A DNA stretch of 64,000 nt from a bacterium BMS3Abin02. Its GTDB lineage: Bacteria; Actinomycetota; Acidimicrobiia; Spongiisociales; UBA4744. The stretch lies in the NCBI GenBank assembly GCA_002897675.1, contig BDSU01000045.1:149282-213281 (forward strand), written 5' to 3'. Shown here piece after piece: positions 1 to 64,000 of the stretch. The notes beneath the pieces are model-generated. The model saw nothing but the letters and a program-made list of their open reading frames with translations. It was not told where the DNA came from and searched no databases. Position 1 is the stretch's first letter. Every line of letters starts with the position of its first letter. A program made the translations under genes and the position numbers.

Positions 1-8
1 CCCTGCCG

Positions 9-2516
9 TCAGCCGGCTGTCCCCGGCAACAGCTTCAGATGCTCCTTCGATGCTGCCACGACGGTGTCACGGTCCCAGTACAGCGGAGCCGTCTCACCCG
101 TGGCCCACCGTTGGATCATGTCGTCGTAGTGGGGGGAATACGCGTGGCCGGACTGGCCGGTCGTGTGGATTGCCGTCGACGCGTCGAAATCGGAGAAGTC
201 GATCACCATGCGCATCGAGGGGAGTGCGACGACTTCGTACCCCTTCTCGACGAGCCAACTCGTCGCATTCACCATGTCGGTGCCGCCCGGGACCTTGAAC
301 GGTCCTCGGTTGAACAGCATTTCGATTGGCGCGATTCCGGACTTACCGAACGTCTGATTCACGAACGTCGCCGTGTGCAGGTCGCCCCACTGCCACGAAG
401 CGGGGTCTCCGAGCGTGTCGTTCAGCTCGTTCCAGGCTGCCAGCAGTGCCCCTTCCAGGATATCGTCCCGTGTCTCCACCGCCGAGGTGGTCTGGTCGTC
501 CCACCAGATGTTTGTCGGATCGTCGAGGATCCGACGGATCGCTTCGAGTGAAGAGTCCCTGCCCGACGGGCGCAAGTCCTTCGGCAGGTCGTCGTTGTAG
601 ACCAAGATCAACAGGTTTTTCCACACGGCTCCGAAGAGCGCGGCCCCCTGGCTGTCGACATCGAAGCGGTACTCGCCGTCGTCACCCGCCCAGGACTCCA
701 GGATTGCCTGGGCTTGTCGAACTTGCGGGACACCGGAAGCGAGTCCGACCAGGCGGGGTATGAGTACGTCGGCGTGGATGCTGGCGGCGTCGAACTGCAT
801 GGCGCGCACGTCATCAGGGCTGATGGACGTTCCTGCTTCCCGGATCATGTCGACGATTCGCTGCGCTCGCGTCCCGTATGCCCAGTCGCGGGCCAGGAAA
901 GGGCCGACACCGGGGCGGGTCACTGCGTTGTTCGCGGTGACGATGAAGCCTTCGGGCGGGTCGAAACTCGAAGGAAGCTGGTCGAAGGGGATGAATCCCG
1001 TCCACTCGTACGTATCCGTCCATCCGGGGACGGGCATCCGCCCGTCGCCGTTGGCTCGAATCGGGATCCTTCCGGGAGACTGATACCCGATGTGGCCGTC
1101 GACGTCCGCGTAGATGAAGTTCTGTGACGGGACGTCCCACAGTCGCAGAGCGTCCCGGAACTCGTCCCAGTTGGCGGCGCGGTCGATTGCCACGACCGAT
1201 TCCAGTATTCGCGATGGTTCGAGCGCCGTCCAGCGTAGAGCGATCGCATAGGGTTCGGGGAGCGGAATGTCGGTCTTCTCGTCGAAGTCTTCGAGGCGTC
1301 CGTAGACGCCGGAGATGATCGGACCGTGGCGGGTCACCCGGACGTTCATCTGTACGGGTTCACCCCCGGCGACGTCGATGGTCTCGATGCGGCTGTCCGC
1401 ATCCACCCATTCGCCGTTGACTTCGTATTGATTCTGGTCGTCTGGATTGATCTTCTCCACATAGAGATCCTGCACGTCCGCGGCGAGGTTGGTCACACCC
1501 CATGCGATGTTGGCGTTGTGGCCGATGACGACCCCCGGGGCGCCCAGGAGGGAGAAGCCGGCGACCTCGTAGGGACAGGTGTCCGATACGGTCGTGCAAT
1601 GCAGACCCGTCTCGTACCAGACGGAGGGCATCTGGATGCCGAGGTGCGGGTCGTTCGCCAGGATCGGCTTGCCGGTGGAGGTCAGGGATCCGGAGATCAC
1701 CCAGTTGTTCGAGCCTATGTCCGAACCGACCGGCCCCGTGAGTCGATCGATGAGATCGATCGTGTCTGCGGTGCGGGCGAGGAGATCCTGCGCCTCGTCG
1801 GGCAGTTCCGGGGCGGCGGTGCTTGCCGCCGAAACTCCGAAGTCGGGGACGATGACGGGGCGATCTTCCGGATACGGGGGGTACAGGTCGTCGACGCGAT
1901 CACCGATCAACTTGGATACCTCAGCCCGATAGATCTCCAGATCCATGTTGGAGCGCAGGTCCCATGCCATCACCTTCGCCCAGACGAGGCTGTCGACGGG
2001 GGTCCATGGCGCGGGGACGTAGGAGCGATTGCTCAGCTTCAGGACCGCGTACTCGAGGCTCAGGGATGCTCCCTGGTGATCGGAGAGGTACGCGTTGACA
2101 CCATCGGCGAACGAGGCGAGAGCGAGCGCGCCTTCTGGTGAAGCGGCCGCCCATTCCTGCTCGGCGACGCGTTCCCATCCGAGCGTACGGAGGAATTGAT
2201 CGGTTTCGATCTGGGATTCGCCGAAGATCTCTGCGAGACGTCCGCGACCGACGTGACGCTCGAAGTCCATCTGCCAGAAACGGTCCTGCGCCTGGACGTA
2301 TCCCTGTGCGAAGAACAGGTCGCGGCTGTTCGTCGCATAGATATGGGGTACGCCGTTCTCGTCACGGTAGATGTCCACGGGGCTCTGGAGACCAGGGACA
2401 GTCAGTTCCCCGTCCGTGGTCGGGAACGAGGCGCGCACGGTGAGGAACCCGCCGGCGGCTATCAGGACTACGAGAACGAGAACGAGGATGAAGAGGATCT
2501 TGAAGAATCTGCGCAT
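9..2516 (-). CDS. Penicillin acylase family (Ntn-hydrolase) precursor
   Basis: An 835-residue N-terminal-nucleophile hydrolase of the penicillin/cephalosporin/acyl-homoserine-lactone acylase type, which cleaves amide bonds of acylated substrates. Residues 5-25 form one hydrophobic segment, so it is exported or membrane-anchored. The motif GSNNWVISG at about 268-276 marks the self-cleavage site: Ser269 would become the N-terminal nucleophile of the beta chain, leaving an alpha chain and spacer of about 240 residues. NDPHLG (near 290) and the overall length match the family. The substrate cannot be told from sequence; quorum-signal or beta-lactam acylation are both only possibilities. It is transcribed alone; an ABC exporter pair lies upstream on the same strand after a 189-bp gap with no recognisable gene. 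Confidence 0.9.
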   Translation of the reverse strand: MRRFFKILFILVLVLVVLIAAGGFLTVRASFPTTDGELTVPGLQSPVDIYRDENGVPHIYATNSRDLFFAQGYVQAQDRFWQMDFERHVGRGRLAEIFGESQIETDQFLRTLGWERVAEQEWAAASPEGALALASFADGVNAYLSDHQGASLSLEYAVLKLSNRSYVPAPWTPVDSLVWAKVMAWDLRSNMDLEIYRAEVSKLIGDRVDDLYPPYPEDRPVIVPDFGVSAASTAAPELPDEAQDLLARTADTIDLIDRLTGPVGSDIGSNNWVISGSLTSTGKPILANDPHLGIQMPSVWYETGLHCTTVSDTCPYEVAGFSLLGAPGVVIGHNANIAWGVTNLAADVQDLYVEKINPDDQNQYEVNGEWVDADSRIETIDVAGGEPVQMNVRVTRHGPIISGVYGRLEDFDEKTDIPLPEPYAIALRWTALEPSRILESVVAIDRAANWDEFRDALRLWDVPSQNFIYADVDGHIGYQSPGRIPIRANGDGRMPVPGWTDTYEWTGFIPFDQLPSSFDPPEGFIVTANNAVTRPGVGPFLARDWAYGTRAQRIVDMIREAGTSISPDDVRAMQFDAASIHADVLIPRLVGLASGVPQVRQAQAILESWAGDDGEYRFDVDSQGAALFGAVWKNLLILVYNDDLPKDLRPSGRDSSLEAIRRILDDPTNIWWDDQTTSAVETRDDILEGALLAAWNELNDTLGDPASWQWGDLHTATFVNQTFGKSGIAPIEMLFNRGPFKVPGGTDMVNATSWLVEKGYEVVALPSMRMVIDFSDFDASTAIHTTGQSGHAYSPHYDDMIQRWATGETAPLYWDRDTVVAASKEHLKLLPGTAG

Positions 2517-2705
2517 GGACCGAGGCTAGTGCCTCGTGATCGAGAGGTGCTACGCGGTCGTCGCACTCATGCTTGGGTCGGGGGATCTTCGAAGACCTTC
2601 GGTGGCCGCGGGCACCGGGACGGTTGATGGTCTTGTTCATCCACCCGGCTGTCCGTCTCACTTCCCTGGCGCGTGCGATCGCGTTCGCCGTCTGGGCCCG
2701 GCGGT

Positions 2706-3425
2706 TCACTTCTCTTCCCATGTGAAGAACCAGCCTGCCAGTGCCGGGCCGAGGATGGCCCAGAAGATCACAGCGGCGAGGTCGGTGGCGAAGAAATCGG
2801 CCTGGTTGAGTGCGGCACGGAACAGCGCGGTGAGCGGCGCCACGGGCAGGATCTTGGCGATCACGATCATGGCCGGTGGCAGCACCCAGATCGGGACGAT
2901 GATGTCACCGAGCACCAGCAGCGTCAGGTAGAGGCCGTTGGCGATGGCGAGCGTTGCCTCGGCCCGGAGAGTCCCTGCGATGAACAGGCCAATCCCCGAC
3001 ATCGCCGCGGATCCGAGCAGCATCGTCACGATGAACAGGCCGATGTTCGGGTCGGCGCTCCAGTGGAACACGGTCATTGCCACTCCGAGGAGGATCGCCA
3101 CCTGGAGGATCTCGATGATGAACACCGACGATGTCTTGGCGAAGATCAGCGCGGTGCGTGGCATGGGGGTCGCGCCGAGTCGTTTCAGCACGTGATACTT
3201 GCGTTCGAAGCCGGTCGTGATGGCCAGGCTCGTGAGTGACGCCGAGAGAATCGCCAGGGCGAGCAGCCCCGGAATGAGCATCTCGACGGTGAGCCCGAAC
3301 AGGCCCGTGAAGCCGAAAAAGAGCAGGATGGACAGCGGGACGAGAACGAGCAGGAGGATTGCCTCGCCACGCCGGGCGGCATTGATGAGCTCGAATCTGG
3401 TCTGTGCCCCGATCGCACGTAGCAT
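2706..3425 (-). CDS. ABC-2 type transporter permease
   Basis: A 239-residue integral membrane protein with about six hydrophobic helices and an ABC-2 layout: an N-terminal cytoplasmic stretch, a long hydrophobic run at 22-65, then a loop containing RLGATPMPRTAL at about 92-103, typical of multidrug or daunorubicin-type export permeases. Its start lies 3 nt after the stop of the ATPase gene, so the two are translated together as one exporter (two half-permeases plus two ATPases). Substrate unknown. Confidence 0.85.
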   Translation of the reverse strand: MLRAIGAQTRFELINAARRGEAILLLVLVPLSILLFFGFTGLFGLTVEMLIPGLLALAILSASLTSLAITTGFERKYHVLKRLGATPMPRTALIFAKTSSVFIIEILQVAILLGVAMTVFHWSADPNIGLFIVTMLLGSAAMSGIGLFIAGTLRAEATLAIANGLYLTLLVLGDIIVPIWVLPPAMIVIAKILPVAPLTALFRAALNQADFFATDLAAVIFWAILGPALAGWFFTWEEK

Positions 3426-3428
3426 CGG

Positions 3429-4319
3429 CTAGTCCTCCGCCGTCAGTTCGAGGAACACGTCTTCGAGACCGGTGGCTCCGACACGGAGTTCGCGCAGCAA
3501 GACGCCCTGCTCGGCCAGCCACGTCGTCAGCGTTGCCAGGGCTTCCGGGGTGACGGGGTCCACATCGACGACGTACTGTCCCGGAGCCAGCTCCTTTGTG
3601 GGAATCGGGAACTCCTCGGTGACGAGCCCGGGCTCGGCAAGCAGGGTCACGCCACCGCTTTTCTGAATGAGTTCCGAAGGGGATCCTTCGGTGATCAGGC
3701 GCCCGTTGCTGATGATCCCGATCCGATCCGACAGTCGCTCGGCCTCGTCCATGTAGTGCGTCGTCAGCAGCGTCGTCACACCTTCGTCGTGGAGCGCCTC
3801 GACGATCGCCCAGGTGGTCCTGCGCGCCATTGGATCCATACCGGCCGTCGGCTCGTCCAGGAAGAGTACCTGCGGGTTGCCGACCAGTGCCAACGCGAGG
3901 GACAAGCGTTGCTTTTCACCACCGGAAAGCCGGCGGTACGGAGTCTTGAGACGGCCCGTCAGCCCGGTGAGCTTCACGAGTTCGTCGAGATCGCGAGGAT
4001 GATCGTGGAATGCGGCGAACAACCGCAGCGCTTCGAGCGGCCGGGTGGCCGGAGAGATGCCGCCTTCCTGCAGCATGACACCGACGTGTTTGTGGAGTTC
4101 CCGGGGGCGCTTCGACGGATCGATGCCGAGCACGGAGACGTTTCCTCCGCTCGGGTTGCGTAGGCCTTCGAGGATCTCGACGGTAGTCGTCTTGCCGGCC
4201 CCGTTCGGTCCGAGCAGAGCGTAGGACTCACCCTGCTCAACGGACAGGGTGAGGCGATCGACTGCGGTGTGCCGGCCGTACCGCTTGGTGAGGTTCTCGA
4301 TGACGATCGCTGGGGTCAC
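3429..4319 (-). CDS. ABC transporter ATP-binding protein (export type)
   Basis: A 296-residue nucleotide-binding subunit. Walker A GPNGAGKTT, Q-loop region VMLQEGG, signature LSGGEKQRLS and Walker B VLFLDEPTAGMD are all present, followed by a C-terminal domain of about 80 residues typical of CcmA/DrrA-like export ATPases. The open frame runs 38 codons further upstream, but the added residues are Arg/Pro-rich and unlike the family. The GTG at 4319 gives VTPAIVIENLTKRYG, the normal family start, and I chose it. It energises the downstream permease. Confidence 0.9.
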   Translation of the reverse strand: MTPAIVIENLTKRYGRHTAVDRLTLSVEQGESYALLGPNGAGKTTTVEILEGLRNPSGGNVSVLGIDPSKRPRELHKHVGVMLQEGGISPATRPLEALRLFAAFHDHPRDLDELVKLTGLTGRLKTPYRRLSGGEKQRLSLALALVGNPQVLFLDEPTAGMDPMARRTTWAIVEALHDEGVTTLLTTHYMDEAERLSDRIGIISNGRLITEGSPSELIQKSGGVTLLAEPGLVTEEFPIPTKELAPGQYVVDVDPVTPEALATLTTWLAEQGVLLRELRVGATGLEDVFLELTAED

Positions 4320-4535
4320 GGGCGAGCATGGTAACCGCCGTCGCAGGGGTGAGATTCGAGGGGAGGGTTTGCCTATGCCGGGAGCTCTGCCAATCACCTG
4401 GCGTGTCCGTTCGATTCTCCGGGCGCGCTGCACGAACAGGTGGCGGCGGAAGGTGTGCGGAGGGCGCGCCCCACCGCCGATCTGCGCGGTGGTACTGCTC
4501 GCCGGTTTCGTCGTGTCGTCTTGGTGGTGTGGTGG

Positions 4536-5631
4536 TCATGGCGGGTCGTTGCCGCTGGGTTTGAGGAATCGTCGTCGTTGGGGTGGCGTGTCGGGGTCGA
4601 TCTGGTAGCCCATCCCGTGGATGACGACATGATGGTGATACCAACACAGCGTCGTGAGGTTCGCCGGGTCGGTTGGTCCGCCTCGAGAGTATGGGGTGAT
4701 GCGGCGTGCTTGGAGGCGGTGGCGGCTGGTGCAGGCGTCTGCGGTGCATACGCCGGCGTCTCCATGCAGGATCGCTCTCCGTAATGCCGGGTTGATCGTC
4801 CTGGTGTGTCTTCCGACGGCCAACCGGGTCCCGTCTCTGGAGAGGATCGTTTCGATCTGGCTGTCACACAGGAGCCCATCGAGAGCGTCAGGTCCGATCC
4901 GAACGCCCGAATCGAGGATGATGCCGGTCTTGCTTTGAGTCTGGGTTGCCCGGCCGACGTCGACGAACACGGTGACCAGGGGGGGTACAGGTTCCTTCAC
5001 CGGCCGTTGCGGTGAGGGAATCCTGGGCGATCGAGGTGAGGGCGTCCGCCTGTCGCTGTCCCAAGGTCGACCTTGTTCCATCCGGCAGGGCAGGGAACGT
5101 GTCGGCACGTCGGATGAGGGCTTGTTCGACGATCTGGCCGTCGACACCGGGCAGGAGCCCCCACAGGCGCCATGAGGTCTGGTCCAGGTTGGGTTGCATG
5201 GCGAGATACCGGTCACAGACACTCTCGTGTTCCCGATCACGCGAGAAACGATGCCTTCTGGAGACTTCACGGCGCAGACCGCCGATATCGAACCGCCATC
5301 CGGTCTCGACGGTGTTGTCGACACCGGTCGCGGCATATCTGCACAACTCGACGGCACGGTCGAAGGTGATTTCCCCTGCGGTGAGCGCTTCGGCCACCTC
5401 GGGTGTGTCCAGGACCGCACGGGAGGTCCGTATGAGTGCCGATGCGGTCTCCGGCGCCACATCCAGACGACTTGCGGTCCATTCGACCATGGAACGGCAC
5501 CCATCTGCGGTAGATACCTGGTGGCGATCCAGCTCGGCCAACACGGCGATCTGCACGGCCCGGCTCCGAGCGATGACTGCTTCGGTCGCCAACAAGGTCT
5601 GTTCCAGGTCATCTGTGGTTCGACTGTCCAT
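4536..5631 (-). pseudogene. DUF222-HNH endonuclease (13E12 family), frameshifted at a C7 run
   Basis: The N-terminal part (ATG at 5631, MDSRTTDDLEQTLL) is a DUF222 helical domain. The C-terminal part lies in another frame and carries an HNH nuclease core (HRLQARRITPYSRGG followed by NLTTLCWYHHHVVIH). The frames change at a run of seven C on the minus strand (plus 4979-4985). Removing one C fuses them into a 364-residue protein of normal length reading GEGTCTPLVTVFVDV. The break is therefore a single-base insertion in a homopolymer: a true mutation, phase variation, or a sequencing or assembly error. Such DUF222-HNH genes are multicopy in actinobacteria and are often linked to mobile DNA. Confidence 0.8.
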
Positions 5632-5727
5632 ACCGGCAACATATCACCCGGGTGTGACAGAAAACGACCGACAACGATAGCAAACGAAAGAAAAGAGCCT
5701 TCATGTTTGACGACCGTCGCTGTTCAG

Positions 5728-6063
5728 TCAGGTCGGCTTCGTGCCCCGGACCCGGATGTAGCGGATCCCCCGCCCGAGACTCCAGGGGCCGGAACCCAGG
5801 AGGAGTGCCGTTGCAGCGGGCCTGGTGGCGAGGCGCCGTTCCCACACCGGTCGCATGAGGTCGGTCAGGTCCAGGACTTCGACGTCGACCATGCCGGCCT
5901 CTTCCATCCACCCTGCGAGGTCATCCGGAGCCTTCACGGTTACGAGGCCGTCCACGTGGCGCGGGCCGAGTTCGCCGACAGTCGGGACATGGTGCTCGTT
6001 GTCGGCGACACACGACTCTGCGATGCAGGAGAACGACTCCGGATCAACGTCGCCCGTCTGTGA
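5728..6063 (-). pseudogene. C-terminal remnant resembling a SAM-dependent methyltransferase
   Basis: About 110 codons in one frame from DPESFSCIAESC to the stop (IRYIRVRGTKPT). The stretch DDLAGWMEEAGMVDVEVLDLT looks like the last strand and helix of a class I methyltransferase. The Rossmann core and SAM-binding glycine motif are absent; upstream the frame runs into DNA better explained by the divergent gene starting at 6109. I read it as a truncated gene. The family assignment rests on only one motif-like stretch and is weak. Confidence 0.35.
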
Positions 6064-6108
6064 CCGATCGACAGTGAGCCTACGTGAAGACTCCCGAGGT
6101 CGGCACCG

Positions 6109-6588
6109 ATGGGGTCCTCGGAGGTCATGGTCGCCCGGGGTGTAGAACACATAGACTCGTTTCCAGTGAGAGGTACTCCCAGGGTCGGGTACGTTGTCCC
6201 GGCGGCCATCGTCTTGGTTCTGATTGCCGGTGTGATCGTCGGCTTCGTCGCCATCAGAGATCGCCAGGGCATTGGCGATGAACCGCGGCGGGAAGCCGCA
6301 ATCCCCGTTGTCGCCGAGTACCAACGTGCTCTTGCCGAGGGCGATCTCGACACATATCGGAGCATCACCAAGCCGATGCTGGGGACCGACCTCGCCAAGG
6401 CTTTTGCCGTCGAACGTGGCTGCCTCAACTGGAACGTTGCCGTCGCATCCTTTCGAGATCAAGAGATCTCGCCATACGTAGCCCAAGTGACGTTCTCCGA
6501 TGGAGATCGGAGCCTGGTCCGGACGTTGATGTATGAATCGAACGGATGGATCGTCACCGTCCAGCCCAACTGCCGGCTCCAGCCATAG
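6109..6588 (+). CDS. Membrane-anchored protein with small extracytoplasmic domain
   Basis: A 159-residue protein of unknown function. A transmembrane helix lies at about 28-48 (YVVPAAIVLVLIAGVIVGFV), followed by an about 100-residue soluble domain with the pattern VVAEYQRALAEGDLDTYRSI. That pattern recalls NTF2/SnoaL-like or DUF4878 folds, in which a helix pair precedes a cone-shaped sheet. Alternative starts at ATG 6127 or at the GTG encoding the V of VRGTPRVG are possible, and none has a well-spaced ribosome site. No close functional partner is visible; an ABC exporter operon follows. Confidence 0.6.
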   Translation: MGSSEVMVARGVEHIDSFPVRGTPRVGYVVPAAIVLVLIAGVIVGFVAIRDRQGIGDEPRREAAIPVVAEYQRALAEGDLDTYRSITKPMLGTDLAKAFAVERGCLNWNVAVASFRDQEISPYVAQVTFSDGDRSLVRTLMYESNGWIVTVQPNCRLQP

Positions 6589-6815
6589 TTGCGCACACCG
6601 AGATCTGCACGACACACGTGGATTCTGCGCATGACTGCTGCCAGGGGTCGATGATGTGGCACACACGACTCGACGCTTCTCATCGGAACCGTCGAGCCGA
6701 TGGAACCCGTGAACGCCGGGTTGATGCCGACCCAGTCGGTGAGGTGAGGGGAACGCGGGCTCTCCATCTCGAAATCCAAAGCGCCGACCATCCAAGATCC
6801 TGTAGGGTCGCGCTC

Positions 6816-7760
6816 ATGCCGGCGGTAGAAGTCCAGGGGCTCCGAAGGATCTTCAAGGTGCATGGTCGTGCCTCCCAGCCGGTCGTGGCACTCGACGGCA
6901 TCGACCTCACCGTGGAGGAGGGCACGATTCATGGGCTGCTCGGTCCGAACGGCGCCGGCAAGACGACGCTGGTGAAGATTCTCGCCACCGTGCTGATCCC
7001 GACGGAAGGAACGGCGTCGGTGCTCGGCTTCGACGTCGTCGCCGAGACAGCCAGGGTGCGGCCGCTGATCGGCCTCGTGTTCGGCGGGGATCGCGGCTTG
7101 TACACCCGGCTGACGGCACGTCAGAACCTCATCTACTGGGCTGCGCTGTACGGAGTGTCGGCGTCGGAGACTCCCGCAGTCGTGGATCGGCTACTCGACC
7201 GGGTAGGCCTCGCAAACCGGGCCGGCGAACGGGTGGAGACCTTCTCCCGAGGCATGAAACAGCGCCTCCATCTCGCACGTGGGCTGGTGTCGGATCCACC
7301 GGTGTTGTTCCTGGACGAGCCGACCATCGGGCTGGATCCGATGGCGTCGCTCGAGTTTCGACGCCTCGTCGCCGAGCTGCGTGATAACGGCAAGACCGTG
7401 TTTCTGACGACCCACAACATGGCGGAGGCCGAGGCACTGTGCGACCGGGTATCGCTCATCGACCGTGGTCGGATCCTCGCCACCGAGTCCCCGACGACGC
7501 TGGGGCTGTGGATGTCCCGCTATGAATGGGTCGAAGCTCAGCACGTTCTCGACGAGGTCGTCGCCGAGATCGAGTTGCTCGTTGCCGACGTCGAGCGGCG
7601 CCCCGACGGCTGGGTGCGGTTCCAGCCGGACGCCGACGGGGTCGGTCGGCGCGTCCTGCGTCATCTCGTCGATGCCGGCGTGTCGTCGGTGCGCACCGGA
7701 TCGCCGTCCCTCGAGGACGTGTACATGAAGCTCATCGGTGACCGGGGCATGGAGTTGTGA
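6816..7760 (+). CDS. ABC transporter ATP-binding protein (DrrA-like)
   Basis: A 314-residue export ATPase. It shows Walker A GPNGAGKTT, the Q-loop region IGLVFGGDRG, signature FSRGMKQRLHLARG, Walker B VLFLDEPTIGLD and the H-loop TTHNMAEAE. It starts at the ATG giving MPAVEVQGLRRIF; codons upstream in the same frame are low-complexity and precede the natural family start. It is first of a three-gene exporter operon, its stop overlapping the next GTG by 4 nt. One ATPase with two different permeases is a common arrangement for lipid or drug efflux. Confidence 0.9.
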   Translation: MPAVEVQGLRRIFKVHGRASQPVVALDGIDLTVEEGTIHGLLGPNGAGKTTLVKILATVLIPTEGTASVLGFDVVAETARVRPLIGLVFGGDRGLYTRLTARQNLIYWAALYGVSASETPAVVDRLLDRVGLANRAGERVETFSRGMKQRLHLARGLVSDPPVLFLDEPTIGLDPMASLEFRRLVAELRDNGKTVFLTTHNMAEAEALCDRVSLIDRGRILATESPTTLGLWMSRYEWVEAQHVLDEVVAEIELLVADVERRPDGWVRFQPDADGVGRRVLRHLVDAGVSSVRTGSPSLEDVYMKLIGDRGMEL

Positions 7761-8524
7761 ACGCCGCAGCGGCCGCGTTCAGGATGCAACTGCGGCTGGC
7801 GTGGCGCACTCCGAACTACTGGATGGTGCAGATCTCGACGATCCCGACAGTCATCATCTTCCTCTCGGTGATCGAGGCATTCGACCGTCCCGACCTCCTC
7901 ATCAATGCGCTCCTCGCACCGATCCTGATGGCGATGTGGGGCACGGCGCTGTGGACGGGGGGAAGTGTGATGCGTGACGACCGGTGGCATGGCCGTCTCG
8001 AGCTGCACGCCGCCGCTCCCATCGGCTACGGGCTGGTGGTGACCGCCCGGGTGGCGGCCGTCGTGATGCTGTCGCTCCTCATCGTTCCACTCACGCTCGC
8101 CACCGCCTGGGCGACCTACGGGATCGACATCCGCATCGCCCACCCGTTCGTACTGGTCGTCGCGCTGATGCTCATCGCGGCCGCGATCACCGGCACCGGC
8201 ATGATCTTCTCCAGCCTGACGATTCTGAGCCGTGCCGCGACCACCTTTCAATCGTCGGCGTCCTACCCGTTTCTGCTGCTCGGTGGCGTGTTCGTGCCCC
8301 TGTCGCTGTTGCCGGTCTGGGTCCAGCCGCTCGGGCGCCTGGTGTTCCTGTCCTGGGGCTCCGACCTGATCCGCGACAGCGTCACCCAACCGGTGCTGAC
8401 CGCCCTGCCATGGCGTCTCGGCGCGATTGCGGTCCTCGGGGGTGTCGGGTTCGTCGCAGCCCAGTGGCTCGTCCGGGTCGTGCTGCACCGGGTTATGGTC
8501 ACCGGGGAGATCGCGGCCCCATGA
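7757..8524 (+). CDS. ABC-2 type permease subunit 1
   Basis: A 255-residue membrane protein with six predicted hydrophobic segments and the ABC-2 signature region GVFVPLSLLPVWVQPLGRL near residue 190. It starts at GTG overlapping the ATPase stop (GTGA). It would pair with the next gene as a heterodimeric channel. The substrate is not inferable. Confidence 0.85.
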   Translation: MNAAAAAFRMQLRLAWRTPNYWMVQISTIPTVIIFLSVIEAFDRPDLLINALLAPILMAMWGTALWTGGSVMRDDRWHGRLELHAAAPIGYGLVVTARVAAVVMLSLLIVPLTLATAWATYGIDIRIAHPFVLVVALMLIAAAITGTGMIFSSLTILSRAATTFQSSASYPFLLLGGVFVPLSLLPVWVQPLGRLVFLSWGSDLIRDSVTQPVLTALPWRLGAIAVLGGVGFVAAQWLVRVVLHRVMVTGEIAAP

Positions 8525-9306
8525 CGGCCACTCTGCGTATCGCCCGCAACGCCGCCCTCGTCGGCTACCTGGACGTGCGCGCCCAATACACATGGAAGTC
8601 GTGGCTGTTCGGCTGGATTACCCGTGTCACCGCCCAGGTGCTGTTCTTCACCGCGATTGGACTGCTCGTCGGTGGACACGACCTCGTCCTGTTCGCGTTC
8701 GTCGGCAACGTCACGGCCAGGGCTGCCCAAGCGCCACTCGGTACGGGTCCCGACACGGCGTGGGAACGGGGTCTCGGGACGCTGCCGCTGCTCGTTGCAG
8801 CGCCCCGGTCGATGCTGCCGGTGTTCGGCGGGCGTTCGGCCTTCTATATCGTGCAGGGCCTTGTGGAGGCGAGCCTGATCTTCGTGATCCTCGCACCGTT
8901 CGTCGGCTTCTCCGGACAGTGGTGGTGGCTGCCGGCAGGTCTGGCCGTCGTCAGCCTGGGGGCGTACGGGCTCGGCCTGTTCCTCGCCGCGATCGCCATC
9001 CGGCGCCTGCGGATCGGCAACATCCTGTTCAACCTGGTGTTCTACACGCTGATCACCATCGGTGGGGTGAACGTGGCGACGAGCGTCTTTCCGACCTGGG
9101 TGCAGCGAACCGCCGACCTGCTGCCTTTGTACCACGGGCTCCTCGGGTTGCGAGAACTCCTCGCCACCGGACCCTCGAGTGGCGCGTTCGGCCAACTCGG
9201 CCTGGAACTTCTCGTCGGTGCTGCGTGGTTCCTCATCGCCCTCGTCGGGTTCCGCCTCTTCGCCGAGGGTGGCCGGCGCGACGGCACGATCGACCTCGAG
9301 GAGTAG
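8521..9306 (+). CDS. ABC-2 type permease subunit 2
   Basis: A 261-residue membrane protein that begins with ATG overlapping the previous stop (ATGA). It has six hydrophobic segments and an ABC-2-like C-terminal region (VFPTWVQRTADLLPLYHG). It is related in layout to subunit 1, so the exporter is probably a heterodimer. A perfect 14-bp palindrome at 9339-9352 follows the stop and may belong to transcription termination. Confidence 0.85.
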   Translation: MTATLRIARNAALVGYLDVRAQYTWKSWLFGWITRVTAQVLFFTAIGLLVGGHDLVLFAFVGNVTARAAQAPLGTGPDTAWERGLGTLPLLVAAPRSMLPVFGGRSAFYIVQGLVEASLIFVILAPFVGFSGQWWWLPAGLAVVSLGAYGLGLFLAAIAIRRLRIGNILFNLVFYTLITIGGVNVATSVFPTWVQRTADLLPLYHGLLGLRELLATGPSSGAFGQLGLELLVGAAWFLIALVGFRLFAEGGRRDGTIDLEE

Positions 9307-9383
9307 CGAGCATGTGTGAGGACTGTCGGACTTGCCGGTCGCCGGCCGGCGAGCGGATCAAACGTCCGCAGGGTCACCGTCGC

Positions 9384-10565
9384 TCAGGTCTGGGGCGGGG
9401 GCACCGGCGTGCCCGTGCCCCCTTTCGAGCCGGGAAGGGTGAGGACGTCGACGGATGCGATCTGATCTGCCAGGTCGTTGAGACGTTTCAGGATGGCGGC
9501 GACACGGGCGGTGGCGAACGGTGACGGCTCCTTCTTCTGGCCAAAACTGAAACTGTCGAATCCCCGGTAGCAGGAGCGGGGTGTCACCGTGCCGCCCCCG
9601 CCGACGTTGTAGGCGATGAGGCAGGCGGCGAGTTCGGCGATGAGCCGTCGATCATCCAGCTCGGCTTGAGGACCACTCCACAGCTCCGGGTAGCGGCTGA
9701 GCGTGTCGAGCACCCAGTAACTCCCGTACCAGAACGGCGGCCATTTGATGGTCTTGAACCTCGTGCCGTGGCCGAATATGTAGGGGCGGTGATCTCCTCT
9801 GTGTTCCCAGACGGTGAGGATGGTGCGGGCCGGCGCGAGGATCCGGGCGGGTCGATCGTCTGCGGGCAGTCGGGAGAACGCCCGGAGTGCTTCGAGGGTC
9901 ACCTGCGGGCATACGTCACTCTTGCGGCCCGGGCCTCTGAATCCGGTCGCAGGTTCGGGCACGCAGGGCCATCCCATGCCCTGGCTGGTCGGCGACAGAT
10001 CGTCTCTGGTTAGCGCCAGTGCCGCCTGGACTCGCGGATCGCCGGTTCGTGAGTAGCGGATGAGGACTTCCGTGATGGCGTGGTGGTCGCACAGCAGTGT
10101 GCTCCATGCCCCGTCCGGTGTGACTCGGCTCACGGCGAGTGTTGCGAAGCGGCCGTCGATCTGGTGACGGAGCATCTGGTCGAGCAGCGTTTCGATGGCC
10201 GGATGGTCGCCGCCCCCGAGTCCCATGTCGGCGAGCAGGTGGAGAAGATTGGGAGCGAACGCGGGACTGTTGTGGCCGGAGAGCCGCTGGGGGGTCTCCC
10301 AGTCGGGGAGCCGTTCGATCAACTCGATGGTCCCAGGATCCCGGACGGTTTTGGTGCGAGCCTCGACAACATCAGGGTCGTCCACGGCGCGATCGTCGAG
10401 TTCCGTGAGTGCAACCCAGCGGGCTGACGGTTCATCCGATTGCAGCAGCCAAGGCCTGGGGTCGGCACCCAGCAGCGTCAACCAGGCATCATTGTTGGTG
10501 GCGCGCACTCGTCCTCCGATCGACGGTTGCCCGTACAGCCAGCGTAGCGAAGGTGCGGCTGTCAC
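9384..10565 (-). CDS. Terpenoid-cyclase/squalene-cyclase-like alpha-toroid protein, function unknown
   Basis: A 393-residue soluble protein. The N-terminal pattern WLLQSDEPSARWVALTEL, the later LLHLLADMGLGG, and repeated aromatic helices (PYIFGHGTRFKTIKWPPFW) resemble stand-alone proteins with the squalene-cyclase/prenyltransferase (alpha/alpha toroid) fold. The DXDD acid motif of true cyclases was not seen, so an enzymatic cyclase role is doubtful. The GTG at 10565 is used; the GTG at 10508 is also possible because the first 19 residues add little. No operon partner. Confidence 0.6.
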   Translation of the reverse strand: MTAAPSLRWLYGQPSIGGRVRATNNDAWLTLLGADPRPWLLQSDEPSARWVALTELDDRAVDDPDVVEARTKTVRDPGTIELIERLPDWETPQRLSGHNSPAFAPNLLHLLADMGLGGGDHPAIETLLDQMLRHQIDGRFATLAVSRVTPDGAWSTLLCDHHAITEVLIRYSRTGDPRVQAALALTRDDLSPTSQGMGWPCVPEPATGFRGPGRKSDVCPQVTLEALRAFSRLPADDRPARILAPARTILTVWEHRGDHRPYIFGHGTRFKTIKWPPFWYGSYWVLDTLSRYPELWSGPQAELDDRRLIAELAACLIAYNVGGGGTVTPRSCYRGFDSFSFGQKKEPSPFATARVAAILKRLNDLADQIASVDVLTLPGSKGGTGTPVPPPQT

Positions 10566-10656
10566 CAGTCGGAGGGTTTTCGCCGAAACAGGCCTTCGCG
10601 ATGGCTCGATCGAGTTCGGAGACGGAGAGTGCTTGCCCGTCGCCGAGTCTCACCCG

Positions 10657-11613
10657 TCAGAGCGCCAGTGCGAGGAATCCGACGTAGGCGACGACGAGCA
10701 CCGCGCCCTCCCAGCGCACGAGACGGTTTCCCGTCGCGGTCAAGACGCCGGCGAGTGTCGAGATGACGAGCATGAAGATGATCGGGGTTCGGAAACCGGC
10801 GGTGAAGGTGCCGGTCCCGGCGAGAGCGGCGGCTCCCGCGACACCGAGAGAGTTGAACAGGTTCGAACCGAGAACGTTGCCGATCACAAGGGCGTTTTCA
10901 TGTCGTCTCGCCGCCGCGATCCCTGTGGCGAGTTCCGGCAGACTCGTGCCTACGGCCACGAGCGAGAGCCCGATGAACCCCTGGCTGAGACCCAGTTCGA
11001 TGGCCACGATGCGGGCGCCCCTGACCAACAGATCGGCGCCCACGAGCGTGACCGCCAACGCGAGGAGCCCGACGGTGAGTTCGACCGCAGCTCCTTTGCC
11101 GGGAGGAGCGAGCTTGTTGGCGTCGAGCTTCACGATGCCCTCTGCGACATCCCGTCGTGACCACGAGACGAGCAGGAACGCAGAGATGATGATTCCGATG
11201 ATGAGTCCCGCCCCCTCGACGGTGCTGATCGTTCCTTCCCACGCCAACGCGCTGAAGGCAACGACGGCCGCGAGCATCAGGATGCCTTCCCTCTTGATCG
11301 TGTGCAGATGGCCCGCAACGGGCAGGATCATGACCGAGACGCCGAGCACGAGGCTGAGATTCGCCACGTTCGATCCGACGATGTTCCCGATCGCCATGTC
11401 CATCTCGCCCCGAGCGGCGGCGAGCGTGCTGACCAGCAGTTCGGGAGCCGACGTGCCCATTCCGATCACGAGCGCACCGATGAGTACCGCGGACATTCCC
11501 CAGATTCGGGCAAGACGAGCGGCGGAGAGCACCAGCCGGTCGGCCGCGACGGTCAGTAGTACGAGCCCGACAACGACGAGGACGGCGGCACCGATCACAG
11601 CCCGTCCCTCCAA
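10657..11613 (-). CDS. Calcium/sodium antiporter, CaCA family (YrbG-like)
   Basis: A 318-residue ten-helix exchanger. Two alpha repeats are clear: GMGTSAPELLVS with GNIVGSN in the first half and AVGTSLPELATG with GNVLGSNLFN in the second. These carry the acidic residues that bind Ca2+/Na+. Family members exchange Ca2+ for Na+ or H+ across the inner membrane. The start overlaps the end of the upstream LLM oxidoreductase gene by 19 nt, so the two are probably co-transcribed; an alternative start a few codons downstream would reduce the overlap. Confidence 0.9.
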   Translation of the reverse strand: MEGRAVIGAAVLVVVGLVLLTVAADRLVLSAARLARIWGMSAVLIGALVIGMGTSAPELLVSTLAAARGEMDMAIGNIVGSNVANLSLVLGVSVMILPVAGHLHTIKREGILMLAAVVAFSALAWEGTISTVEGAGLIIGIIISAFLLVSWSRRDVAEGIVKLDANKLAPPGKGAAVELTVGLLALAVTLVGADLLVRGARIVAIELGLSQGFIGLSLVAVGTSLPELATGIAAARRHENALVIGNVLGSNLFNSLGVAGAAALAGTGTFTAGFRTPIIFMLVISTLAGVLTATGNRLVRWEGAVLVVAYVGFLALAL

Positions 11614-12365
11614 GCAAGCCAGTCTCTGACAGGTCCGGTGTCGTAGGACGGCCCGTCGAGGCTGAGCACCACCTGTTGCGCCCCGGCGGCGACCAGATCA
11701 TCCGCCAGATCGATGCGCCGCCCGCTCACACCGACAGACCGTTCGATCGAGGAAGGATCCCTGCCGATGCGGGTGCACCAGCGATCCAAGACCCGGTTCT
11801 TGTGCGCGTAGAGATCATGGTTCGTCGTGCTGAAGAAGCCGTGCCAGATGTTCGCGTGCTGCGCAGTGATCCTCAGGGTCACCTTCTCTCCACCGCCTCC
11901 GACAAGAATCGGGATGGAGCGTTTGGGGGGTGGGTTCAGATCGGCCAGACGAGCCTTGATGATCGGGAGATTGCGATCCAGGTCACGGAGGCGACCTGCC
12001 GCCGTTCCGAATTCGTACCCGTACTCGTCGTAGTCCCGCTGAAACCATCCCGACCCGATGCCGAGGATCAGGCGCCCCTCGGAGATGTGGTCGACCGTAC
12101 GGGCCATGTCGGCGAGCAGATTCGGATTCCGATACGAGTTGCAGGTCACCAGGCATCCGATCTCGACCCGCTCGGTGATCTCCGCCCACGAGGCCAGCAT
12201 CGTCCATGCCTCGAAGTGCTTGCCGTCACGGTCGCCGGACAACGCGAAGAAGTGGTCCCAGTTGTAGATGATGTCGACACCAAGGGCCTCGCACTCGAAA
12301 ACCGCCCTGCGGATGTTCAAATACTCGGCATGCTGCGGCTCAAGTTGTACTGCGATCCGGGGCAT
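11595..12365 (-). CDS. LLM-class F420-type oxidoreductase
   Basis: A 256-residue luciferase-like TIM-barrel protein. Motifs are IIYNWDHFF near the N-terminus, GSGWFQRDYDEYGYEFGTA in the middle and ILVGGGGEKVTLRIT at about 155-170, a typical F420-dependent LLM arrangement. ATG at 12365 gives MPRIAVQLEPQHAEY; the longer frame adds 18 residues with no family support and would run into the divergent gene at 12418. F420 use is inferred from family and lineage; FMN cannot be excluded. Substrate unknown. Confidence 0.85.
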   Translation of the reverse strand: MPRIAVQLEPQHAEYLNIRRAVFECEALGVDIIYNWDHFFALSGDRDGKHFEAWTMLASWAEITERVEIGCLVTCNSYRNPNLLADMARTVDHISEGRLILGIGSGWFQRDYDEYGYEFGTAAGRLRDLDRNLPIIKARLADLNPPPKRSIPILVGGGGEKVTLRITAQHANIWHGFFSTTNHDLYAHKNRVLDRWCTRIGRDPSSIERSVGVSGRRIDLADDLVAAGAQQVVLSLDGPSYDTGPVRDWLAWRDGL

Positions 12366-12417
12366 GCGCGCACAGTAGCGTGCGTAAGCTGGAAACTGAT
12401 CGAGCACGAGGGGTGAC

Positions 12418-14001
12418 ATGGAGTTCCAGTCCTATGCGTACGGGCAGAACCATTTCACGATCGACGCAGACCTCTCCGTGGTATTGAGCCGATACTGGCG
12501 GGATTTCGACGCGCACCGCGAAGAGATGACACGGTGGGGCCTGCTGATGGGATCCGAGGCGTACGAGGTCGGCTACCACATCGACCAGGGGGCGATACCA
12601 GAGTTGGTGATGCATGACCTGGATGGCAACCGGGTCGATCGGGCGCGGATCTCCCCGGCGCAGAAGGCGTTGCTGGCGAAGCTCACACCGATGATGCGTC
12701 CCATCTATGACGGCGGAAGCTGGCATCATCACTATGCGATCGGGTATCTCCTCGGCGACCCGGGTTTGTACTGCATTCTGACCATCACCCAACAGACGGC
12801 GTACGCGATTCACAAGTACGCGCCCGAGCTGAGCGAGTGGAAGGATCGGCTCCTGGCAGGAGAGGCTTGGGGTGCGACGTGGATGACCGAGATCCAGGGA
12901 GGGAGCGACCTTGGTGCGAACAAGACCGTCGCTCATCACGACGAGGATGGCTGGCGCCTCTCCGCAGGTGACAAGTACTTCGCGAGCGGGGCGGGCCTGA
13001 CCGACGTCGCGATTGCCACCGCCCGTCCCGAGGGGGCACCGGCAGGCCCCAAAGGCCTTGCCCTGTTCCTCGTGCCGCGTCTGCGCCGGGACGGCTCACT
13101 CAACTTCACGGTGCGCAGACTCAAGAACAAGTCGGCGACCCGCGCCGTCCCTTCCGGAGAGGTCGAACTCGACGACGCAGAGGCATACCTCATCGGGCGG
13201 CCCGAAGAAGGGATCTACTACACGCTCGAGAACCTCACGATCTCGCGACTCGCGAACGCGGTCGCGGCGATGGGGATCGCCAAGAAGACGCATCTCGAGA
13301 CGCTGACCCGCGTCCAACGGCGCACCGCCTTCGGACATCCGCTCGGAGAGCTTCCGCTGATTCGCCGGGACATGGTGGACCTCGCAGTCCGACAGGCCGG
13401 AGGCATGGCGATCGCATTCCGGGCCGTCGAAGCGTTCGATCACGCCTGGCATGACCGGCCTCCCTACACCGCCGACTATCACTACGCCCGTTTCCTGTCA
13501 CACCTCGCCAAGAACCGCACCGCCAATCACGCGGCAGAGATCACTCGCCTCGGCATGGAGATCTTCGGTGGGCTGGGATTCCTGGAGGAGTATGCAGTCG
13601 CACGTTGGCACCGGGAAGCCCTCATCACACCGATCTGGGAAGGCCCCAGCAACGTGCAGGCGATCGACATGCTCGAAGCGATGCAGAAGAAGGGCGCGCA
13701 CGAGCAGTTCGTCGACGAGTTCACGACGCTTCTTGAGGGCGTCGGAACACCCGCCGCAGAGATGGCCCTCAAGACGATCCAGGGGACCCTCTCCGATCTG
13801 GCTCGCATGGGCGCCGACGAGGCCCAGTGGCATTCGAAGCGCGCACTCGTGAGATTCGCCGACGCGGCGCAAGTCGGTCTTCTCTATGACCTGGCCGATG
13901 CGGGCGGTGACCGGTACGCGAAACTGGCTGAACTCTATGCGGCGCACTTCCTCGAAGCCGAGGAGTACCCGACATGGGCTATGAAGGACGCCTCCGTGTA
14001 G
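12418..14001 (+). CDS. Acyl-CoA dehydrogenase, AidB-like
   Basis: A 527-residue flavoprotein with the acyl-CoA dehydrogenase fold and an extended N-terminal helical region. MTEIQGGSDLGAN is the substrate/FAD-binding motif in the form found in AidB. RRTAFGHPLGELP and MEIFGGLGFLEEYAVARWHRE are the FAD-binding C-terminal motifs. Length and motif wording fit AidB-like proteins, which may bind DNA or act on short branched acyl-CoAs; I cannot decide which. It is divergent from the LLM oxidoreductase, with a 52-bp shared promoter region. Confidence 0.88.
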   Translation: MEFQSYAYGQNHFTIDADLSVVLSRYWRDFDAHREEMTRWGLLMGSEAYEVGYHIDQGAIPELVMHDLDGNRVDRARISPAQKALLAKLTPMMRPIYDGGSWHHHYAIGYLLGDPGLYCILTITQQTAYAIHKYAPELSEWKDRLLAGEAWGATWMTEIQGGSDLGANKTVAHHDEDGWRLSAGDKYFASGAGLTDVAIATARPEGAPAGPKGLALFLVPRLRRDGSLNFTVRRLKNKSATRAVPSGEVELDDAEAYLIGRPEEGIYYTLENLTISRLANAVAAMGIAKKTHLETLTRVQRRTAFGHPLGELPLIRRDMVDLAVRQAGGMAIAFRAVEAFDHAWHDRPPYTADYHYARFLSHLAKNRTANHAAEITRLGMEIFGGLGFLEEYAVARWHREALITPIWEGPSNVQAIDMLEAMQKKGAHEQFVDEFTTLLEGVGTPAAEMALKTIQGTLSDLARMGADEAQWHSKRALVRFADAAQVGLLYDLADAGGDRYAKLAELYAAHFLEAEEYPTWAMKDASV

Positions 14002-14084
14002 CCGGACCCCAACACTCACCCGTTCTCGTGACGCTTGGATGGGATTATTCCCGGCGGCCTCAAGTGGTGTGAGTGGGTCGGGGT

Positions 14085-14729
14085 CTACTGGCTCGCTGCG
14101 AGCCGCTCGGCCGCCTGGAAGAGCGCCTCGGGAGGGATCTCTCCCGGGAAGCGAAAGTCCACCTTGCCGTCGGCGGTCACGAAGACGAAGAACGGGAATG
14201 CGTTGAGCCCGAATGCGTTCGCAGCGGTATTCTCGGGACTGTCCGCCATCGTGGGGACAGGCCAGTCCGCCAACCATTTCGACGGCGGGTAGTTGGGTGC
14301 CGTAGCGTCCGTTGCGGTGGCAACAGAGTAGAACTCGACTCCCGGTGGCAGACCGTTCTCGTCGATATACGGAGTGAGTTCGTTCACGTCGTTCTGGCAA
14401 TGCGGGCACCAGTGGGTGAGAAAGACGATGATCTTTGGCTTGCCGTCATCTCCGATCGAGATGCGGGTGCCGTCGAACGACGAACCTGACAACTGAGGTG
14501 CCCTCATGCCGATCGCGGGGTCCGCTCCCTGCTTGGGATAGCGTGGCAAAGCGGTTCCCGTGACCGTGACCATCTGCGTCTCGCCGATCGTGGCGTTCGT
14601 AGCGGTGGGGCCTCCTTTCGTGGAGAGGCCGGCGGCCGCTGCGATGGCAAGTATGCCGAGGACCCCGATGATGATCCAAAGCCGCCTGGAGCGAACGGGG
14701 GCGGGATTGTCTTTCGATTGCCTACTCAT
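14085..14729 (-). CDS. Membrane-anchored thioredoxin-like (TlpA/ResA) protein 1
   Basis: A 214-residue thiol-redox protein. A signal anchor lies at about 16-34 (LWIIIGVLGILAIAAAA), and an extracytoplasmic thioredoxin domain follows with the active site HWCPHC. PNYPPSKWLADWPVP is shared almost word for word with the paralogue at 15310-15951. ATG at 14729 (MSRQSKDNP) is preferred over an upstream in-frame ATG lying inside the DsbB gene. The gene overlaps the DsbB stop by 8 nt, so it is the last cistron of a three-gene disulfide operon. Confidence 0.88.
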   Translation of the reverse strand: MSRQSKDNPAPVRSRRLWIIIGVLGILAIAAAAGLSTKGGPTATNATIGETQMVTVTGTALPRYPKQGADPAIGMRAPQLSGSSFDGTRISIGDDGKPKIIVFLTHWCPHCQNDVNELTPYIDENGLPPGVEFYSVATATDATAPNYPPSKWLADWPVPTMADSPENTAANAFGLNAFPFFVFVTADGKVDFRFPGEIPPEALFQAAERLAASQ

Positions 14730-15279
14730 GCTCTTTCCTCGTCGACGTACGCGCCCACAGCAGGAGCAGTCCAACAAGTGTCAGCCCTGCGAGGGACATC
14801 ATGGGGATCGAGATGAATCCCAACTCCCAGACCCAACGAAGGGTACATGGGACGTCGGGGCTGCACACGCCAGCGTCGAGTGACGGGAAGCTCTGAATCG
14901 TGTATTGATAGGCGGCGATGCCCCATCCGACCACAACGAACGGCAGCGAATAGGTGCTGATGCGCGTGTCCTTGCGCAGTGCGGCGATGGGCAGCACGAT
15001 GACCAACGGGTACCAGACGATGCGCTGATACCAGCAGAGATGGCACGGGTTGAAGCCGATCACTTCCGAGTAGAAGAGGCTCCCCGCGATCGCACCGAGT
15101 GCAATGGCGGAAGCTACCCAGAGCGTCGACCCTCCGAGCAGATCGTCGAGCCAGTCGGATGCGGACTGCAGCACCGCCGAACGTCGTCTCCCCAGGAGCA
15201 GCACCACCAATCCGATATCGACCACGATGATGAGCAGCGTGATGAGCCCGAAGAATCGGTTGACAAACGCTGGGTTCAT
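14722..15279 (-). CDS. Disulfide bond formation protein DsbB/BdbC-like
   Basis: A 185-residue membrane protein with an extra N-terminal helix before the usual four-helix DsbB core. The first cysteine pair is CHLC in NPCHLCWYQRIVW; the second pair is in GVCSPDVPC. DsbB passes electrons from the thiol oxidase partner to quinone. It sits between two thioredoxin-like genes, which are the natural partners. It is 30 nt downstream of paralogue 2 and overlaps paralogue 1. Confidence 0.88.
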   Translation of the reverse strand: MNPAFVNRFFGLITLLIIVVDIGLVVLLLGRRRSAVLQSASDWLDDLLGGSTLWVASAIALGAIAGSLFYSEVIGFNPCHLCWYQRIVWYPLVIVLPIAALRKDTRISTYSLPFVVVGWGIAAYQYTIQSFPSLDAGVCSPDVPCTLRWVWELGFISIPMMSLAGLTLVGLLLLWARTSTRKEHE

Positions 15280-15309
15280 GGGATCGGAGACTAGTGGCGG
15301 CGGGCCGGC

Positions 15310-15951
15310 CTACCGGCCTGCCAGCTGATCGAGAATCTGGTAGAGCGTTTCGGGTGCCACGGAGCCTTCGCTCCTGCCGACGACCTTGCCGTCTGTATCG
15401 ACGAAAACGATGAAGGGGAACCCGGAGAGACCGAACGCTCGTGCCGAAGAGCTGTTCGTGTCGTCCGCGATCGTAGGAACCGGCCAGTCGGTCAGCCACT
15501 TCGACGGCGGATAGTTCGGCTTGGCGGCGTTCACACTCGTGGAGATGGCGACGATCTCGACACCCTCCGGAACACCGTTTTCCGCTATCCACGGAGTGAG
15601 CTCTTGCACCTCGGTCTGGCAGTGCGGACACCAGTGGGCAAGCAGGATGATGGCTTTCGGGGTGCCGTCGTTCGTTATCGACAGGGGGGTCCCATCGAAC
15701 GTCGCGCCGATGATCTCGGGGGCCACCATTCCGGCGGCGGGATCGGGCATCCCGCTCTGATACGTCGGCAGGGCCTGGCCGGTGATCGTGACCGGTCTGG
15801 TCTGCTTGATGTTCTCGCCCTGGGAGTCGGACCCGGTGGTGAGAAGTGCGACGAGTGCCGCGGCGGCAATGACGGCGGCGCCGATCAGGATGGCTGTTCT
15901 GCGCGAACGCCGTTTCCGTGGGGGCGCCTTCTTGACGGCCTTCCTACTCAT
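15310..15951 (-). CDS. Membrane-anchored thioredoxin-like (TlpA/ResA) protein 2
   Basis: A 213-residue protein with a basic N-terminus (PPRKRRSRR), one transmembrane helix at about 20-38 and a thioredoxin domain with active site HWCPHC. It is a close paralogue of the protein at 14085-14729: both have the same spacing, HWCPHCQ, and PNYPPSKWL-DWPVPT. It is the first gene of the operon (this gene, DsbB-like, paralogue 1). The arrangement suggests one oxidase serving two thiol carriers, or an oxidising and an isomerising carrier. Confidence 0.88.
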   Translation of the reverse strand: MSRKAVKKAPPRKRRSRRTAILIGAAVIAAAALVALLTTGSDSQGENIKQTRPVTITGQALPTYQSGMPDPAAGMVAPEIIGATFDGTPLSITNDGTPKAIILLAHWCPHCQTEVQELTPWIAENGVPEGVEIVAISTSVNAAKPNYPPSKWLTDWPVPTIADDTNSSSARAFGLSGFPFIVFVDTDGKVVGRSEGSVAPETLYQILDQLAGR

Positions 15952-16007
15952 GAGTTCCTCACAGGGAAGCGTGACAGGTCGAGAGCATAGCCTCGTGAGA
16001 GACGGGC

Positions 16008-18509
16008 CTATTCGGTCAGGTAGACGACCAGTTGCTCGCTCGCCCGGTCACGGAACGCAGCCATCGCATCGAGCCGTTCGAGCTCCTGTGTGACAGCCTT
16101 CTCGGCATGGCGAACGGTTCTCCGGTCGAAGAACGCATGGACTTCATCGGCCATATCGCTCAACGTCCAGAGAGTTCCCAGCGTGCGCTTGAGCAGTGAG
16201 GGCGGGAAGGCCCGCACCTGGTCATCCCAGTGGTGGGTGTAGAGATCCCATGCGACCCGACTCGCCGAGCGGTTTGCAAGCAACAACTCCACGACGAAGG
16301 GTGCGTTCTGGGTCCTGATCCGACCGTCGAGTGCCATCGCGAAGGTGCGTTCGACAAGTGCCCTGTCCGGAAACAACGGCAATGCGTAGAGGTAGCGGTT
16401 CTCGTCCTGTGGCGTCTCTGCACGTTCGTATTCGGAGAAGAACGTCTCGTAGTCGGCGAGTCCGGCATCTGCCGTGACATTGATGACCGCTTGGGCCACC
16501 TCGGGATCGAGCGTGTGATCGAAGACAGCCGGCAGCAGTTCGATGGCGCGCGCGCGTACCTGACCGTCGTTTCCGTAGCGACCGAGAGCCGAGATGAGCA
16601 GGCCGCGCAGGCGGCGGGTCAGTCCGTCTTCTTCGGGGTGAGGAGCCCATCCGAGACGTTTCGCCGCCGGTGTGAGGAGATCACGGACATACCGTTCGAA
16701 GGCTGGGCTTGGATCGAACGTGTGATGGATTTGCCTGATGCTCTCGACGATCGCGGTCCACACTGCGTGCTCTGTCTCGTTGCCGAAGCGGGTGAGGAGA
16801 TCCAGATACGCGCCGATATCGGTCTGACCGGCGATGACACAGGCCCACATGTCGTCGATGAGACCATATCGGTCGAGTGCGGAGAGACGGTCGAGGCGTT
16901 CCAGGATGCGCTCGAGGAGATCCGGCGAGTAGCGGCTCCGGTAGTAGCCGTGTCCGCCGGCGTTTGCGAGCACCCAGTTGACGGGGTCTTCGACGTCGAT
17001 GCGAATCTCCGGTGTGTCGAACACCACGTCGGTCCGATGGACCACGTCACCGGCTCCGTAGGCGAGGGTGAGGGGGATCTGCCACAGGTCGCCATCACCG
17101 GAGGGCCGGTACTGGAAGCGATGCTGTCGCGCGACGATACTGCCGTTGTCCAGGCCGATATCCACCTGCGGGTAGCCGCCGGAGAAGATCCACGACTCCA
17201 TGACCGATCCGACGGGTTGGCCCGAGGCCTGTTCGAGAGCCGCCCACAGGTCGCTCGTCTCGGTGTTCGCGAACGCGTGAGCTTCCAGATACGTCTCAAC
17301 GCCCTTTCGGAACACCTCTTCGCCGAGGAACCGCTGGAGCATGCGGACGAGTGAAGAGCCCTTCAGATAGGTGAGCACATCGAACATCTCGTCGGCTTCA
17401 TGCGGAGCGACGACCGGAAACTCGACGGGTCTGGTCGCCTGGAGGGCGTCGGTGATCATGGATCGAGAGCGCAACGGCGCGAACGAAAGCCAGGTTTTCC
17501 ATTCCGGTTTCCACGCATCCTGAGCGATCATCTCCATGAACGTTGCGAACGCCTCGTTCAGCCAGACGCCGTTCCACCACTTCATGGTCACGTAGTCACC
17601 GAACCACATGTGGGCGAGCTCGTGGGCGATGACTTCCGAGACGCGCTGCACCTCGCCGTGGGATGCGGTCTCGAGGTCGACGAGGAGGGCGCTTTCTCGG
17701 AACGTGACGGCGCCGAGGTTCTCCATCGCTCCGAACGCGAAGTCGGGGATCGCGATGAGGTCCATCTTGTCTCCCTGGTACGGGATGTCGTAGTAGTCGG
17801 CAAACCACCGCAGGTAGTGGGCGCCGGCTTCGACCGCGAACTCGGCCAGTCGTTCCTGTCCGGCCTGGTGGACCACTCGCAGGGGAACACCGCCGGCGTC
17901 GACCGGTTCGGTTGCGACGAACGGCCCGACAACGAAGGCCACCAGATACGTCGACATTCTCGGAGTGTCGGAGAAGAGGATCCTGATGGTGCCGTCATCG
18001 AGTTTCGTTCGACTGATCTCGGCTCCGTTGGATACGGCGAGCAGACCCTCGGGCACAACGAGGGTGATGCCGAACACGGCTTTGTATTCCGGTTCGTCCC
18101 AGCAGGGGAACGCGCGCCGGGCGTCGGTCGCTTCGAACTGGGTTGTGGCGACGACGTGGTCGCGGCCGTCCGCATCCGTGAACGTGCTGCGATAGAAGCC
18201 GTGGAGCTTGTCGTTGAGGATTCCGGAGAAGCGGAGAGAGAGTGTGTGCTCTCCCGGCGGGATCTGTGCACCGTCGGACAGGCGGATCCGTTCCGTCTCG
18301 GGGTCGTGGGAGGTAGAGAGGCTGCGGTCGCCGAGTGTGGCTTCTTCGATGTCGATCTCGATGGCGTTGAGAATGATCTCGTCGGCCGGCTCGCCGACCG
18401 TGACACGAATCGTCTCGGTCCCGGAGAATGTCGCCGTATCGAGATCCGGACGCAACGTGATGTCGTAGCGGCTTGGGAACGCGATCTTGGGAAGGCGGTA
18501 GGGATCCAC
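16008..18509 (-). CDS. M1 family zinc aminopeptidase
   Basis: An 833-residue gluzincin. GAMENLGAVTFRE at about 256-268 is the exopeptidase motif, and HELAHMWFGDYV at about 294-305, followed by the second Glu in LNEAFATFM, forms the zinc site. A C-terminal ERAP1-like helical domain of about 350 residues completes the family layout. GTG at 18509 gives VDPYRLPKIAFPSRYD, the expected N-terminus; the open frame continues 104 codons further but would overlap the divergent PAP2 gene. No signal peptide, so it is cytoplasmic. Confidence 0.93.
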   Translation of the reverse strand: MDPYRLPKIAFPSRYDITLRPDLDTATFSGTETIRVTVGEPADEIILNAIEIDIEEATLGDRSLSTSHDPETERIRLSDGAQIPPGEHTLSLRFSGILNDKLHGFYRSTFTDADGRDHVVATTQFEATDARRAFPCWDEPEYKAVFGITLVVPEGLLAVSNGAEISRTKLDDGTIRILFSDTPRMSTYLVAFVVGPFVATEPVDAGGVPLRVVHQAGQERLAEFAVEAGAHYLRWFADYYDIPYQGDKMDLIAIPDFAFGAMENLGAVTFRESALLVDLETASHGEVQRVSEVIAHELAHMWFGDYVTMKWWNGVWLNEAFATFMEMIAQDAWKPEWKTWLSFAPLRSRSMITDALQATRPVEFPVVAPHEADEMFDVLTYLKGSSLVRMLQRFLGEEVFRKGVETYLEAHAFANTETSDLWAALEQASGQPVGSVMESWIFSGGYPQVDIGLDNGSIVARQHRFQYRPSGDGDLWQIPLTLAYGAGDVVHRTDVVFDTPEIRIDVEDPVNWVLANAGGHGYYRSRYSPDLLERILERLDRLSALDRYGLIDDMWACVIAGQTDIGAYLDLLTRFGNETEHAVWTAIVESIRQIHHTFDPSPAFERYVRDLLTPAAKRLGWAPHPEEDGLTRRLRGLLISALGRYGNDGQVRARAIELLPAVFDHTLDPEVAQAVINVTADAGLADYETFFSEYERAETPQDENRYLYALPLFPDRALVERTFAMALDGRIRTQNAPFVVELLLANRSASRVAWDLYTHHWDDQVRAFPPSLLKRTLGTLWTLSDMADEVHAFFDRRTVRHAEKAVTQELERLDAMAAFRDRASEQLVVYLTE

Positions 18510-18590
18510 TCGAGGCTCCTCGCTCGTGTCGGGTGATGGTAGCGACCACTCACGGCCGGCCGGTAGGGTTCGACCGGCGAAAGGAGACCG

Positions 18591-19484
18591 ATGGGTGCGA
18601 TCTTGCGGTGGGGTATCGACGTCGTTCTGTGGCTCCAGCAGGCGAGCCCATCGTTGGACGGACTCTTCAAGACACTGACGTTTCTCGGGAGCGAGGAGTT
18701 CTATCTGCTGTTGCTCCCATTGGTCTACTGGAGTGTGGACCGGGTCATCGGGATGCGATTGATCGTGCTCCTCCTGTTCTCCAATCTCGTCAACACCGCG
18801 GTGAAGCTGCTTGCAGCCCAACCGAGGCCTTTCGCCTACGACGCCCGGGTGAAGGCGATCACCAGTGAGGTCTCATTCGGTTTCCCCTCCGGGCATACAC
18901 AGAACACGGTCGCGGTGTGGGGGTACCTCGGGTCGAGAGTCCGGGCAGGGTGGTTCTGGCTTCTGGCAGGCCTGCTGATGGTGGGAGTGCCACTCTCCCG
19001 CATCTACCTCGGTGTGCATTTTCCCACCGATGTGCTCGGAGGCTATCTCATCGGGGCCATCGTGTTGTGGCTGTTCCTGCGCTTCTGGAAACCGGTCGAG
19101 CGCTGGTTCTGTGGACTCGCTCTCGTGTGGCAACTGGCGATCACCATGTTCGCTCCGGCGGCGCTGCTCGCGTTCCATGTTTCCGAATCGGTCACGACCG
19201 GCGTGGGCACGATGGTCGGCATGGGGGTCGGCTTCGTGTTGGAACGACACTGGGTCCGGTTCGAGACCGCCGGACCGATCATGCATCGCGTCCTGAGGTT
19301 CCTCATCGGGTTGGTCGTCCTCATCGGCCTCTGGGCTGGGCTTCGAACGCTCTTCGCCGGCATCGAACCGGCCATGGTGCTGCGCTTCATCCGGTACGGC
19401 CTCGTCGGACTGTGGGGGGCGTTCGGGGCTCCGTGGCTGTTCGTCCGGTTGAGGATCGCGTCTCAGAGCACGATGCCTGCCTGA
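18591..19484 (+). CDS. PAP2-family phosphatase, membrane
   Basis: A 297-residue multi-pass protein with the three PAP2 motifs: KLLAAQPRP (KX6RP), PSGHTQ and SRIYLGVHFPTDVLGG (SRX5HX3D). Such enzymes remove phosphate from lipid phosphates such as undecaprenyl pyrophosphate or phosphatidate. The C-terminal third adds several further helices not needed for catalysis. The 3' end overlaps the convergent C69 peptidase gene by 22 nt. Confidence 0.9.
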   Translation: MGAILRWGIDVVLWLQQASPSLDGLFKTLTFLGSEEFYLLLLPLVYWSVDRVIGMRLIVLLLFSNLVNTAVKLLAAQPRPFAYDARVKAITSEVSFGFPSGHTQNTVAVWGYLGSRVRAGWFWLLAGLLMVGVPLSRIYLGVHFPTDVLGGYLIGAIVLWLFLRFWKPVERWFCGLALVWQLAITMFAPAALLAFHVSESVTTGVGTMVGMGVGFVLERHWVRFETAGPIMHRVLRFLIGLVVLIGLWAGLRTLFAGIEPAMVLRFIRYGLVGLWGAFGAPWLFVRLRIASQSTMPA

Positions 19485-20644
19485 CGGTTTCTCACTCGCC
19501 AGTAGTGACGCACGTAGGGAGGACGTCGATCCGGCGTGTCCGGAATCCGGTCGGTCCAGGTGGCGAGCAGCTCGCGGGCATGGGTGAACGCATCCCCCGG
19601 GCTCGGGGGATCTTTGAGCCATCGGCGCTCGATGTCGTCTCGCTCGGAGCCGAACAGCGGGAGGAGCCGGCTCGGATCGCGCAGTGCTCTCCGATGGAGG
19701 CGCTCATGTGCCCACCAGAGGGTTCGGGGGTCGTAGGCGGCGGTGGGCTCGGGGCCGAGGTCGAGCGGCTCCAGAACGCCGACGGGCTTGAAGAGGCCGG
19801 TGCAGGGCGCAGAGGTGCCTGTCACCCAGTGACGAGATCCGGTGGGAGTGAGTTCGGCGACCCACGAGGCGACGGACTCGGATCCCGTCGCAATCCCCCC
19901 TCCATGCATGCACGGTGCGGCCATCGCACCGTTGAGGATGCCGTACCGGGGTTCGTCTCCGCCGTGGTCGCGAAGCAGGGCCATCAGATCCTCCGGTCCG
20001 GTTGCTGCGGCCGCCCTGGCCTGGGTGAGGGGTTGGCGAACCCTGCAGGCGGAGACTTTCGTCTTGAGCCAGTCGGAGTGCTGCTCGGCGAACCCGGGAA
20101 TCGTCAAGCCGTTCGAGATGCTCCTGGCGCCATCGGTGACGCGTTCGACCTCCCACAGCGTGCCGGCCGTCTCGAGCACGAAGGCCTCTCGGGGGTCGGC
20201 GACGATGAAGCTGTTGTGATAAGTGAAGCCCGGATGCTCGAATCCGCACTCTCCGCCCTGACCGTGGCGCTCGAGGAGATCGGTGATGGTGTCGACGGCG
20301 GTCTTCGCGGAGTCGGCCCGTTCGAGGGCGAGACGGATCATGTCCATGCCGGTGAGGCCGGTCTTCGCGTAGGGCTGGTCGGTGAAGACTGCCTCGTTGC
20401 CGATCGCCACACCGTGTTCGTTCGCTCCGATCTCCGCGCCCCACATCCAGAAGGGCCGGGAAAGCAGCACGGCGTTGGTTTCACGAACCTGCGGGATCTC
20501 GATGTGCGTGCACTGCACGGTCACGCCGGCCGCGTGGGTCCGCCGTGGCTGCCATCCGAGGAGTTGGGCCTCGTTGGGGTCCCGGTCCGAGTTCTTGGCA
20601 AAGAGCACCCGATCCGGTCGGACGATGACGATCGTGTCGCACAT
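19463..20644 (-). CDS. C69/secernin-like Ntn-hydrolase (dipeptidase-like)
   Basis: A 393-residue protein starting MCDTIVIV. In this family Cys2 becomes the N-terminal nucleophile after removal of Met. [31 protein letters not shown], and [20 protein letters not shown] fit the secernin/dipeptidase (U34/C69) pattern. It is soluble with no export signal. Peptide substrate unproven; several relatives have no known activity. It is divergent from ppgK across a 145-bp region that holds two palindromic repeats. Confidence 0.82.
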
Positions 20645-20662
20645 GGGCCCGAGCCTATCCGT

Positions 20663-20770
20663 TTCCTGTCAATGCTGGCGTCGCCATTCGACGCTGCCAT
20701 TGACAGGAATATGGGGGTCGTTTCTCTCGTCAATGCCGGCGTCGCCATTCGAGGCTGCCATTGACAGGAA
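20663..20770. repeat. Two tandem copies of a 42-bp palindromic unit
   Basis: The unit runs from GTCAATG to CATTGACAGGAA and occurs at 20668-20709 and 20729-20770, 61 bp apart, with only two substitutions. Each copy folds: copy 1 has perfect 12-bp outer arms (TTCCTGTCAATG at 20663 and CATTGACAGGAA at 20698); copy 2 keeps 7 bp. It fills the promoter region between the divergent C69 and ppgK genes. It may be a REP-like element or a tandem operator. Confidence 0.85.
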
Positions 20771-20789
20771 ATCCGATACTCTTGTGGTC

Positions 20790-21518
20790 ATGGAGATCCT
20801 GGGTATCGATATCGGCGGGTCGGGCATCAAGGGTGCCCCGGTCGATGTCGAGCGGGGAGTGCTGACTCGCGAGCGGCACAAGATCCTGACGCCCCAGCCG
20901 GCCACACCCGAGGCGGTCGCAGGGGTCGTCGCGGAACTCGTGACCCATTTCGAGTGGCGAGGCGCGATCGGCTGCACCTTTCCTGCCGTTGTGCGTCGCG
21001 GCGTCATCTACACGGCAGCGAATGTCGACCAGTCGTGGGTCGGAGTGGATGGCGAGTCGCTGTTCGAACGGGCGACGGGGCTGTCGGTGAAGCTTCTCAA
21101 CGATGCGGACGCCGCCGGAGTTGCCGAGATGCAGTTCGGTGCGGGGAAGGGACGCGGCGGCGTCGTCGTGCTGCTGACGTTCGGGACCGGCATCGGGAGT
21201 GCCATGTTCGCCGACGGACGGCTGATGCCGAACACGGAGCTCGGACACCTGGAGTTTCGGGGGGGCGAAGCCGAACACTACGCCGCAGCCAGGGTCCGCA
21301 AAGAGGAGAAGCTGAGCTGGCATGAGTGGGGCAGGAGAGTCGATCGATTCCTCGATTATCTCGACTTGCTGTTCTCCCCGGACCTCTTCATCGTAGGTGG
21401 AGGGGTGAGTCGCAGGTTCGAGCGTTTCTCCGAAGCGCTCTCAGTGAGAACCGAGGTCGTTCCGGCCGTTCTCCAGAATGAGGCCGGGATCATCGGGGCT
21501 GCGTTGGCTGCTTCCTGA
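20790..21518 (+). CDS. ppgK: Polyphosphate glucokinase
   Basis: A 242-residue ROK-fold sugar kinase that phosphorylates glucose to glucose-6-phosphate using polyphosphate (and often ATP). It shows DIGGSGIKG (phosphate 1), [11 protein letters not shown] (phosphate 2), [11 protein letters not shown], and [17 protein letters not shown] with [14 protein letters not shown] at the C-terminal side. The wording matches actinobacterial PPGKs closely and its length is usual. ATG at 20790 is used; GTG at 20784 is possible. The palindromic repeats end only 20 bp upstream of the start. Confidence 0.92.
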
Positions 21519-21645
21519 TTCTCGATCACCGGCCTTGGCGCCGCTGCCATCGACCAAACACCGGCCGTGAGGTTTTTCTCCGTATTGGCGACGCGACAGA
21601 GCCCGCGTGTGGGATGATGCGTTGAGTCTCGGAGGAGGGATTTCC

Positions 21646-22197
21646 ATGACCAGCGATGGCGCCGAAGGAACTGTGAGCGGAACGATGATGAATCGTGTGG
21701 TTCGTGCCGTGAAGCTCGATCCGACCCTGTATCGGGAGGTGTCCGGAGACGGATCCAAGACTACCGAGGCTATGATCGTTGTTGCGCTCGCCGCTCTCAT
21801 CGGGGGCCTCGGCCCGATCCTCGGTCCCGGCCACTTCAGATTCGGTGGCTGGATCCTGGCCGCGATTCTGGCTCCGACCCTCTTCCTCGCAATCGGAACC
21901 GGTGTGTTGTGGCTCATCGGAAAGCTGTTCAGCGGCAAGGCGGAGTTCATGCAGATGTTCCGCCCGCTCGGCTACGCGTATGCGCCATACGCTCTCGGGA
22001 TCATCCCGTTCATCGGCGGCATCATCGGAGGGATCTGGGCACTTGTCTGCGCGGTCATCGCCGTGCGCGAGTCGGAGGAGGTCTCGACGGGAGCGGCCGT
22101 CGCCATCGTGCTGATCCCGGCGGCGATTCTTTTCATTCTGATGCTGATCGTTGGTGCCGTCATCGGTCTGACAATGCTTGGACTGGCGAGGAGCTGA
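21646..22197 (+). CDS. Yip1-domain membrane protein
   Basis: A 183-residue protein with about five hydrophobic helices after a short soluble N-terminus (MTSDGAEGTVSG). The core MFRPLGYAYAPYALGIIPFIGG is typical of bacterial Yip1/DUF1282-type proteins, whose role is not established. ATG at 21646 is chosen because GGAGGAGGG at 21631-21639 lies at proper spacing; the frame extends 13 codons further upstream. Confidence 0.75.
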   Translation: MTSDGAEGTVSGTMMNRVVRAVKLDPTLYREVSGDGSKTTEAMIVVALAALIGGLGPILGPGHFRFGGWILAAILAPTLFLAIGTGVLWLIGKLFSGKAEFMQMFRPLGYAYAPYALGIIPFIGGIIGGIWALVCAVIAVRESEEVSTGAAVAIVLIPAAILFILMLIVGAVIGLTMLGLARS

Positions 22198-22213
22198 GGG
22201 TTCACGCCAGAAC

Positions 22214-22251
22214 CGGACGGTCCGGCGGCACAGGCTGCTCCGGGCCGTCCG
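22214..22251. terminator. Bidirectional hairpin between convergent genes
   Basis: A 12-bp stem, CGGACGGTCCGG at 22214-22225 against CCGGGCCGTCCG at 22240-22251, with one G-U pair and a 14-nt loop. It lies in the 108-bp gap where the Yip1-like gene and hflX converge. No T-tract follows, as is usual in high-GC actinobacteria. Confidence 0.6.
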
Positions 22252-22305
22252 AACATGAGATCGCGACCTGCTCCGGCAGGCTGGACCATGAGCCTGACCG
22301 AGAGA

Positions 22306-23592
22306 TCAGGCGATCGCTGCCTCGAATCTCTCGACGCGATCTGGAGCGAGCCGCACGGTGACCGTGACCGCGGTCTCCCCGTGCCGTTCATCCATCACCT
22401 CTCCCTCCCGGTGTAGGGCGGCGAGAACCTCCCCACGCGTGTATGGGATCGTCAAGGTCGCGACGACCGTCGCGGGGGCGAGCATGTCGGCGATCCGTCC
22501 CAGCATCTCGTCGATCCCTTCTCCGGTGGCCGCCGAGAACGCGAGAGCCTCCGGGTGCAGAGCGAGCAGGCGGTGCAGGCGGATGGGATCCGCAGAATCC
22601 TGCTTGTTGAGAGCCAGCAACTCCGGGATCGCTGCGGCGCCCAGATCGGCGAGCACGTCCCTCACCGTGGCGATGTGGGATTCGGCGTCCTGATCCGAGG
22701 CGTCGACCACGTGGATCATCAGTGTGGCGTCGGCGACCTCGTCGAGCGTGGATCGGAATGCTTCGATGAGTCCGTGGGGGATGCGGCGCACGAACCCGAC
22801 GGTGTCGGAGAAGACGACCTGCCGGCCGTCCGGAATCTGGAATCTCCTGACGGTGGCGTCGAGTGTCGAGAACAGACGATCTTCGACGAGCACATCGGTT
22901 CCGGTGAGGCGGTTCAGCAGCGTCGACTTTCCTGCGTTCGTATAGCCGACGAGAGCGACCAAGGGAACGTTGTTTCTCCTGCGGGCCTTGCGTTGTGTCA
23001 TCCGAGTGCCGTGGAGTTTTGCGAGGTCGTGTTCGAGGCGAGTGATCCGTTGCTCGATTCGACGTCGGTCGGTCTCCAGTTTCGTCTCGCCCGGTCCGCG
23101 TGTCCCAATGCCTCCTGCCTGCCTGCTCAAAGCCGTGCCGCGTCCGCGCAGGCGCGGAAGGTGGTAGCGAAGCAGTGCCAGTTCGACCTGAAGCATGCCG
23201 GCCCTGCTCGTGGCATGTTGGGCGAAGATGTCGAGGATCAGGCCGGATCGGTCGACGACGTCACAGCCGAAGATTGCCTGGAGGTTCCGCTGTTGTGTCG
23301 GTGTGAGGTCGTCGTCGAAGATGACGACGTCGACGTCGAGACGTCGCGCCTGCTCTGCCAGCCGGGATGCCTGGCCTGAGCCGATGAACGTTGCAGGATC
23401 CGGCTTCCTGTGTCGCGGGGACGTCTGCCCAACAGGGTCGGACCCTGCAGTATCCGTCAGGCGGGCCAACTCATCGAGCGACGCGGCGGTGTCGAACAGT
23501 GAACCGACGAGGAAGGCACGCTGTCGGGCGATCTCGAGGTCGGTGACGGTGGCCGTCAATCTGCGTCCGGCACGACCTTCCGACGGTGTCAC
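22306..23592 (-). CDS. hflX: Ribosome-associated GTPase HflX
   Basis: A 428-residue GTPase. An N-terminal HflX domain, with FIGSGQASRLAEQARRLD and the linker GGIGTRGPGE at about 160-169, precedes a coiled stretch and the G domain: G1 GYTNAGKST at 216-224, G3 DTVGF, G4 NKQD. HflX binds the 50S subunit and splits or rescues stalled ribosomes. GTG at 23592 is chosen because the longer frame is Arg-rich non-coding sequence; it overlaps the stop of a small upstream gene by 4 nt (GTGA), indicating coupled translation. Confidence 0.93.
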   Translation of the reverse strand: MTPSEGRAGRRLTATVTDLEIARQRAFLVGSLFDTAASLDELARLTDTAGSDPVGQTSPRHRKPDPATFIGSGQASRLAEQARRLDVDVVIFDDDLTPTQQRNLQAIFGCDVVDRSGLILDIFAQHATSRAGMLQVELALLRYHLPRLRGRGTALSRQAGGIGTRGPGETKLETDRRRIEQRITRLEHDLAKLHGTRMTQRKARRRNNVPLVALVGYTNAGKSTLLNRLTGTDVLVEDRLFSTLDATVRRFQIPDGRQVVFSDTVGFVRRIPHGLIEAFRSTLDEVADATLMIHVVDASDQDAESHIATVRDVLADLGAAAIPELLALNKQDSADPIRLHRLLALHPEALAFSAATGEGIDEMLGRIADMLAPATVVATLTIPYTRGEVLAALHREGEVMDERHGETAVTVTVRLAPDRVERFEAAIA

Positions 23593-23900
23593 AGGTAGCG
23601 GCCTCCAGGAGACTGATCTTCGCGTCGTTCCTCGGCGATGATCTGTGCCTCCCGCACAGCGATCACGACCTGGCCGGTGATCGGCCAAATGAACCGCCAT
23701 GCCTCCGTGGGGACCGCCCAGAACCGGTCGCCCGTCTCGACATCGACGAGTGCGAGGGCCTCGGTCGACTTCTCTGCGACGGTCGCAGCCGGCACAAGCA
23801 GCCCGGAGCGGGTAGTGGACTCTTGGACGAGATGGCCGACACGCCATCCGGGAAGTACCCGGAAGCCGTCGGCGTCGCCAGAGATCGGACCGTTGTTCAC
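23589..23900 (-). CDS. Small protein coupled to hflX, unknown function
   Basis: A 103-residue frame with coding-like composition at its C-terminal end (KSTEALALVDVETGDRFWAV, then VVIAVREAQIIAEERRE). It ends exactly where hflX begins (GTGA overlap), a strong sign of a real cistron. The start is uncertain; GTG at 23900 gives VNNGPISGDADG. The same frame extends far upstream, but there it runs antisense to the M16 peptidase gene and has no merit. No family recognised. Confidence 0.6.
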   Translation of the reverse strand: MNNGPISGDADGFRVLPGWRVGHLVQESTTRSGLLVPAATVAEKSTEALALVDVETGDRFWAVPTEAWRFIWPITGQVVIAVREAQIIAEERREDQSPGGRYL

Positions 23901-23981
23901 GGTTCCATGGTGGCACACGTCGGGACCCGACTCCAGTCCGAGATGTTCGCCGGCCGGCACTCTGCTGTAGCCTGCCCCGGG

Positions 23982-25289
23982 ATGACGTCGTCCCTTCGCC
24001 TCAGCTTTCCTCTGGAACGATTGAAGCTCGACAACGGACTCAGGATCGTCTTGATTCCAGATCGGTCGAGTTCCGTCGTTGCCGTCTCCGTGCTCTATGA
24101 CGTCGGGTTTCGCTCGGAGCCCGAGGGGCGGAGCGGTTTTGCCCATCTCTTCGAGCACATGATGTTCCAGGGATCCGAGCAGGTGCCAAAGGGAGAGTTC
24201 GACCGGCTGCTCATGGGAAACGGGGGTGTGGTCAACGGTACGACGGCGCCCGACTTTACCGCCTACTTCGAGATCCTTCCGGCCGCGGCCTTGGAGATGG
24301 CGCTCTTTCTGGAAGCCGATCGGATGCGTTCGTTGCAGGTCGATCAGGAGAACCTCGACAATCAGACGGCGGTCGTGCAAGAAGAGATTCGACTCAACGT
24401 TCTGAACCGTGCCTATGGGAGGTTTCCCTGGATTCTGCTTCCTGCCCTGATGTTCGACACGTATCCGAACGCCCATGACGGTTACGGGAGTTTCGAGGAT
24501 CTGGAGGCGGCGCGCCTCGAGGACGTACGTGACTTCTTCGCTCGTTTCTACACACCTGCCAATGCCGTCTTGACGGTCTGTGGCGACCTGCAACCGGATG
24601 CTGCAGTTCGGCTGATCGAGCGTCACTTCGCCGGTATCGAGGGACGGCGACGCCCTCGCCTGCGGTCGTTCACGGAGCCGATCCGGGACGAGGTCCGGCG
24701 GTCTCGATATCGGGATGTGTTCGCTCCTGCTCCCGCTCTGGCGCTCGGATACCGGGTCCCCGATCCCATCGCTCACCTCGATCAGATCCTTGCGCTCGAC
24801 GTCCTGGCACGAGTGCTGGCCGGCGGAGCGGCTTCCCGCCTCGAGCAGCGCCTCGTTCACAAGGAGGGGCTGGTCACCTCTGTCGATGCTTGGATCGGGG
24901 AAGGCCAGGGGTGGGCGGGCCCGTTCGAGATGCGTGATCCGACCCGGTTCCAGGTCAGCGCCTTCTATCCGCGAGCCTCCGACAGAAGCCGGATCATCGA
25001 AGCAATCGATGAGGAGATCGAAGCCGTCACCGGGGGCCTCGAACCTGGCGAGGTGGATCGGGTGGTCAGTCGTGTGACCGCCGAGTATGCGCGCAAGATG
25101 AACCACATGCTCAACCGATCCCTTGGCGCGGCTCAGTTCGAACTCCTCTACGACGAGCCTGGTCTGCTGGATGCGATTCCGGCGCTGTACGCGAACGTGA
25201 CCGCACGAGCAGTCTCGGAGGCTGCCCGAGTGTGGCTCCGTGCCGATCGCCGTGCGGAACTGGACATCGTTCCGGGAGGTGGGCAGTGA
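23982..25289 (+). CDS. M16 family zinc peptidase, catalytic subunit
   Basis: A 435-residue inverzincin. HLFEH in FAHLFEHMMFQGSEQVPKG at about residues 58-62 is the inverted zinc motif HXXEH, and the downstream Glu in the AVVQEEIRLN helix completes the site. Two M16 half-domains are present. These act as peptidases of the pitrilysin/processing-peptidase type, here in a two-gene arrangement with the next cistron. ATG at 23982 gives MTSSLRLSFPLERL; no signal peptide. Confidence 0.92.
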   Translation: MTSSLRLSFPLERLKLDNGLRIVLIPDRSSSVVAVSVLYDVGFRSEPEGRSGFAHLFEHMMFQGSEQVPKGEFDRLLMGNGGVVNGTTAPDFTAYFEILPAAALEMALFLEADRMRSLQVDQENLDNQTAVVQEEIRLNVLNRAYGRFPWILLPALMFDTYPNAHDGYGSFEDLEAARLEDVRDFFARFYTPANAVLTVCGDLQPDAAVRLIERHFAGIEGRRRPRLRSFTEPIRDEVRRSRYRDVFAPAPALALGYRVPDPIAHLDQILALDVLARVLAGGAASRLEQRLVHKEGLVTSVDAWIGEGQGWAGPFEMRDPTRFQVSAFYPRASDRSRIIEAIDEEIEAVTGGLEPGEVDRVVSRVTAEYARKMNHMLNRSLGAAQFELLYDEPGLLDAIPALYANVTARAVSEAARVWLRADRRAELDIVPGGGQ

Positions 25290-26599
25290 TTCCCGAGGTC
25301 GGACGCTTGAAGCGAATACGACTCCCACGCGTGTTCGATGAGGTGCTCCCGAATGGTTTGCGGACGGTGATCGTGCGGCGGCCCGGCGCCCCCTTGGTCG
25401 AAATGCGGCTGCGGATCCCGATGCCGGCGACGACGGCCGGGGAGGAGGCCCGGCGTGATCTCCTGACGCGAACATTGAAGAGTGGAACGAGCCGGCGTTC
25501 CGAGGTCGACATCGCAGCAAGACTCCAGGAGATCGGCGGGTCGCTCGGCGTCGGCACGGACGAAGATGGCCTCTACCTGGAGGGATCTGCGCTCTCCAGG
25601 CGAATGGGTGATCTCCTCGATCTGGTTGTCGAGATCCTCACCGACGCGACATTCCCCGATTCGTCCGTGTGGACCGAGCGGGCACGGCTGGCACAGGAGG
25701 TCGTTCTCGCTCGCGCGCAACCAGAAGTCGTCGCAGGCGAGGAGCTTCGCAAGCGCTTCTTCGGGAGGCACCCGTACGGACTCGGGCTGCCTTCGCCGTC
25801 AGGGCTGCGACGGGTCACCTCCGGCAGGCTGCAGACGCTCTACGACGACCTCGTTCGGCCCGGCGGTGCCGTCATGGTGCTCGTGGGAGATCTTCGACCT
25901 GCTGCGGAGGCCGAGCGCGTCGCCGACGCGATGCGGCGGTGGAGACGAAAGCGGCGTCCCCTTCCTGTGCCGAAACCGTCGGCGCCTCGTCCTCGGCCCA
26001 TGCTAGTTGTACATCGACCCGGCTCCCGGCAGACGAACATCCGTCTTGGCGGCCTGGCGCCGGGATCCGGAGCGAAGGTGTTCCCTGCGTTCGAACTGGC
26101 GAACCTGATCTTCGGCGGGTACTTCTCATCACGGTTGGTTGTCAACCTCCGTGAGGACAAAGGGTTTACCTACAACCCCGCCTCTCGAATTCACCACGCG
26201 GTTGCCGCGTCGACCATCACGATCTCGGCCGATGTGCGTTCCGAGGTGACGGGGGCGGCACTCGTGGAGACCATGTACGAGCTGGGTCGCATCGTGTCGA
26301 CACCCCCCGAAGCGACGGAACTGGAGGAGGCTCGTCGCTACCGGATCGGCACGCTCGCCATCGGGACGCACACCCAGGCCGGGTTTGCAGACACGCTCGG
26401 CGCGCTGCTTTCCAGGGGCCTCGACGTCACGTATCTTCGTAGCCATCAGGACCGCCTCGAGGAGGTTTCCGTCGATGACGTTCTGACGGCTGCCAGGGAG
26501 TTCCTGGCGCCGTCATGTCTGATCGCGGTGCTGGTCGGCGATGCCGACGTGATCGTTCCCCAGATCGCACCGTTCGGGAGATTCCAGGTTCGCGCCTGA
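25286..26599 (+). CDS. M16 family peptidase-like subunit, non-catalytic
   Basis: A 437-residue paralogue of the upstream gene that lacks HXXEH (the equivalent region reads TTAGEEARRDLLTRTLKSG) but keeps the glycine and arginine-rich C-terminal features (GGYFSSRLVVNLREDKGFTY). Such partners form the substrate-binding half of heterodimeric M16 peptidases. GTG at 25286 overlaps the previous stop by 4 nt. The frame extends slightly upstream within the first gene but without support. Confidence 0.9.
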   Translation: MIPEVGRLKRIRLPRVFDEVLPNGLRTVIVRRPGAPLVEMRLRIPMPATTAGEEARRDLLTRTLKSGTSRRSEVDIAARLQEIGGSLGVGTDEDGLYLEGSALSRRMGDLLDLVVEILTDATFPDSSVWTERARLAQEVVLARAQPEVVAGEELRKRFFGRHPYGLGLPSPSGLRRVTSGRLQTLYDDLVRPGGAVMVLVGDLRPAAEAERVADAMRRWRRKRRPLPVPKPSAPRPRPMLVVHRPGSRQTNIRLGGLAPGSGAKVFPAFELANLIFGGYFSSRLVVNLREDKGFTYNPASRIHHAVAASTITISADVRSEVTGAALVETMYELGRIVSTPPEATELEEARRYRIGTLAIGTHTQAGFADTLGALLSRGLDVTYLRSHQDRLEEVSVDDVLTAAREFLAPSCLIAVLVGDADVIVPQIAPFGRFQVRA

Positions 26600-26623
26600 G
26601 GTCTCCACGGTGCTACGTTCGCG

Positions 26624-27205
26624 GTGATGAAGATCATTCCGCGTTACGAGTTTCGTGCCTGGGGCGACGACCTCGACTTGGCACAGGCGCGACTTCTCGA
26701 GCTGGGGACCGGGCTGGAGCGCAGACAGACCGGCGAGGTCTACATCGTTTCACGCGCCGAGGAGACCAATGTGAAGATCAGGGCGGGGATTCTCGACATC
26801 AAACGGCTCCTGGACCGACGGAACCGCCTGGAGCGGTGGAAGCCCGTGTTCAAAGTCGCGTTCCCTGTCGAGAGCCAGGTGCTGTCGACGTCCGTGTTCC
26901 CATTGCTCGACGTCGAGGCACCGCCGCCGGCGGCCGGTCTGCTGAGTGAGGAGGAGTTCGTGGCCGTGGCAGATCGTCTCGAAGGGATGATGGCCGTTCC
27001 GGTGCAGAAGGCACGCTCCCTGGTATCGATCGGGGATTGTCGGGGAGAGGCCGGTATCGTGACGGTCGATGGCGGCAGGTACCCGACGGTTGCGGTGGAA
27101 TCTGCGGATCCTTCGGCGGTGGAAGAGACCATTGCCTTACTGGGCATAGGCGGTCACCCAAACGAAAGTTATCCGGCTCTCCTTCGGAGGTTGCGATGGG
27201 CGTAG
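26624..27205 (+). CDS. CYTH-like protein paired with a CYTH-domain protein
   Basis: A 193-residue soluble protein. The N-terminus KIIPRYEFRAWGDDL and the middle NVKIRAGILDIKRLLD, then LERWKPVFKVAFP, recall a divergent CYTH/triphosphate-tunnel fold with alternating charged strands, but the ExExK motif is not clear. It overlaps the genuine CYTH gene by 10 nt. GTG 26624 and ATG 26627 are adjacent possible starts. Function unknown; the pairing suggests a shared substrate. Confidence 0.6.
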   Translation: MMKIIPRYEFRAWGDDLDLAQARLLELGTGLERRQTGEVYIVSRAEETNVKIRAGILDIKRLLDRRNRLERWKPVFKVAFPVESQVLSTSVFPLLDVEAPPPAAGLLSEEEFVAVADRLEGMMAVPVQKARSLVSIGDCRGEAGIVTVDGGRYPTVAVESADPSAVEETIALLGIGGHPNESYPALLRRLRWA

Positions 27206-27681
27206 AGATCGAACGCAAGTTCTTGGTCACGGCCGACGACTGGCGTGATCTCGCCGACGGTGTCGACTATCGGCAGGGATACTTGTCGACGGTCAAGGAG
27301 CGGACCGTGCGGGTGCGCACGATCGGCGAACGCGGCTACTTGACGATCAAGGGCATTTCGGTAGGAGCGGTGCGTGCCGAGTTCGAATACGAGATCCCCC
27401 GTGAGGATGCAGACCAGATGCTCGACAGCCTCTGCGAGCGTCCCCTGATCTTCAAGACTCGGTACACCATCCCCTTCCACGGGCATGCGTGGGAGGTCGA
27501 CGATTTCCATTTGGAGAACGAGGGCCTCGTCGTTGCAGAGGTCGAACTATCGGATCCTGATGAGCAGTTCGACATCCCCCCGTGGATCGGGGAGGAAGTT
27601 ACCGGCGACCCGCGCTTCTTCAACGCGAACCTGATTGCGCATCCGTACTCGGTTTGGGGCGACGAAGGGTCCGCCGGGTAG
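27196..27681 (+). CDS. CYTH-domain triphosphate tunnel metalloenzyme
   Basis: A 161-residue protein beginning MGVEIERKFLV, the ExExK signature (EIERK). TVRVRTIGERGYLTIKG and later VAEVELSDPDEQFDIPPWIG complete the family pattern. CYTH enzymes hydrolyse inorganic triphosphate or organic triphosphates with Mg2+/Mn2+. It has a good ribosome site GGAGG at 27186-27190 and overlaps the preceding CYTH-like gene, so they are co-translated. Confidence 0.88.
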   Translation: MGVEIERKFLVTADDWRDLADGVDYRQGYLSTVKERTVRVRTIGERGYLTIKGISVGAVRAEFEYEIPREDADQMLDSLCERPLIFKTRYTIPFHGHAWEVDDFHLENEGLVVAEVELSDPDEQFDIPPWIGEEVTGDPRFFNANLIAHPYSVWGDEGSAG

Positions 27682-27693
27682 TCTGACGGCCCG

Positions 27694-28971
27694 ATGGCCG
27701 AGACCCCTGATATCGAGTCGGCCGACTACCGACGCAATTTTGCCGCCGGGCTCGTCCACGGAATCTTCTTCCAGGCGTCGTCGGCGCTTGCGAACGTGCA
27801 GACGGTGCTCCCATCGTTCGTCGCCTTGCTGACACCGTCGGCGCTCGCCGTTGGATCGATGGCGGCGGTGCAGGGTGCGGGGCAGGTGATTCCGCAGCTC
27901 TTCACCGCGTATCTGATCGAAGACCGACCGCGTCGGAAGCCGATCCTGTTGTGGGTGATCACCCTGCGCTGGGTGTCGTTCGGATTGCTTGCCTTCTTGA
28001 CCTGGCGACTCGGAGCGACCAGACCCGGCGTCGTCCTCGGGGTGTTCCTTGTCCTGTTCGGGATGTTCTCGTTGGCAGGAGGTGTGGGTACGGTCGTCTA
28101 CGCCGACGTATTCGCCAAGGCGATTCCTACTCGGCGGCGGGGAAGGTTCATCGGATGGCGCCAGCTCCTCGGATACGGTCTCGCCATCGCGGCGGGCTAC
28201 GTCGTCAAGGCGGTGCTGGGGAATGAGCGGATCGCATTCCCATCGAATTACGCCTTGATCTTCGCGTTCTCCGCGCTTGCGCTCCTGGTGGCCTTCACCG
28301 GGTTCGCGATGATCCGGGAGCCGGTGTATCCGGTCGAGCGGCGGTCGAACTCGCTGGGACATCTTCTTCGACGCGCCTGGCACCTTGCAGGTGACAACGC
28401 CAATTTCCGCTGGTTTCTCACGACACAGGCACTCACCATGGCGGTGCTGTCGCTGGGGCCGTTCTACGTGGTCTTTGCTCTCGGCAGCGGGGGAGTGTCC
28501 AGGGGTCAGATCGGTGTGTTTCTTGCCGTCCAGATGGCCGGGGCAGCTGTCTCGAATCTTCTCTGGGGTTGGATGGGGGATCGGTTCGGGAACCGGGCCG
28601 TGATCGTCGGGGTGGTTCTCTTCGGGGGTCTCACCCCGCTGGCGGCTCTCGCTGCAGGTTCGGCACCGGGGTTGTTCGTTGTCGTGTTCGCCTTGATGGG
28701 AAGCACGATCAGTGGTGTGCGGCTTGGATTCAACAACATGATTCTCGAGATGGCGTCGGTATCGTTGCGACCGACTTGTGTTGCGCTCCAGAACACGCTG
28801 CTGACGCCTGTGATGTTGTTGCCGCTGGTGGTGGGAGCGGTCGCCGATGCGTGGACATATGCGGCGCTCTTCTGGTCGGGGGCGGCGCTGATGCTGCTCG
28901 GCGTGTTCGCAGCACTGCGGATTCGCGATCCTCGGTTCGATCCTGAGGCGGTTTGCGTCGAGAAGATGTAG
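27694..28971 (+). CDS. MFS transporter
   Basis: A 425-residue protein with twelve hydrophobic helices. A loop with RRGRFIGWRQLLGYG after helix 4 and the central loop (YPVERRSNSLGHLLRR) fit the MFS fold. LWGWMGDRFGNRAVIVG is the A-like loop of the second half. Substrate unknown. It starts 13 nt after the CYTH gene and may be the last gene of that operon. Confidence 0.85.
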   Translation: MAETPDIESADYRRNFAAGLVHGIFFQASSALANVQTVLPSFVALLTPSALAVGSMAAVQGAGQVIPQLFTAYLIEDRPRRKPILLWVITLRWVSFGLLAFLTWRLGATRPGVVLGVFLVLFGMFSLAGGVGTVVYADVFAKAIPTRRRGRFIGWRQLLGYGLAIAAGYVVKAVLGNERIAFPSNYALIFAFSALALLVAFTGFAMIREPVYPVERRSNSLGHLLRRAWHLAGDNANFRWFLTTQALTMAVLSLGPFYVVFALGSGGVSRGQIGVFLAVQMAGAAVSNLLWGWMGDRFGNRAVIVGVVLFGGLTPLAALAAGSAPGLFVVVFALMGSTISGVRLGFNNMILEMASVSLRPTCVALQNTLLTPVMLLPLVVGAVADAWTYAALFWSGAALMLLGVFAALRIRDPRFDPEAVCVEKM

Positions 28972-29030
28972 CGCACTCGGTTGCGGAGTGGCCGGTGATC
29001 GGTGTCGCGTCGGTTGTGGTCTTGCCGCGA

Positions 29031-29084
29031 GGTATCAGGCACCAGGTGCCGCATAGAAAGCACGAAGTGCCAAGTGTGAAATAC
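29031..29084. repeat. Degenerate period-7 repeat tract A
   Basis: Read on the minus strand this splits into seven-base units: TATTTCA, CACTTGG, CACTTCG, TGCTTTC, TATGCGG, CACCTGG, TGCCTGA, TACCTCG. The shared pattern is about YRYYTNN. The phase is kept through the whole tract. It lies in the spacer after the MFS gene. Confidence 0.7.
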
Positions 29085-29390
29085 GTCGATCAGCAGTCGG
29101 TTGTCTGCGTCTACCCCATCGACCTCGGCTCGTTCCTCGCCTTGGCCACTTCCCCTTCCAAGGGAAGCAGAAGTCACTCCCCGGCGGCCGGTCGTTCCGC
29201 GCCGAGGCCTCTTCGCGACGGCATGCTTCGGTCGATATGCGAGGCACGAAGGGGTTCAGCGGATAGGGCGAGCTTCTGGGGAGAGAGCGCTTCGTCATGC
29301 CCTGCGGCCAGAGTTCTCGCCGGCTGGTGAACGCTCGGGACACGCCATTCCCATGCGGTTCGAGTGCCCACTTCGCCTCTGCGCGCGTCC
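29085..29390. other. Spacer without recognisable gene
   Basis: Open frames here are Arg/Ser/Pro-rich and show no family resemblance on either strand. One short hairpin, CTTCCCCTTCCAAGGGAAG, lies near 29149-29167. I see no promoter or RNA gene. Confidence 0.6.
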
Positions 29391-29420
29391 TCGAAGTACG
29401 AAGTGTGAAGTACAAAGTGT
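29391..29420. repeat. Period-7 repeat tract B
   Basis: On the minus strand: CACTTTG, TACTTCA, CACTTCG, TACTTCG, four uninterrupted heptamers of the form YACTTNN. This matches the units of tract A 300 bp away. Confidence 0.75.
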
Positions 29421-29455
29421 TTCCCTGAAAGGGGGACAGCCCATCAGAGAGCGGT

Positions 29456-29547
29456 GGAGGCGGAGGGGGATTGAACCTGCCGGGGACGTTTCGACCCCCC
29501 ACGGGTTTTGGCAGGTTGTGTGGTGGTCGGGGAGCCCTGGTGGGCGT
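29456..29547 (-). pseudogene. Decayed tandem copy of the selenocysteine tRNA
   Basis: The 3' half (29456-29509) matches the adjacent tRNA-Sec with about 48 of 54 bases identical, including the acceptor 3' strand, T loop and long variable arm. The anticodon loop no longer has TCA, the T stem is mispaired, and the 5' half is only faintly similar. The repeat period is 96 bp, so this looks like a tandem duplication, or the 3' fragment left by site-specific integration at selC, that then decayed. Confidence 0.7.
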
Positions 29548-29642
29548 TGGCGGAGGCGGACGGGAATCGAACCCGCCGGGGACCTTTCGACCCCCCACCG
29601 GTTTTGAAGACCGGGGAGCCCACCAGGCGCTCGTTCGCCTCC
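29548..29642 (-). tRNA. selC: tRNA-Sec (anticodon TCA), CCA encoded
   Basis: A 95-nt tRNA including G73 and encoded CCA. It has an acceptor stem GGAGGCG/CGCCTCC, a long D stem, an anticodon stem-loop CCGGT-CTTCAAA-ACCGG with anticodon TCA, a long variable arm (GGGG/CCCC) and a T arm CGGGTTCGATTCCCG. Length, long acceptor/D stems and UCA anticodon are diagnostic for selenocysteine tRNA. The organism should therefore insert selenocysteine at UGA; selA, selB and selD are not in this window. Confidence 0.95.
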
Positions 29643-29749
29643 GTGGGGGAGGGTAGTGGTGCTGGGAGGGCTCACACGCTCGCGAGTCTTGATCTCTCCG
29701 GATGTGCCGGTCGACGACGCTCGCCGCCAGGGCCGGTAACCTTCCGATC

Positions 29750-30508
29750 ATGGAATCCTTCTCGGCACTCTTGCGGCGTGGACGGGCCGCGACGGGGCTC
29801 GGCTATCAGCGGATAGCGGAGCTGGTCGGGCGTTCACCGGCGACGATCCGCAACTGGGAGCGGGCCAAGAGCACACCGACCGACCCCGAGGTCGTCGTGG
29901 CGTTGGCAGCGGTGCTCGCCATCCCGGAGGAGGAGCTGCTGTCGGCTGCCGGGCTCGTCGTCGACTCGCAGGCCGACGCTTTCGCCGGCCTGGTGCCGTC
30001 CGGCTTGGGAACGGATGATCTCGAAGAAGAGGGGACCGGGGAAGCGCTCGGTGAGCATGTGTCGGACCTGCCCGAACCGGCGAGGCTCTTCGAACAGGGT
30101 GCGCATGTTGCGTCGACGGGCGTATCGTCAACAGAGGCGAAGCCGGGACGTGAGCCGCAGCTCGCATGGGACATGTCGGAGCCGGAGTCGGGTTCGCCGA
30201 GTCCGGCCGGCGAGGTTGAGCCGGTCGTCGCCGTCGAACCGGAGACAGGGCCCGAGGGAACGCGGGGCGCAGGCCACATGGCACCTCGTAGCCCGGCACC
30301 TGCCGCACCGCGTTCGGCGATTCCCGTCCCGTCCGCAGTTGGCACTACGGAACCCTCCTACCTCGAAGATGGCCGCCAGATGATGACCTACCGGGTACGT
30401 GCCGCACTGACCGTTGCCGTCGGTATTGTCTTGCTGCTGCTCGTCGAGTGGGGCCTGCGAGGGTTGAGTATCTCTCTGAAGGATCTGCTTGGGGGGCTTG
30501 GCCCTTGA
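29750..30508 (+). CDS. Membrane-anchored XRE-type HTH protein
   Basis: A 252-residue protein. Residues 1-65 form a Cro/C1-type helix-turn-helix (YQRIAELVGRSPATIRNWERA), about 140 residues follow as an acidic, Pro/Gly/Glu-rich linker without predicted fold, and a transmembrane helix lies near 221-242 with a short tail. The plan resembles RodZ (cytoplasmic HTH, one TM helix) but lacks the outer domain, so a cell-shape role is doubtful. ATG at 29750 is used. It is divergent from selC and overlaps a promoter for the next ORF. Confidence 0.75.
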   Translation: MESFSALLRRGRAATGLGYQRIAELVGRSPATIRNWERAKSTPTDPEVVVALAAVLAIPEEELLSAAGLVVDSQADAFAGLVPSGLGTDDLEEEGTGEALGEHVSDLPEPARLFEQGAHVASTGVSSTEAKPGREPQLAWDMSEPESGSPSPAGEVEPVVAVEPETGPEGTRGAGHMAPRSPAPAAPRSAIPVPSAVGTTEPSYLEDGRQMMTYRVRAALTVAVGIVLLLLVEWGLRGLSISLKDLLGGLGP

Positions 30509-30534
30509 CGGATGGCCACTATGGGTGGTATATC
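30505..30534 (+). promoter_or_regulatory. Sigma70-type promoter for the 53-codon gene
   Basis: TTGACG at 30505-30510 and TATATC at 30529-30534 with an 18-bp spacer. The -35 box overlaps the stop codon of the HTH gene. Predicted transcript start near 30541, about 40 nt before the ATG at 30580. Confidence 0.55.
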
Positions 30535-30579
30535 ACTACTAGCGGTGGTTGGTTGGGAGCGGGAGAAGGGTCGGAGCAC

Positions 30580-30741
30580 ATGGAACCCTGGAAGGACTGG
30601 GATCCTGTGATGCAGGAGGACTATCTGGCGGAGATCGATCTGACCGTTGGAGATCGGTTGGTCATGGAGATTCGCCGGAGAGTGCTCGACACCACCAAGA
30701 CCAACTCGACCGCCGTCCCGGGCAAATCGGTCAAGGGCTGA
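30580..30741 (+). CDS. Small acidic protein, unknown function
   Basis: A 53-residue ORF starting MEPWKDWDPVMQEDY, with a charged amphipathic C-terminal half (VGDRLVMEIRRRVLD). A near-consensus promoter upstream and purine-rich GGGAGAAGGG at 30561-30570 support expression. No family recognised. It ends inside the convergent exporter gene (11-nt overlap). Confidence 0.5.
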   Translation: MEPWKDWDPVMQEDYLAEIDLTVGDRLVMEIRRRVLDTTKTNSTAVPGKSVKG

Positions 30742-31456
30742 ACAGCGTTCGGACGGCAAGACCGATCGCAGCGAGTGCAGAGACGACCAGGATGCCACGT
30801 CGGAGGGTCGCGCCTTCGACGCGACCCTTCAGATAGCGGCTGACGAACAGGCCCACGGCGACGGCCGGTGCGAGGAGCAACGCCGTGACAATGTCCTGAC
30901 GATGGATCTGTCCCACGATGGTGAGCGTCGTCACATTGATGATCACGCCGATTGTGAAGATCGCACCAAGGCTCGAGCGCAGCGTTCCGCCTTCCTCGTT
31001 CCGGTAGATCAGTGCGAGCGGTGGTCCCCCGATCGCCGAGGTCGTGCCGGTGATTCCGGACACAACCCCGGCAGCGAACTTGTTCAGCGGTGTGAGACGC
31101 ACGGTGAGGCCGGCTGCCAGTGCAACCACCGCTGCAAGCACGACGATCGCGATCACTCCGTCGAGCGCTTGCCTCGTCACGGTCGCGAGGAGCAGTGCTC
31201 CGATCGCGGCACCGGGAAGGCGACCTGCGACGATCCAGCCTGCTCCTGAGAGGTCCAGTTGACGCCGCTCTCGTAACGCCATGGAGAAGGTCAGCGGTCC
31301 TGCCAGCAGGATCTGGGGGATGGGAGTGAGTCCCGGATACAGCAGGGCGAGAATCGGTACCGAGATCACGGCGAAACCGAAACCGACGGTTCCCTGGAGC
31401 GCGCTCGCGACGGCGGTTACGACGAGAGCGCCGATCAACACTGCAGGCGGGTACAT
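30731..31456 (-). CDS. TauE/SafE family membrane transporter
   Basis: A 241-residue protein with seven to eight hydrophobic helices. GTVGFGFAVISVPIL in the first repeat and GVVSGITGTTSAIGGPPLALIY in the second are the paired TauE/SafE motifs. Family members export sulfite, sulfoacetate or related anions, or act in sulfur-compound movement. Its closeness to the transsulfuration genes fits sulfur metabolism but is not proof. Confidence 0.85.
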   Translation of the reverse strand: MYPPAVLIGALVVTAVASALQGTVGFGFAVISVPILALLYPGLTPIPQILLAGPLTFSMALRERRQLDLSGAGWIVAGRLPGAAIGALLLATVTRQALDGVIAIVVLAAVVALAAGLTVRLTPLNKFAAGVVSGITGTTSAIGGPPLALIYRNEEGGTLRSSLGAIFTIGVIINVTTLTIVGQIHRQDIVTALLLAPAVAVGLFVSRYLKGRVEGATLRRGILVVSALAAIGLAVRTLFSP

Positions 31457-31560
31457 GGCCGCGCAGTATCGCAGTGTCGGCCACCGAGCTGGAATCGGCT
31501 GGGAGTCTGCGGAAAGGGGTCGGTACCGGGTATGGCGAGCGAAGCGAGCCTGGCGGGCTC

Positions 31561-32700
31561 CTACGAGCGCAGTGCCCGTTCCAGATCCTCCAGCAGGTCA
31601 TCGACGTGTTCGATGCCCACGGACAGTCTGATGAGATCGTCCGGGACTTCCAGCAACGTTCCCGCAACGGATGCATGCGTCATCTCGGAGGGAATCTCGA
31701 TGAGTGACTCGACTCCGCCGAGACTCTCGGCGAGGGTGAACACTCTTGTCGTCGAGGCGATCCGGTGGGCAGCATCCGGCCCGCCCACAGGACGGAAGGA
31801 CACCATGCCGCCGGCCCGCTTCATCTGTCGTCGGGCCAGCGAGTGCTGGGGATGTGAGTCGAGTCCCGGGTAGAGGACTTGGGCAACGTTGTCGTGGCCC
31901 TCCAGGAACACCGCCAACGTCTGAGCATTGTCGCAATGCCGCTCCATGCGGATCGCAAGCGTCTTGATCCCACGCAACACGAGCCATGCATCGAAAGGGC
32001 CGGGAATGGGACCGGCCGTGTTCTGGAGAAACCGCAGGCGGTCCAACAGCTCCGGATCCCTGGTGAGGACGGCACCACCTACGATGTCGGAGTGGCCACC
32101 CAGGTACTTGGTGGTGGAGTGCACGACGAGATCCGCTCCGAACTCGAATGGGCGCTGCAGGTACGGAGTGGCGAGTGTGTTGTCGACCACCATCAACGAT
32201 CCGTTCTGGTGTGCGAGTTCGCTGATCTGTTTGAGGTCGACGAGACGCAGCAAGGGGTTGGTCGGTGACTCGACCCAGAACAGTCTCGTCTCCGGGCGTA
32301 GGGCGGCTTCTACGTGCTGTGAGTCCGTCATGTCGACTGCCGACCACATGATCCCCTGGTCGGAGAGAACTCTTGCGAAGAATCGGAACGTCCCGCCGTA
32401 TGCATCGTCGGGCAGCAGAAGGTGATCGCCGGGTTTCAAGAGGTAGCCGATGAGTGCTGCGGCCGCCATCCCCGATGAAGTGGCAACGGCGCGACTTCCT
32501 GCGCCGATGCCTTCGAGCGAGGACAGCGCGGTCTCCAGCGCGTGGCGCGTGGGGTTGTCTGTCCGTGAGTACTCGTAGCCCTTGTGCTCACCGGGGGCAT
32601 CCTGCGCGTAGGTGGATGTCGCATGGATCGGCACGACTATGGACCCTGTGGTCGGATCCGGATCCTGACCCGCGTGGATGGCGTCGGTTTCGAATCGCAT
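31561..32700 (-). CDS. metB: Cystathionine gamma-synthase/gamma-lyase
   Basis: A 379-residue PLP enzyme of the Cys/Met metabolism family. The PLP lysine is in HSTTKYLGGHSD (about Lys198); YEYSRTDNPTRHALE near the N-terminus and ESPTNPLL are family motifs. It follows cbs with a 1-nt overlap (TGATG), as in mycobacteria. Next to CBS, a gamma-lyase role (cystathionine to cysteine) is likely, but synthase activity cannot be excluded. ATG at 32700 gives MRFETDAIHAGQDP. Confidence 0.9.
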   Translation of the reverse strand: MRFETDAIHAGQDPDPTTGSIVVPIHATSTYAQDAPGEHKGYEYSRTDNPTRHALETALSSLEGIGAGSRAVATSSGMAAAALIGYLLKPGDHLLLPDDAYGGTFRFFARVLSDQGIMWSAVDMTDSQHVEAALRPETRLFWVESPTNPLLRLVDLKQISELAHQNGSLMVVDNTLATPYLQRPFEFGADLVVHSTTKYLGGHSDIVGGAVLTRDPELLDRLRFLQNTAGPIPGPFDAWLVLRGIKTLAIRMERHCDNAQTLAVFLEGHDNVAQVLYPGLDSHPQHSLARRQMKRAGGMVSFRPVGGPDAAHRIASTTRVFTLAESLGGVESLIEIPSEMTHASVAGTLLEVPDDLIRLSVGIEHVDDLLEDLERALRS

Positions 32701-33653
32701 CAGCTCACCTCGTAGTCGTGCTCGCGCATCCATTCGTCATTGAATATCTTCGACAGGTACCCACGACCGGAGTCCGGGAGAATCACGACAGTGAGCCGGT
32801 CCGGTTCGCGCTCGGCAAGCTCGGCGGCCGCGTATGCCGCCATCCCGGCGGATCCGCCGACCAGCAGACCTTCTCGACGGGCCATGCTCCGGGTCATCAT
32901 GAACGCATCGGCGTCGGAAACCATGACGTACTCGTCGACGATGTCGGGATCGAGCGTTTCCGGCCAGAAGTCCTCGCCGACCCCCTCCACGTCGTACTGA
33001 TGGATCTCATCATCCGAAAGTGCCGTGTAGATCGATCCCTCCGGGTCTGCTCCGATCACGAGGATGTCCGGGTTCATCTCCTTGAGGTAGCGGCCGGCTC
33101 CGGTGACCGTGCCGCCGGTTCCCACGCCGGCGACGAGCGCACCGATACGGCCTTCGGTCTGGTCCCATATCTCCGGGCCGGTCGTCAGATAGTGGGCCTC
33201 GGGATTCGCAGGGTTGGTGTACTGGTCGGGACTGTAGGCGCCGGGGGTCTCGGCGACGATGCGCCGCGCCACTCCGTAGTAGGACTCCGGATCGTCGGGG
33301 AGAAGTTCCGTCGGTGTGACGATGACGGTCGCGCCGTAGGCCCGCAGGAGATCCTGTTTCTCCTTGGAGACCTTGTCCGGAACGGTGAAGACGACCTCAT
33401 AGCCGCGCACCGCCGCGACGATTGCGAGACCGACGCCGGTGTTGCCACTGGTCGGTTCGACGATCGTGCCGCCTGGTTCGAGCAGACCGAGTTGCTCCGC
33501 CCGGTCGATCATCGTGACGGCGATCCGCTCTTTGATCGAGCCGCCGGGGTTGAGGAACTCGAGTTTCGCGACGAGATTTCCGGGAGGATGAACGCGCGAA
33601 AGGCGGACTATGGGAGTGCGCCCGATCGCTTCGATGGCGTTTTCGTAGATCAC
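32700..33653 (-). CDS. cbs: Cystathionine beta-synthase, lacking the regulatory domain
   Basis: A 317-residue fold-type II PLP enzyme. The PLP lysine is Lys41 in NPGGSIKERIA; EPTSGNTGVGLA binds the cofactor phosphate region; GTGGTVTGAGRYLKE and the end GRGYLSKIFNDEWM match mycobacterial CBS wording rather than CysK/CysM. Those relatives carry a C-terminal pair of CBS domains, and here the protein stops right after the catalytic domain. It converts serine plus homocysteine to cystathionine. The start is the GTG giving VIYENAIEAIGRTP. Confidence 0.88.
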   Translation of the reverse strand: MIYENAIEAIGRTPIVRLSRVHPPGNLVAKLEFLNPGGSIKERIAVTMIDRAEQLGLLEPGGTIVEPTSGNTGVGLAIVAAVRGYEVVFTVPDKVSKEKQDLLRAYGATVIVTPTELLPDDPESYYGVARRIVAETPGAYSPDQYTNPANPEAHYLTTGPEIWDQTEGRIGALVAGVGTGGTVTGAGRYLKEMNPDILVIGADPEGSIYTALSDDEIHQYDVEGVGEDFWPETLDPDIVDEYVMVSDADAFMMTRSMARREGLLVGGSAGMAAYAAAELAEREPDRLTVVILPDSGRGYLSKIFNDEWMREHDYEVS

Positions 33654-33810
33654 GCCGCAAGTGTATCGAGCGTACCGCTCCAAGTCTGATGCAGGAGCGA
33701 GTTGCCGGCTTTCGGCTGACGGCCGGTTCCATCATCTTGCCGATCGCCTTGCCGGCCGAGCGAAGCGAGGCAGCCCGTCTGAAACTCTGTCTCGGATCCC
33801 GCGGTGAATG

Positions 33811-35823
<2,013 letters not shown>

Positions 35824-35864
35824 GCAACGACGGTACCCGCCGGCCGGCGGTATGGGAACGGGGT

Positions 35865-36872
35865 TCAGGTGTGGAGCTCGACGATGTCTCCGTCGGAGAG
35901 AACATGGTCCCGCCCGACTTGCTGTCCGTCGAAGTGGTCGGTGCCCCAAATACGGGCATACCGCAGGTTCCCTGCGATATCACGATGCACGAGTGTCGCA
36001 ACGTCCCGGACGGTGTCGCCGCTGCGGACCGTATAGGGCTTGTTCATGGCGGCCGGCTTGCCCGGCACCTTCGTGTAGACGCGAATGATCCCCAACCTGG
36101 AGAAGAGCCACGGTCCGATCGCATCGACGCCCGCTCCCGTGGTTGCCGATACGGTGAGAACCGGGTAGTCGAGCCCCAGCAATTCCTCCAGGATGGCGAC
36201 CTCCTCGGAGCACTGTGGTGCCTTGTCTGCCTTGTTGGCGACGAGGAGGGTGGGGAGTCGGATGGCGAACGGGTCGCTCTCGGACGTTTGTCCACTCTCG
36301 TGCCAGGTGCCGGTCAGAGTGACTTTGCGACTTGCGAGCGCCGCGTGGAGGGACTCGACTTGCGCGACGCAGCCGGGGACGGAGACATCGACGACGAGCA
36401 GGCATGCGTCCGCCGGTTGAAGAGCGCCGGCAAGCCACGGGATCGGGTGCTCTGCAGACACGGGCGGCAGATCGACGAGTTGGATGGAGATGTCCTCGTA
36501 GTGGAGCATGCCCGGCTGCGGGAACTGGGTCGTGAACGGGTACGGACCCGATTGCGTGCGTGATCCGGTCAGCCGGGCATGGAGTGTCGACTTACCCACG
36601 TTGGGTGGGCCGAGCAGGGCGACCTGGGCGGCTCCCTCGGGACGGATGACCGTGGGAGGGCCACTTCTGGCACCGCCTTTCTTCGGTCCTGCGAGCTGCT
36701 CGGTGAGTTCCTTGATGCGTGTCTTGATGTCCGCTCGAAGATGCTCGGTCCCTTTGTGCTTGGGTATGGTGCGGTACATCTCGCGCAGCGCTGCGAGGCG
36801 CTCCTCAGGGTCGCGGCTGCGCTTGTAGGCGACCTCTGCTGCCTTGTAGTCGGGGGTCAGATTGGCCGGCAC
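35865..36872 (-). CDS. TGS-domain GTPase (DRG/Obg-related)
   Basis: A 335-residue GTP-binding protein. An N-terminal helical region ([18 protein letters not shown]) is followed by the G domain with G1 GPPNVGKST, a DLPPV G3 and G4 NKAD, and a C-terminal TGS domain ([15 protein letters not shown]). Similar proteins associate with ribosomes. GTG at 36872 gives [13 protein letters not shown]; the upstream extension is His/Arg-rich and unlikely to be coding. Confidence 0.85.
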
Positions 36873-36983
36873 GAACTCATTATCGTCCAGCAGGGGCGTG
36901 GGTGGGACCGGGAGGGGAGGCGATCGATGCCGAGCGACACGGCCGAGGGTCTGCTGGTATTCGCTGGAGCGACGGGCAGGTGA

Positions 36984-37695
36984 GTGGTGATGCATTCGAA
37001 TCGCGTTCGACTTCCGAGTCCGAGCTGGTTCCTGGTCACCCAGCTGTCAATCATCGCCTTCCTGGTCGGTATGCACCTGTTGGTGAGATCCACGGGATCG
37101 CACTCCCTGTTCGAAACGTTCTCGCTGAATTCGGAGGCCAGTGTGCCCACCTGGTTCTCCAGCGCTCAACTGCTGTTGCTTGCCGCCCTCTTGCTTCTCC
37201 TGGCGGGTAGTGAACGCCGCATGGGGCGGCTCGGCGGGGTGCGAGCCGCCATGGTGCTCGCCCTTGCCGCCTTGTACTTCTCTATCGACAAGACCGCAGG
37301 TTTCCATGTGGCCATCACCGGCTTTCTGAGGAGGTGACGATTGTTCCGAGGTTCAGCGGAGAACACGGAATCTGGATCGTTCTGTATGCGGCAGTGGCCG
37401 TGGTCCTTCTCGTTTGGATCAGGCGCGGACTCTGGGCCATCCGCAAGACTCATCCAAGAGGCTCGGTGCGCGTCGTACTTGGTGCAGGGGTCTTCATCGC
37501 CGGCGGAGTTGGCGTAGAAGCAGTCAACTACCTGGTTCCTTTCTCCGGCAGTGTGTTGCTCGAGGAGACGATGAGATGGTCGGCGTGGCACTGATGGTCT
37601 GGGGAACGCTGATCGCTCTGGGACGCCTCGAGGTTGTCTCTCGCCGGCCATCCTCAGGCGAGGACTTGCCGACCGACTCGGAGAGCGGGGCATAA
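36984..37695 (+). pseudogene. Multi-pass membrane protein split into three frames
   Basis: Three consecutive segments read as one protein: 36984-37337 (LNSEASVPTWFSSAQ, then a helix and YFSIDKTAGFH), 37334-37594 (helix, then GVGVEAVNYL and SVLLEETM) and 37576-37695 (MVGVALMVWGTLIALGRLEV). The second break is explained by one missing base at about 37573: ATGGAGATGG expected, ATGAGATGG seen, which would restore EETMEMVGVAL. The first break falls at AGGAGGTGA (37329-37337). The family is a recurring but unnamed 5-6-helix protein. Alternatively the first junction is a coupled second cistron. Confidence 0.65.
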
Positions 37696-37818
37696 GACCG
37701 GGGACCATCTCGAAATGGTCATCAAGGAATCCCGGTTCCACCGATCAGGGAACATGACCGTGGTCGTCGTTGTTGAAGAGAGGGTGACGGGTGGTTCTGT
37801 CGCAATGAAAAAGAGGGC

Positions 37819-37847
37819 TTCACACGACACCTGATGTGTGTCATAGT
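37819..37847 (+). promoter_or_regulatory. Probable promoter of the sigma-factor gene
   Basis: TTCACA at 37819-37824 and CATAGT at 37842-37847 with a 17-bp spacer, four of six matches each to consensus. The spacer contains CACACGACAC and GTGTG, giving a small inverted repeat. Transcript start expected near 37854, about 48 nt before the ATG. Confidence 0.45.
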
Positions 37848-37901
37848 GTCAGGCAGTTGCGTTGCGGTTCGACCGTGACCTTGATGAAGGAAAACCCCAA
37901 G

Positions 37902-38906
37902 ATGGCATCGATCGATAAGACGCGCCCCAACGGGAAAGCGGTAGCGAAGAGCGACCGCAGCCGCCGTGACCGGCGCAACAAACTCACCGATGAGCGAGGC
38001 AGGCTGACGACCGACCTGGTCAGTCAGTACCTCACCGCGATCGGCGAATACGATCTGCTCAGCGCCGAACAAGAGGTTGAGCTCGCTCAGAAGATCGAGA
38101 CTGGTGAAGACGCTGCCGAGCGACTCGACGCCGGTGAGTACAAGACCAAGAAGGAAGAGATCGAGCTTCGGCGCAAGGCGCGGTTCGGGAGGGAGGCGAA
38201 GGATGCTTTCCTGACCGCGAACCTCCGCCTCGTTGTGGCCAATGCGCGTCGCTACGCCAACACGTCCGGCATCGACTTTCTGGATCTCATCCAGGAGGGC
38301 AACCTCGGTCTGATTCGCGCCGTCGAGAAGTTCGATTGGAGAAAGGGCTTCAAGTTCTCCACGTACGCGACGTGGTGGATCCGCCAGGCGATCACTCGTG
38401 CGATCGCGGACAAGTCCCGAACCGTGAGGATTCCCGTGCATCTGCACGACACGCTTGCAGCCGTGCGAGCCGCGCAGGCGAGTCTGAAGGCGGAACTCGG
38501 CCGGGACCCCAAGCCGGACGAGATCGCAGAAGAGGCAGGCGTGACGGTCGACAAAGTCGAGCTGGCGCTCGGCGTCGCGGACACCGTGTCCCTGGAACAG
38601 CCCGTCGGTGAAGACGGGGCGCAGCTCGGTGACTTCATCGAGGACGAAGAGGCGACAGACCCGGTGCAGATCACCGAAGAAATGGATGTCGCGCACAGCC
38701 TGCGGATCTCCATCGATCGGCTTCCTGAACGGGAGGGGCGAATCCTCGCGCTGCGATACGGCTTCTATGACGGCGTCCCCAGGACGCTCGAAGAGATCGG
38801 CGACGAGTTCAATCTGACTCGGGAACGGATCCGACAGCTCGAGAAGCTGGCTCTGTGCCGCCTGCGGCATCCGTCCTTCGGCATTCGCGAACAGGATCTG
38901 ATCTAG
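37902..38906 (+). CDS. Sigma70-family RNA polymerase sigma factor (group 1/2)
   Basis: A 334-residue sigma factor. Region 1.2 ([19 protein letters not shown]), regions 2.1-2.4 ([19 protein letters not shown] and [17 protein letters not shown]), region 3 ([15 protein letters not shown]) and region 4.2 ([20 protein letters not shown]) are complete. Region 1.1 is essentially missing, leaving a basic N-terminal tail, as in HrdB/SigB-like group 2 or short primary factors. ATG at 37902 has AAGGAA at 37887 with proper spacing; upstream ATG 37884 has no such site. Confidence 0.9.
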
Positions 38907-39291
38907 ACCTCGGCCGGGAGGTGCCGGCGCGCAGTTGGCGGACAGACTGCTTGCCTGCAGCCAGGGCCCCTTTCGATTTCGGCGCGCCACTCCCCAAGGC
39001 CCCGTCCGTCTTTTCCCAAGGCGTCGAGGACACCTCCCCCAACGCTCGTCAGAGCCCTCGCTTGGGGGAGGAAATGGGTCCTTGCCGGGGGAGGAGACGA
39101 GTATTTCTCCCTCCAGTGGGCAAAGCGAGCGTTGGGGAAAGTACGGCGAAGCCGGGGGGAGTATGGCGCAGCCGGGAGGGGGGGTGTCCTGGGGGAGGAG
39201 ACAAGCATTCTGGCAGCTCGTTGCGGCCTGGTTGCCGTGAGTACGGAGGATGAGTCCGACTGGCCACAGCTTGGCTGGTAGGTTCTAGCCG
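38907..39291. other. GC-rich spacer with inverted and direct repeats
   Basis: No gene. A perfect 12-bp inverted repeat, CCCCAACGCTCG at 39037-39048 and CGAGCGTTGGGG at 39126-39137, frames a 77-bp centre. AGGACACC near 39028 is mirrored by GGTGTCCT near 39183. GGGGGAGGAGAC occurs twice, as does GGCG(A/C)AGCCGGG. It could be a decayed small mobile or REP-like element. Confidence 0.5.
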
Positions 39292-40254
39292 ATGGACAGT
39301 GACCAGCGTTTTGCCGGCTGTCACGCCGTTGTGCTTGGCGGGGCAGGGTTTCTCGGTTCGCATCTTTGTGACCGGCTCATCGAAGAGGGAGCGAGGGTCA
39401 CGGTCGTCGACAATCTGATCACAGGGCGCGAAGCGAACGTGGGCCACTTGTTCGGTCGGAGCGGCTTTGTATTCCTCTACTACGACATCACGAACTTCCT
39501 GCACGTCCCGGGCGACGTCGACTTCGTGATCCATTTCGCCTCACCGGCATCACCCGCGGACTATCTGCGATGGCCCATCCAGACGTTGAAGGTCGGATCT
39601 CTCGGGACGCACAAGGCGCTGGGACTCGCAAGGGCCAAGCAGGCGCGGTTTCTCCTTGCATCGACGAGCGAGGTGTACGGTGACCCCGCTGTGAGCCCAC
39701 AGCCCGAGTCCTATTGGGGAAACGTCAACCCGGTCGGCCCAAGGGGTGTGTACGACGAGGCGAAGCGGTTCGCCGAGGCGATGACTCTCGCGTATCACCG
39801 ACAGCACGCCGTCGATGTCCGGATAGCGCGCATCTTCAACACGTACGGTCCGAGGATGCGCCTGGATGATGGGAGAGCCGTTCCGGCATTCTTTGCCGCC
39901 GCCCTGCGCGATCAGAAGCTCCCGGTCCACGGCGACGGGATGCAGACGCGGTCGCTGTGTTACGTGGACGACCTGATCGAGGGCATCATGAGGCTGCTCT
40001 TGGCTGACGTCGTTGGGCCTGTGAACTTGGGAATGCCAGAGGAAGTGACGATTCTCGGCCTCGCCGAGATGATCCAGACCGTCGTCGGCCGACATCCCGG
40101 TATCGTCCTGGAACCGCGGCCAGAGGACGATCCGGGCGTCCGGTGTCCACAGATCGATCTCGCAACACGGGAACTGGGCTGGACGCCGACGGTCACGCTT
40201 CACGAGGGTTTGGAGCGGACGCTGCCCTGGTTTCGGGCCGCACTGCAGGACTGA
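39292..40254 (+). CDS. UDP-glucuronate decarboxylase-like NAD-dependent epimerase
   Basis: A 320-residue extended [12 protein letters not shown] binds NAD; the catalytic Tyr-Lys pair is in [11 protein letters not shown]; and [20 protein letters not shown] plus NVNPVGPRG match UDP-xylose synthases almost word for word. It likely converts UDP-glucuronate to UDP-xylose for surface glycans. It is alone on its strand except for the CBS-domain gene 66 bp downstream. Confidence 0.88.
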
Positions 40255-40319
40255 CCGGCCCGGAGGCAAACTCTCACGCTTCGCATTCCCGCTACGCTTG
40301 CCTGAGGAGGAGGTGTCGG

Positions 40320-40712
40320 GTGAAGTTGAGGGCGATGGTCGGCGGTCGAGCGGAGGTCTGCGGACCCGAGACGACGCTCCAGGTGATCTCGGAAGCGATG
40401 CTCACCACGCATGTCGGCTCGCTCGGAGTCGTGGATGGAAGACACCTGACCGGCATCATTACCGAGCGCGATGTGTTGCGGGCAGCCGCCGAGGGTGCCG
40501 ATCCAACAATGGAAAGTGCTCGAGACTGGATGACCGTCGACCCTGACGTGTTCTCGCCCGAGGTCCAGGTCTCGGAGGCCGCGCACTGGTTGCTGGAAAC
40601 GGGCTATCGCCACATGCCCGTCATGGAAGAGGGTGAGCTTCTGGGCATCGTGAGCATCAAGGACATCTTGTGGGCTCTTGCCGGTCCGTTGCCAGGTGCT
40701 GAAGAGACCTGA
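40320..40712 (+). CDS. Two-CBS-domain protein
   Basis: A 130-residue protein consisting of a Bateman pair: SLGVVDGRHLTGIITERDVL ends the first CBS repeat and RHMPVMEEGELLGIVSIKDI the second. Such stand-alone proteins bind adenine nucleotides or SAM and act as sensors. GTG at 40320 is set by a strong ribosome site GAGGAGGAGG at 40304-40313; the frame extends upstream into the epimerase gene without support. Partner unknown. Confidence 0.88.
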   Translation: MKLRAMVGGRAEVCGPETTLQVISEAMLTTHVGSLGVVDGRHLTGIITERDVLRAAAEGADPTMESARDWMTVDPDVFSPEVQVSEAAHWLLETGYRHMPVMEEGELLGIVSIKDILWALAGPLPGAEET

Positions 40713-40719
40713 TCAGCGA

Positions 40720-41361
40720 TCAGAGCATCGACCACCACTCTTTGATCGACACGAGACCCACGGCGTAGGCGAGTGATAGAGAGAGCGAGATGCGTTCACC
40801 GGTCTCCTCGATGAACTCCCACACCGGTCCTCCGTAGATCGAGTTGATGAGGTCGACGACTCCGGCAAAAATGAACAAGACGACCAGGAGAATCGTGAGT
40901 ACTCCTCTTGCTCTCCTGAGTGTTTGCAGCGGCGGACGTTTCCGAGTCCATGTCAACAGGAAAGCCAGTGTCCCGAAGAGGTCCAAGACGAGGAATTCCC
41001 CGATCTTGTGGGATCCCGACACGTCCCAGAGATTGCTCCACGCATCGATACGTAGCACTCTTGCCAGGAAATGGCCGAGAGGTGCGTGCAGAGCAACCTG
41101 ATCCTCGATTCCGATGATCAGAAAGAGCAGTGCGAGCACAGTGAACACCCGGGATCGACAACGTTTGGCAGTGACCAGCAACGCTGCAGTTATCAGCAGC
41201 GTCTTGACGACGTCCCATGCGCCCAGCAGATCCCAACGGCCGGTGAGGGACATGACGCCGCCACGAGCCATTGCTGCAGCCTCGAGGACGCCATCGATGA
41301 AGATCGCGACCGCCAGAGAGAACAGGGCGGCCTGCAGGCCTTCGATGGCAGACCGCTCCAT
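40720..41361 (-). CDS. Multi-pass membrane protein, unknown function
   Basis: A 213-residue protein with five to six hydrophobic helices. IEDQVALHAPLGHFL after helix 3 and VWEFIEETGERISLS before the last helix place acidic and His residues at membrane edges, somewhat like the broken protein at 36984-37695 (SIDKTAGFH and LLEETM). A common ancestor is possible but weak. It is convergent with the CBS-domain gene. Confidence 0.65.
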   Translation of the reverse strand: MERSAIEGLQAALFSLAVAIFIDGVLEAAAMARGGVMSLTGRWDLLGAWDVVKTLLITAALLVTAKRCRSRVFTVLALLFLIIGIEDQVALHAPLGHFLARVLRIDAWSNLWDVSGSHKIGEFLVLDLFGTLAFLLTWTRKRPPLQTLRRARGVLTILLVVLFIFAGVVDLINSIYGGPVWEFIEETGERISLSLSLAYAVGLVSIKEWWSML

Positions 41362-41415
41362 GGCTGCTTGTCTTCGCGGGCTGAGGGCGCCTCTGGGATC
41401 GGACCCTTCATATGA

Positions 41416-42172
41416 TCACGCAATCGGTACCCACACCAATGCAATCTCGTCGACGGTGGCATCGGTTTCCTCCAGGTCGATCTCGAGCGTCTCGATCGAG
41501 GCGGCCGCATTGTTCCACTTGTCCATGATCTCCGTCACGTCTTCGGCAAGTTCGGTTTCCAGGTCGTCCAAGGCAGTGGCCCTGTCCGAGTATCGCTTTT
41601 GCGCTGCGCAGACGTTCCTGCGTTCGCACCGTCTGCGATCTGCGGGAAGCCACTCCCGAGAGGCTGCATGATCCGCGCTTGCCGCTCAGGAGGGCCGACA
41701 ACAACTCGCCTGCCCCCGCGATGAGCTCCTGCTCGGGTCGGGCCTGCGTGTCCACTTCGAGGTCGCGGATCCGGCGCCGGGCAGCGGCGAGTTGACTTCC
41801 CACTTGACCGATCTTGACCCTGTAACGATCTCTGGGTTTCGCCATGGCGGCGAGCGTATCGACATCTTCACCCTTGCGGTGCGCTTCACCCTCGTCGATC
41901 CATGGCCGAAAGTCGTGCGCGTCGAGCTTTGGAAACGTCAGCAGGAGGTTGCCGATGTCTCCCTTGGGATCGATGGCGAGCACCGGAATGCCGGACAGCA
42001 GCGCTTCCTCGAGGGCGATGATGCCGAGACCGGTCTTGCCCGATCCGGTCATTCCGACGATCACGCCGTGGGTGGTGAGACGGTGACGTTCATACAGGAC
42101 CGGTTTCGCCGGGTCGTGTTTGCCGGTGGTCGGGTTCAGCGCTCCGCCGAGGTATAACTCTTCGATGTCCAT
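41416..42172 (-). pseudogene. HerA-like ATPase (DUF87/DUF853 type) with internal deletion and frameshift
   Basis: The start is intact: ATG 42172, ribosome site [20 protein letters not shown], Walker [10 protein letters not shown] and Walker B-like VLAIDPKGD. After about 115 residues it jumps to the family's C-terminal coiled region ([28 protein letters not shown]). Intact relatives have roughly 500 more residues between. The last 60 codons need a further frame change near 41597-41610, after which the frame reads a family-like end, [12 protein letters not shown]. Two independent lesions make a pseudogene the best reading. Confidence 0.75.
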
Positions 42173-42266
42173 GGGTCCTCCTGGAAGCCGGATACTACGG
42201 ACGAGCGTCGGCCCCGTGAAGGCGGGCGCGGGACCCGTTGCAGTCGAGAGCCCTCGGCGTGTCACG

Positions 42267-43394
42267 TCAGGCGAGGCGGAGTGCCTTCTCGAAGCGGGCG
42301 AGGTCTTCGTCGTTGTTGTAGAAGTGTGGACCGACGCTGATGCCGACCTCCGGCACGGCTTCGACGATGACGTGTTGCTCGGTCAGGCGGTCGGCGACGC
42401 GCTGCGCGCCCTCGACGGCGAACGCCACCGTGCCCCCGCGTCGGTTCGGATCACGATTCGTGAGCAGGGGAATCCCCAGTCGGTCACCGATCTCGATGAG
42501 CTTGCCGGTCATGCGAAGCGACTTGTCACGAATCGCCGCCACTCCGACCTCCCTGATGATTCGATAGCCCGCCCTCGCCGTGTAGAGCGCCGGCACGTTC
42601 GGGGTGCCGGACACGAAACGCCACATGCCGTCCTGCGATGCTGCGTTCTGTGTGTGGACGTCGAAGGGGGAACGGTCACCGGGCCATGCGACCAATCTCG
42701 GTTCCAGACTTGGTTGCAGCTCCTTGCGGACGTACAGCCAGCCGGCGCCGAGCCCTCCGCAGAGCCATTTCGCCGAGCCGCCGACGGCGAAGTCCGCCTC
42801 CAGTTCGACGAGATCGATCGGCATCACCCCTGCGGACTGGTATACGTCGAGGACCACCATCGCGCCGACGTCATGTGCGCGTTCGATGATCGCCTTCACG
42901 TCCTGGACGTACGAGCTGGGAAACAGGACGTGGCCGATGACCACGAGGGCTGAGCGCTGGTCGATCGCCGCGACGAACGTCTCCGTCGGGATCGTCGTCC
43001 CGTCCCAGCTCCGGACCGTGGTCACCTTCGCGCCGGGAACTCTCTCCCAGATCCGTCGGACGGATGGAAAGTTCAGATCCGTGCAGACGACCCGGTTGGC
43101 GACACCGTGCAGCGTGAAGCAGGACGCTGCAATCGACTCGGCGACGGTTACGTTCGGGACCATCGCGATCGACCCGGGCGGTGCGCCGACGATCGGAGCC
43201 AGCTCGTCGCCGACGCTCAGCGGCGTGTCCCACCATCCTTCGTTCCAGGCGCCGACCCCGCGCGTCGCCCACTCGGTCGTGTAGAGCTCCAGTTCCTCCT
43301 TGGCGTCGAGAGGCATCGCTCCGAGCGAATGGCTGACGAGGTAGGCAGCTTTCTCGAGTACGGGGAACCGGTTCCGATAGGAAGCCAGATCCAT
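42267..43394 (-). CDS. Class V aminotransferase-like PLP enzyme (kynureninase-like)
   Basis: A 375-residue fold-type I PLP enzyme. The PLP lysine is Lys209 in [26 protein letters not shown] holds the Asp that contacts the pyridine nitrogen; and [13 protein letters not shown] fits kynureninase/isopenicillin-N-epimerase-like members. The substrate is unknown. It lies downstream of the sugar cluster on the same strand, separated by 215 bp with no visible gene, so co-transcription is uncertain. Confidence 0.85.
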
Positions 43395-43609
43395 GGAGTC
43401 AGTGTACGAGGCGAGCAGGCGTCGGTGGCAAGGATCCTCGGCTCTTTGGTTCGTTCATGTGCACGGCACGACCCGGACGCCACCCGGCGCCAAGTTTATG
43501 TTCCCTTCGATTGCAGCGACCGCAGCCGGCGCCAACCTCTGATTCCGCCCGGATACGACGTGTATGCGTGCAGGCTCCTCCGCTGCCCGGGCGGTCGGTG
43601 AGAGGGCGG

Positions 43610-44812
43610 TCACCCGGCGAGCATTGGGAGCAGCCGCCGTCGCAGCACCTTGTACGAGAAGTGCTGGAGGCCGATCTCGTAGTTGCGCTCGACGATCTCG
43701 GTCCAGGCTCCAGGACCTTCGAGCCATGTGGCGACCTGCTCCACCGCGGCGCTGCTGAGCCGACCGTCCACCTCTATGCATGTGATGCCGGTCGGTGCGA
43801 TGTCGCGAACGTACACGGGGTAGCGGTTCACGAACACGGGACGGCGGTAGTAGACGGCTTCGAGCAGCGCGTTGCCGAAGCCTTCGATACGACTCGGGAA
43901 CGTGACGAGATCGGCGGCCGCGTATGCCTCTTCGAGACTGGGTCGGCCCGGCTCGCCAGTCGGGACGAGTCGGAGGTCCACGTTCAGACGTTCCGCCCGG
44001 TCACACAGAAAGCCCCAGTAGTCGCCCTCCTGGTCGCGTTCGGGATGGGTCACGACCACCTTGATGTGTGGGTCCGCCAGCTGATGGGCCAGCTGGAGGG
44101 TCAGCTCGATGTTCTTGCGGGGGATCCGCCTCGTCGACTGCAGCAACACCAGGTCTCCTGTCTGAAGGCCGGCTTCGGTACGGAATCTGGTGGGGTCGGC
44201 CCGTTCGGGCGGGTGCTCGAAGTCCATCACGTTGGGCAGCAGAGTCGCGGCGATGGCGCGCCGACGGGCGAACTCCTCGCGGGCGAGCGAATTGATGACG
44301 ATGTGCTGCATCCTGGGGGCTGGAGGGGGAAACGCCCCGTACAGGATGTCGGGCACGGCGTTCGGCCAGAACCTGGTGCGTTCCCAGAAGAAGTCGTGAT
44401 GGTGAGAGATGGAGGGGATGTTGGATTCGAGGGTGAAGTCGGTGATGCCGACACCGAGGGGCAGGTGCATCGGGATCGACAGTGCGTTCTGAGGCATGAG
44501 CAGGTCCACGTCGAAGTCGCCGACGAACGTGTGCAGTGCCCGGTTGATGGCGGCCGCCTCGGCTCGCACCTGCTCGATGGTCCCGGCCGGCCGGGTGTCC
44601 CGGCCGAAGCTGCGGCGCTGGAGGTCCCGGTTCTGGTCGGTGCCGAAGAACGCCGGCGGGTACTCGATGCCAGGCCGGTACTGCGGTCCGAGCTTCCCTG
44701 CGAACCAGACGATCTGATGACCGGCCTCTTCGAGCACCTGGGCGACCTTGCACGTCTCCAACGTGACCCCGTCGAGGCCGGCGAACCTGGTCGAGACCAT
44801 GCCGATGATCAC
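43610..44812 (-). CDS. GT-B glycosyltransferase (GT4-like)
   Basis: A 400-residue retaining-type glycosyltransferase. The N-terminus IIGMVSTRFAGLDGVTLE is the first Rossmann half with its glycine loop; the C-terminal half has ADLVTFPSRIEGFGNALLEA, the EX7E motif that binds the sugar nucleotide. The start STRFAG-DGV recalls mannosylglucosylglycerate synthase-type enzymes, but this is from memory of wording and unproven. GTG at 44812 overlaps the permease stop by 4 nt, so it is part of the transporter operon. Confidence 0.8.
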   Translation of the reverse strand: MIIGMVSTRFAGLDGVTLETCKVAQVLEEAGHQIVWFAGKLGPQYRPGIEYPPAFFGTDQNRDLQRRSFGRDTRPAGTIEQVRAEAAAINRALHTFVGDFDVDLLMPQNALSIPMHLPLGVGITDFTLESNIPSISHHHDFFWERTRFWPNAVPDILYGAFPPPAPRMQHIVINSLAREEFARRRAIAATLLPNVMDFEHPPERADPTRFRTEAGLQTGDLVLLQSTRRIPRKNIELTLQLAHQLADPHIKVVVTHPERDQEGDYWGFLCDRAERLNVDLRLVPTGEPGRPSLEEAYAAADLVTFPSRIEGFGNALLEAVYYRRPVFVNRYPVYVRDIAPTGITCIEVDGRLSSAAVEQVATWLEGPGAWTEIVERNYEIGLQHFSYKVLRRRLLPMLAG

Positions 44813-45675
44813 CCTTTGACACCTCCGGCGGTGAGGCCTTCGGTGAGGAAGCGTTCGGCCGCGAAGAACAGGATGATGACCGGAAGGGTGACGATCACCG
44901 ACCCGGCCATGAGCAGGGTCTTGGGAACCTCCACGGTGTTCATCTGCTGGAGACCCAGGGCGACCGTCCACAGGTCACGTCGCTCGATGAGGAACAGCAG
45001 GGCGAAGAGGAACTCGTTCCACGCGATCATGAAGATGTAGAGCGCAACGGCGGCGATCGCGGGCGCCGACAGCGGCAGGGTGATCTTGCGGATGACACCG
45101 AAGCGCGAGAGGCCGTCGATGAGGCCCGCCTCCTCCAGCGACGCGGGGATCGTCTCGAAGTGGCTTCTCAGCATGTAGAGCGCGACCGGAATCGTCTGTG
45201 CCAGATAGACGATGATCAGACCCGTCAGCGACGACCGCAGCCCGACCTTCGAGAAGAGCACGAACAGCGGGATGGCGATCACGACTGCGGGGAACAGGTA
45301 GACGAGCAGGATTCCCCAGCTGATCGCCTTCTTGCCGGAGAAACGCATGCGAGCGGCGGCGTAGGCGGCGAAGATCGCAAGCGTGGTGGTGACGATCACG
45401 GTGACCACGCTGACGATCGCACTGTTCTTCACGAACACGCCGAATCCTTGACCTCCGGTGAGGCCCGAGCCGAGCACCTCCTTGTAGGTGACGAGGCTCT
45501 TGATCTGCTCCCACGGGGGGAACAATCGAGCCGGGTGGAGAAGCAGCTCCTGGATGGACCGGAATGACAGGCCGAACATGTAGATGAGTGGGAAGAGCGT
45601 GATGACGATGAAGAAGATGATGCTCAGCCATTTGAGGACACCGAAGAGGCGTTCTTCGAAGACGGCGCGACTCAT
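44809..45675 (-). CDS. Carbohydrate ABC permease, MalG type
   Basis: A 288-residue inner-membrane permease with six helices. The EAA loop reads EEAGLIDGLSRFGVIRKITL, which docks an ATPase. Together with the MalF-type gene (4-nt overlap) it forms the channel for the lipoprotein at 46680-48146. No ATPase gene is in the cluster, so a shared MsmK/UgpC-type ATPase elsewhere must energise it. Confidence 0.9.
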   Translation of the reverse strand: MSRAVFEERLFGVLKWLSIIFFIVITLFPLIYMFGLSFRSIQELLLHPARLFPPWEQIKSLVTYKEVLGSGLTGGQGFGVFVKNSAIVSVVTVIVTTTLAIFAAYAAARMRFSGKKAISWGILLVYLFPAVVIAIPLFVLFSKVGLRSSLTGLIIVYLAQTIPVALYMLRSHFETIPASLEEAGLIDGLSRFGVIRKITLPLSAPAIAAVALYIFMIAWNEFLFALLFLIERRDLWTVALGLQQMNTVEVPKTLLMAGSVIVTLPVIILFFAAERFLTEGLTAGGVKG

Positions 45676-46631
45676 GCCTCATCCTCCTCGTAGAACCACT
45701 TGAAGTAGACGAACAGCAGCACCATGAGGATCGCTGCAAGAACGAGTCCCAATGCAGCCGCCGCACCGATGTCGCCGCGTCCCCGCAGCCACTCGATGAT
45801 CTTGACGGTGATGACTTGCGTGCCGGCGGCCCCGCCGGTGAGCAGGAAGATGTCGTCGAACTTGTTGAACGTCCAGATGAAACGGAGAAGAAACAGCACC
45901 GAGAAGACTCCTCGGAGCTGCGGGAGGGTCACGTACCAGAATCGCTGACTGAGGGTGGCGCCGTCCACCATCGCTGCCTCGTCGAGTTCCGCCGGAATCG
46001 CCTGGAGTCGGGCGAGGATGAACAGGAAGGCGAACGGAAAGTACCGCCAGCCTTCGAACAGGATCACCATCGTGAGTGCGAGCGGCACCTTGAGGTGGGC
46101 TCCGAACAGGGAGAGCTCGTAGAAGCGGGTACCGAGAAAATCGATGCGCTGCCCGCCCGCCGCGGCGATCCACTCGTTGGCGATCCCGAATGTCTGGTTC
46201 AGCATGAGCTGCCAGACGAAAGCGGCGGCGATCACCGGCGTGACATACGGGAACAGCATGAGCCCCCGCACGAGCGAGCGTCCCCGGAATGTTCTTCGAA
46301 CGACGAGCGCCGCCCACAGGCCCATGACCATCGACAGGATCGTGCCAAACACCGTGTATTCGAGGGTCGTCCAGATGGTCTGCCAGAAGTCGCGCACTCC
46401 GACGACGGCCCTGAAGTTCCTCAGGGTCCCCTCGAAGCGGAAGAAGTTGATGTGTTGGAGATCAATGAGCCGGAGCCGCTGAAGACTCAGCGAGATGTTC
46501 CAGATGACCGGGAACAGAACGAGCCCCAGCACGATGATCGCAGCGGGCAGGACGAAGATCCAGGCGAGACGTGCCTCGCGCCTTGCGAGAGTTCTCCGCT
46601 TCTTGGGGGGTGCTGATGTGGGAGCTGCCAT
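45672..46631 (-). CDS. Carbohydrate ABC permease, MalF type
   Basis: A 319-residue permease with six helices after a basic N-terminal tail (PPKKRRTLARRE). The EAA loop is DEAAMVDGATLSQRFWYVTL. It starts 48 bp after the binding-protein gene and overlaps the MalG-type gene by 4 nt. Partner of the two neighbouring genes. Confidence 0.9.
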   Translation of the reverse strand: MAAPTSAPPKKRRTLARREARLAWIFVLPAAIIVLGLVLFPVIWNISLSLQRLRLIDLQHINFFRFEGTLRNFRAVVGVRDFWQTIWTTLEYTVFGTILSMVMGLWAALVVRRTFRGRSLVRGLMLFPYVTPVIAAAFVWQLMLNQTFGIANEWIAAAGGQRIDFLGTRFYELSLFGAHLKVPLALTMVILFEGWRYFPFAFLFILARLQAIPAELDEAAMVDGATLSQRFWYVTLPQLRGVFSVLFLLRFIWTFNKFDDIFLLTGGAAGTQVITVKIIEWLRGRGDIGAAAALGLVLAAILMVLLFVYFKWFYEEDEA

Positions 46632-46679
46632 GCGAACTCTGAGAGGAGGGGGACGCCATCGCGTCCCCCTCCTCGTGCG

Positions 46680-48146
46680 CTATTTGAGCAGTTCGAGTTC
46701 CTGCTCGACTTCGGCTTGTAGGTCGGCTGCCGCAGTCTCGGGCGTGAGCGTTCCGTCGAGGACGTCCCTGATCGCCTTCGGAACCGGCAGTGACGTGTAG
46801 ATCGCGGTAACCAACTGCCCCTGTCCCTGGAGGAATCCCCAGCGCTGGAAGTTGTCGGCACCTGCGATCAGCTCGTTGATGACCTCTGGGCTGTAGAAGT
46901 CGCTCAATGGTGCCTTCCGATCGACACCTGTCTTGAGATCCTTCCACCCATCGATGAACTTCGTCGGATCGTCGGGCGTGCCGCGGCGCATCGGGAACTT
47001 GCCTTCCACCGAAGTGGAGAGCCAGTCGAGATAGCCGTCACCCAGCCAGAATTCGATGAACTTCTTTGCAGCATCGGTGTTCGAGCCCGTACCGATTCCC
47101 AGGTAGGAGATCTGTCCGTACTGGGCGGGTGAACCGTTCGGTCCGGCGAACGCCGGGACGAATCCCGAGTTCTTTGCCAGATAGGCCGGATCGTTCACAC
47201 ATTCGGGGCAGGTCGGCAACGCCGAGTCGCGCAGGCCCGCCATCTCGTCCATGATGAAGGGTGACCACACGATCATCGCCGCCTGGCCCGCAAAGTACGT
47301 CGCCCGAGTCGTCACCACGTCCTGGGTGCCGCCGGGGCTGTAGTTCTTCAGCAGGTTCGTGTAGAAGCGGATCGCCTCGATGCACTCGGGCGTGTCGAGA
47401 GTGACGTTGCCGGCATCGTCGGTGAGCTGACAGTCGTTCGCCAACGCGAAGTGCTCGAACGTCTGTTGGGTGAACACCGCTCCGGCATCCGTCGACGCCG
47501 TGATACCGTAGAAGTTGTTCCCCGGATCGTTGAGCGTCTTGGCGGCCAGTTCGATCTTCTGGTACGTGTCCGGGCGGTCCAGACTGTTCGCATCGAACAG
47601 GTCCTGGCGGTAGATCAGCAACTGACCCCAGCCGTCAGACGGAACGGCCGCCACCGTGCCGTTGACCGTGGCCATGTTGAGTGCACCTTGGGCGAACGTA
47701 TCCGCGCCAAGGTCCTTGACGACCTCGGCCGCCGCATCCATGTCGAGCAGCCCTTGCTCCGCCCATCCGACGGTGAAGTCGATCGGATGGAACACGACGT
47801 CCGGGAGTGTCCCGCTCGCCGCTGCCGCCACCATCGTCTCGGGGAGCGCATTCTCATCGACGTACACGGGGATGACGTTGATACCCGTCGCCGCGGTGAA
47901 GCGGTCGATGATGCCCTGGGTGATCTGGACACGCGCCGGTTGTGTCTCGGTACTCCAGAAGGTGATCGTCGGTGTCTCGACCTCGACTGTCTTGGTCTCG
48001 GTGACGATCGAGGTGACCGTCTCACCCGGAACCTGGACGGTGACCGTCACCGTCTCGGGGGTGACCTCACCAGTTGTACCGCCGCAGGCCACGGCGATCA
48101 TCGAGAACACGACCAATACCAGCAGTGCGCCTCTCCATCGTTTCAT
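46680..48146 (-). CDS. Extracellular solute-binding lipoprotein (family 1)
   Basis: A 488-residue binding protein. A signal peptide with lipobox IAVAC places the lipidated Cys at 21. A short Thr/Val-rich linker (VTVTVQVPGE) then leads to a two-lobed sugar-binding fold (ITFWSTETQPARVQIT, NGTVAAVPSDGWGQLLIYR). ATG at 48146 is set by AAGGAGG in the leader. Ligand unknown; the operon suggests glucosylglycerate or a related glucoside. An inverted repeat at 48176-48199 lies in the leader. Confidence 0.92.
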   Translation of the reverse strand: MKRWRGALLVLVVFSMIAVACGGTTGEVTPETVTVTVQVPGETVTSIVTETKTVEVETPTITFWSTETQPARVQITQGIIDRFTAATGINVIPVYVDENALPETMVAAAASGTLPDVVFHPIDFTVGWAEQGLLDMDAAAEVVKDLGADTFAQGALNMATVNGTVAAVPSDGWGQLLIYRQDLFDANSLDRPDTYQKIELAAKTLNDPGNNFYGITASTDAGAVFTQQTFEHFALANDCQLTDDAGNVTLDTPECIEAIRFYTNLLKNYSPGGTQDVVTTRATYFAGQAAMIVWSPFIMDEMAGLRDSALPTCPECVNDPAYLAKNSGFVPAFAGPNGSPAQYGQISYLGIGTGSNTDAAKKFIEFWLGDGYLDWLSTSVEGKFPMRRGTPDDPTKFIDGWKDLKTGVDRKAPLSDFYSPEVINELIAGADNFQRWGFLQGQGQLVTAIYTSLPVPKAIRDVLDGTLTPETAAADLQAEVEQELELLK

Positions 48147-48175
48147 AGTTCCCTCCTTAATGAGTCGATGTGGGG

Positions 48176-48199
48176 ATTCACCGCGCTCGGACGGTGAAT
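48176..48199. promoter_or_regulatory. Inverted repeat, candidate operator
   Basis: ATTCACCG at 48176-48183 and CGGTGAAT at 48192-48199, perfect 8-bp arms with an 8-bp spacer, 30 bp upstream of the binding-protein start. Position and symmetry suit a repressor site. A weaker hairpin AGCCC-GGGCT lies directly beside it. No regulator gene is in the cluster. Confidence 0.45.
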
Positions 48200-48264
48200 A
48201 TGAGCCCCTCCTCCTGGGCTTGTTATCGACCCTACCAATGCTGGGCGTGTCGTGCAGAGAGGAT

Positions 48265-49932
48265 TTAGATTTCCGTGAGCCAGAGTGACTGCCATCCGCC
48301 GAGCACAGGCGCGGGCCGATCACCGGTGAGCTGCCGCCACGATCGGGTGAGGTGGCGGACATCGATGGGTGTAGGTGTCGTATTGACGAGAACCCGAGCG
48401 GCCGTGTCGGTCGCTCGCCGTTCGATTGCCACGAGGCCGCGGGGTGCGTCGAGGACACGCTGTTGGGCATCCGGCGCAAAGGCTGCATGGCGGCGTCGCC
48501 ATTCGAGCATCCTCCGCAGTCCGCACAGGATGCGGTGCGCCCTTGTCGCGCCGTCCTGGAGACGTCGCTCGAGTGCGTCGGCATCGTCGAACCTGTGCCG
48601 GTTGAGGCTTCGTCGCAAACCGGTCCGTTCGTACGCGCGGGCGTCATTGTCGGTGCCGAACAGGCTGTGAACGTACACCGCGGGGATGCCGCGAAGAGCG
48701 AACATGATGGCGTGGCTCGCAAGGTGTCTGGCGATCGCCTCCTCTTCGTCGTGGCCGACGGCCAACAGATCGAACCACGTCGCGTTGAGCTCGTACGGAG
48801 ACGTGGCACCGTCGCTCAACGTGCGTTCTCCCACAGCCCCGCCCGATGCGACCGAGAGGTCGCACAGGGCGCCGATCTGGTTTCGGGTGAGGAGTCCCTC
48901 GACGGGACGTACTCCGACACCGTCGTGAGAGGCGAGGAAGTTGAGGAAGGTGGTGCCGGGTCGCGTATCGAGGGATGCCGCCCATGTGGTGAGGGTCGTC
49001 GTGTCTCCGGTCGCGAACGTGTGAAGGACCAGCGGCGCAAGAGGGAACTGGTAGACGATGTGTGCCTCCGGTCGCTCGGCCGAACCGAAATAGGAGATGT
49101 TCTCGTCATGGGGGACGTTCGTCTCGGTGAGGACGAGCGTCCCCGGATACGTGGCGTCGAGACATGAGCGGATGAGCTCGACGAACGCGTGGGTCTGCGG
49201 CAGGCTCATGCAGGACGTGCCGAGTTCCTTCCAGACGAGCGCGATCGCGTCGAGTCGGATCACCGACGCTCCGTGCGCCGCGTAGCCGAGAAGTACGCGG
49301 ATCATCTCCAGGAGAACGTTCGGGTTGTGGTAGTTGAGATCGACCTGGTCGGTCGAGAATGTGGTCCAGACCCATCGTTGGCCGGTCGCCGATGCGAATC
49401 GTGTCAGCAGTGGTGTGGTCCGCGGGCGTACGACACTCGTCAGGTCGGTGTTTGGATCGGCGGTCAGGAAGTAGTCCTCGTAGGCCGGATCACCGGAGAG
49501 ATAGCGCCGGAACCAGATGCTTTCGGCCGACAGGTGGTTGACGACTGCATCGAGGGCGAGGCGGTGCCGCTCGGCGAGCGCCTCGATGTCACTCCACGTT
49601 CCATAGACCGGGTCGACCGTGGTCGGATCGATGACCGCGAACCCGTCATCGGAAGACCACGGGTAGAACGGCAGCACGTGCATGCCGTTCATCCAGAGGG
49701 AGAGGCGGTCGTCGAAGAAGGTGTGCAGCGTCTGCAGCGTCGGTTCTCCGGGCCGTCGAAACTGATCCGGATAGGTGATGACCCACGCGTCGTGCTCATC
49801 CCAGAGATCGCCGGCTTCGCGTCCGGATCGATGTTCATCGAGGAGGCGTTCGAGGTGTGACGCAGTCTCCGGTGCGGCAGGCCCGTAGAGCAGGTCGAGT
49901 ATCTCATGGCGTCTTTCGGGCGGACTCACCAT
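48265..49932 (-). CDS. GH13_18 glycoside phosphorylase, probably glucosylglycerate phosphorylase
   Basis: A 555-residue GH13 enzyme of the sucrose-phosphorylase subfamily. The nucleophile is Asp228 in VIRLDAIALVW, acid/base Glu270 in VLTETNVPHDENISYFG, and the third carboxylate Asp337 in LASHDGVGVRP. The ETNVPH-ENISYFG wording is that of glucosylglycerate phosphorylases rather than sucrose phosphorylases. The adjacent glycerate kinase supports the reaction glucosylglycerate plus phosphate to glucose-1-phosphate plus glycerate. ATG 49932 or GTG 49929 both overlap the kinase stop. Specificity remains an inference. Confidence 0.8.
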   Translation of the reverse strand: MVSPPERRHEILDLLYGPAAPETASHLERLLDEHRSGREAGDLWDEHDAWVITYPDQFRRPGEPTLQTLHTFFDDRLSLWMNGMHVLPFYPWSSDDGFAVIDPTTVDPVYGTWSDIEALAERHRLALDAVVNHLSAESIWFRRYLSGDPAYEDYFLTADPNTDLTSVVRPRTTPLLTRFASATGQRWVWTTFSTDQVDLNYHNPNVLLEMIRVLLGYAAHGASVIRLDAIALVWKELGTSCMSLPQTHAFVELIRSCLDATYPGTLVLTETNVPHDENISYFGSAERPEAHIVYQFPLAPLVLHTFATGDTTTLTTWAASLDTRPGTTFLNFLASHDGVGVRPVEGLLTRNQIGALCDLSVASGGAVGERTLSDGATSPYELNATWFDLLAVGHDEEEAIARHLASHAIMFALRGIPAVYVHSLFGTDNDARAYERTGLRRSLNRHRFDDADALERRLQDGATRAHRILCGLRRMLEWRRRHAAFAPDAQQRVLDAPRGLVAIERRATDTAARVLVNTTPTPIDVRHLTRSWRQLTGDRPAPVLGGWQSLWLTEI

Positions 49933-51227
49933 CGCCAGACGACCCACACGTCTCCGACGTTCGTGCCCGTCGGTCCGGTCATGAGCAGATCGCCGGTCGC
50001 CCGGAGGTACGGGTACGCGTCGTTGTGTTCGAGAGCCGCCGATGCGTCGAGGCCGCGGGCTTGGCCACGCGAAACGGTTGAACCGTCGACGATCGCGCCG
50101 GCGGCGTCCGTCGGTCCATCGACACCGTCGGTTGCGAGCGCCGCGAACACGATGTTCGGACTGCCCTCGATGGCGATGGCTGCCGCCAGCGCCGCCTCCT
50201 GATTGCGCCCGCCCTGGCCCTCACCATGCACGGTCACGGTGGTCTCGCCCGCAAAGATCGTCACGTCGGTGCCGGCACCGTCGACGCAGCCGACAGCTGC
50301 TTCCCGGGCTTCACCGGTGAGCGTCGTCGTGGCGACGGTGGCCGACAAACCGCCGCGTTCCGCGGCCTGTCGGGCTCCCTCCGCCGCAGTCGCGCCGTCG
50401 GCGATGATCACGACCTGGTGGTGAGGAAGGTTCGTCTTGGGCGTCTCGGCGATGGCGCCATCGGCACCGAGGCGGAGGTGTCGGCAGACCCTGGGAGGCA
50501 CCAGGTGGGTGAGTCTGTAGCGTGCCAGGATGTCGAGCGCATCGGCGTAGGTGGTTGGATCGGCGACGGTCGGGCCCGAGGCGATGAAGGGAACCGGGCT
50601 GCCCACGACATCGGAGAGCACCAGAGTGACCAGGTGCGCAGGGGCCACCGCCTGGGCGAGGCGACCGCCTTTGAACGCCGATAGGTGGGTTCGCACCGTG
50701 TTGATCTCTTCGATGGGCGCACCCGACGCCAGCAGCAGCCTGACGGTCTCCTGGAGGTCTGAAAGCGTCAGGTCCGACGCGGGGATTTCCGCCAAGGCGG
50801 AACCTCCACCTGAGATCAGACAGACCACGAGGTCGCTCGCCGTTGCTTCCGAGCCGAGCCGGAGCAGGCGGCGCGCTCCGGCGACACTGCGGTCGTCGGG
50901 GAGTGGGTGACCGGCCAGCACGAGTTCCAAGGGACGGGGGAGAGGTTCCGGATGATTCGAAATCACCAGACCGGCGTCGATGGGAAGCGTGTCCGCAGCG
51001 GCGCGGGCCATGGCCGGAGCGGCCTTGCCAAAGGCCAGCACGATGGTGCGGTCGATGTTCACCATGTCGACGCCCCCGATCGGCACCGTGTCGTCGCCGA
51101 GTTGCAGGTGCCGTGCAACTGCCCGATAGGGATCGACCTCGTCTAGGGCTCCGATGAACAAGTCCAGGATCAGCGCACGATGCTTCGGATCGTTTCGGAG
51201 GATGCCAGGGTCGAAGAGTGCGGTCAC
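49926..51227 (-). CDS. Glycerate 2-kinase, MOFRL family
   Basis: A 433-residue kinase of the GckA/MOFRL type. LVVCLISGGGSALAEIP, FIASGPTVADPTTYADAL, and GETTVTVHGEGQGGRNQE are the family motifs. It phosphorylates D-glycerate to 2-phosphoglycerate with ATP. It overlaps the GH13_18 gene, whose expected product is glycerate. GTG 51227 is chosen over TTG 51236; neither has a clear ribosome site. It is first in the cluster, after a 266-bp gap containing a strong hairpin. Confidence 0.9.
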   Translation of the reverse strand: MTALFDPGILRNDPKHRALILDLFIGALDEVDPYRAVARHLQLGDDTVPIGGVDMVNIDRTIVLAFGKAAPAMARAAADTLPIDAGLVISNHPEPLPRPLELVLAGHPLPDDRSVAGARRLLRLGSEATASDLVVCLISGGGSALAEIPASDLTLSDLQETVRLLLASGAPIEEINTVRTHLSAFKGGRLAQAVAPAHLVTLVLSDVVGSPVPFIASGPTVADPTTYADALDILARYRLTHLVPPRVCRHLRLGADGAIAETPKTNLPHHQVVIIADGATAAEGARQAAERGGLSATVATTTLTGEAREAAVGCVDGAGTDVTIFAGETTVTVHGEGQGGRNQEAALAAAIAIEGSPNIVFAALATDGVDGPTDAAGAIVDGSTVSRGQARGLDASAALEHNDAYPYLRATGDLLMTGPTGTNVGDVWVVWRW

Positions 51228-51353
51228 ACTCGCCAACGGCCGGTTTGGTTCGACGACCTGGCCTTGCGATGCACCGCTTGGCGTGTGTCGACGACGCCGA
51301 CGAAGAGGGAGGCCTTCCGGGGCTCCTCGGCAGGACGCAGGTCGAGACTCACG

Positions 51354-51383
51354 TCTCCGCAGAGTTCGCAGACTCTGCGGAGA
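51354..51383. terminator. Perfect 12-bp hairpin, terminator or operator
   Basis: TCTCCGCAGAGT at 51354-51365 and ACTCTGCGGAGA at 51372-51383 with a 6-nt loop. It lies after the LOG-family gene and before the glycerate kinase, both on the minus strand. It could terminate the LOG transcript or act as a control site for the sugar cluster. No T-tract. Confidence 0.55.
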
Positions 51384-51492
51384 ATGCCGCCACCGACGGA
51401 TGCAGGTTGACCGAACCGGTGGTGACCACCACGGCAGCCGTTCGCCTGTGTGTGGGCCCGGTGTTTTCCTCGAATTGGTCTGGTTTGTCGGT

Positions 51493-52101
51493 TCATTGCT
51501 CTCGGCGCAATGCCCCTGATGCGTTCGCTCGGTCGTTCAGCATACCGGGCTGTTGTCGGGTGGCGGCAGGTTTTGCACGCTCGGCGATCCGACTGAAGGC
51601 CTCGTCGACGTTGTCGACGAGGGTGACGAGCGAGCCATCGGTCTCCAGGCACTCGGCCAGCGATGACACGATCTCGGCCCAGAGGGCCCCGACGGCGATG
51701 ACGGGCTTGGGAGTCCTTTCGCTGAACGGGGCGACGAACGCCAGATTCCAGGCCAACATCAACTCGGTGAGAGTTCCGATGCTCCCCGGGAGAGCGATGA
51801 CCGCGTCGGAGTCGTGGATCAGCCGGTGGATTCGCTCGGTGAGCGTGCCTGCAGGTTGCTCGTCGGTCACATACGCGTTGGCTCTGGCCCTGCCGGGGAA
51901 CACGTCGGGTGCAGTCACGCCGACGACCGGACCGCCCACCGAGCGAGCGCCTTTCGAAACGGCTTCCATCAGCCCGCCATATCCGCCGCTGGCGACGGTG
52001 AATCCCGCCTCTGCCAGAAGTCCGCCGAGCCGTTGCGCCTCCCGGTAGTCCGGATGGTCCGGTTGCGTGCGTGAGGAACCGATGACGGCGATGGTTGGCA
52101 T
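51493..52101 (-). CDS. LOG/TIGR00725 family Rossmann protein
   Basis: A 202-residue protein. IAVIGSSRTQPDHPDY and VASGGYGGLMEAVSKGA are the nucleotide-binding loops, and LPGSIGTLTELMLAW corresponds to the PGGxGTxxE catalytic motif with Ser in place of the second Gly. Relatives include cytokinin-activating LOG nucleotide phosphoribohydrolases, but this subgroup is of unknown role. Met at 52101 starts MPTIAVIGSS. Confidence 0.85.
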   Translation of the reverse strand: MPTIAVIGSSRTQPDHPDYREAQRLGGLLAEAGFTVASGGYGGLMEAVSKGARSVGGPVVGVTAPDVFPGRARANAYVTDEQPAGTLTERIHRLIHDSDAVIALPGSIGTLTELMLAWNLAFVAPFSERTPKPVIAVGALWAEIVSSLAECLETDGSLVTLVDNVDEAFSRIAERAKPAATRQQPGMLNDRANASGALRREQ

Positions 52102-52342
52102 GGGCCGCAAGGATAGTGCCGTGCTGGCCGGCCCCCTCGCCGCTGCCCCGTCTCGTTGCTCTTCGCGTTGGAAGGATCACGGCTGGTGACTCGGATCCGA
52201 CTCCACGCCTTTGAGGGCTCACCCGAGTACGCAGATTCGGTGTTTCCGTCGCTCGCGGAAAGCTGCGGTCGCCCTGTTCTCGGACGTCACAGGATGCAGC
52301 ATCGGTCCCGCAGTAGCATCGGCGGGAATCAAGGGGATCGGT

Positions 52343-53782
52343 GTGTTCGAGATTGCCGAGGCGGCGGTACAGGGTGCCGTCGACGCTGGAGCCGCCTACG
52401 CCGACGCGCGCGTGGTGGCTTCGCGAAGTCAGGATCTGCACGCTCAGAACGGCACGATCGAGCGCCTCGTGACGGTGGAGAAGGCCGGGGTCGGTGTCCG
52501 CGCACTCATGGGTTCGTCCTGGGGTTTCTACGCGGTAGCCGGCTTGGGGGTCGCCGCTGCTCGCGATGCAGGGGCGCGTGCGGCGAGGATTGCCCGTGCT
52601 TCGGCAACGGTGGCCGGTCCGGGACTGCAACTCGCCGATGTCGAGGTCGCTCGCGGCGAATACGCGACGCCGTACGAGGAGCACCCCTTCGATGTGTCTC
52701 TGTCCGAGAAGGCGGACGTCCTCGTCAAAGTGATCGAAACGATGCAGAGTGTTGCGGGGATCGGTATCGCTACGGCGTCGTTCCGGACGTGGGATACGGA
52801 CAAGTGGTTCGTGTCCTCCCAGGGTCACCGGATTCATCAACAGATCGTCGAGACCGGCGGCGGGATGGCCGCGACGGCGATCGGGGAGACGGAGACACAG
52901 ACGCGGTCGTATCCACAATCGTTCGGTCAGTTCGAAACCGGCGGATATGAGGTATTCCGCCGCTTCGACCTGGCGGCGAACGCGGGCCGGACGGCAGAAG
53001 AGGCAGCAGCCCTGCTCGACGCGCAGGCCTGTCCGGCGGGCAAGACCACGCTGATCCTGGACGGAAGCCAGCTTGCGTTGCAGATTCATGAATCTGTCGG
53101 TCATGCCATCGAACTGGATCGGATTCTCGGGTGGGAGGCGGCAATGGCCGGGACGTCGTTCCTCGATCTCGCCAACTTGGGCACGTTTCGATACGGGTCG
53201 CCGGTGATGAACATCACGGCAGACGCAACCATCCTCGGAGCGCTCGGCACCTTCGGCTACGACGATGAAGGCACCCCCGCGCAGCCGGTCGACATCGTAC
53301 GAGACGGTATCTGGGTGGGCGTGCTCTCCGGCAGGGACTCTGCTCCAATCGCAGGTGTACGGCCGGGGGGGATGGTGCGGGCCGACGGCTACAACCGCCT
53401 CCCGATGGTCCGCATGACCAACGTCGGGCTCCTCGCCGGTGACGCCTCTCTCGAGGAGATGATCGCCGAGACGAAGGATGGGGTGTACTGCTCGACGAAT
53501 CGCTCGTGGTCGATCGACGACAGGCGTCTGAACTTCCAGTTCGGATGCGAGATCGGATGGGAGATCAAGAACGGGAAGCTGGGAAGGATGTTGCGAAACC
53601 CGACATACACGGGCATCACGCCCCAGTTCTGGGCTTCGCTCGACATGCTTGCCGGAGAGGATGAGCGGGTCCACTGGGGGACGTCGAACTGTGGGAAGGG
53701 ACAGCCGATGCAGGCCGGGCACACCGGCCATTCGGCCTCACCGGGAAGGTTTCAGAACGTGCGTGTGGGAGTGCTCGGATGA
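52343..53782 (+). CDS. tldD: TldD metalloprotease subunit
   Basis: A 479-residue protein. HESVGHAIELDRI at about 249-261 is the TldD zinc motif (HExxxH). GTSFLDLANLGT and later GGMVRADGYNRLPMVRMTN with GVYCSTNRSW match TldD. With TldE it forms a peptide-processing heterodimer known from microcin B17 maturation and CcdA degradation. GTG at 52343 is preceded by AAGGGGA; the frame runs further upstream without support. It overlaps tldE by 4 nt. Confidence 0.93.
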   Translation: MFEIAEAAVQGAVDAGAAYADARVVASRSQDLHAQNGTIERLVTVEKAGVGVRALMGSSWGFYAVAGLGVAAARDAGARAARIARASATVAGPGLQLADVEVARGEYATPYEEHPFDVSLSEKADVLVKVIETMQSVAGIGIATASFRTWDTDKWFVSSQGHRIHQQIVETGGGMAATAIGETETQTRSYPQSFGQFETGGYEVFRRFDLAANAGRTAEEAAALLDAQACPAGKTTLILDGSQLALQIHESVGHAIELDRILGWEAAMAGTSFLDLANLGTFRYGSPVMNITADATILGALGTFGYDDEGTPAQPVDIVRDGIWVGVLSGRDSAPIAGVRPGGMVRADGYNRLPMVRMTNVGLLAGDASLEEMIAETKDGVYCSTNRSWSIDDRRLNFQFGCEIGWEIKNGKLGRMLRNPTYTGITPQFWASLDMLAGEDERVHWGTSNCGKGQPMQAGHTGHSASPGRFQNVRVGVLG

Positions 53783-55101
53783 GCAGGGAGCTGGACCTCG
53801 CCGAGCGGGTTGTCGGGTTGATCGGCAGCCGAGGCGAAGCGGAAGCGACCGTTCTTGCAGGACCGACCGCCCTGACCCGGTTTGCCAACTCACACATTCA
53901 TCAGAACGTTGCCGAAGAGCAATTCGCGGTCCGGTTGAAGGTTGCCAAGGATGGCAAGGTCGCGTCCGGCGCCACGACGAGTGCCGACGCCGACGGTTTG
54001 GAACGGCTCGTCGAGACGACCCTCGAGGCTGCCGATTTGTGCCCCGAGGACACCGACTGGCCAGGAGTTGGACCCGCAACACCGATCGGCGGCTCGGAGC
54101 GATCGCCCGAGTCTGCCACTCCGACCGATCGAGCCGCGATTGTCGCCCACTTCGTTGCCGCCGGACGGGACCTGCGTGCAGCCGGATACTGTGAGACGGA
54201 GAGCACACGCATCGCTTTTGCCAACTCTGCGGGACAATGCATCGAATCCGTCATGACGAGGGCGACGCTCGACGGGATCCATCAGACCGGTACTTCTGCC
54301 GGCTCCGCACACCAGACCTCGTCGCGCTTTGAAGACCTCGATGGAACCGCGGCCGGCGCGGCTGCCGCCGCCAAGGCGTGTCGGGCGGCGAACGCTACCG
54401 ATCTGGATCCGGGGCGCTACGAGGTGGTTCTGGAGCCCAACGCCGTCGCGACAATCTTCACGTTCCTGGGTGTCTACGGATTCAACGGAAAGGCCGTTCT
54501 CGAAGGCCGGTCGTTTGTGCAGGTCGGGGAGCGGCAGTTCGACCCGGCGATCGACATGTGGGACGACGCCGGCGATCCCCGTGCGATCGGAGTGCCGTTC
54601 GACGCAGAAGGCACGCCGAAACGCCTCATTCCGTTCATCGTCGGAGGGATAACACGGGGCGTCGCGCTCAACCGTCGTCTCGCGGTCCAGATGGATTCGG
54701 AGTCGACCGGTCATGCGGTACCGGGAGGCGATAGCGTCGGCGCGCTGCCGGTGAACCTGTTCGTCGGACCCGGTGCTATCTCTCCGGAGGCGATGATCGA
54801 GACGGTAGGCCGCGGTCTGCTCGTGACCGAGTTCAATTACTGCCGGATCCTCGATCCGAAAACGCAGGTCGTCACCGGACTGACCCGAAACGGGACGTTC
54901 CTCATCGAGCATGGTGAGATCGTGCGTCCGGTCTCCAACCTGCGCTTCACACAGTCCTTCGTCGAGGCGATAGCCCCTGGGCGCGTCCTCGCCGTCGGCT
55001 CGGACGCACGGTTCGGCATGGGCGAGTTCGGGCCGGGCATGGTACATGGGCCATCGCTGCGATTGGCAGAGTGGAACTTCACCGGCGGCGCGAAAGGGTA
55101 G
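53779..55101 (+). CDS. tldE: TldE/PmbA protease subunit
   Basis: A 440-residue partner of TldD without a zinc motif. VRLKVAKDGKVASGATTSAD and GTPKRLIPFIVGGITRGVAL with the C-terminal GPSLRLAEWNFTGG are family features. ATG overlaps the tldD stop (ATGA). A 49-nt hairpin follows the stop by 7 nt. Confidence 0.92.
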   Translation: MSRELDLAERVVGLIGSRGEAEATVLAGPTALTRFANSHIHQNVAEEQFAVRLKVAKDGKVASGATTSADADGLERLVETTLEAADLCPEDTDWPGVGPATPIGGSERSPESATPTDRAAIVAHFVAAGRDLRAAGYCETESTRIAFANSAGQCIESVMTRATLDGIHQTGTSAGSAHQTSSRFEDLDGTAAGAAAAAKACRAANATDLDPGRYEVVLEPNAVATIFTFLGVYGFNGKAVLEGRSFVQVGERQFDPAIDMWDDAGDPRAIGVPFDAEGTPKRLIPFIVGGITRGVALNRRLAVQMDSESTGHAVPGGDSVGALPVNLFVGPGAISPEAMIETVGRGLLVTEFNYCRILDPKTQVVTGLTRNGTFLIEHGEIVRPVSNLRFTQSFVEAIAPGRVLAVGSDARFGMGEFGPGMVHGPSLRLAEWNFTGGAKG

Positions 55102-55108
55102 AAGCCCC

Positions 55109-55157
55109 GAACCCAGGGCTCAGGGGTGCTCCAGGGGTACCCCTGAGCCCAGGGTTC
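55109..55157. terminator. 49-nt hairpin, copy 1 of a repeated terminator
   Basis: GAACCCAGGGCTCAGGGGT at 55109-55127 pairs with 55139-55157 over 19 positions with one mismatch. It sits in the convergent gap after tldE. The same element, also 49 nt, is at 59577-59625. Confidence 0.75.
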
Positions 55158-55257
55158 ACCCGAGTTCAATCGCGAGCATGGTACGTGTCGTCGCCGGGTC
55201 GAGAGTCCGAAACATCGTGTGCCCGGTTTCGCACTCGGGGGACGGATGGACGAAGGG

Positions 55258-55698
55258 TCAGGATTGTCCGCCGATGTCCACCTGATATGCCTCGTACACC
55301 ATGTCGGCTCCCTTCTGGCGGTGCCGGGTGATGCGTCCGAGGAGTTGGGTGATGTGCTCACGGACCAAACCGGTTTCAACATCTTCGGCGTCGAAGGCGA
55401 TTTCTATCTCATCGATCATCCCTTTGATGACGGCGTGGTCTGCGGTGAGCAGGCGGATGTCGTTGGAGATGCGAGGCGCCAGCGTCGTGAGTTCCCGGTA
55501 GAGGCCGTCCGGCCCCTCGGTCTTTTCGACGTGGTCGGCGAGCGCGGCTGAGACGTTCGTGAGTTCCTTTCGGATGCGATCCTGCCAGATCGAGCCGGCG
55601 CCGACCGGTCCCGCCGCGGCCAGTTCGAGGGCATCGGCCGCGTCGTGCAACGGTTGGCGTCGGTCTCGAGCCTCGGCAATCAGATCCCGTTCCGCCAT
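55258..55698 (-). CDS. Hemerythrin-like helical protein
   Basis: A 146-residue all-helical protein. His residues at regular places (PLHDAADALE, ALADHVEKTEG, LTADHAVIKGM, ITRHRQKGADMVYEAY) suggest an HHE/hemerythrin-like four-helix bundle that may bind iron. The pattern is looser than in classical hemerythrins, so this is tentative. ATG at 55698 has an AAAGGTGCC stretch upstream; the much longer frame above it runs antisense to hutH and is discarded. Confidence 0.55.
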   Translation of the reverse strand: MAERDLIAEARDRRQPLHDAADALELAAAGPVGAGSIWQDRIRKELTNVSAALADHVEKTEGPDGLYRELTTLAPRISNDIRLLTADHAVIKGMIDEIEIAFDAEDVETGLVREHITQLLGRITRHRQKGADMVYEAYQVDIGGQS

Positions 55699-56061
55699 CG
55701 TGGCACCTTTCCGTAGTCGCTTCCTTGCAGAGTACTCGCCTTGCGGATTACCAGTTCCGGCATTCGCAAGCCCGGTCTTGTCTGCTCGGTGGACGCGGCG
55801 GGTCACTCGGTGAGGTTTCGCTCGACGTGGATCGAGAGTGATCCTTCGGAGGTGTAGAAGCTGACGGGGTGTGCCGCAGCCTGTCGCCGGCTTGGAGTGC
55901 GTGACCGCAGTCATGCCGACGGATGGCTGCTCCGTATACGATACCGTCGGAGTCGGCGCGTCTATACGCATGACTTTGGATTGCAGTCGATATCCAACGG
56001 TTCTGATGATGAGGAGACGGATGATGCAGGTACCCTGGTTGCACCGGAAAGGGGAGACGAG
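55699..56061. other. Divergent intergenic region before hutH
   Basis: 363 bp without a convincing gene. On the minus strand a short frame ends SFYTSEGSLSIHVERNLTE near 55805-55865 and looks protein-like, but has no start codon in frame; it may be a gene scrap. CGTATACG near 55933 and CTATACG near 55962 form a loose inverted pair that could belong to the hutH promoter. Confidence 0.4.
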
Positions 56062-57576
56062 ATGCTGATCGACGGCGGGCCGCTGAGCCCCGAGCAGGTT
56101 GTGGCGGTGGCAGGACGCCGTGAGCCGGTCGAACTCGCGGACTCGGTGCCCGCACGAATGGCACCGGCGCTCAGGCTCGTCGAAGAGGTGATTGCCGAGG
56201 AGCGAACCGTCTACGGTGTCACCACCGGATTCGGTGCACTTGCCAACACTCGGATCGGGCGGGAGGAAGCCGAAGACCTCCAGGTGCATCTGCTCCGGAG
56301 CCATGCGGCCGGTGTCGGTACGCCGCTCGACGACGAGATCGTTCGGGCGATGCTGCTCTTGCGTGCCCGCACGCTCTCGCAGGGCTATTCCGGTGTGCGA
56401 CCGGTTCTCGTCGAGCGCTACATCGAGTTCTTGAACAAGGATCTGCTTCCTGTGGTCCCCTCGCAAGGGTCCGTCGGCGCGTCCGGCGACCTCGCCCCGT
56501 TCGCGCATCTGGCCCTTCCACTCATCGGAGAGGGCTTTGTGAAGGCGGCAGGGACCATCCGTCCCTCCGCGGAGGTGCTCACCGAGTATGGCATCGAGCC
56601 GATTCATCTTCGGGCCAAGGAGGGACTGAGCCTGCTCAACGGGACCGAAGGGATGCTGGCGCAGGGAATCCTGGAACTGGTCCGAGCGGAACGACTTGTC
56701 GCCACCGCAGATCTGGCGTGCGCCCTGTCTGTCGAGGCGCTGCTCGGGAGCGCGCGTCCCTTCCGACAGGAGATCCACGCACTCCGCCCGCATCCGGGAC
56801 AGATCGCCTCGGCAGGACACATCGAGCGGCTTCTCGAAGGCTCCGCGATCGTTGCCAGTCACCGTGACGACTTCACCCACGCCGTTCAGGATGCCTACAG
56901 CCTTCGTTGTGCTCCGCAGGTGCACGGTGCCGTACGCGACGCCCTTGGCTATGCCAGGGACGTGTTCACCCGCGAGTTGGGTGCTGTCGTGGACAACCCC
57001 ATCGTGTTCCCTGCGACCGGCGACATCGTGTCGGCAGGAAACTTTCACGGTCAGCCCCTCGCGATCGCACTCGACCTCATGGCAATCGCCGTGACGGAGC
57101 TGTCATCGATCTCCGAACGACGCACCGATCGGCTTCTGGACCCCGAGCGATCCTCGGGGCTCCCTGCGTTTCTGGCCGCCAAACCTGGAGTCGACTCGGG
57201 GTACATGCTCACCCAATACACGGCTGCAGCTCTCGTTGCCGAGAACAGGGTGCTCGCCCATCCGGCTTCCGTGGAGTCGATTCCGACCTCGGGTTCTCAG
57301 GAGGACCATGTCTCGATGGGCTGGGGCGCCGCGCGCAAGCTATGGCAGGTCCTGGACAACGTCATGCGGGTACTGGCCGTCGAGATCCTCTGCGCCGTCC
57401 GCGGCGTCGAGCTTCGGGCGCCGTCGAAACCGTCCTTGCATACCGCGGCCGCGGTGCGGGCCGTTCGCGAGGTCGTGCCACCGGTGACCGGTGATCGGCC
57501 GCCGGGCGTCGAGATCGAAGCCGTGGCGTGTCTGATCGATGACGGTTCGTTGCTCGCCGCGACCGGGCTCAGCTGA
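56062..57576 (+). CDS. hutH: Histidine ammonia-lyase
   Basis: A 504-residue MIO enzyme that converts histidine to urocanate. The Ala-Ser-Gly triplet that forms the MIO cofactor is at about 141-143 in GSVGASGDLAPFAH. YGVTTGFGALANTRI near residue 50 and SIPTSGSQEDHVSMG near 410 are further signatures. ATG at 56062 has AAGGGGAG upstream. hutU follows 334 bp downstream with a small antisense gene between. Confidence 0.96.
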   Translation: MLIDGGPLSPEQVVAVAGRREPVELADSVPARMAPALRLVEEVIAEERTVYGVTTGFGALANTRIGREEAEDLQVHLLRSHAAGVGTPLDDEIVRAMLLLRARTLSQGYSGVRPVLVERYIEFLNKDLLPVVPSQGSVGASGDLAPFAHLALPLIGEGFVKAAGTIRPSAEVLTEYGIEPIHLRAKEGLSLLNGTEGMLAQGILELVRAERLVATADLACALSVEALLGSARPFRQEIHALRPHPGQIASAGHIERLLEGSAIVASHRDDFTHAVQDAYSLRCAPQVHGAVRDALGYARDVFTRELGAVVDNPIVFPATGDIVSAGNFHGQPLAIALDLMAIAVTELSSISERRTDRLLDPERSSGLPAFLAAKPGVDSGYMLTQYTAAALVAENRVLAHPASVESIPTSGSQEDHVSMGWGAARKLWQVLDNVMRVLAVEILCAVRGVELRAPSKPSLHTAAAVRAVREVVPPVTGDRPPGVEIEAVACLIDDGSLLAATGLS

Positions 57577-57841
57577 AGCGAGAGAGGATTTCCGCTTCGT
57601 ACTCCGGGAAGTACCGGCTGATCACCGGTAGGTCGAAGGTACGGAGGATCGACTCCTTGGATTCCCGTTCCAGCAGGAACCGGAACGACTCTTCGATCAG
57701 ACGGGCAGCGCCGGCATCAGGGGCGAGGCGCTGCACGTCCGCTTTCGCCACACGCACCTTGTGTACGGTGGAGCTCTTCTCGTCGCAGACTTGCACCGTG
57801 TACTGATCAGCAGCGGTCTGGATCACGGAGATGTCCAGCAT
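57569..57841 (-). CDS. Conserved small protein of unknown function
   Basis: A 90-residue protein, [20 protein letters not shown] at the start, with [20 protein letters not shown] and then [14 protein letters not shown] at the end. This helix-rich ending recurs in actinobacterial hypothetical proteins. It lies between hutH and hutU on the opposite strand, its stop overlapping hutH by 8 nt. No function inferred. Confidence 0.7.
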
Positions 57842-57909
57842 GCTTTGGAAGCTACCACTCCTGGACGGACGGCGGCCGATTGGCGGTACGCTTTACGGAG
57901 GAGGACATC

Positions 57910-59562
57910 ATGAGCAGAGAAATCCGTGCTCCTCGGGGCACCACGCTCAACACGAAGGGCTGGTTGCAGGAGGCGGTGCTCCGCTGCCTGATGAACAACC
58001 TCGACCCCGAAGTCGCCGAGAACCCCGACGAACTCATCGTCTACGGAGGACGAGGCAAGGCGGCCCGGAGCTGGGAGGCCTTCGATGCGATCGTGAGGAG
58101 CCTCCAGGACCTCGAGAACGACGAGACGCTGTTGGTCCAGTCCGGCAAGCCGGTCGGCATATTCCGAACTCACGAAATGGCTCCCCGGGTGCTGATCGCG
58201 AACAGTCTCCTCGTGCCCGACTGGGCCACATGGGAGCAGTTCTGGGAGCTCGAGGCCAAGGGTCTGATCATGTACGGCCAGATGACGGCGGGATCCTGGA
58301 TCTACATCGGCACGCAGGGCATCCTGCAAGGCACGTATCAGACGTTCCTCGCCATCGCCGAACAGCGCTTCGGCGGAACGCTGAAGGGAACGCTGACGTT
58401 GACCGCAGGCCTCGGCGGCATGGGTGGTGCCCAGCCGCTGGCGATCACGATGAACGAGGGAGTCGCTCTCGTCGTCGAAGTGGATCCTGCCCATATCCAA
58501 CGACGCATCGATACCGGCTACCTCGATGTGATCGCCCCAAGCCTGGACGAGGCGGTCCGAATGGCGCTGGTGGCGAAATCACACGGTGAGGCGCTGTCGA
58601 TCGGCGTGCAGGGGAACGCAGCCGACATGTTCCCCGAGCTCCTCGGCCGTGGGATCGGCATCGACATCGTCACCGATCAGACGTCCGCCCACGATCCGCT
58701 CAACGGGTACGTGCCGAGCGGGTACGACGTCGGCGCTGCGGCAGAGCTTCGTAAGAGTGATCCGGAGCGTTACATCACCCTGGCTCGCGTGTCCATGGCT
58801 CGGCACTGCGCGGCGATGGTCGACTTCATCGATACCGGTGCGGAGGTGTTCGACTACGGCAACAACCTGCGTGGCGAAGCCAAGAACGGCGGGTTCGAGC
58901 AGGCGTTCGCGTATCCCGGTTTCATGCCCGCCTATCTGCGGCCGCTCATGTGTGAAGGGATGGGCCCGTTCCGGTGGGTTGCCCTCTCCGGAGACCCTGC
59001 CGACATCGCCGAGACCGACGAGGTGATCGCAGATCTGTTCCCGGAGAATCAGGGGCTTCAACGTTGGCTCGAGCTCGCCAAGGAGAAGGTGCACTTCCAG
59101 GGGCTTCCCGCCCGGATCTGCTGGCTCGGCTACGGCGAGCGGGCAAGAGCGGGCCTGGCGTTCAACGAGTTGGTGCGGTCGGGGAAGGTGAAGGCCCCGA
59201 TCGTGATCGGTCGTGACCATCTGGACTCCGGCTCCGTTGCCTCCCCGTACCGTGAGACCGAGGCGATGCTCGACGGTTCCGACGCGATTGCCGACTGGCC
59301 GATCCTCAACGCCCTGCTGAACACCTCCTCCGGAGCCGCATGGGTCGCCGTGCACCACGGTGGTGGTGTCGGGATCGGCAAGGCGATTCACGCCGGCGCC
59401 CAGGTCGTCGCGGACGGCACCGACGACGCGGCGCGCCGGTTGGAATTGATGCTCACCAACGACCCGGGAACCGGAGTGATGCGCCACGCAGACGCCGGCT
59501 ACGAGCGGGCGATCGAAGTTGCCAGGGAGCGGGGCATCCGGATCCCGATGCTCGACGAATAG
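57910..59562 (+). CDS. hutU: Urocanate hydratase
   Basis: A 550-residue NAD-dependent urocanase giving imidazolone propionate. The catalytic Cys is near 348 in [28 protein letters not shown] binds NAD; and [17 protein letters not shown] is a family signature. ATG at 57910 with GGAGGA just upstream. The repeated 49-nt hairpin lies 15 nt after the stop. Confidence 0.96.
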
Positions 59563-59576
59563 AACCCCCTCTCTCC

Positions 59577-59625
59577 GAACCCAGGGCTCAGGGGTGCGCT
59601 CAGAGTACCTACGAGCCCTGGGTTC
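59577..59625. terminator. 49-nt hairpin, copy 2 of a repeated terminator
   Basis: GAACCCAGGGCTC at 59577-59589 pairs perfectly with GAGCCCTGGGTTC at 59613-59625. The first 19 nt are identical to copy 1 at 55109. It lies in the convergent gap between hutU and the redox operon and covers the last base pairs of the latter. Confidence 0.75.
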
Positions 59626-60160
59626 AACGAGGGTGTGGTCGTGCTTCGTAGGTGAGCACCCGCAGGATCGTGAATATGGCGATGACCAGGGTCGTGCCCC
59701 CGTACAACGCGACGGCGAAGATGCCGTGACTGTCGGTTCCCGCCTCGATGCTGTGAATCAGCGCAGCGGAGAAGACGCCGTAGGTCAGGTAGTGGATACC
59801 CCTCCAGACCTTCTGCCCGATCCGCCGGCGGACGTAGAAGGTGAAAGTGGTCAACACCATGCCGTACAGGGCGACGATTCCCAGCGCGATCGCCACCGGC
59901 TCCCAGGTGGAGACGCCCGGTACGAGTACGTCTCGAAGACCGAAATCGACATAGTCGTCCGTCAGTAACGCGACGACATGGACGACGGTGGCGAGCAGGC
60001 CGGCGATCGACAGCGCTTCGTGCACATACGTCGTGCTTTTCGTCGAAACGGCTCGCGTCAGCATCTTCGAGGAGATCACCAGGCCCCAGAGCATGGCTGC
60101 TGCGAGGAGGGCGAACGCGACGAGACCCGATCCCCTCACGGTGATCCATGCGAGGTTCAT
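59624..60160 (-). CDS. Ferric-reductase-like transmembrane protein
   Basis: A 178-residue protein with six helices. Two His-bearing helices (TTYVHEALSIAGLLATVVHV and GIHYLTYGVFSAALIHSIEA) give the spaced histidines for heme b in the FRD/MsrQ-like fold. It is last in a five-gene operon and overlaps apbE by 4 nt. It would carry electrons across the membrane to a flavin or other partner. Confidence 0.82.
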   Translation of the reverse strand: MNLAWITVRGSGLVAFALLAAAMLWGLVISSKMLTRAVSTKSTTYVHEALSIAGLLATVVHVVALLTDDYVDFGLRDVLVPGVSTWEPVAIALGIVALYGMVLTTFTFYVRRRIGQKVWRGIHYLTYGVFSAALIHSIEAGTDSHGIFAVALYGGTTLVIAIFTILRVLTYEARPHPR

Positions 60161-61008
60161 GCCGCCCTCACTTCCAGGCTGCCTGTCGCGTACACGGAAG
60201 CGTCGTTCCAGATGACGAGCGCACCGTCGATCCAGTCTTGATCGTCGGCCCAGGACAGACCGTCTTCACCGTGGAAGAGGACCCCTTTGGCTCCGGCCTC
60301 TGCCATGGCCGCCCGATCACAGACAACGGTTGCGCTGAGCACGGGCGTACACGCCGGTGCGCCGGTGCGCGGATCGATCAGATGGTGGGCATGGCGGCCG
60401 GCGACCTTCCATCTGCGGCGGGTAACCGAACTCGTGGCGAGCCCTCGACGTCCCAGCGGGACCGTCGCGACGATGTTGCCCCACGGATCTTCGATGTCGA
60501 CGTCTGCCTCGGGGTGGTTCGAGCGAAGGTCCCCGCCCGCGTTCACGATGGTCGCGAATCCGCGTTCAACGGCGACGTCTGCCGTCCAACCCTTGGCGAT
60601 GCCGCCAAGATCGAAACGAACACCGGGTGCCTTCCGCAGCGTGGAGCCATCGATATGCCACCAGAGGTCCGCTCCGACATCACTCGGCGGATCTGTGAGA
60701 TCGGCGACCTTCGGAAACGTGGTGTCGTAGCCCCATGCGGACACGAGTCCGCCCACGGCCGGGTCGACGAGATGATCGGTCCAACTGCGAAGATCCTGGG
60801 CGACGGCGAGAATGTCCGCCAAGAGGGGCGACACCTCCACGGTCGACGCCGAGGAGTCGTTCAGCCGGCTGAGTTCGCTGTGTTCCAGGAAGCGGCTACA
60901 GACCTGCTCGACGTGATCGAAGAGTCTCCGCGCCCGCGTTGCGCTTCTGTCCGACTGCAGGGCGATCGTCACCGAGGTTCCCATCGCATCGAACGAGACC
61001 GATCGCAT
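60157..61008 (-). CDS. apbE: FAD:protein FMN transferase ApbE
   Basis: A 283-residue flavin transferase. FDAMGTSVTIAL is the N-terminal motif; VRFDLGGIAKGWTADVAVE and the HLIDPRTGAP motif bind FAD and Mg2+. It attaches FMN to Thr/Ser of FMN-binding-domain proteins. No signal peptide is evident, so it may act in the cytoplasm, or export uses another route. ATG at 61008 overlaps the previous stop by 1 nt. No FMN-binding acceptor domain is seen in the operon. Confidence 0.9.
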   Translation of the reverse strand: MRSVSFDAMGTSVTIALQSDRSATRARRLFDHVEQVCSRFLEHSELSRLNDSSASTVEVSPLLADILAVAQDLRSWTDHLVDPAVGGLVSAWGYDTTFPKVADLTDPPSDVGADLWWHIDGSTLRKAPGVRFDLGGIAKGWTADVAVERGFATIVNAGGDLRSNHPEADVDIEDPWGNIVATVPLGRRGLATSSVTRRRWKVAGRHAHHLIDPRTGAPACTPVLSATVVCDRAAMAEAGAKGVLFHGEDGLSWADDQDWIDGALVIWNDASVYATGSLEVRAA

Positions 61009-61313
61009 CACGAGCCCTTCGAGGTTTGACGAACCGGCGCCTGAACGACACGGCGGACGATCCGCGTCGGCGGAGGTGTGATCTCGGCAGGGCCGACCCT
61101 GACGATCACGAGACCACTCTGTGGAACCGACGGCACCGTCGCGACCAGTGAGGATGGGGCGCTCTGCTCGACGGCGATCGGCTGCGTGCCGGTGGGCTGT
61201 GGCGGCGTTGCGGCGACCCTGCCGGCGAGGATCGCGGTCACCCAGGCGACCCCGGCAAACGTCCAGGCGACGATCTTGATTCCCCGCAGCGGAAAGAAGC
61301 GCTTGCGGATCAC
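61008..61313 (-). CDS. Small membrane-anchored protein of the ApbE operon
   Basis: A 101-residue protein with one TM helix at about 12-29 (KIVAWTFAGVAWVTAILAG), then a Pro/Ser/Thr-rich outer part and a basic end (TRIVRRVVQAPVRQ). GTG at 61313 overlaps the previous stop by 4 nt; the ORF upstream of it is not coding. No family recognised. Confidence 0.65.
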   Translation of the reverse strand: MIRKRFFPLRGIKIVAWTFAGVAWVTAILAGRVAATPPQPTGTQPIAVEQSAPSSLVATVPSVPQSGLVIVRVGPAEITPPPTRIVRRVVQAPVRQTSKGS

Positions 61314-61615
61314 TTCGCCGCCTTGTCGACGACACGCAACACGGCGCTGTGGGATTCCAGCACGCGTACGATGGATGCGGGGAGTTGTTGCTCGGCCTGA
61401 TCGGTGGGCAGTACCCATGCCGAGTTCTCCGCCTGCAATGTGCGGTACAACGCAGGGCTGAGGCCGTTGGGGGTCTCGGGCTCGGTAGCCTCGGCGACCA
61501 TCCCGGAAGAAGCCACGACGGCCGCCGGAGACGGGACACCGGAGTAGCTTCGCACTGCCAGGAATCCGAACACGGCGAAGATCGTGGCCACGATGATCAT
61601 TGCACGATCGCGCAT
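61310..61615 (-). CDS. Small membrane-anchored protein of the ApbE operon
   Basis: A 101-residue protein with an N-terminal anchor (AMIIVATIFAVFGFLAVRSY) and an outer part of about 75 residues (LYRTLQAENSAWVLP, then ESHSAVLRVVDKAAK). Start overlaps the stop of the 146-residue gene (TGATG). No family recognised; the tight coupling says it works with its neighbours. Confidence 0.65.
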   Translation of the reverse strand: MRDRAMIIVATIFAVFGFLAVRSYSGVPSPAAVVASSGMVAEATEPETPNGLSPALYRTLQAENSAWVLPTDQAEQQLPASIVRVLESHSAVLRVVDKAAK

Positions 61616-62055
61616 CAGTCGTCTTCGCGTTCGTCTTCGCGTTCGTCTTCGTTCTCGGTCTCATGCGCAGGTGCCGGGGCTGCGCTCACCGTCTCGACGA
61701 CGGTGACGATCTGGGCCGGCCTGTCGGTCACCGAAGCGACAGGGAGAGGATTCTCGGTATCCGCGCAGATCGGCCGCAGCGCGTCCAGGGCTGCCTGCTC
61801 GAGCGGGGTGATCGTGCCGGCGGCTTCTTTCCCTGCCAGTGCGGGGCCGTCTTCGCCACAAGCGCGTTGCAGGTCGGCATCACGAGCGACGGCGTCCTGG
61901 ATGGCGAACGTCGTTCCATCCGACTGCTGCGGCGCCGCAGCGCTGTCTGTGGCGGCGTCTGTGGACGGCGTGTCCCCGGTGAACGCCGCGACCGCACTGA
62001 TGGTCGGCACGCCGATCGCAGCGGCGAGAATGATGGCGGTGAGCTTTCCTTTCAT
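61615..62055 (-). CDS. Secreted acidic protein heading the ApbE operon
   Basis: A 146-residue protein with a signal peptide (KLTAIILAAAIGVPTISAVA), an Ala/Asp/Ser-rich linker, two Cys (ACGEDG and ICADTEN) and a strongly acidic repeat tail (EDEREDEREDD). The Cys pair and length leave open a disulfide or metal site. AGGAGGAG lies upstream of the ATG. No family recognised. Confidence 0.7.
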   Translation of the reverse strand: MKGKLTAIILAAAIGVPTISAVAAFTGDTPSTDAATDSAAAPQQSDGTTFAIQDAVARDADLQRACGEDGPALAGKEAAGTITPLEQAALDALRPICADTENPLPVASVTDRPAQIVTVVETVSAAPAPAHETENEDEREDEREDD

Positions 62056-62145
62056 GTCTCCTCCTGGGATTGGTTCCGACAGCCTGCATGCGTGTCGGAT
62101 AATGGGGTGTTAAGCGTGCCTGAAAGCTCGTGCAAGGATGAGGGC

Positions 62146-63372
62146 ATGGATTTCGTGCTTCGCAACGTCGGGGAACTGACCACCAACGACCTTGGCCCGC
62201 CCGCCGCCGGCCGCGTCGTCCTCGACGCCGCGGTGTCCGTGAAGGATGGCCTTGTGACATGGGTGGGACCAGATGACGCCATCCCATCCCATGTCCGTGC
62301 CCTGCACCAGATCGACGCCGGAGGGAGGGCGGTGATCCCCGGTTTCGTCGATTCCCACACACATTGTGTCTTCGCCGGTGATCGGGCCGACGAATTCGGC
62401 CGGCGACTCCGCGGAGAGAGCTACGAAGAGATCCTCCAGGCCGGCGGGGGCATCCGCTCGACCGTGGAAGCAACCAGAGCCGCCGGCGTGGAGGATCTTG
62501 TCGAATCTGCAACACGAAGACTCGACCGGATGCTGGCGATGGGCACGACGACGGCCGAGGTCAAGTCCGGGTACGGGCTCGACACACCGACAGAGAGGAA
62601 GATGCTCGAAGCCATCACGGAACTCGCACACACCCATGCCATCGACGTCGTGCCGACGTTTCTCGGAGCGCACGTCGTCCCCGCCGAGTATCAGGAGGAT
62701 CGGGAGGCGTATGTGCGGCTCATCGAAGACGAGATGCTGCCGGCTTGCGCTCCGTTCGCTCGCTACTGCGATGTGTTCTGTGACAGTGGCGCGTTCACTG
62801 TCGACGAGGCCCGGCGGGTCCTCGAGGCCGGCAGGCGTGTCGGCTTGCAGCCGCGCATGCACGTCGAGCAACTCGCGCACACGGGCGGAGCGTCGCTGGC
62901 AGCCGAACTGGGCGCCGTCAGCGCCGACCATCTCGACCATGTCACTCCCGACGATGTCGAGGCTCTGCGCCGGGCGGGGACCGTCGCGGTGCTCCTACCT
63001 GCCGTCGCGCTGTCGCTGCAGACTCCTCAGCCGCCCGGCAGGATGCTCTGGGATGCCGGCATTCCGGTGGCCATTGCCACGGACTGCAACCCGGGCACCG
63101 CCTATGTGGAGAGCATGCCGCTCGTGGTAGTGCTGGCCGTCCTCGAGATGCGATTGACTCCAGAGGAGGCGCTGTGGTCGGCCACTCGTGGGGGTGCGCT
63201 GGCCATCGAGGAGATGAGCAAGGGGTGGATCGGCGAGGGTGCGATCGCGGATCTGATCGTCCTCGATGCTCCGCGAGCCGTTCACCTCGTCTATCGGCCC
63301 GGCACAGACCTCATCGGTTCCGTCGTGAAGGACGGCGATTTCGTCGTCGACACGCTCAACCTGTCGCGATGA
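62146..63372 (+). CDS. hutI: Imidazolonepropionase
   Basis: A 408-residue amidohydrolase. The metal-binding HXH is in GFVDSHTHCVFAGDR; TTTAEVKSGYGLDT, MHVEQLAHTGGASLA and ATDCNPGTAYVESM complete the HutI set. It converts imidazolonepropionate to formiminoglutamate, the third step of histidine degradation. AAGGATGAGGG upstream of ATG 62146. The fourth-step enzyme (HutG or HutF) is not in the window. The 3' end overlaps the next gene by 17 nt. Confidence 0.95.
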   Translation: MDFVLRNVGELTTNDLGPPAAGRVVLDAAVSVKDGLVTWVGPDDAIPSHVRALHQIDAGGRAVIPGFVDSHTHCVFAGDRADEFGRRLRGESYEEILQAGGGIRSTVEATRAAGVEDLVESATRRLDRMLAMGTTTAEVKSGYGLDTPTERKMLEAITELAHTHAIDVVPTFLGAHVVPAEYQEDREAYVRLIEDEMLPACAPFARYCDVFCDSGAFTVDEARRVLEAGRRVGLQPRMHVEQLAHTGGASLAAELGAVSADHLDHVTPDDVEALRRAGTVAVLLPAVALSLQTPQPPGRMLWDAGIPVAIATDCNPGTAYVESMPLVVVLAVLEMRLTPEEALWSATRGGALAIEEMSKGWIGEGAIADLIVLDAPRAVHLVYRPGTDLIGSVVKDGDFVVDTLNLSR

Positions 63373-64000
63373 GGGCGATCCCCGCCAGGGCGAGTGCGAC
63401 CCCTGCGAGGCGTGGCGCGGTGAGTCGCTCTTTCAGCACCACTCTCGCCAGGACGATGGTCGAAGCCGGGTAGAGGGCCGTGACGACCGAGGCCAGCGAG
63501 ATCAAGCCGGCCCGGACGGCCAACAGGAACAAGGCGTTTGCAGCGATGTCGAGCACACCGGCTCCTGCAACCGTCTTGTCGAGTATCCGGGCGGGTCTGA
63601 TCCTCCTTCCAAGGCTTGCGGCAAGGATCGCGACGAACGGTATGGACGCGGCGCGGGCACCGATGAGCGGCCAGATCCCGGATGTGGGGTCCGTTCTGCT
63701 GATCAGGATGAAGAACGCCCCGAAGCCGATCCCGGCCAGGAATCCGTCGAGGGCGCCCGTGTTGCGCGTTTCGCCCTCGTCGGGGGTTCGTTCCCGGGTG
63801 ATGAGTGCGATGGATGAGAGGGCGGCCACGATTCCGATGGTCGCCGCGGTGGACGGGCGCTCTCCGATGAAGAGTCCGAACGTGAGTGGAACCAGGGCGG
63901 TCGTGACGGCTGACAAGGGGGCGGCGACAGACATCCGTCCCGTGGAGAGCCCTCGGTAGAAGAAGATCAACCCGGTGCCGCCGATGAGCCCGGCTGCGGC
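63356..64000 (-). CDS. EamA/DMT-family transporter, 5' end beyond the window
   Basis: The last 215 or so residues of a drug/metabolite transporter: seven to eight visible hydrophobic helices. VAAPLSAVTTALVPLTFGLF and later LYPASTIVLARVVLKERLT are the paired EamA motifs. Reading continues to the window edge (GLIGGTGLIFFYRGLS), so the N-terminus is outside. Substrate unknown. Confidence 0.8.
   Translation of the reverse strand, partial: AAAGLIGGTGLIFFYRGLSTGRMSVAAPLSAVTTALVPLTFGLFIGERPSTAATIGIVAALSSIALITRERTPDEGETRNTGALDGFLAGIGFGAFFILISRTDPTSGIWPLIGARAASIPFVAILAASLGRRIRPARILDKTVAGAGVLDIAANALFLLAVRAGLISLASVVTALYPASTIVLARVVLKERLTAPRLAGVALALAGIALIATG

Follow-up and report, generated by a model that had tools for sequence, protein, structure and literature searches.

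Glucosylglycerate (GG) is made by marine cyanobacteria and by other bacteria short of nitrogen, and we know of few routes by which other organisms use it. In a 64,000-nucleotide stretch of the genome of the actinomycetotal bacterium BMS3Abin02, hereafter the window, a sequence-only reading had pointed to a six-gene operon for the uptake and phosphorolysis of such a solute, and within it to a puzzling member, a transferase of biosynthetic appearance encoded together with an importer. What would an enzyme that looks made for synthesis do at the end of an uptake operon, and does it belong there at all? Many organisms carry a gene for glucosylglycerate phosphorylase (GGaP) yet are not known as GG makers, according to Franceus and Desmet (PMC7178133); the present locus suggests that one lineage holding this gene obtains GG by import.

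Six genes read in one direction

All six genes were found at the place claimed for them, co-directional on the minus strand at 43610-51227, with identities assigned at family level (Table 1). Overlaps had been claimed at four of the five joints; only three proved to overlap (7, 4 and 4 nt, the last joining the GTG start of the transferase to the stop of permease 2). Elsewhere 118 nt separate phosphorylase from lipoprotein, and 48 nt lie between lipoprotein and permease. Measured against a congener (G001), dN/dS ranges from 0.04 to 0.24 across the six genes, and all six are under purifying selection. Taken with a core order that recurs in relatives, these ratios indicate at the sequence level that the gene set is more than chance. 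Insertion of the transferase by chance was rejected in view of its conservation in relatives and its own dN/dS of 0.14.

Table 1. Genes of the window operon, and regulator genes beside the importer in related loci (prefixed L)
Feature	Position	Strand	Details
Glycerate 2-kinase (DUF4147 + MOFRL)	49926-51227	-	GTG start; Pfam DUF4147 1.4e-77, MOFRL 2.3e-37
GH13_18 phosphorylase, glucosylglycerate-phosphorylase type	48265-49932	-	ATG start; TETNVPH, loop A PYELN
Sugar ABC importer binding lipoprotein	46680-48146	-	SBP_bac_1 1.5e-22; lipobox VAC; E. coli YcjN 2.7e-38
ABC permease 1, MalF/UgpA-like	45672-46631	-	BPD_transp_1 1.3e-13
ABC permease 2, MalG-like	44809-45675	-	BPD_transp_1 1.2e-18; 4-nt overlap each side
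GT4 (GT-B) transferase, MggS-like	43610-44812	-	GTG start; NF041101 207.6 bits, cut-off 640
GntR + SBP_bac_1 fusion beside importer	L179:7636-9072, L178:10040-11473, L037:4692-6173, seven more loci		

Phosphorylase and glycerate kinase

In PMC7178133, GGaP is told apart from sucrose phosphorylase by (T/S)ETN at strand beta-5 and by loop A, in which Glu replaces Gln and the N(L/V)D(I/L/V)YQ motif is absent; the loop A motif has been used likewise for recognising GGaP (PMC10608839). The window enzyme carries both marks, reading LTETNVPHDENISYFG at the first and SPYELNATWFD in loop A, where the sucrose-phosphorylase motif is absent, and the acid/base motif claimed for it, ETNVPHDENISYFG, is present in the protein. 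PYELN or a close variant is found in nearly all complete phosphorylase homologues. These two published motifs support the view, already taken in the sequence-only reading, that the GH13_18 enzyme is a putative glucosylglycerate phosphorylase.

The PDB chains nearest to it are glucosylglycerol and sucrose phosphorylases, and Pfam and NCBIfam call it alpha-amylase/sucrose phosphorylase-like and nothing finer. This naming, together with an importer specificity that leaves room for other sugars, is what could be said for ordinary sugar uptake, in which the phosphorylase would act on sucrose or another glucoside and the transferase would be present by chance. We regard this as very improbable, because both GGaP motifs are there and the sucrose-phosphorylase loop is not, and because the transferase is linked to GGaP in several phyla and kept under purifying selection.

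The kinase has both domains of a MOFRL-type glycerate 2-kinase, and it matches NCBIfam glycerate 2-kinase models (5.8e-64) below their curated cut-offs (NF041176, 216.8 of 550 bits; NF040791, 183.7 of 670 bits), these models being clade-specific, judging by their names. The proposed link between the two enzymes, in which glycerate would be the product of the one and the substrate of the other, is supported at family level.

The transferase resembles mannosylglucosylglycerate synthase

The last gene product matches the NCBIfam model of mannosylglucosylglycerate synthase (MggS; NF041101) along its full length, residues 1-392 aligning with positions 1-425 of 431, at 207.6 bits (2.7e-61), and the next-best model reaches 31.6 bits. 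It fails the curated cut-off of 640 bits, which Thermotoga maritima passes; six tested relatives of other lineages score 214-263 bits. The enzyme is therefore MggS-like and not a proven MggS; with a score this far under the cut-off and a clade set apart by a long stem branch, it may have changed its donor or its acceptor. The earlier suggestion of MggS thus holds for the full-length match and for the clustering with MggS, and does not hold at the curated threshold. Profile scores and the phylogeny, which had been called for, together place the transferase on the side of MggS, away from cell-wall enzymes.

The importer-linked transferases of the window's taxonomic order form one strongly supported clade, which includes that of G100, where no importer lies nearby. 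The sister group of this clade consists of Planctomycetota and Verrucomicrobiota transferases (support 86, 82), a relation that is provisional, the tree having been built by a quick method with long branches flagged. All family-invariant residues are kept (R9, D14-G15-V16, E19, K22, N109, H138-H139-D140, R228, R232-K233, E310 and E318), including the invariant E310-E318 pair of the GT4 E(X7)E motif, and the AlphaFold model (pLDDT 89.8) has a GT-B fold that resembles the GT4 enzymes WaaG, GlgM, MshA, BshA and PimA.

A working analogy for a transferase encoded beside an importer of its own product is TreT, a GT4 enzyme that sits beside a trehalose/maltose importer in Thermococcus; it is reported to act reversibly, and in Thermococcus litoralis its gene reportedly accompanies that of a trehalose importer. 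It differs from the window transferase in its sugar and has no close sequence kinship with it: a search of the PDB with the single transferase sequence (phmmer) gave no match, TreT included, and a profile match to TreT is weak and partial (E 0.0035). Membership of TreT was rejected on these grounds, and a cell-wall or lipopolysaccharide transferase was rejected as well, no such model coming near the score of the MggS profile.

Conservation in the window's taxonomic order

Of 395 genomes of the class, 17 carry the transferase, all of them in one taxonomic order and distributed over four families. In each of the 13 assessable loci of this order the transferase is the last gene after a sugar importer, and GGaP adjoins this run of genes, upstream or divergent; the remaining four loci break off at contig ends, in three cases next to the regulator. 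Lipoprotein, two permeases and transferase are contiguous in 12 loci, while in L178 a regulator gene separates permease 2 from the transferase. Only the window's family and G010 (two families) have the kinase next to the cluster, so that the conserved unit is one of five genes with an optional kinase; a survey of the six-gene order, as had been proposed, thus bears out the five-gene core in 13/13 loci and not the kinase. Among 59 relatives, six genomes carry the transferase; these and a seventh (G002) have an orthologous GGaP, and G002 shows kinase, GGaP and lipoprotein before the contig ends. Judged by these neighbourhoods, the transferase is a conserved partner of the kit and not a stray.

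Two neighbouring observations concern single relatives. In L048 (G003:C39), positions 104-1942 hold a kinase and then a GGaP stub (residues 44-128) that runs into the last 54 residues of the transferase, which is either the remnant of a collapsed operon or a chimeric contig. In G005 a GH1 beta-glucosidase gene (L038:984-2339) lies directly before GGaP, a neighbour that the window does not have.

Importer and regulator

The importer is of CUT1 type, with a binding lipoprotein, whose best PDB match is YcjN of E. coli, and two permeases. No dedicated ATPase gene lies within the six-gene cluster, and a MalK-type ATPase with an OB domain, encoded elsewhere in the genome on contig C37, could serve as its energiser. 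In the loci of ten relatives the cluster is adjoined by a regulator that joins a GntR winged-helix domain to an SBP_bac_1 solute-binding domain (Table 1); none stands beside the window cluster. By its domain composition, the fusion seems to sense the transported solute through an importer-type binding domain, and its presence in these relatives suggests induction by a nutrient, not by osmotic stress.

Probable import in place of synthesis

Glucosyl-3-phosphoglycerate synthase (GpgS; NF010496) exceeded its cut-off in none of the 17 transferase-carrying genomes of the order (best 59 bits against 262), of which 11 are at least 90% complete and several are incomplete drafts, so that single absences are weak. 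De novo GG synthesis was not found elsewhere in the window genome. GpgS is present in 7 of 12 genomes of other lineages, and three more of the 12 (L087, L102, L113) have a divergent GpgS-like gene beside the transferase, matching profile positions 100-288 at 50-57 bits. The gene of cluster c17 (L087:6356-7588, also at L054, L056, L060, L102 and L113) has no Pfam match and stands at transferase loci missing GpgS; its weak match to the GpgS profile, over the C-terminal two thirds, makes it a candidate for a divergent glucosyl-3-phosphoglycerate synthase.

On an Anaerolineales chromosome (Chloroflexota; L105), permeases, two transferases and GGaP stand in a row and GpgS is absent, while its relative L120 has two transferases with GpgS and no importer at the locus. 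Together with the result for the 17 genomes, this exchange indicates that an importer has taken the place of GpgS as supplier in two lineages separated in the tree; judged by gene content, these cells seem to draw their GG from import rather than from synthesis. No other observation argues as strongly for GG, or a derivative of it, being what the transferase acts on.

A scan of GTDB genomes gave 364 relatives of the transferase, of which the best 80 were fetched. Among these best 80 of 364, a GGaP-type phosphorylase lies within 3 kb of the transferase in 32, and in 22 of the 41 loci from other phyla that have 3 kb on both sides; every non-fragment phosphorylase at those loci carries TETN. An importer near the transferase in Spirochaeta (L115) was judged to belong to a neighbouring, unrelated sugar locus and was excluded from the counts. 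In Verrucomicrobiota, Planctomycetota and some Thermodesulfobacteriota, many of the loci with GGaP nearby also have GpgS, a HAD phosphatase, another GT4 that looks unrelated and an M20-like protein; the one GpgS tested, that of L058, scores 391.5 bits against the cut-off of 262. Rhodopirellula baltica, a planctomycete, accumulates mannosylglucosylglycerate (MGG) (PMC3694870), its tie to these loci being through the phylum.

Marine Opitutia and Planctomycetota share a conserved locus (L058:1403-8189, with similar ones among L061-L090, L098 and L103) that comprises GpgS, an MggS-like GT4, GGaP, a second GT4 without NCBIfam match, an M20-peptidase-like protein and in some cases a HAD phosphatase. 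Two diverged MggS-like transferases per locus occur in Thermodesulfobacteriota and Chloroflexota (L050-L053, L054, L056, L060, L113, L105, L106 and L120), which suggests two successive sugar additions or differing acceptors.

Possible remaking or dismantling of the solute

We propose that the operon scavenges a glycosylglycerate solute and that forward transfer by the MggS-like enzyme makes an MGG-type solute which is kept, a reading that we hold to be probable, if only just. GG or mannosylated GG would enter through the lipoprotein and permeases, served by a shared MalK-type ATPase. Inside the cell the phosphorylase would cleave GG by phosphorolysis, yielding glucose 1-phosphate and glycerate, and the 2-phosphoglycerate that the kinase forms from glycerate would enter glycolysis. 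The transferase would draw on the same pool of GG, most likely adding a hexose, probably mannose from GDP-mannose, and its product would be a mannosylglucosylglycerate-type solute retained by the cell, with import standing in for synthesis by GpgS. We infer the steps of import, phosphorolysis and glycerate phosphorylation from family knowledge, and likewise which solute is transported, which sugar donor serves, which way the transferase runs and what becomes of its product. Forward transfer is preferred because the family is found elsewhere with GpgS and a phosphatase. A predicted ManC-like gene is encoded in the genome, which is weak evidence since GDP-mannose has other uses. Of the salvage-and-remake circuit originally envisaged, the salvage part is well supported, and the remaking, for which ManC and the retained invariant residues speak, is plausible and unproven; so far as sequence can tell, none of the outcomes that the sequence-only reading had itself listed as fatal to it was encountered.

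The same genes could also be read as catabolic, with MGG being imported and the transferase running backward, so that mannose is passed to GDP; GDP-mannose would be formed, and the GG set free would go to the phosphorylase and then the kinase. We consider this a serious though improbable alternative. It would line up all six genes in a single pathway, free of any futile cycle, in which the energy of the two glycosidic bonds is preserved, and it fits with the kinase lying in the same gene run in the window, with the GntR-type regulators that adjoin the cluster in relatives, and with the genome, in which no MGH1-type hydrolase to take off the mannose was found. The absence of GpgS agrees equally well with import of the finished solute, and co-transcription of phosphorylase and kinase with the transferase fits catabolism better than storage. 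However, the family occurs elsewhere in a synthetic setting, with GpgS and phosphatase, no description of reverse activity of MggS was found in the open-licence literature, and the sequence link to the reversible TreT is weak. The specific claim that imported MGG is stripped of its mannose onto GDP, in a hydrolase-free breakdown yielding GDP-mannose and glucose 1-phosphate, we find doubtful. If true, it would mean that an osmolyte is dismantled without hydrolases and with both glycosidic bonds conserved, and we know of no earlier hydrolase-free, GDP-linked breakdown pathway for glycosylglycerates.

A further alternative, which we think unlikely, is that GG is a primer that the transferase extends to diglucosylglycerate, a polysaccharide or a glycolipid while its neighbours recycle or supply GG. 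Mycobacterial methylglucose lipopolysaccharides do have GG at the reducing end (PMC4555173), and related loci of other phyla have an extra GT4 gene, some of them two transferase copies, but the window operon lacks a second transferase as well as any methyltransferase, acyltransferase or branching enzyme, and its transferase matches MggS and not polymer-elongating enzymes.

Relation to known systems

The ycjMNOP genes of E. coli resemble the window in their set of functions, the gene of a GGaP-type phosphorylase preceding those of a binding protein and two permeases (YcjNOP), and the window lipoprotein is nearest to YcjN; the ycj operon differs in its other carbohydrate genes (ycjQ-V, ompG), and we know of no glycerate kinase or MggS-like transferase there. 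The substrate of YcjM is glucosylglycerate (PMC6599011). With MGG synthesis in Petrotoga mobilis, which proceeds through GpgS, a phosphatase and MggS, the window shares GG as an intermediate and the full-length match to the MggS profile, whereas it has neither GpgS nor phosphatase, has an importer and GG-degrading enzymes, and encodes a transferase far under the MggS cut-off. The clusters of Franceus and Desmet have in common with it the phosphorylase signatures and a neighbouring glycerate kinase; the neighbours named in the accessible part of that paper are glycerate kinase, GpgS and GpgP (PMC7178133), to which the window adds an importer and an MggS-like transferase.

No description of the combination of importer, MggS-like transferase and GGaP was found in the open-licence literature. 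The comparative results that are new here are the linkage with GGaP in other phyla and the exchange of GpgS for an importer in the window's taxonomic order. That an MggS-like transferase accompanies GGaP in several phyla gives a lead to the function of many unnamed GT4 genes, and we anticipate that the locus allows a clean test between remodelling of a solute and its hydrolase-free breakdown.

Other features of the window

At 41408-42265 on the minus strand lies a HerA/DUF87-like ATPase gene whose middle is missing (residues ~108-629 of the 781-residue homologue in L178). The gene is intact in the congener G001 (L034:13678-16014), and the window copy is either a pseudogene or the product of an assembly gap. 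ARAGORN predicted a selenocysteine tRNA at 29552-29640 on the minus strand.
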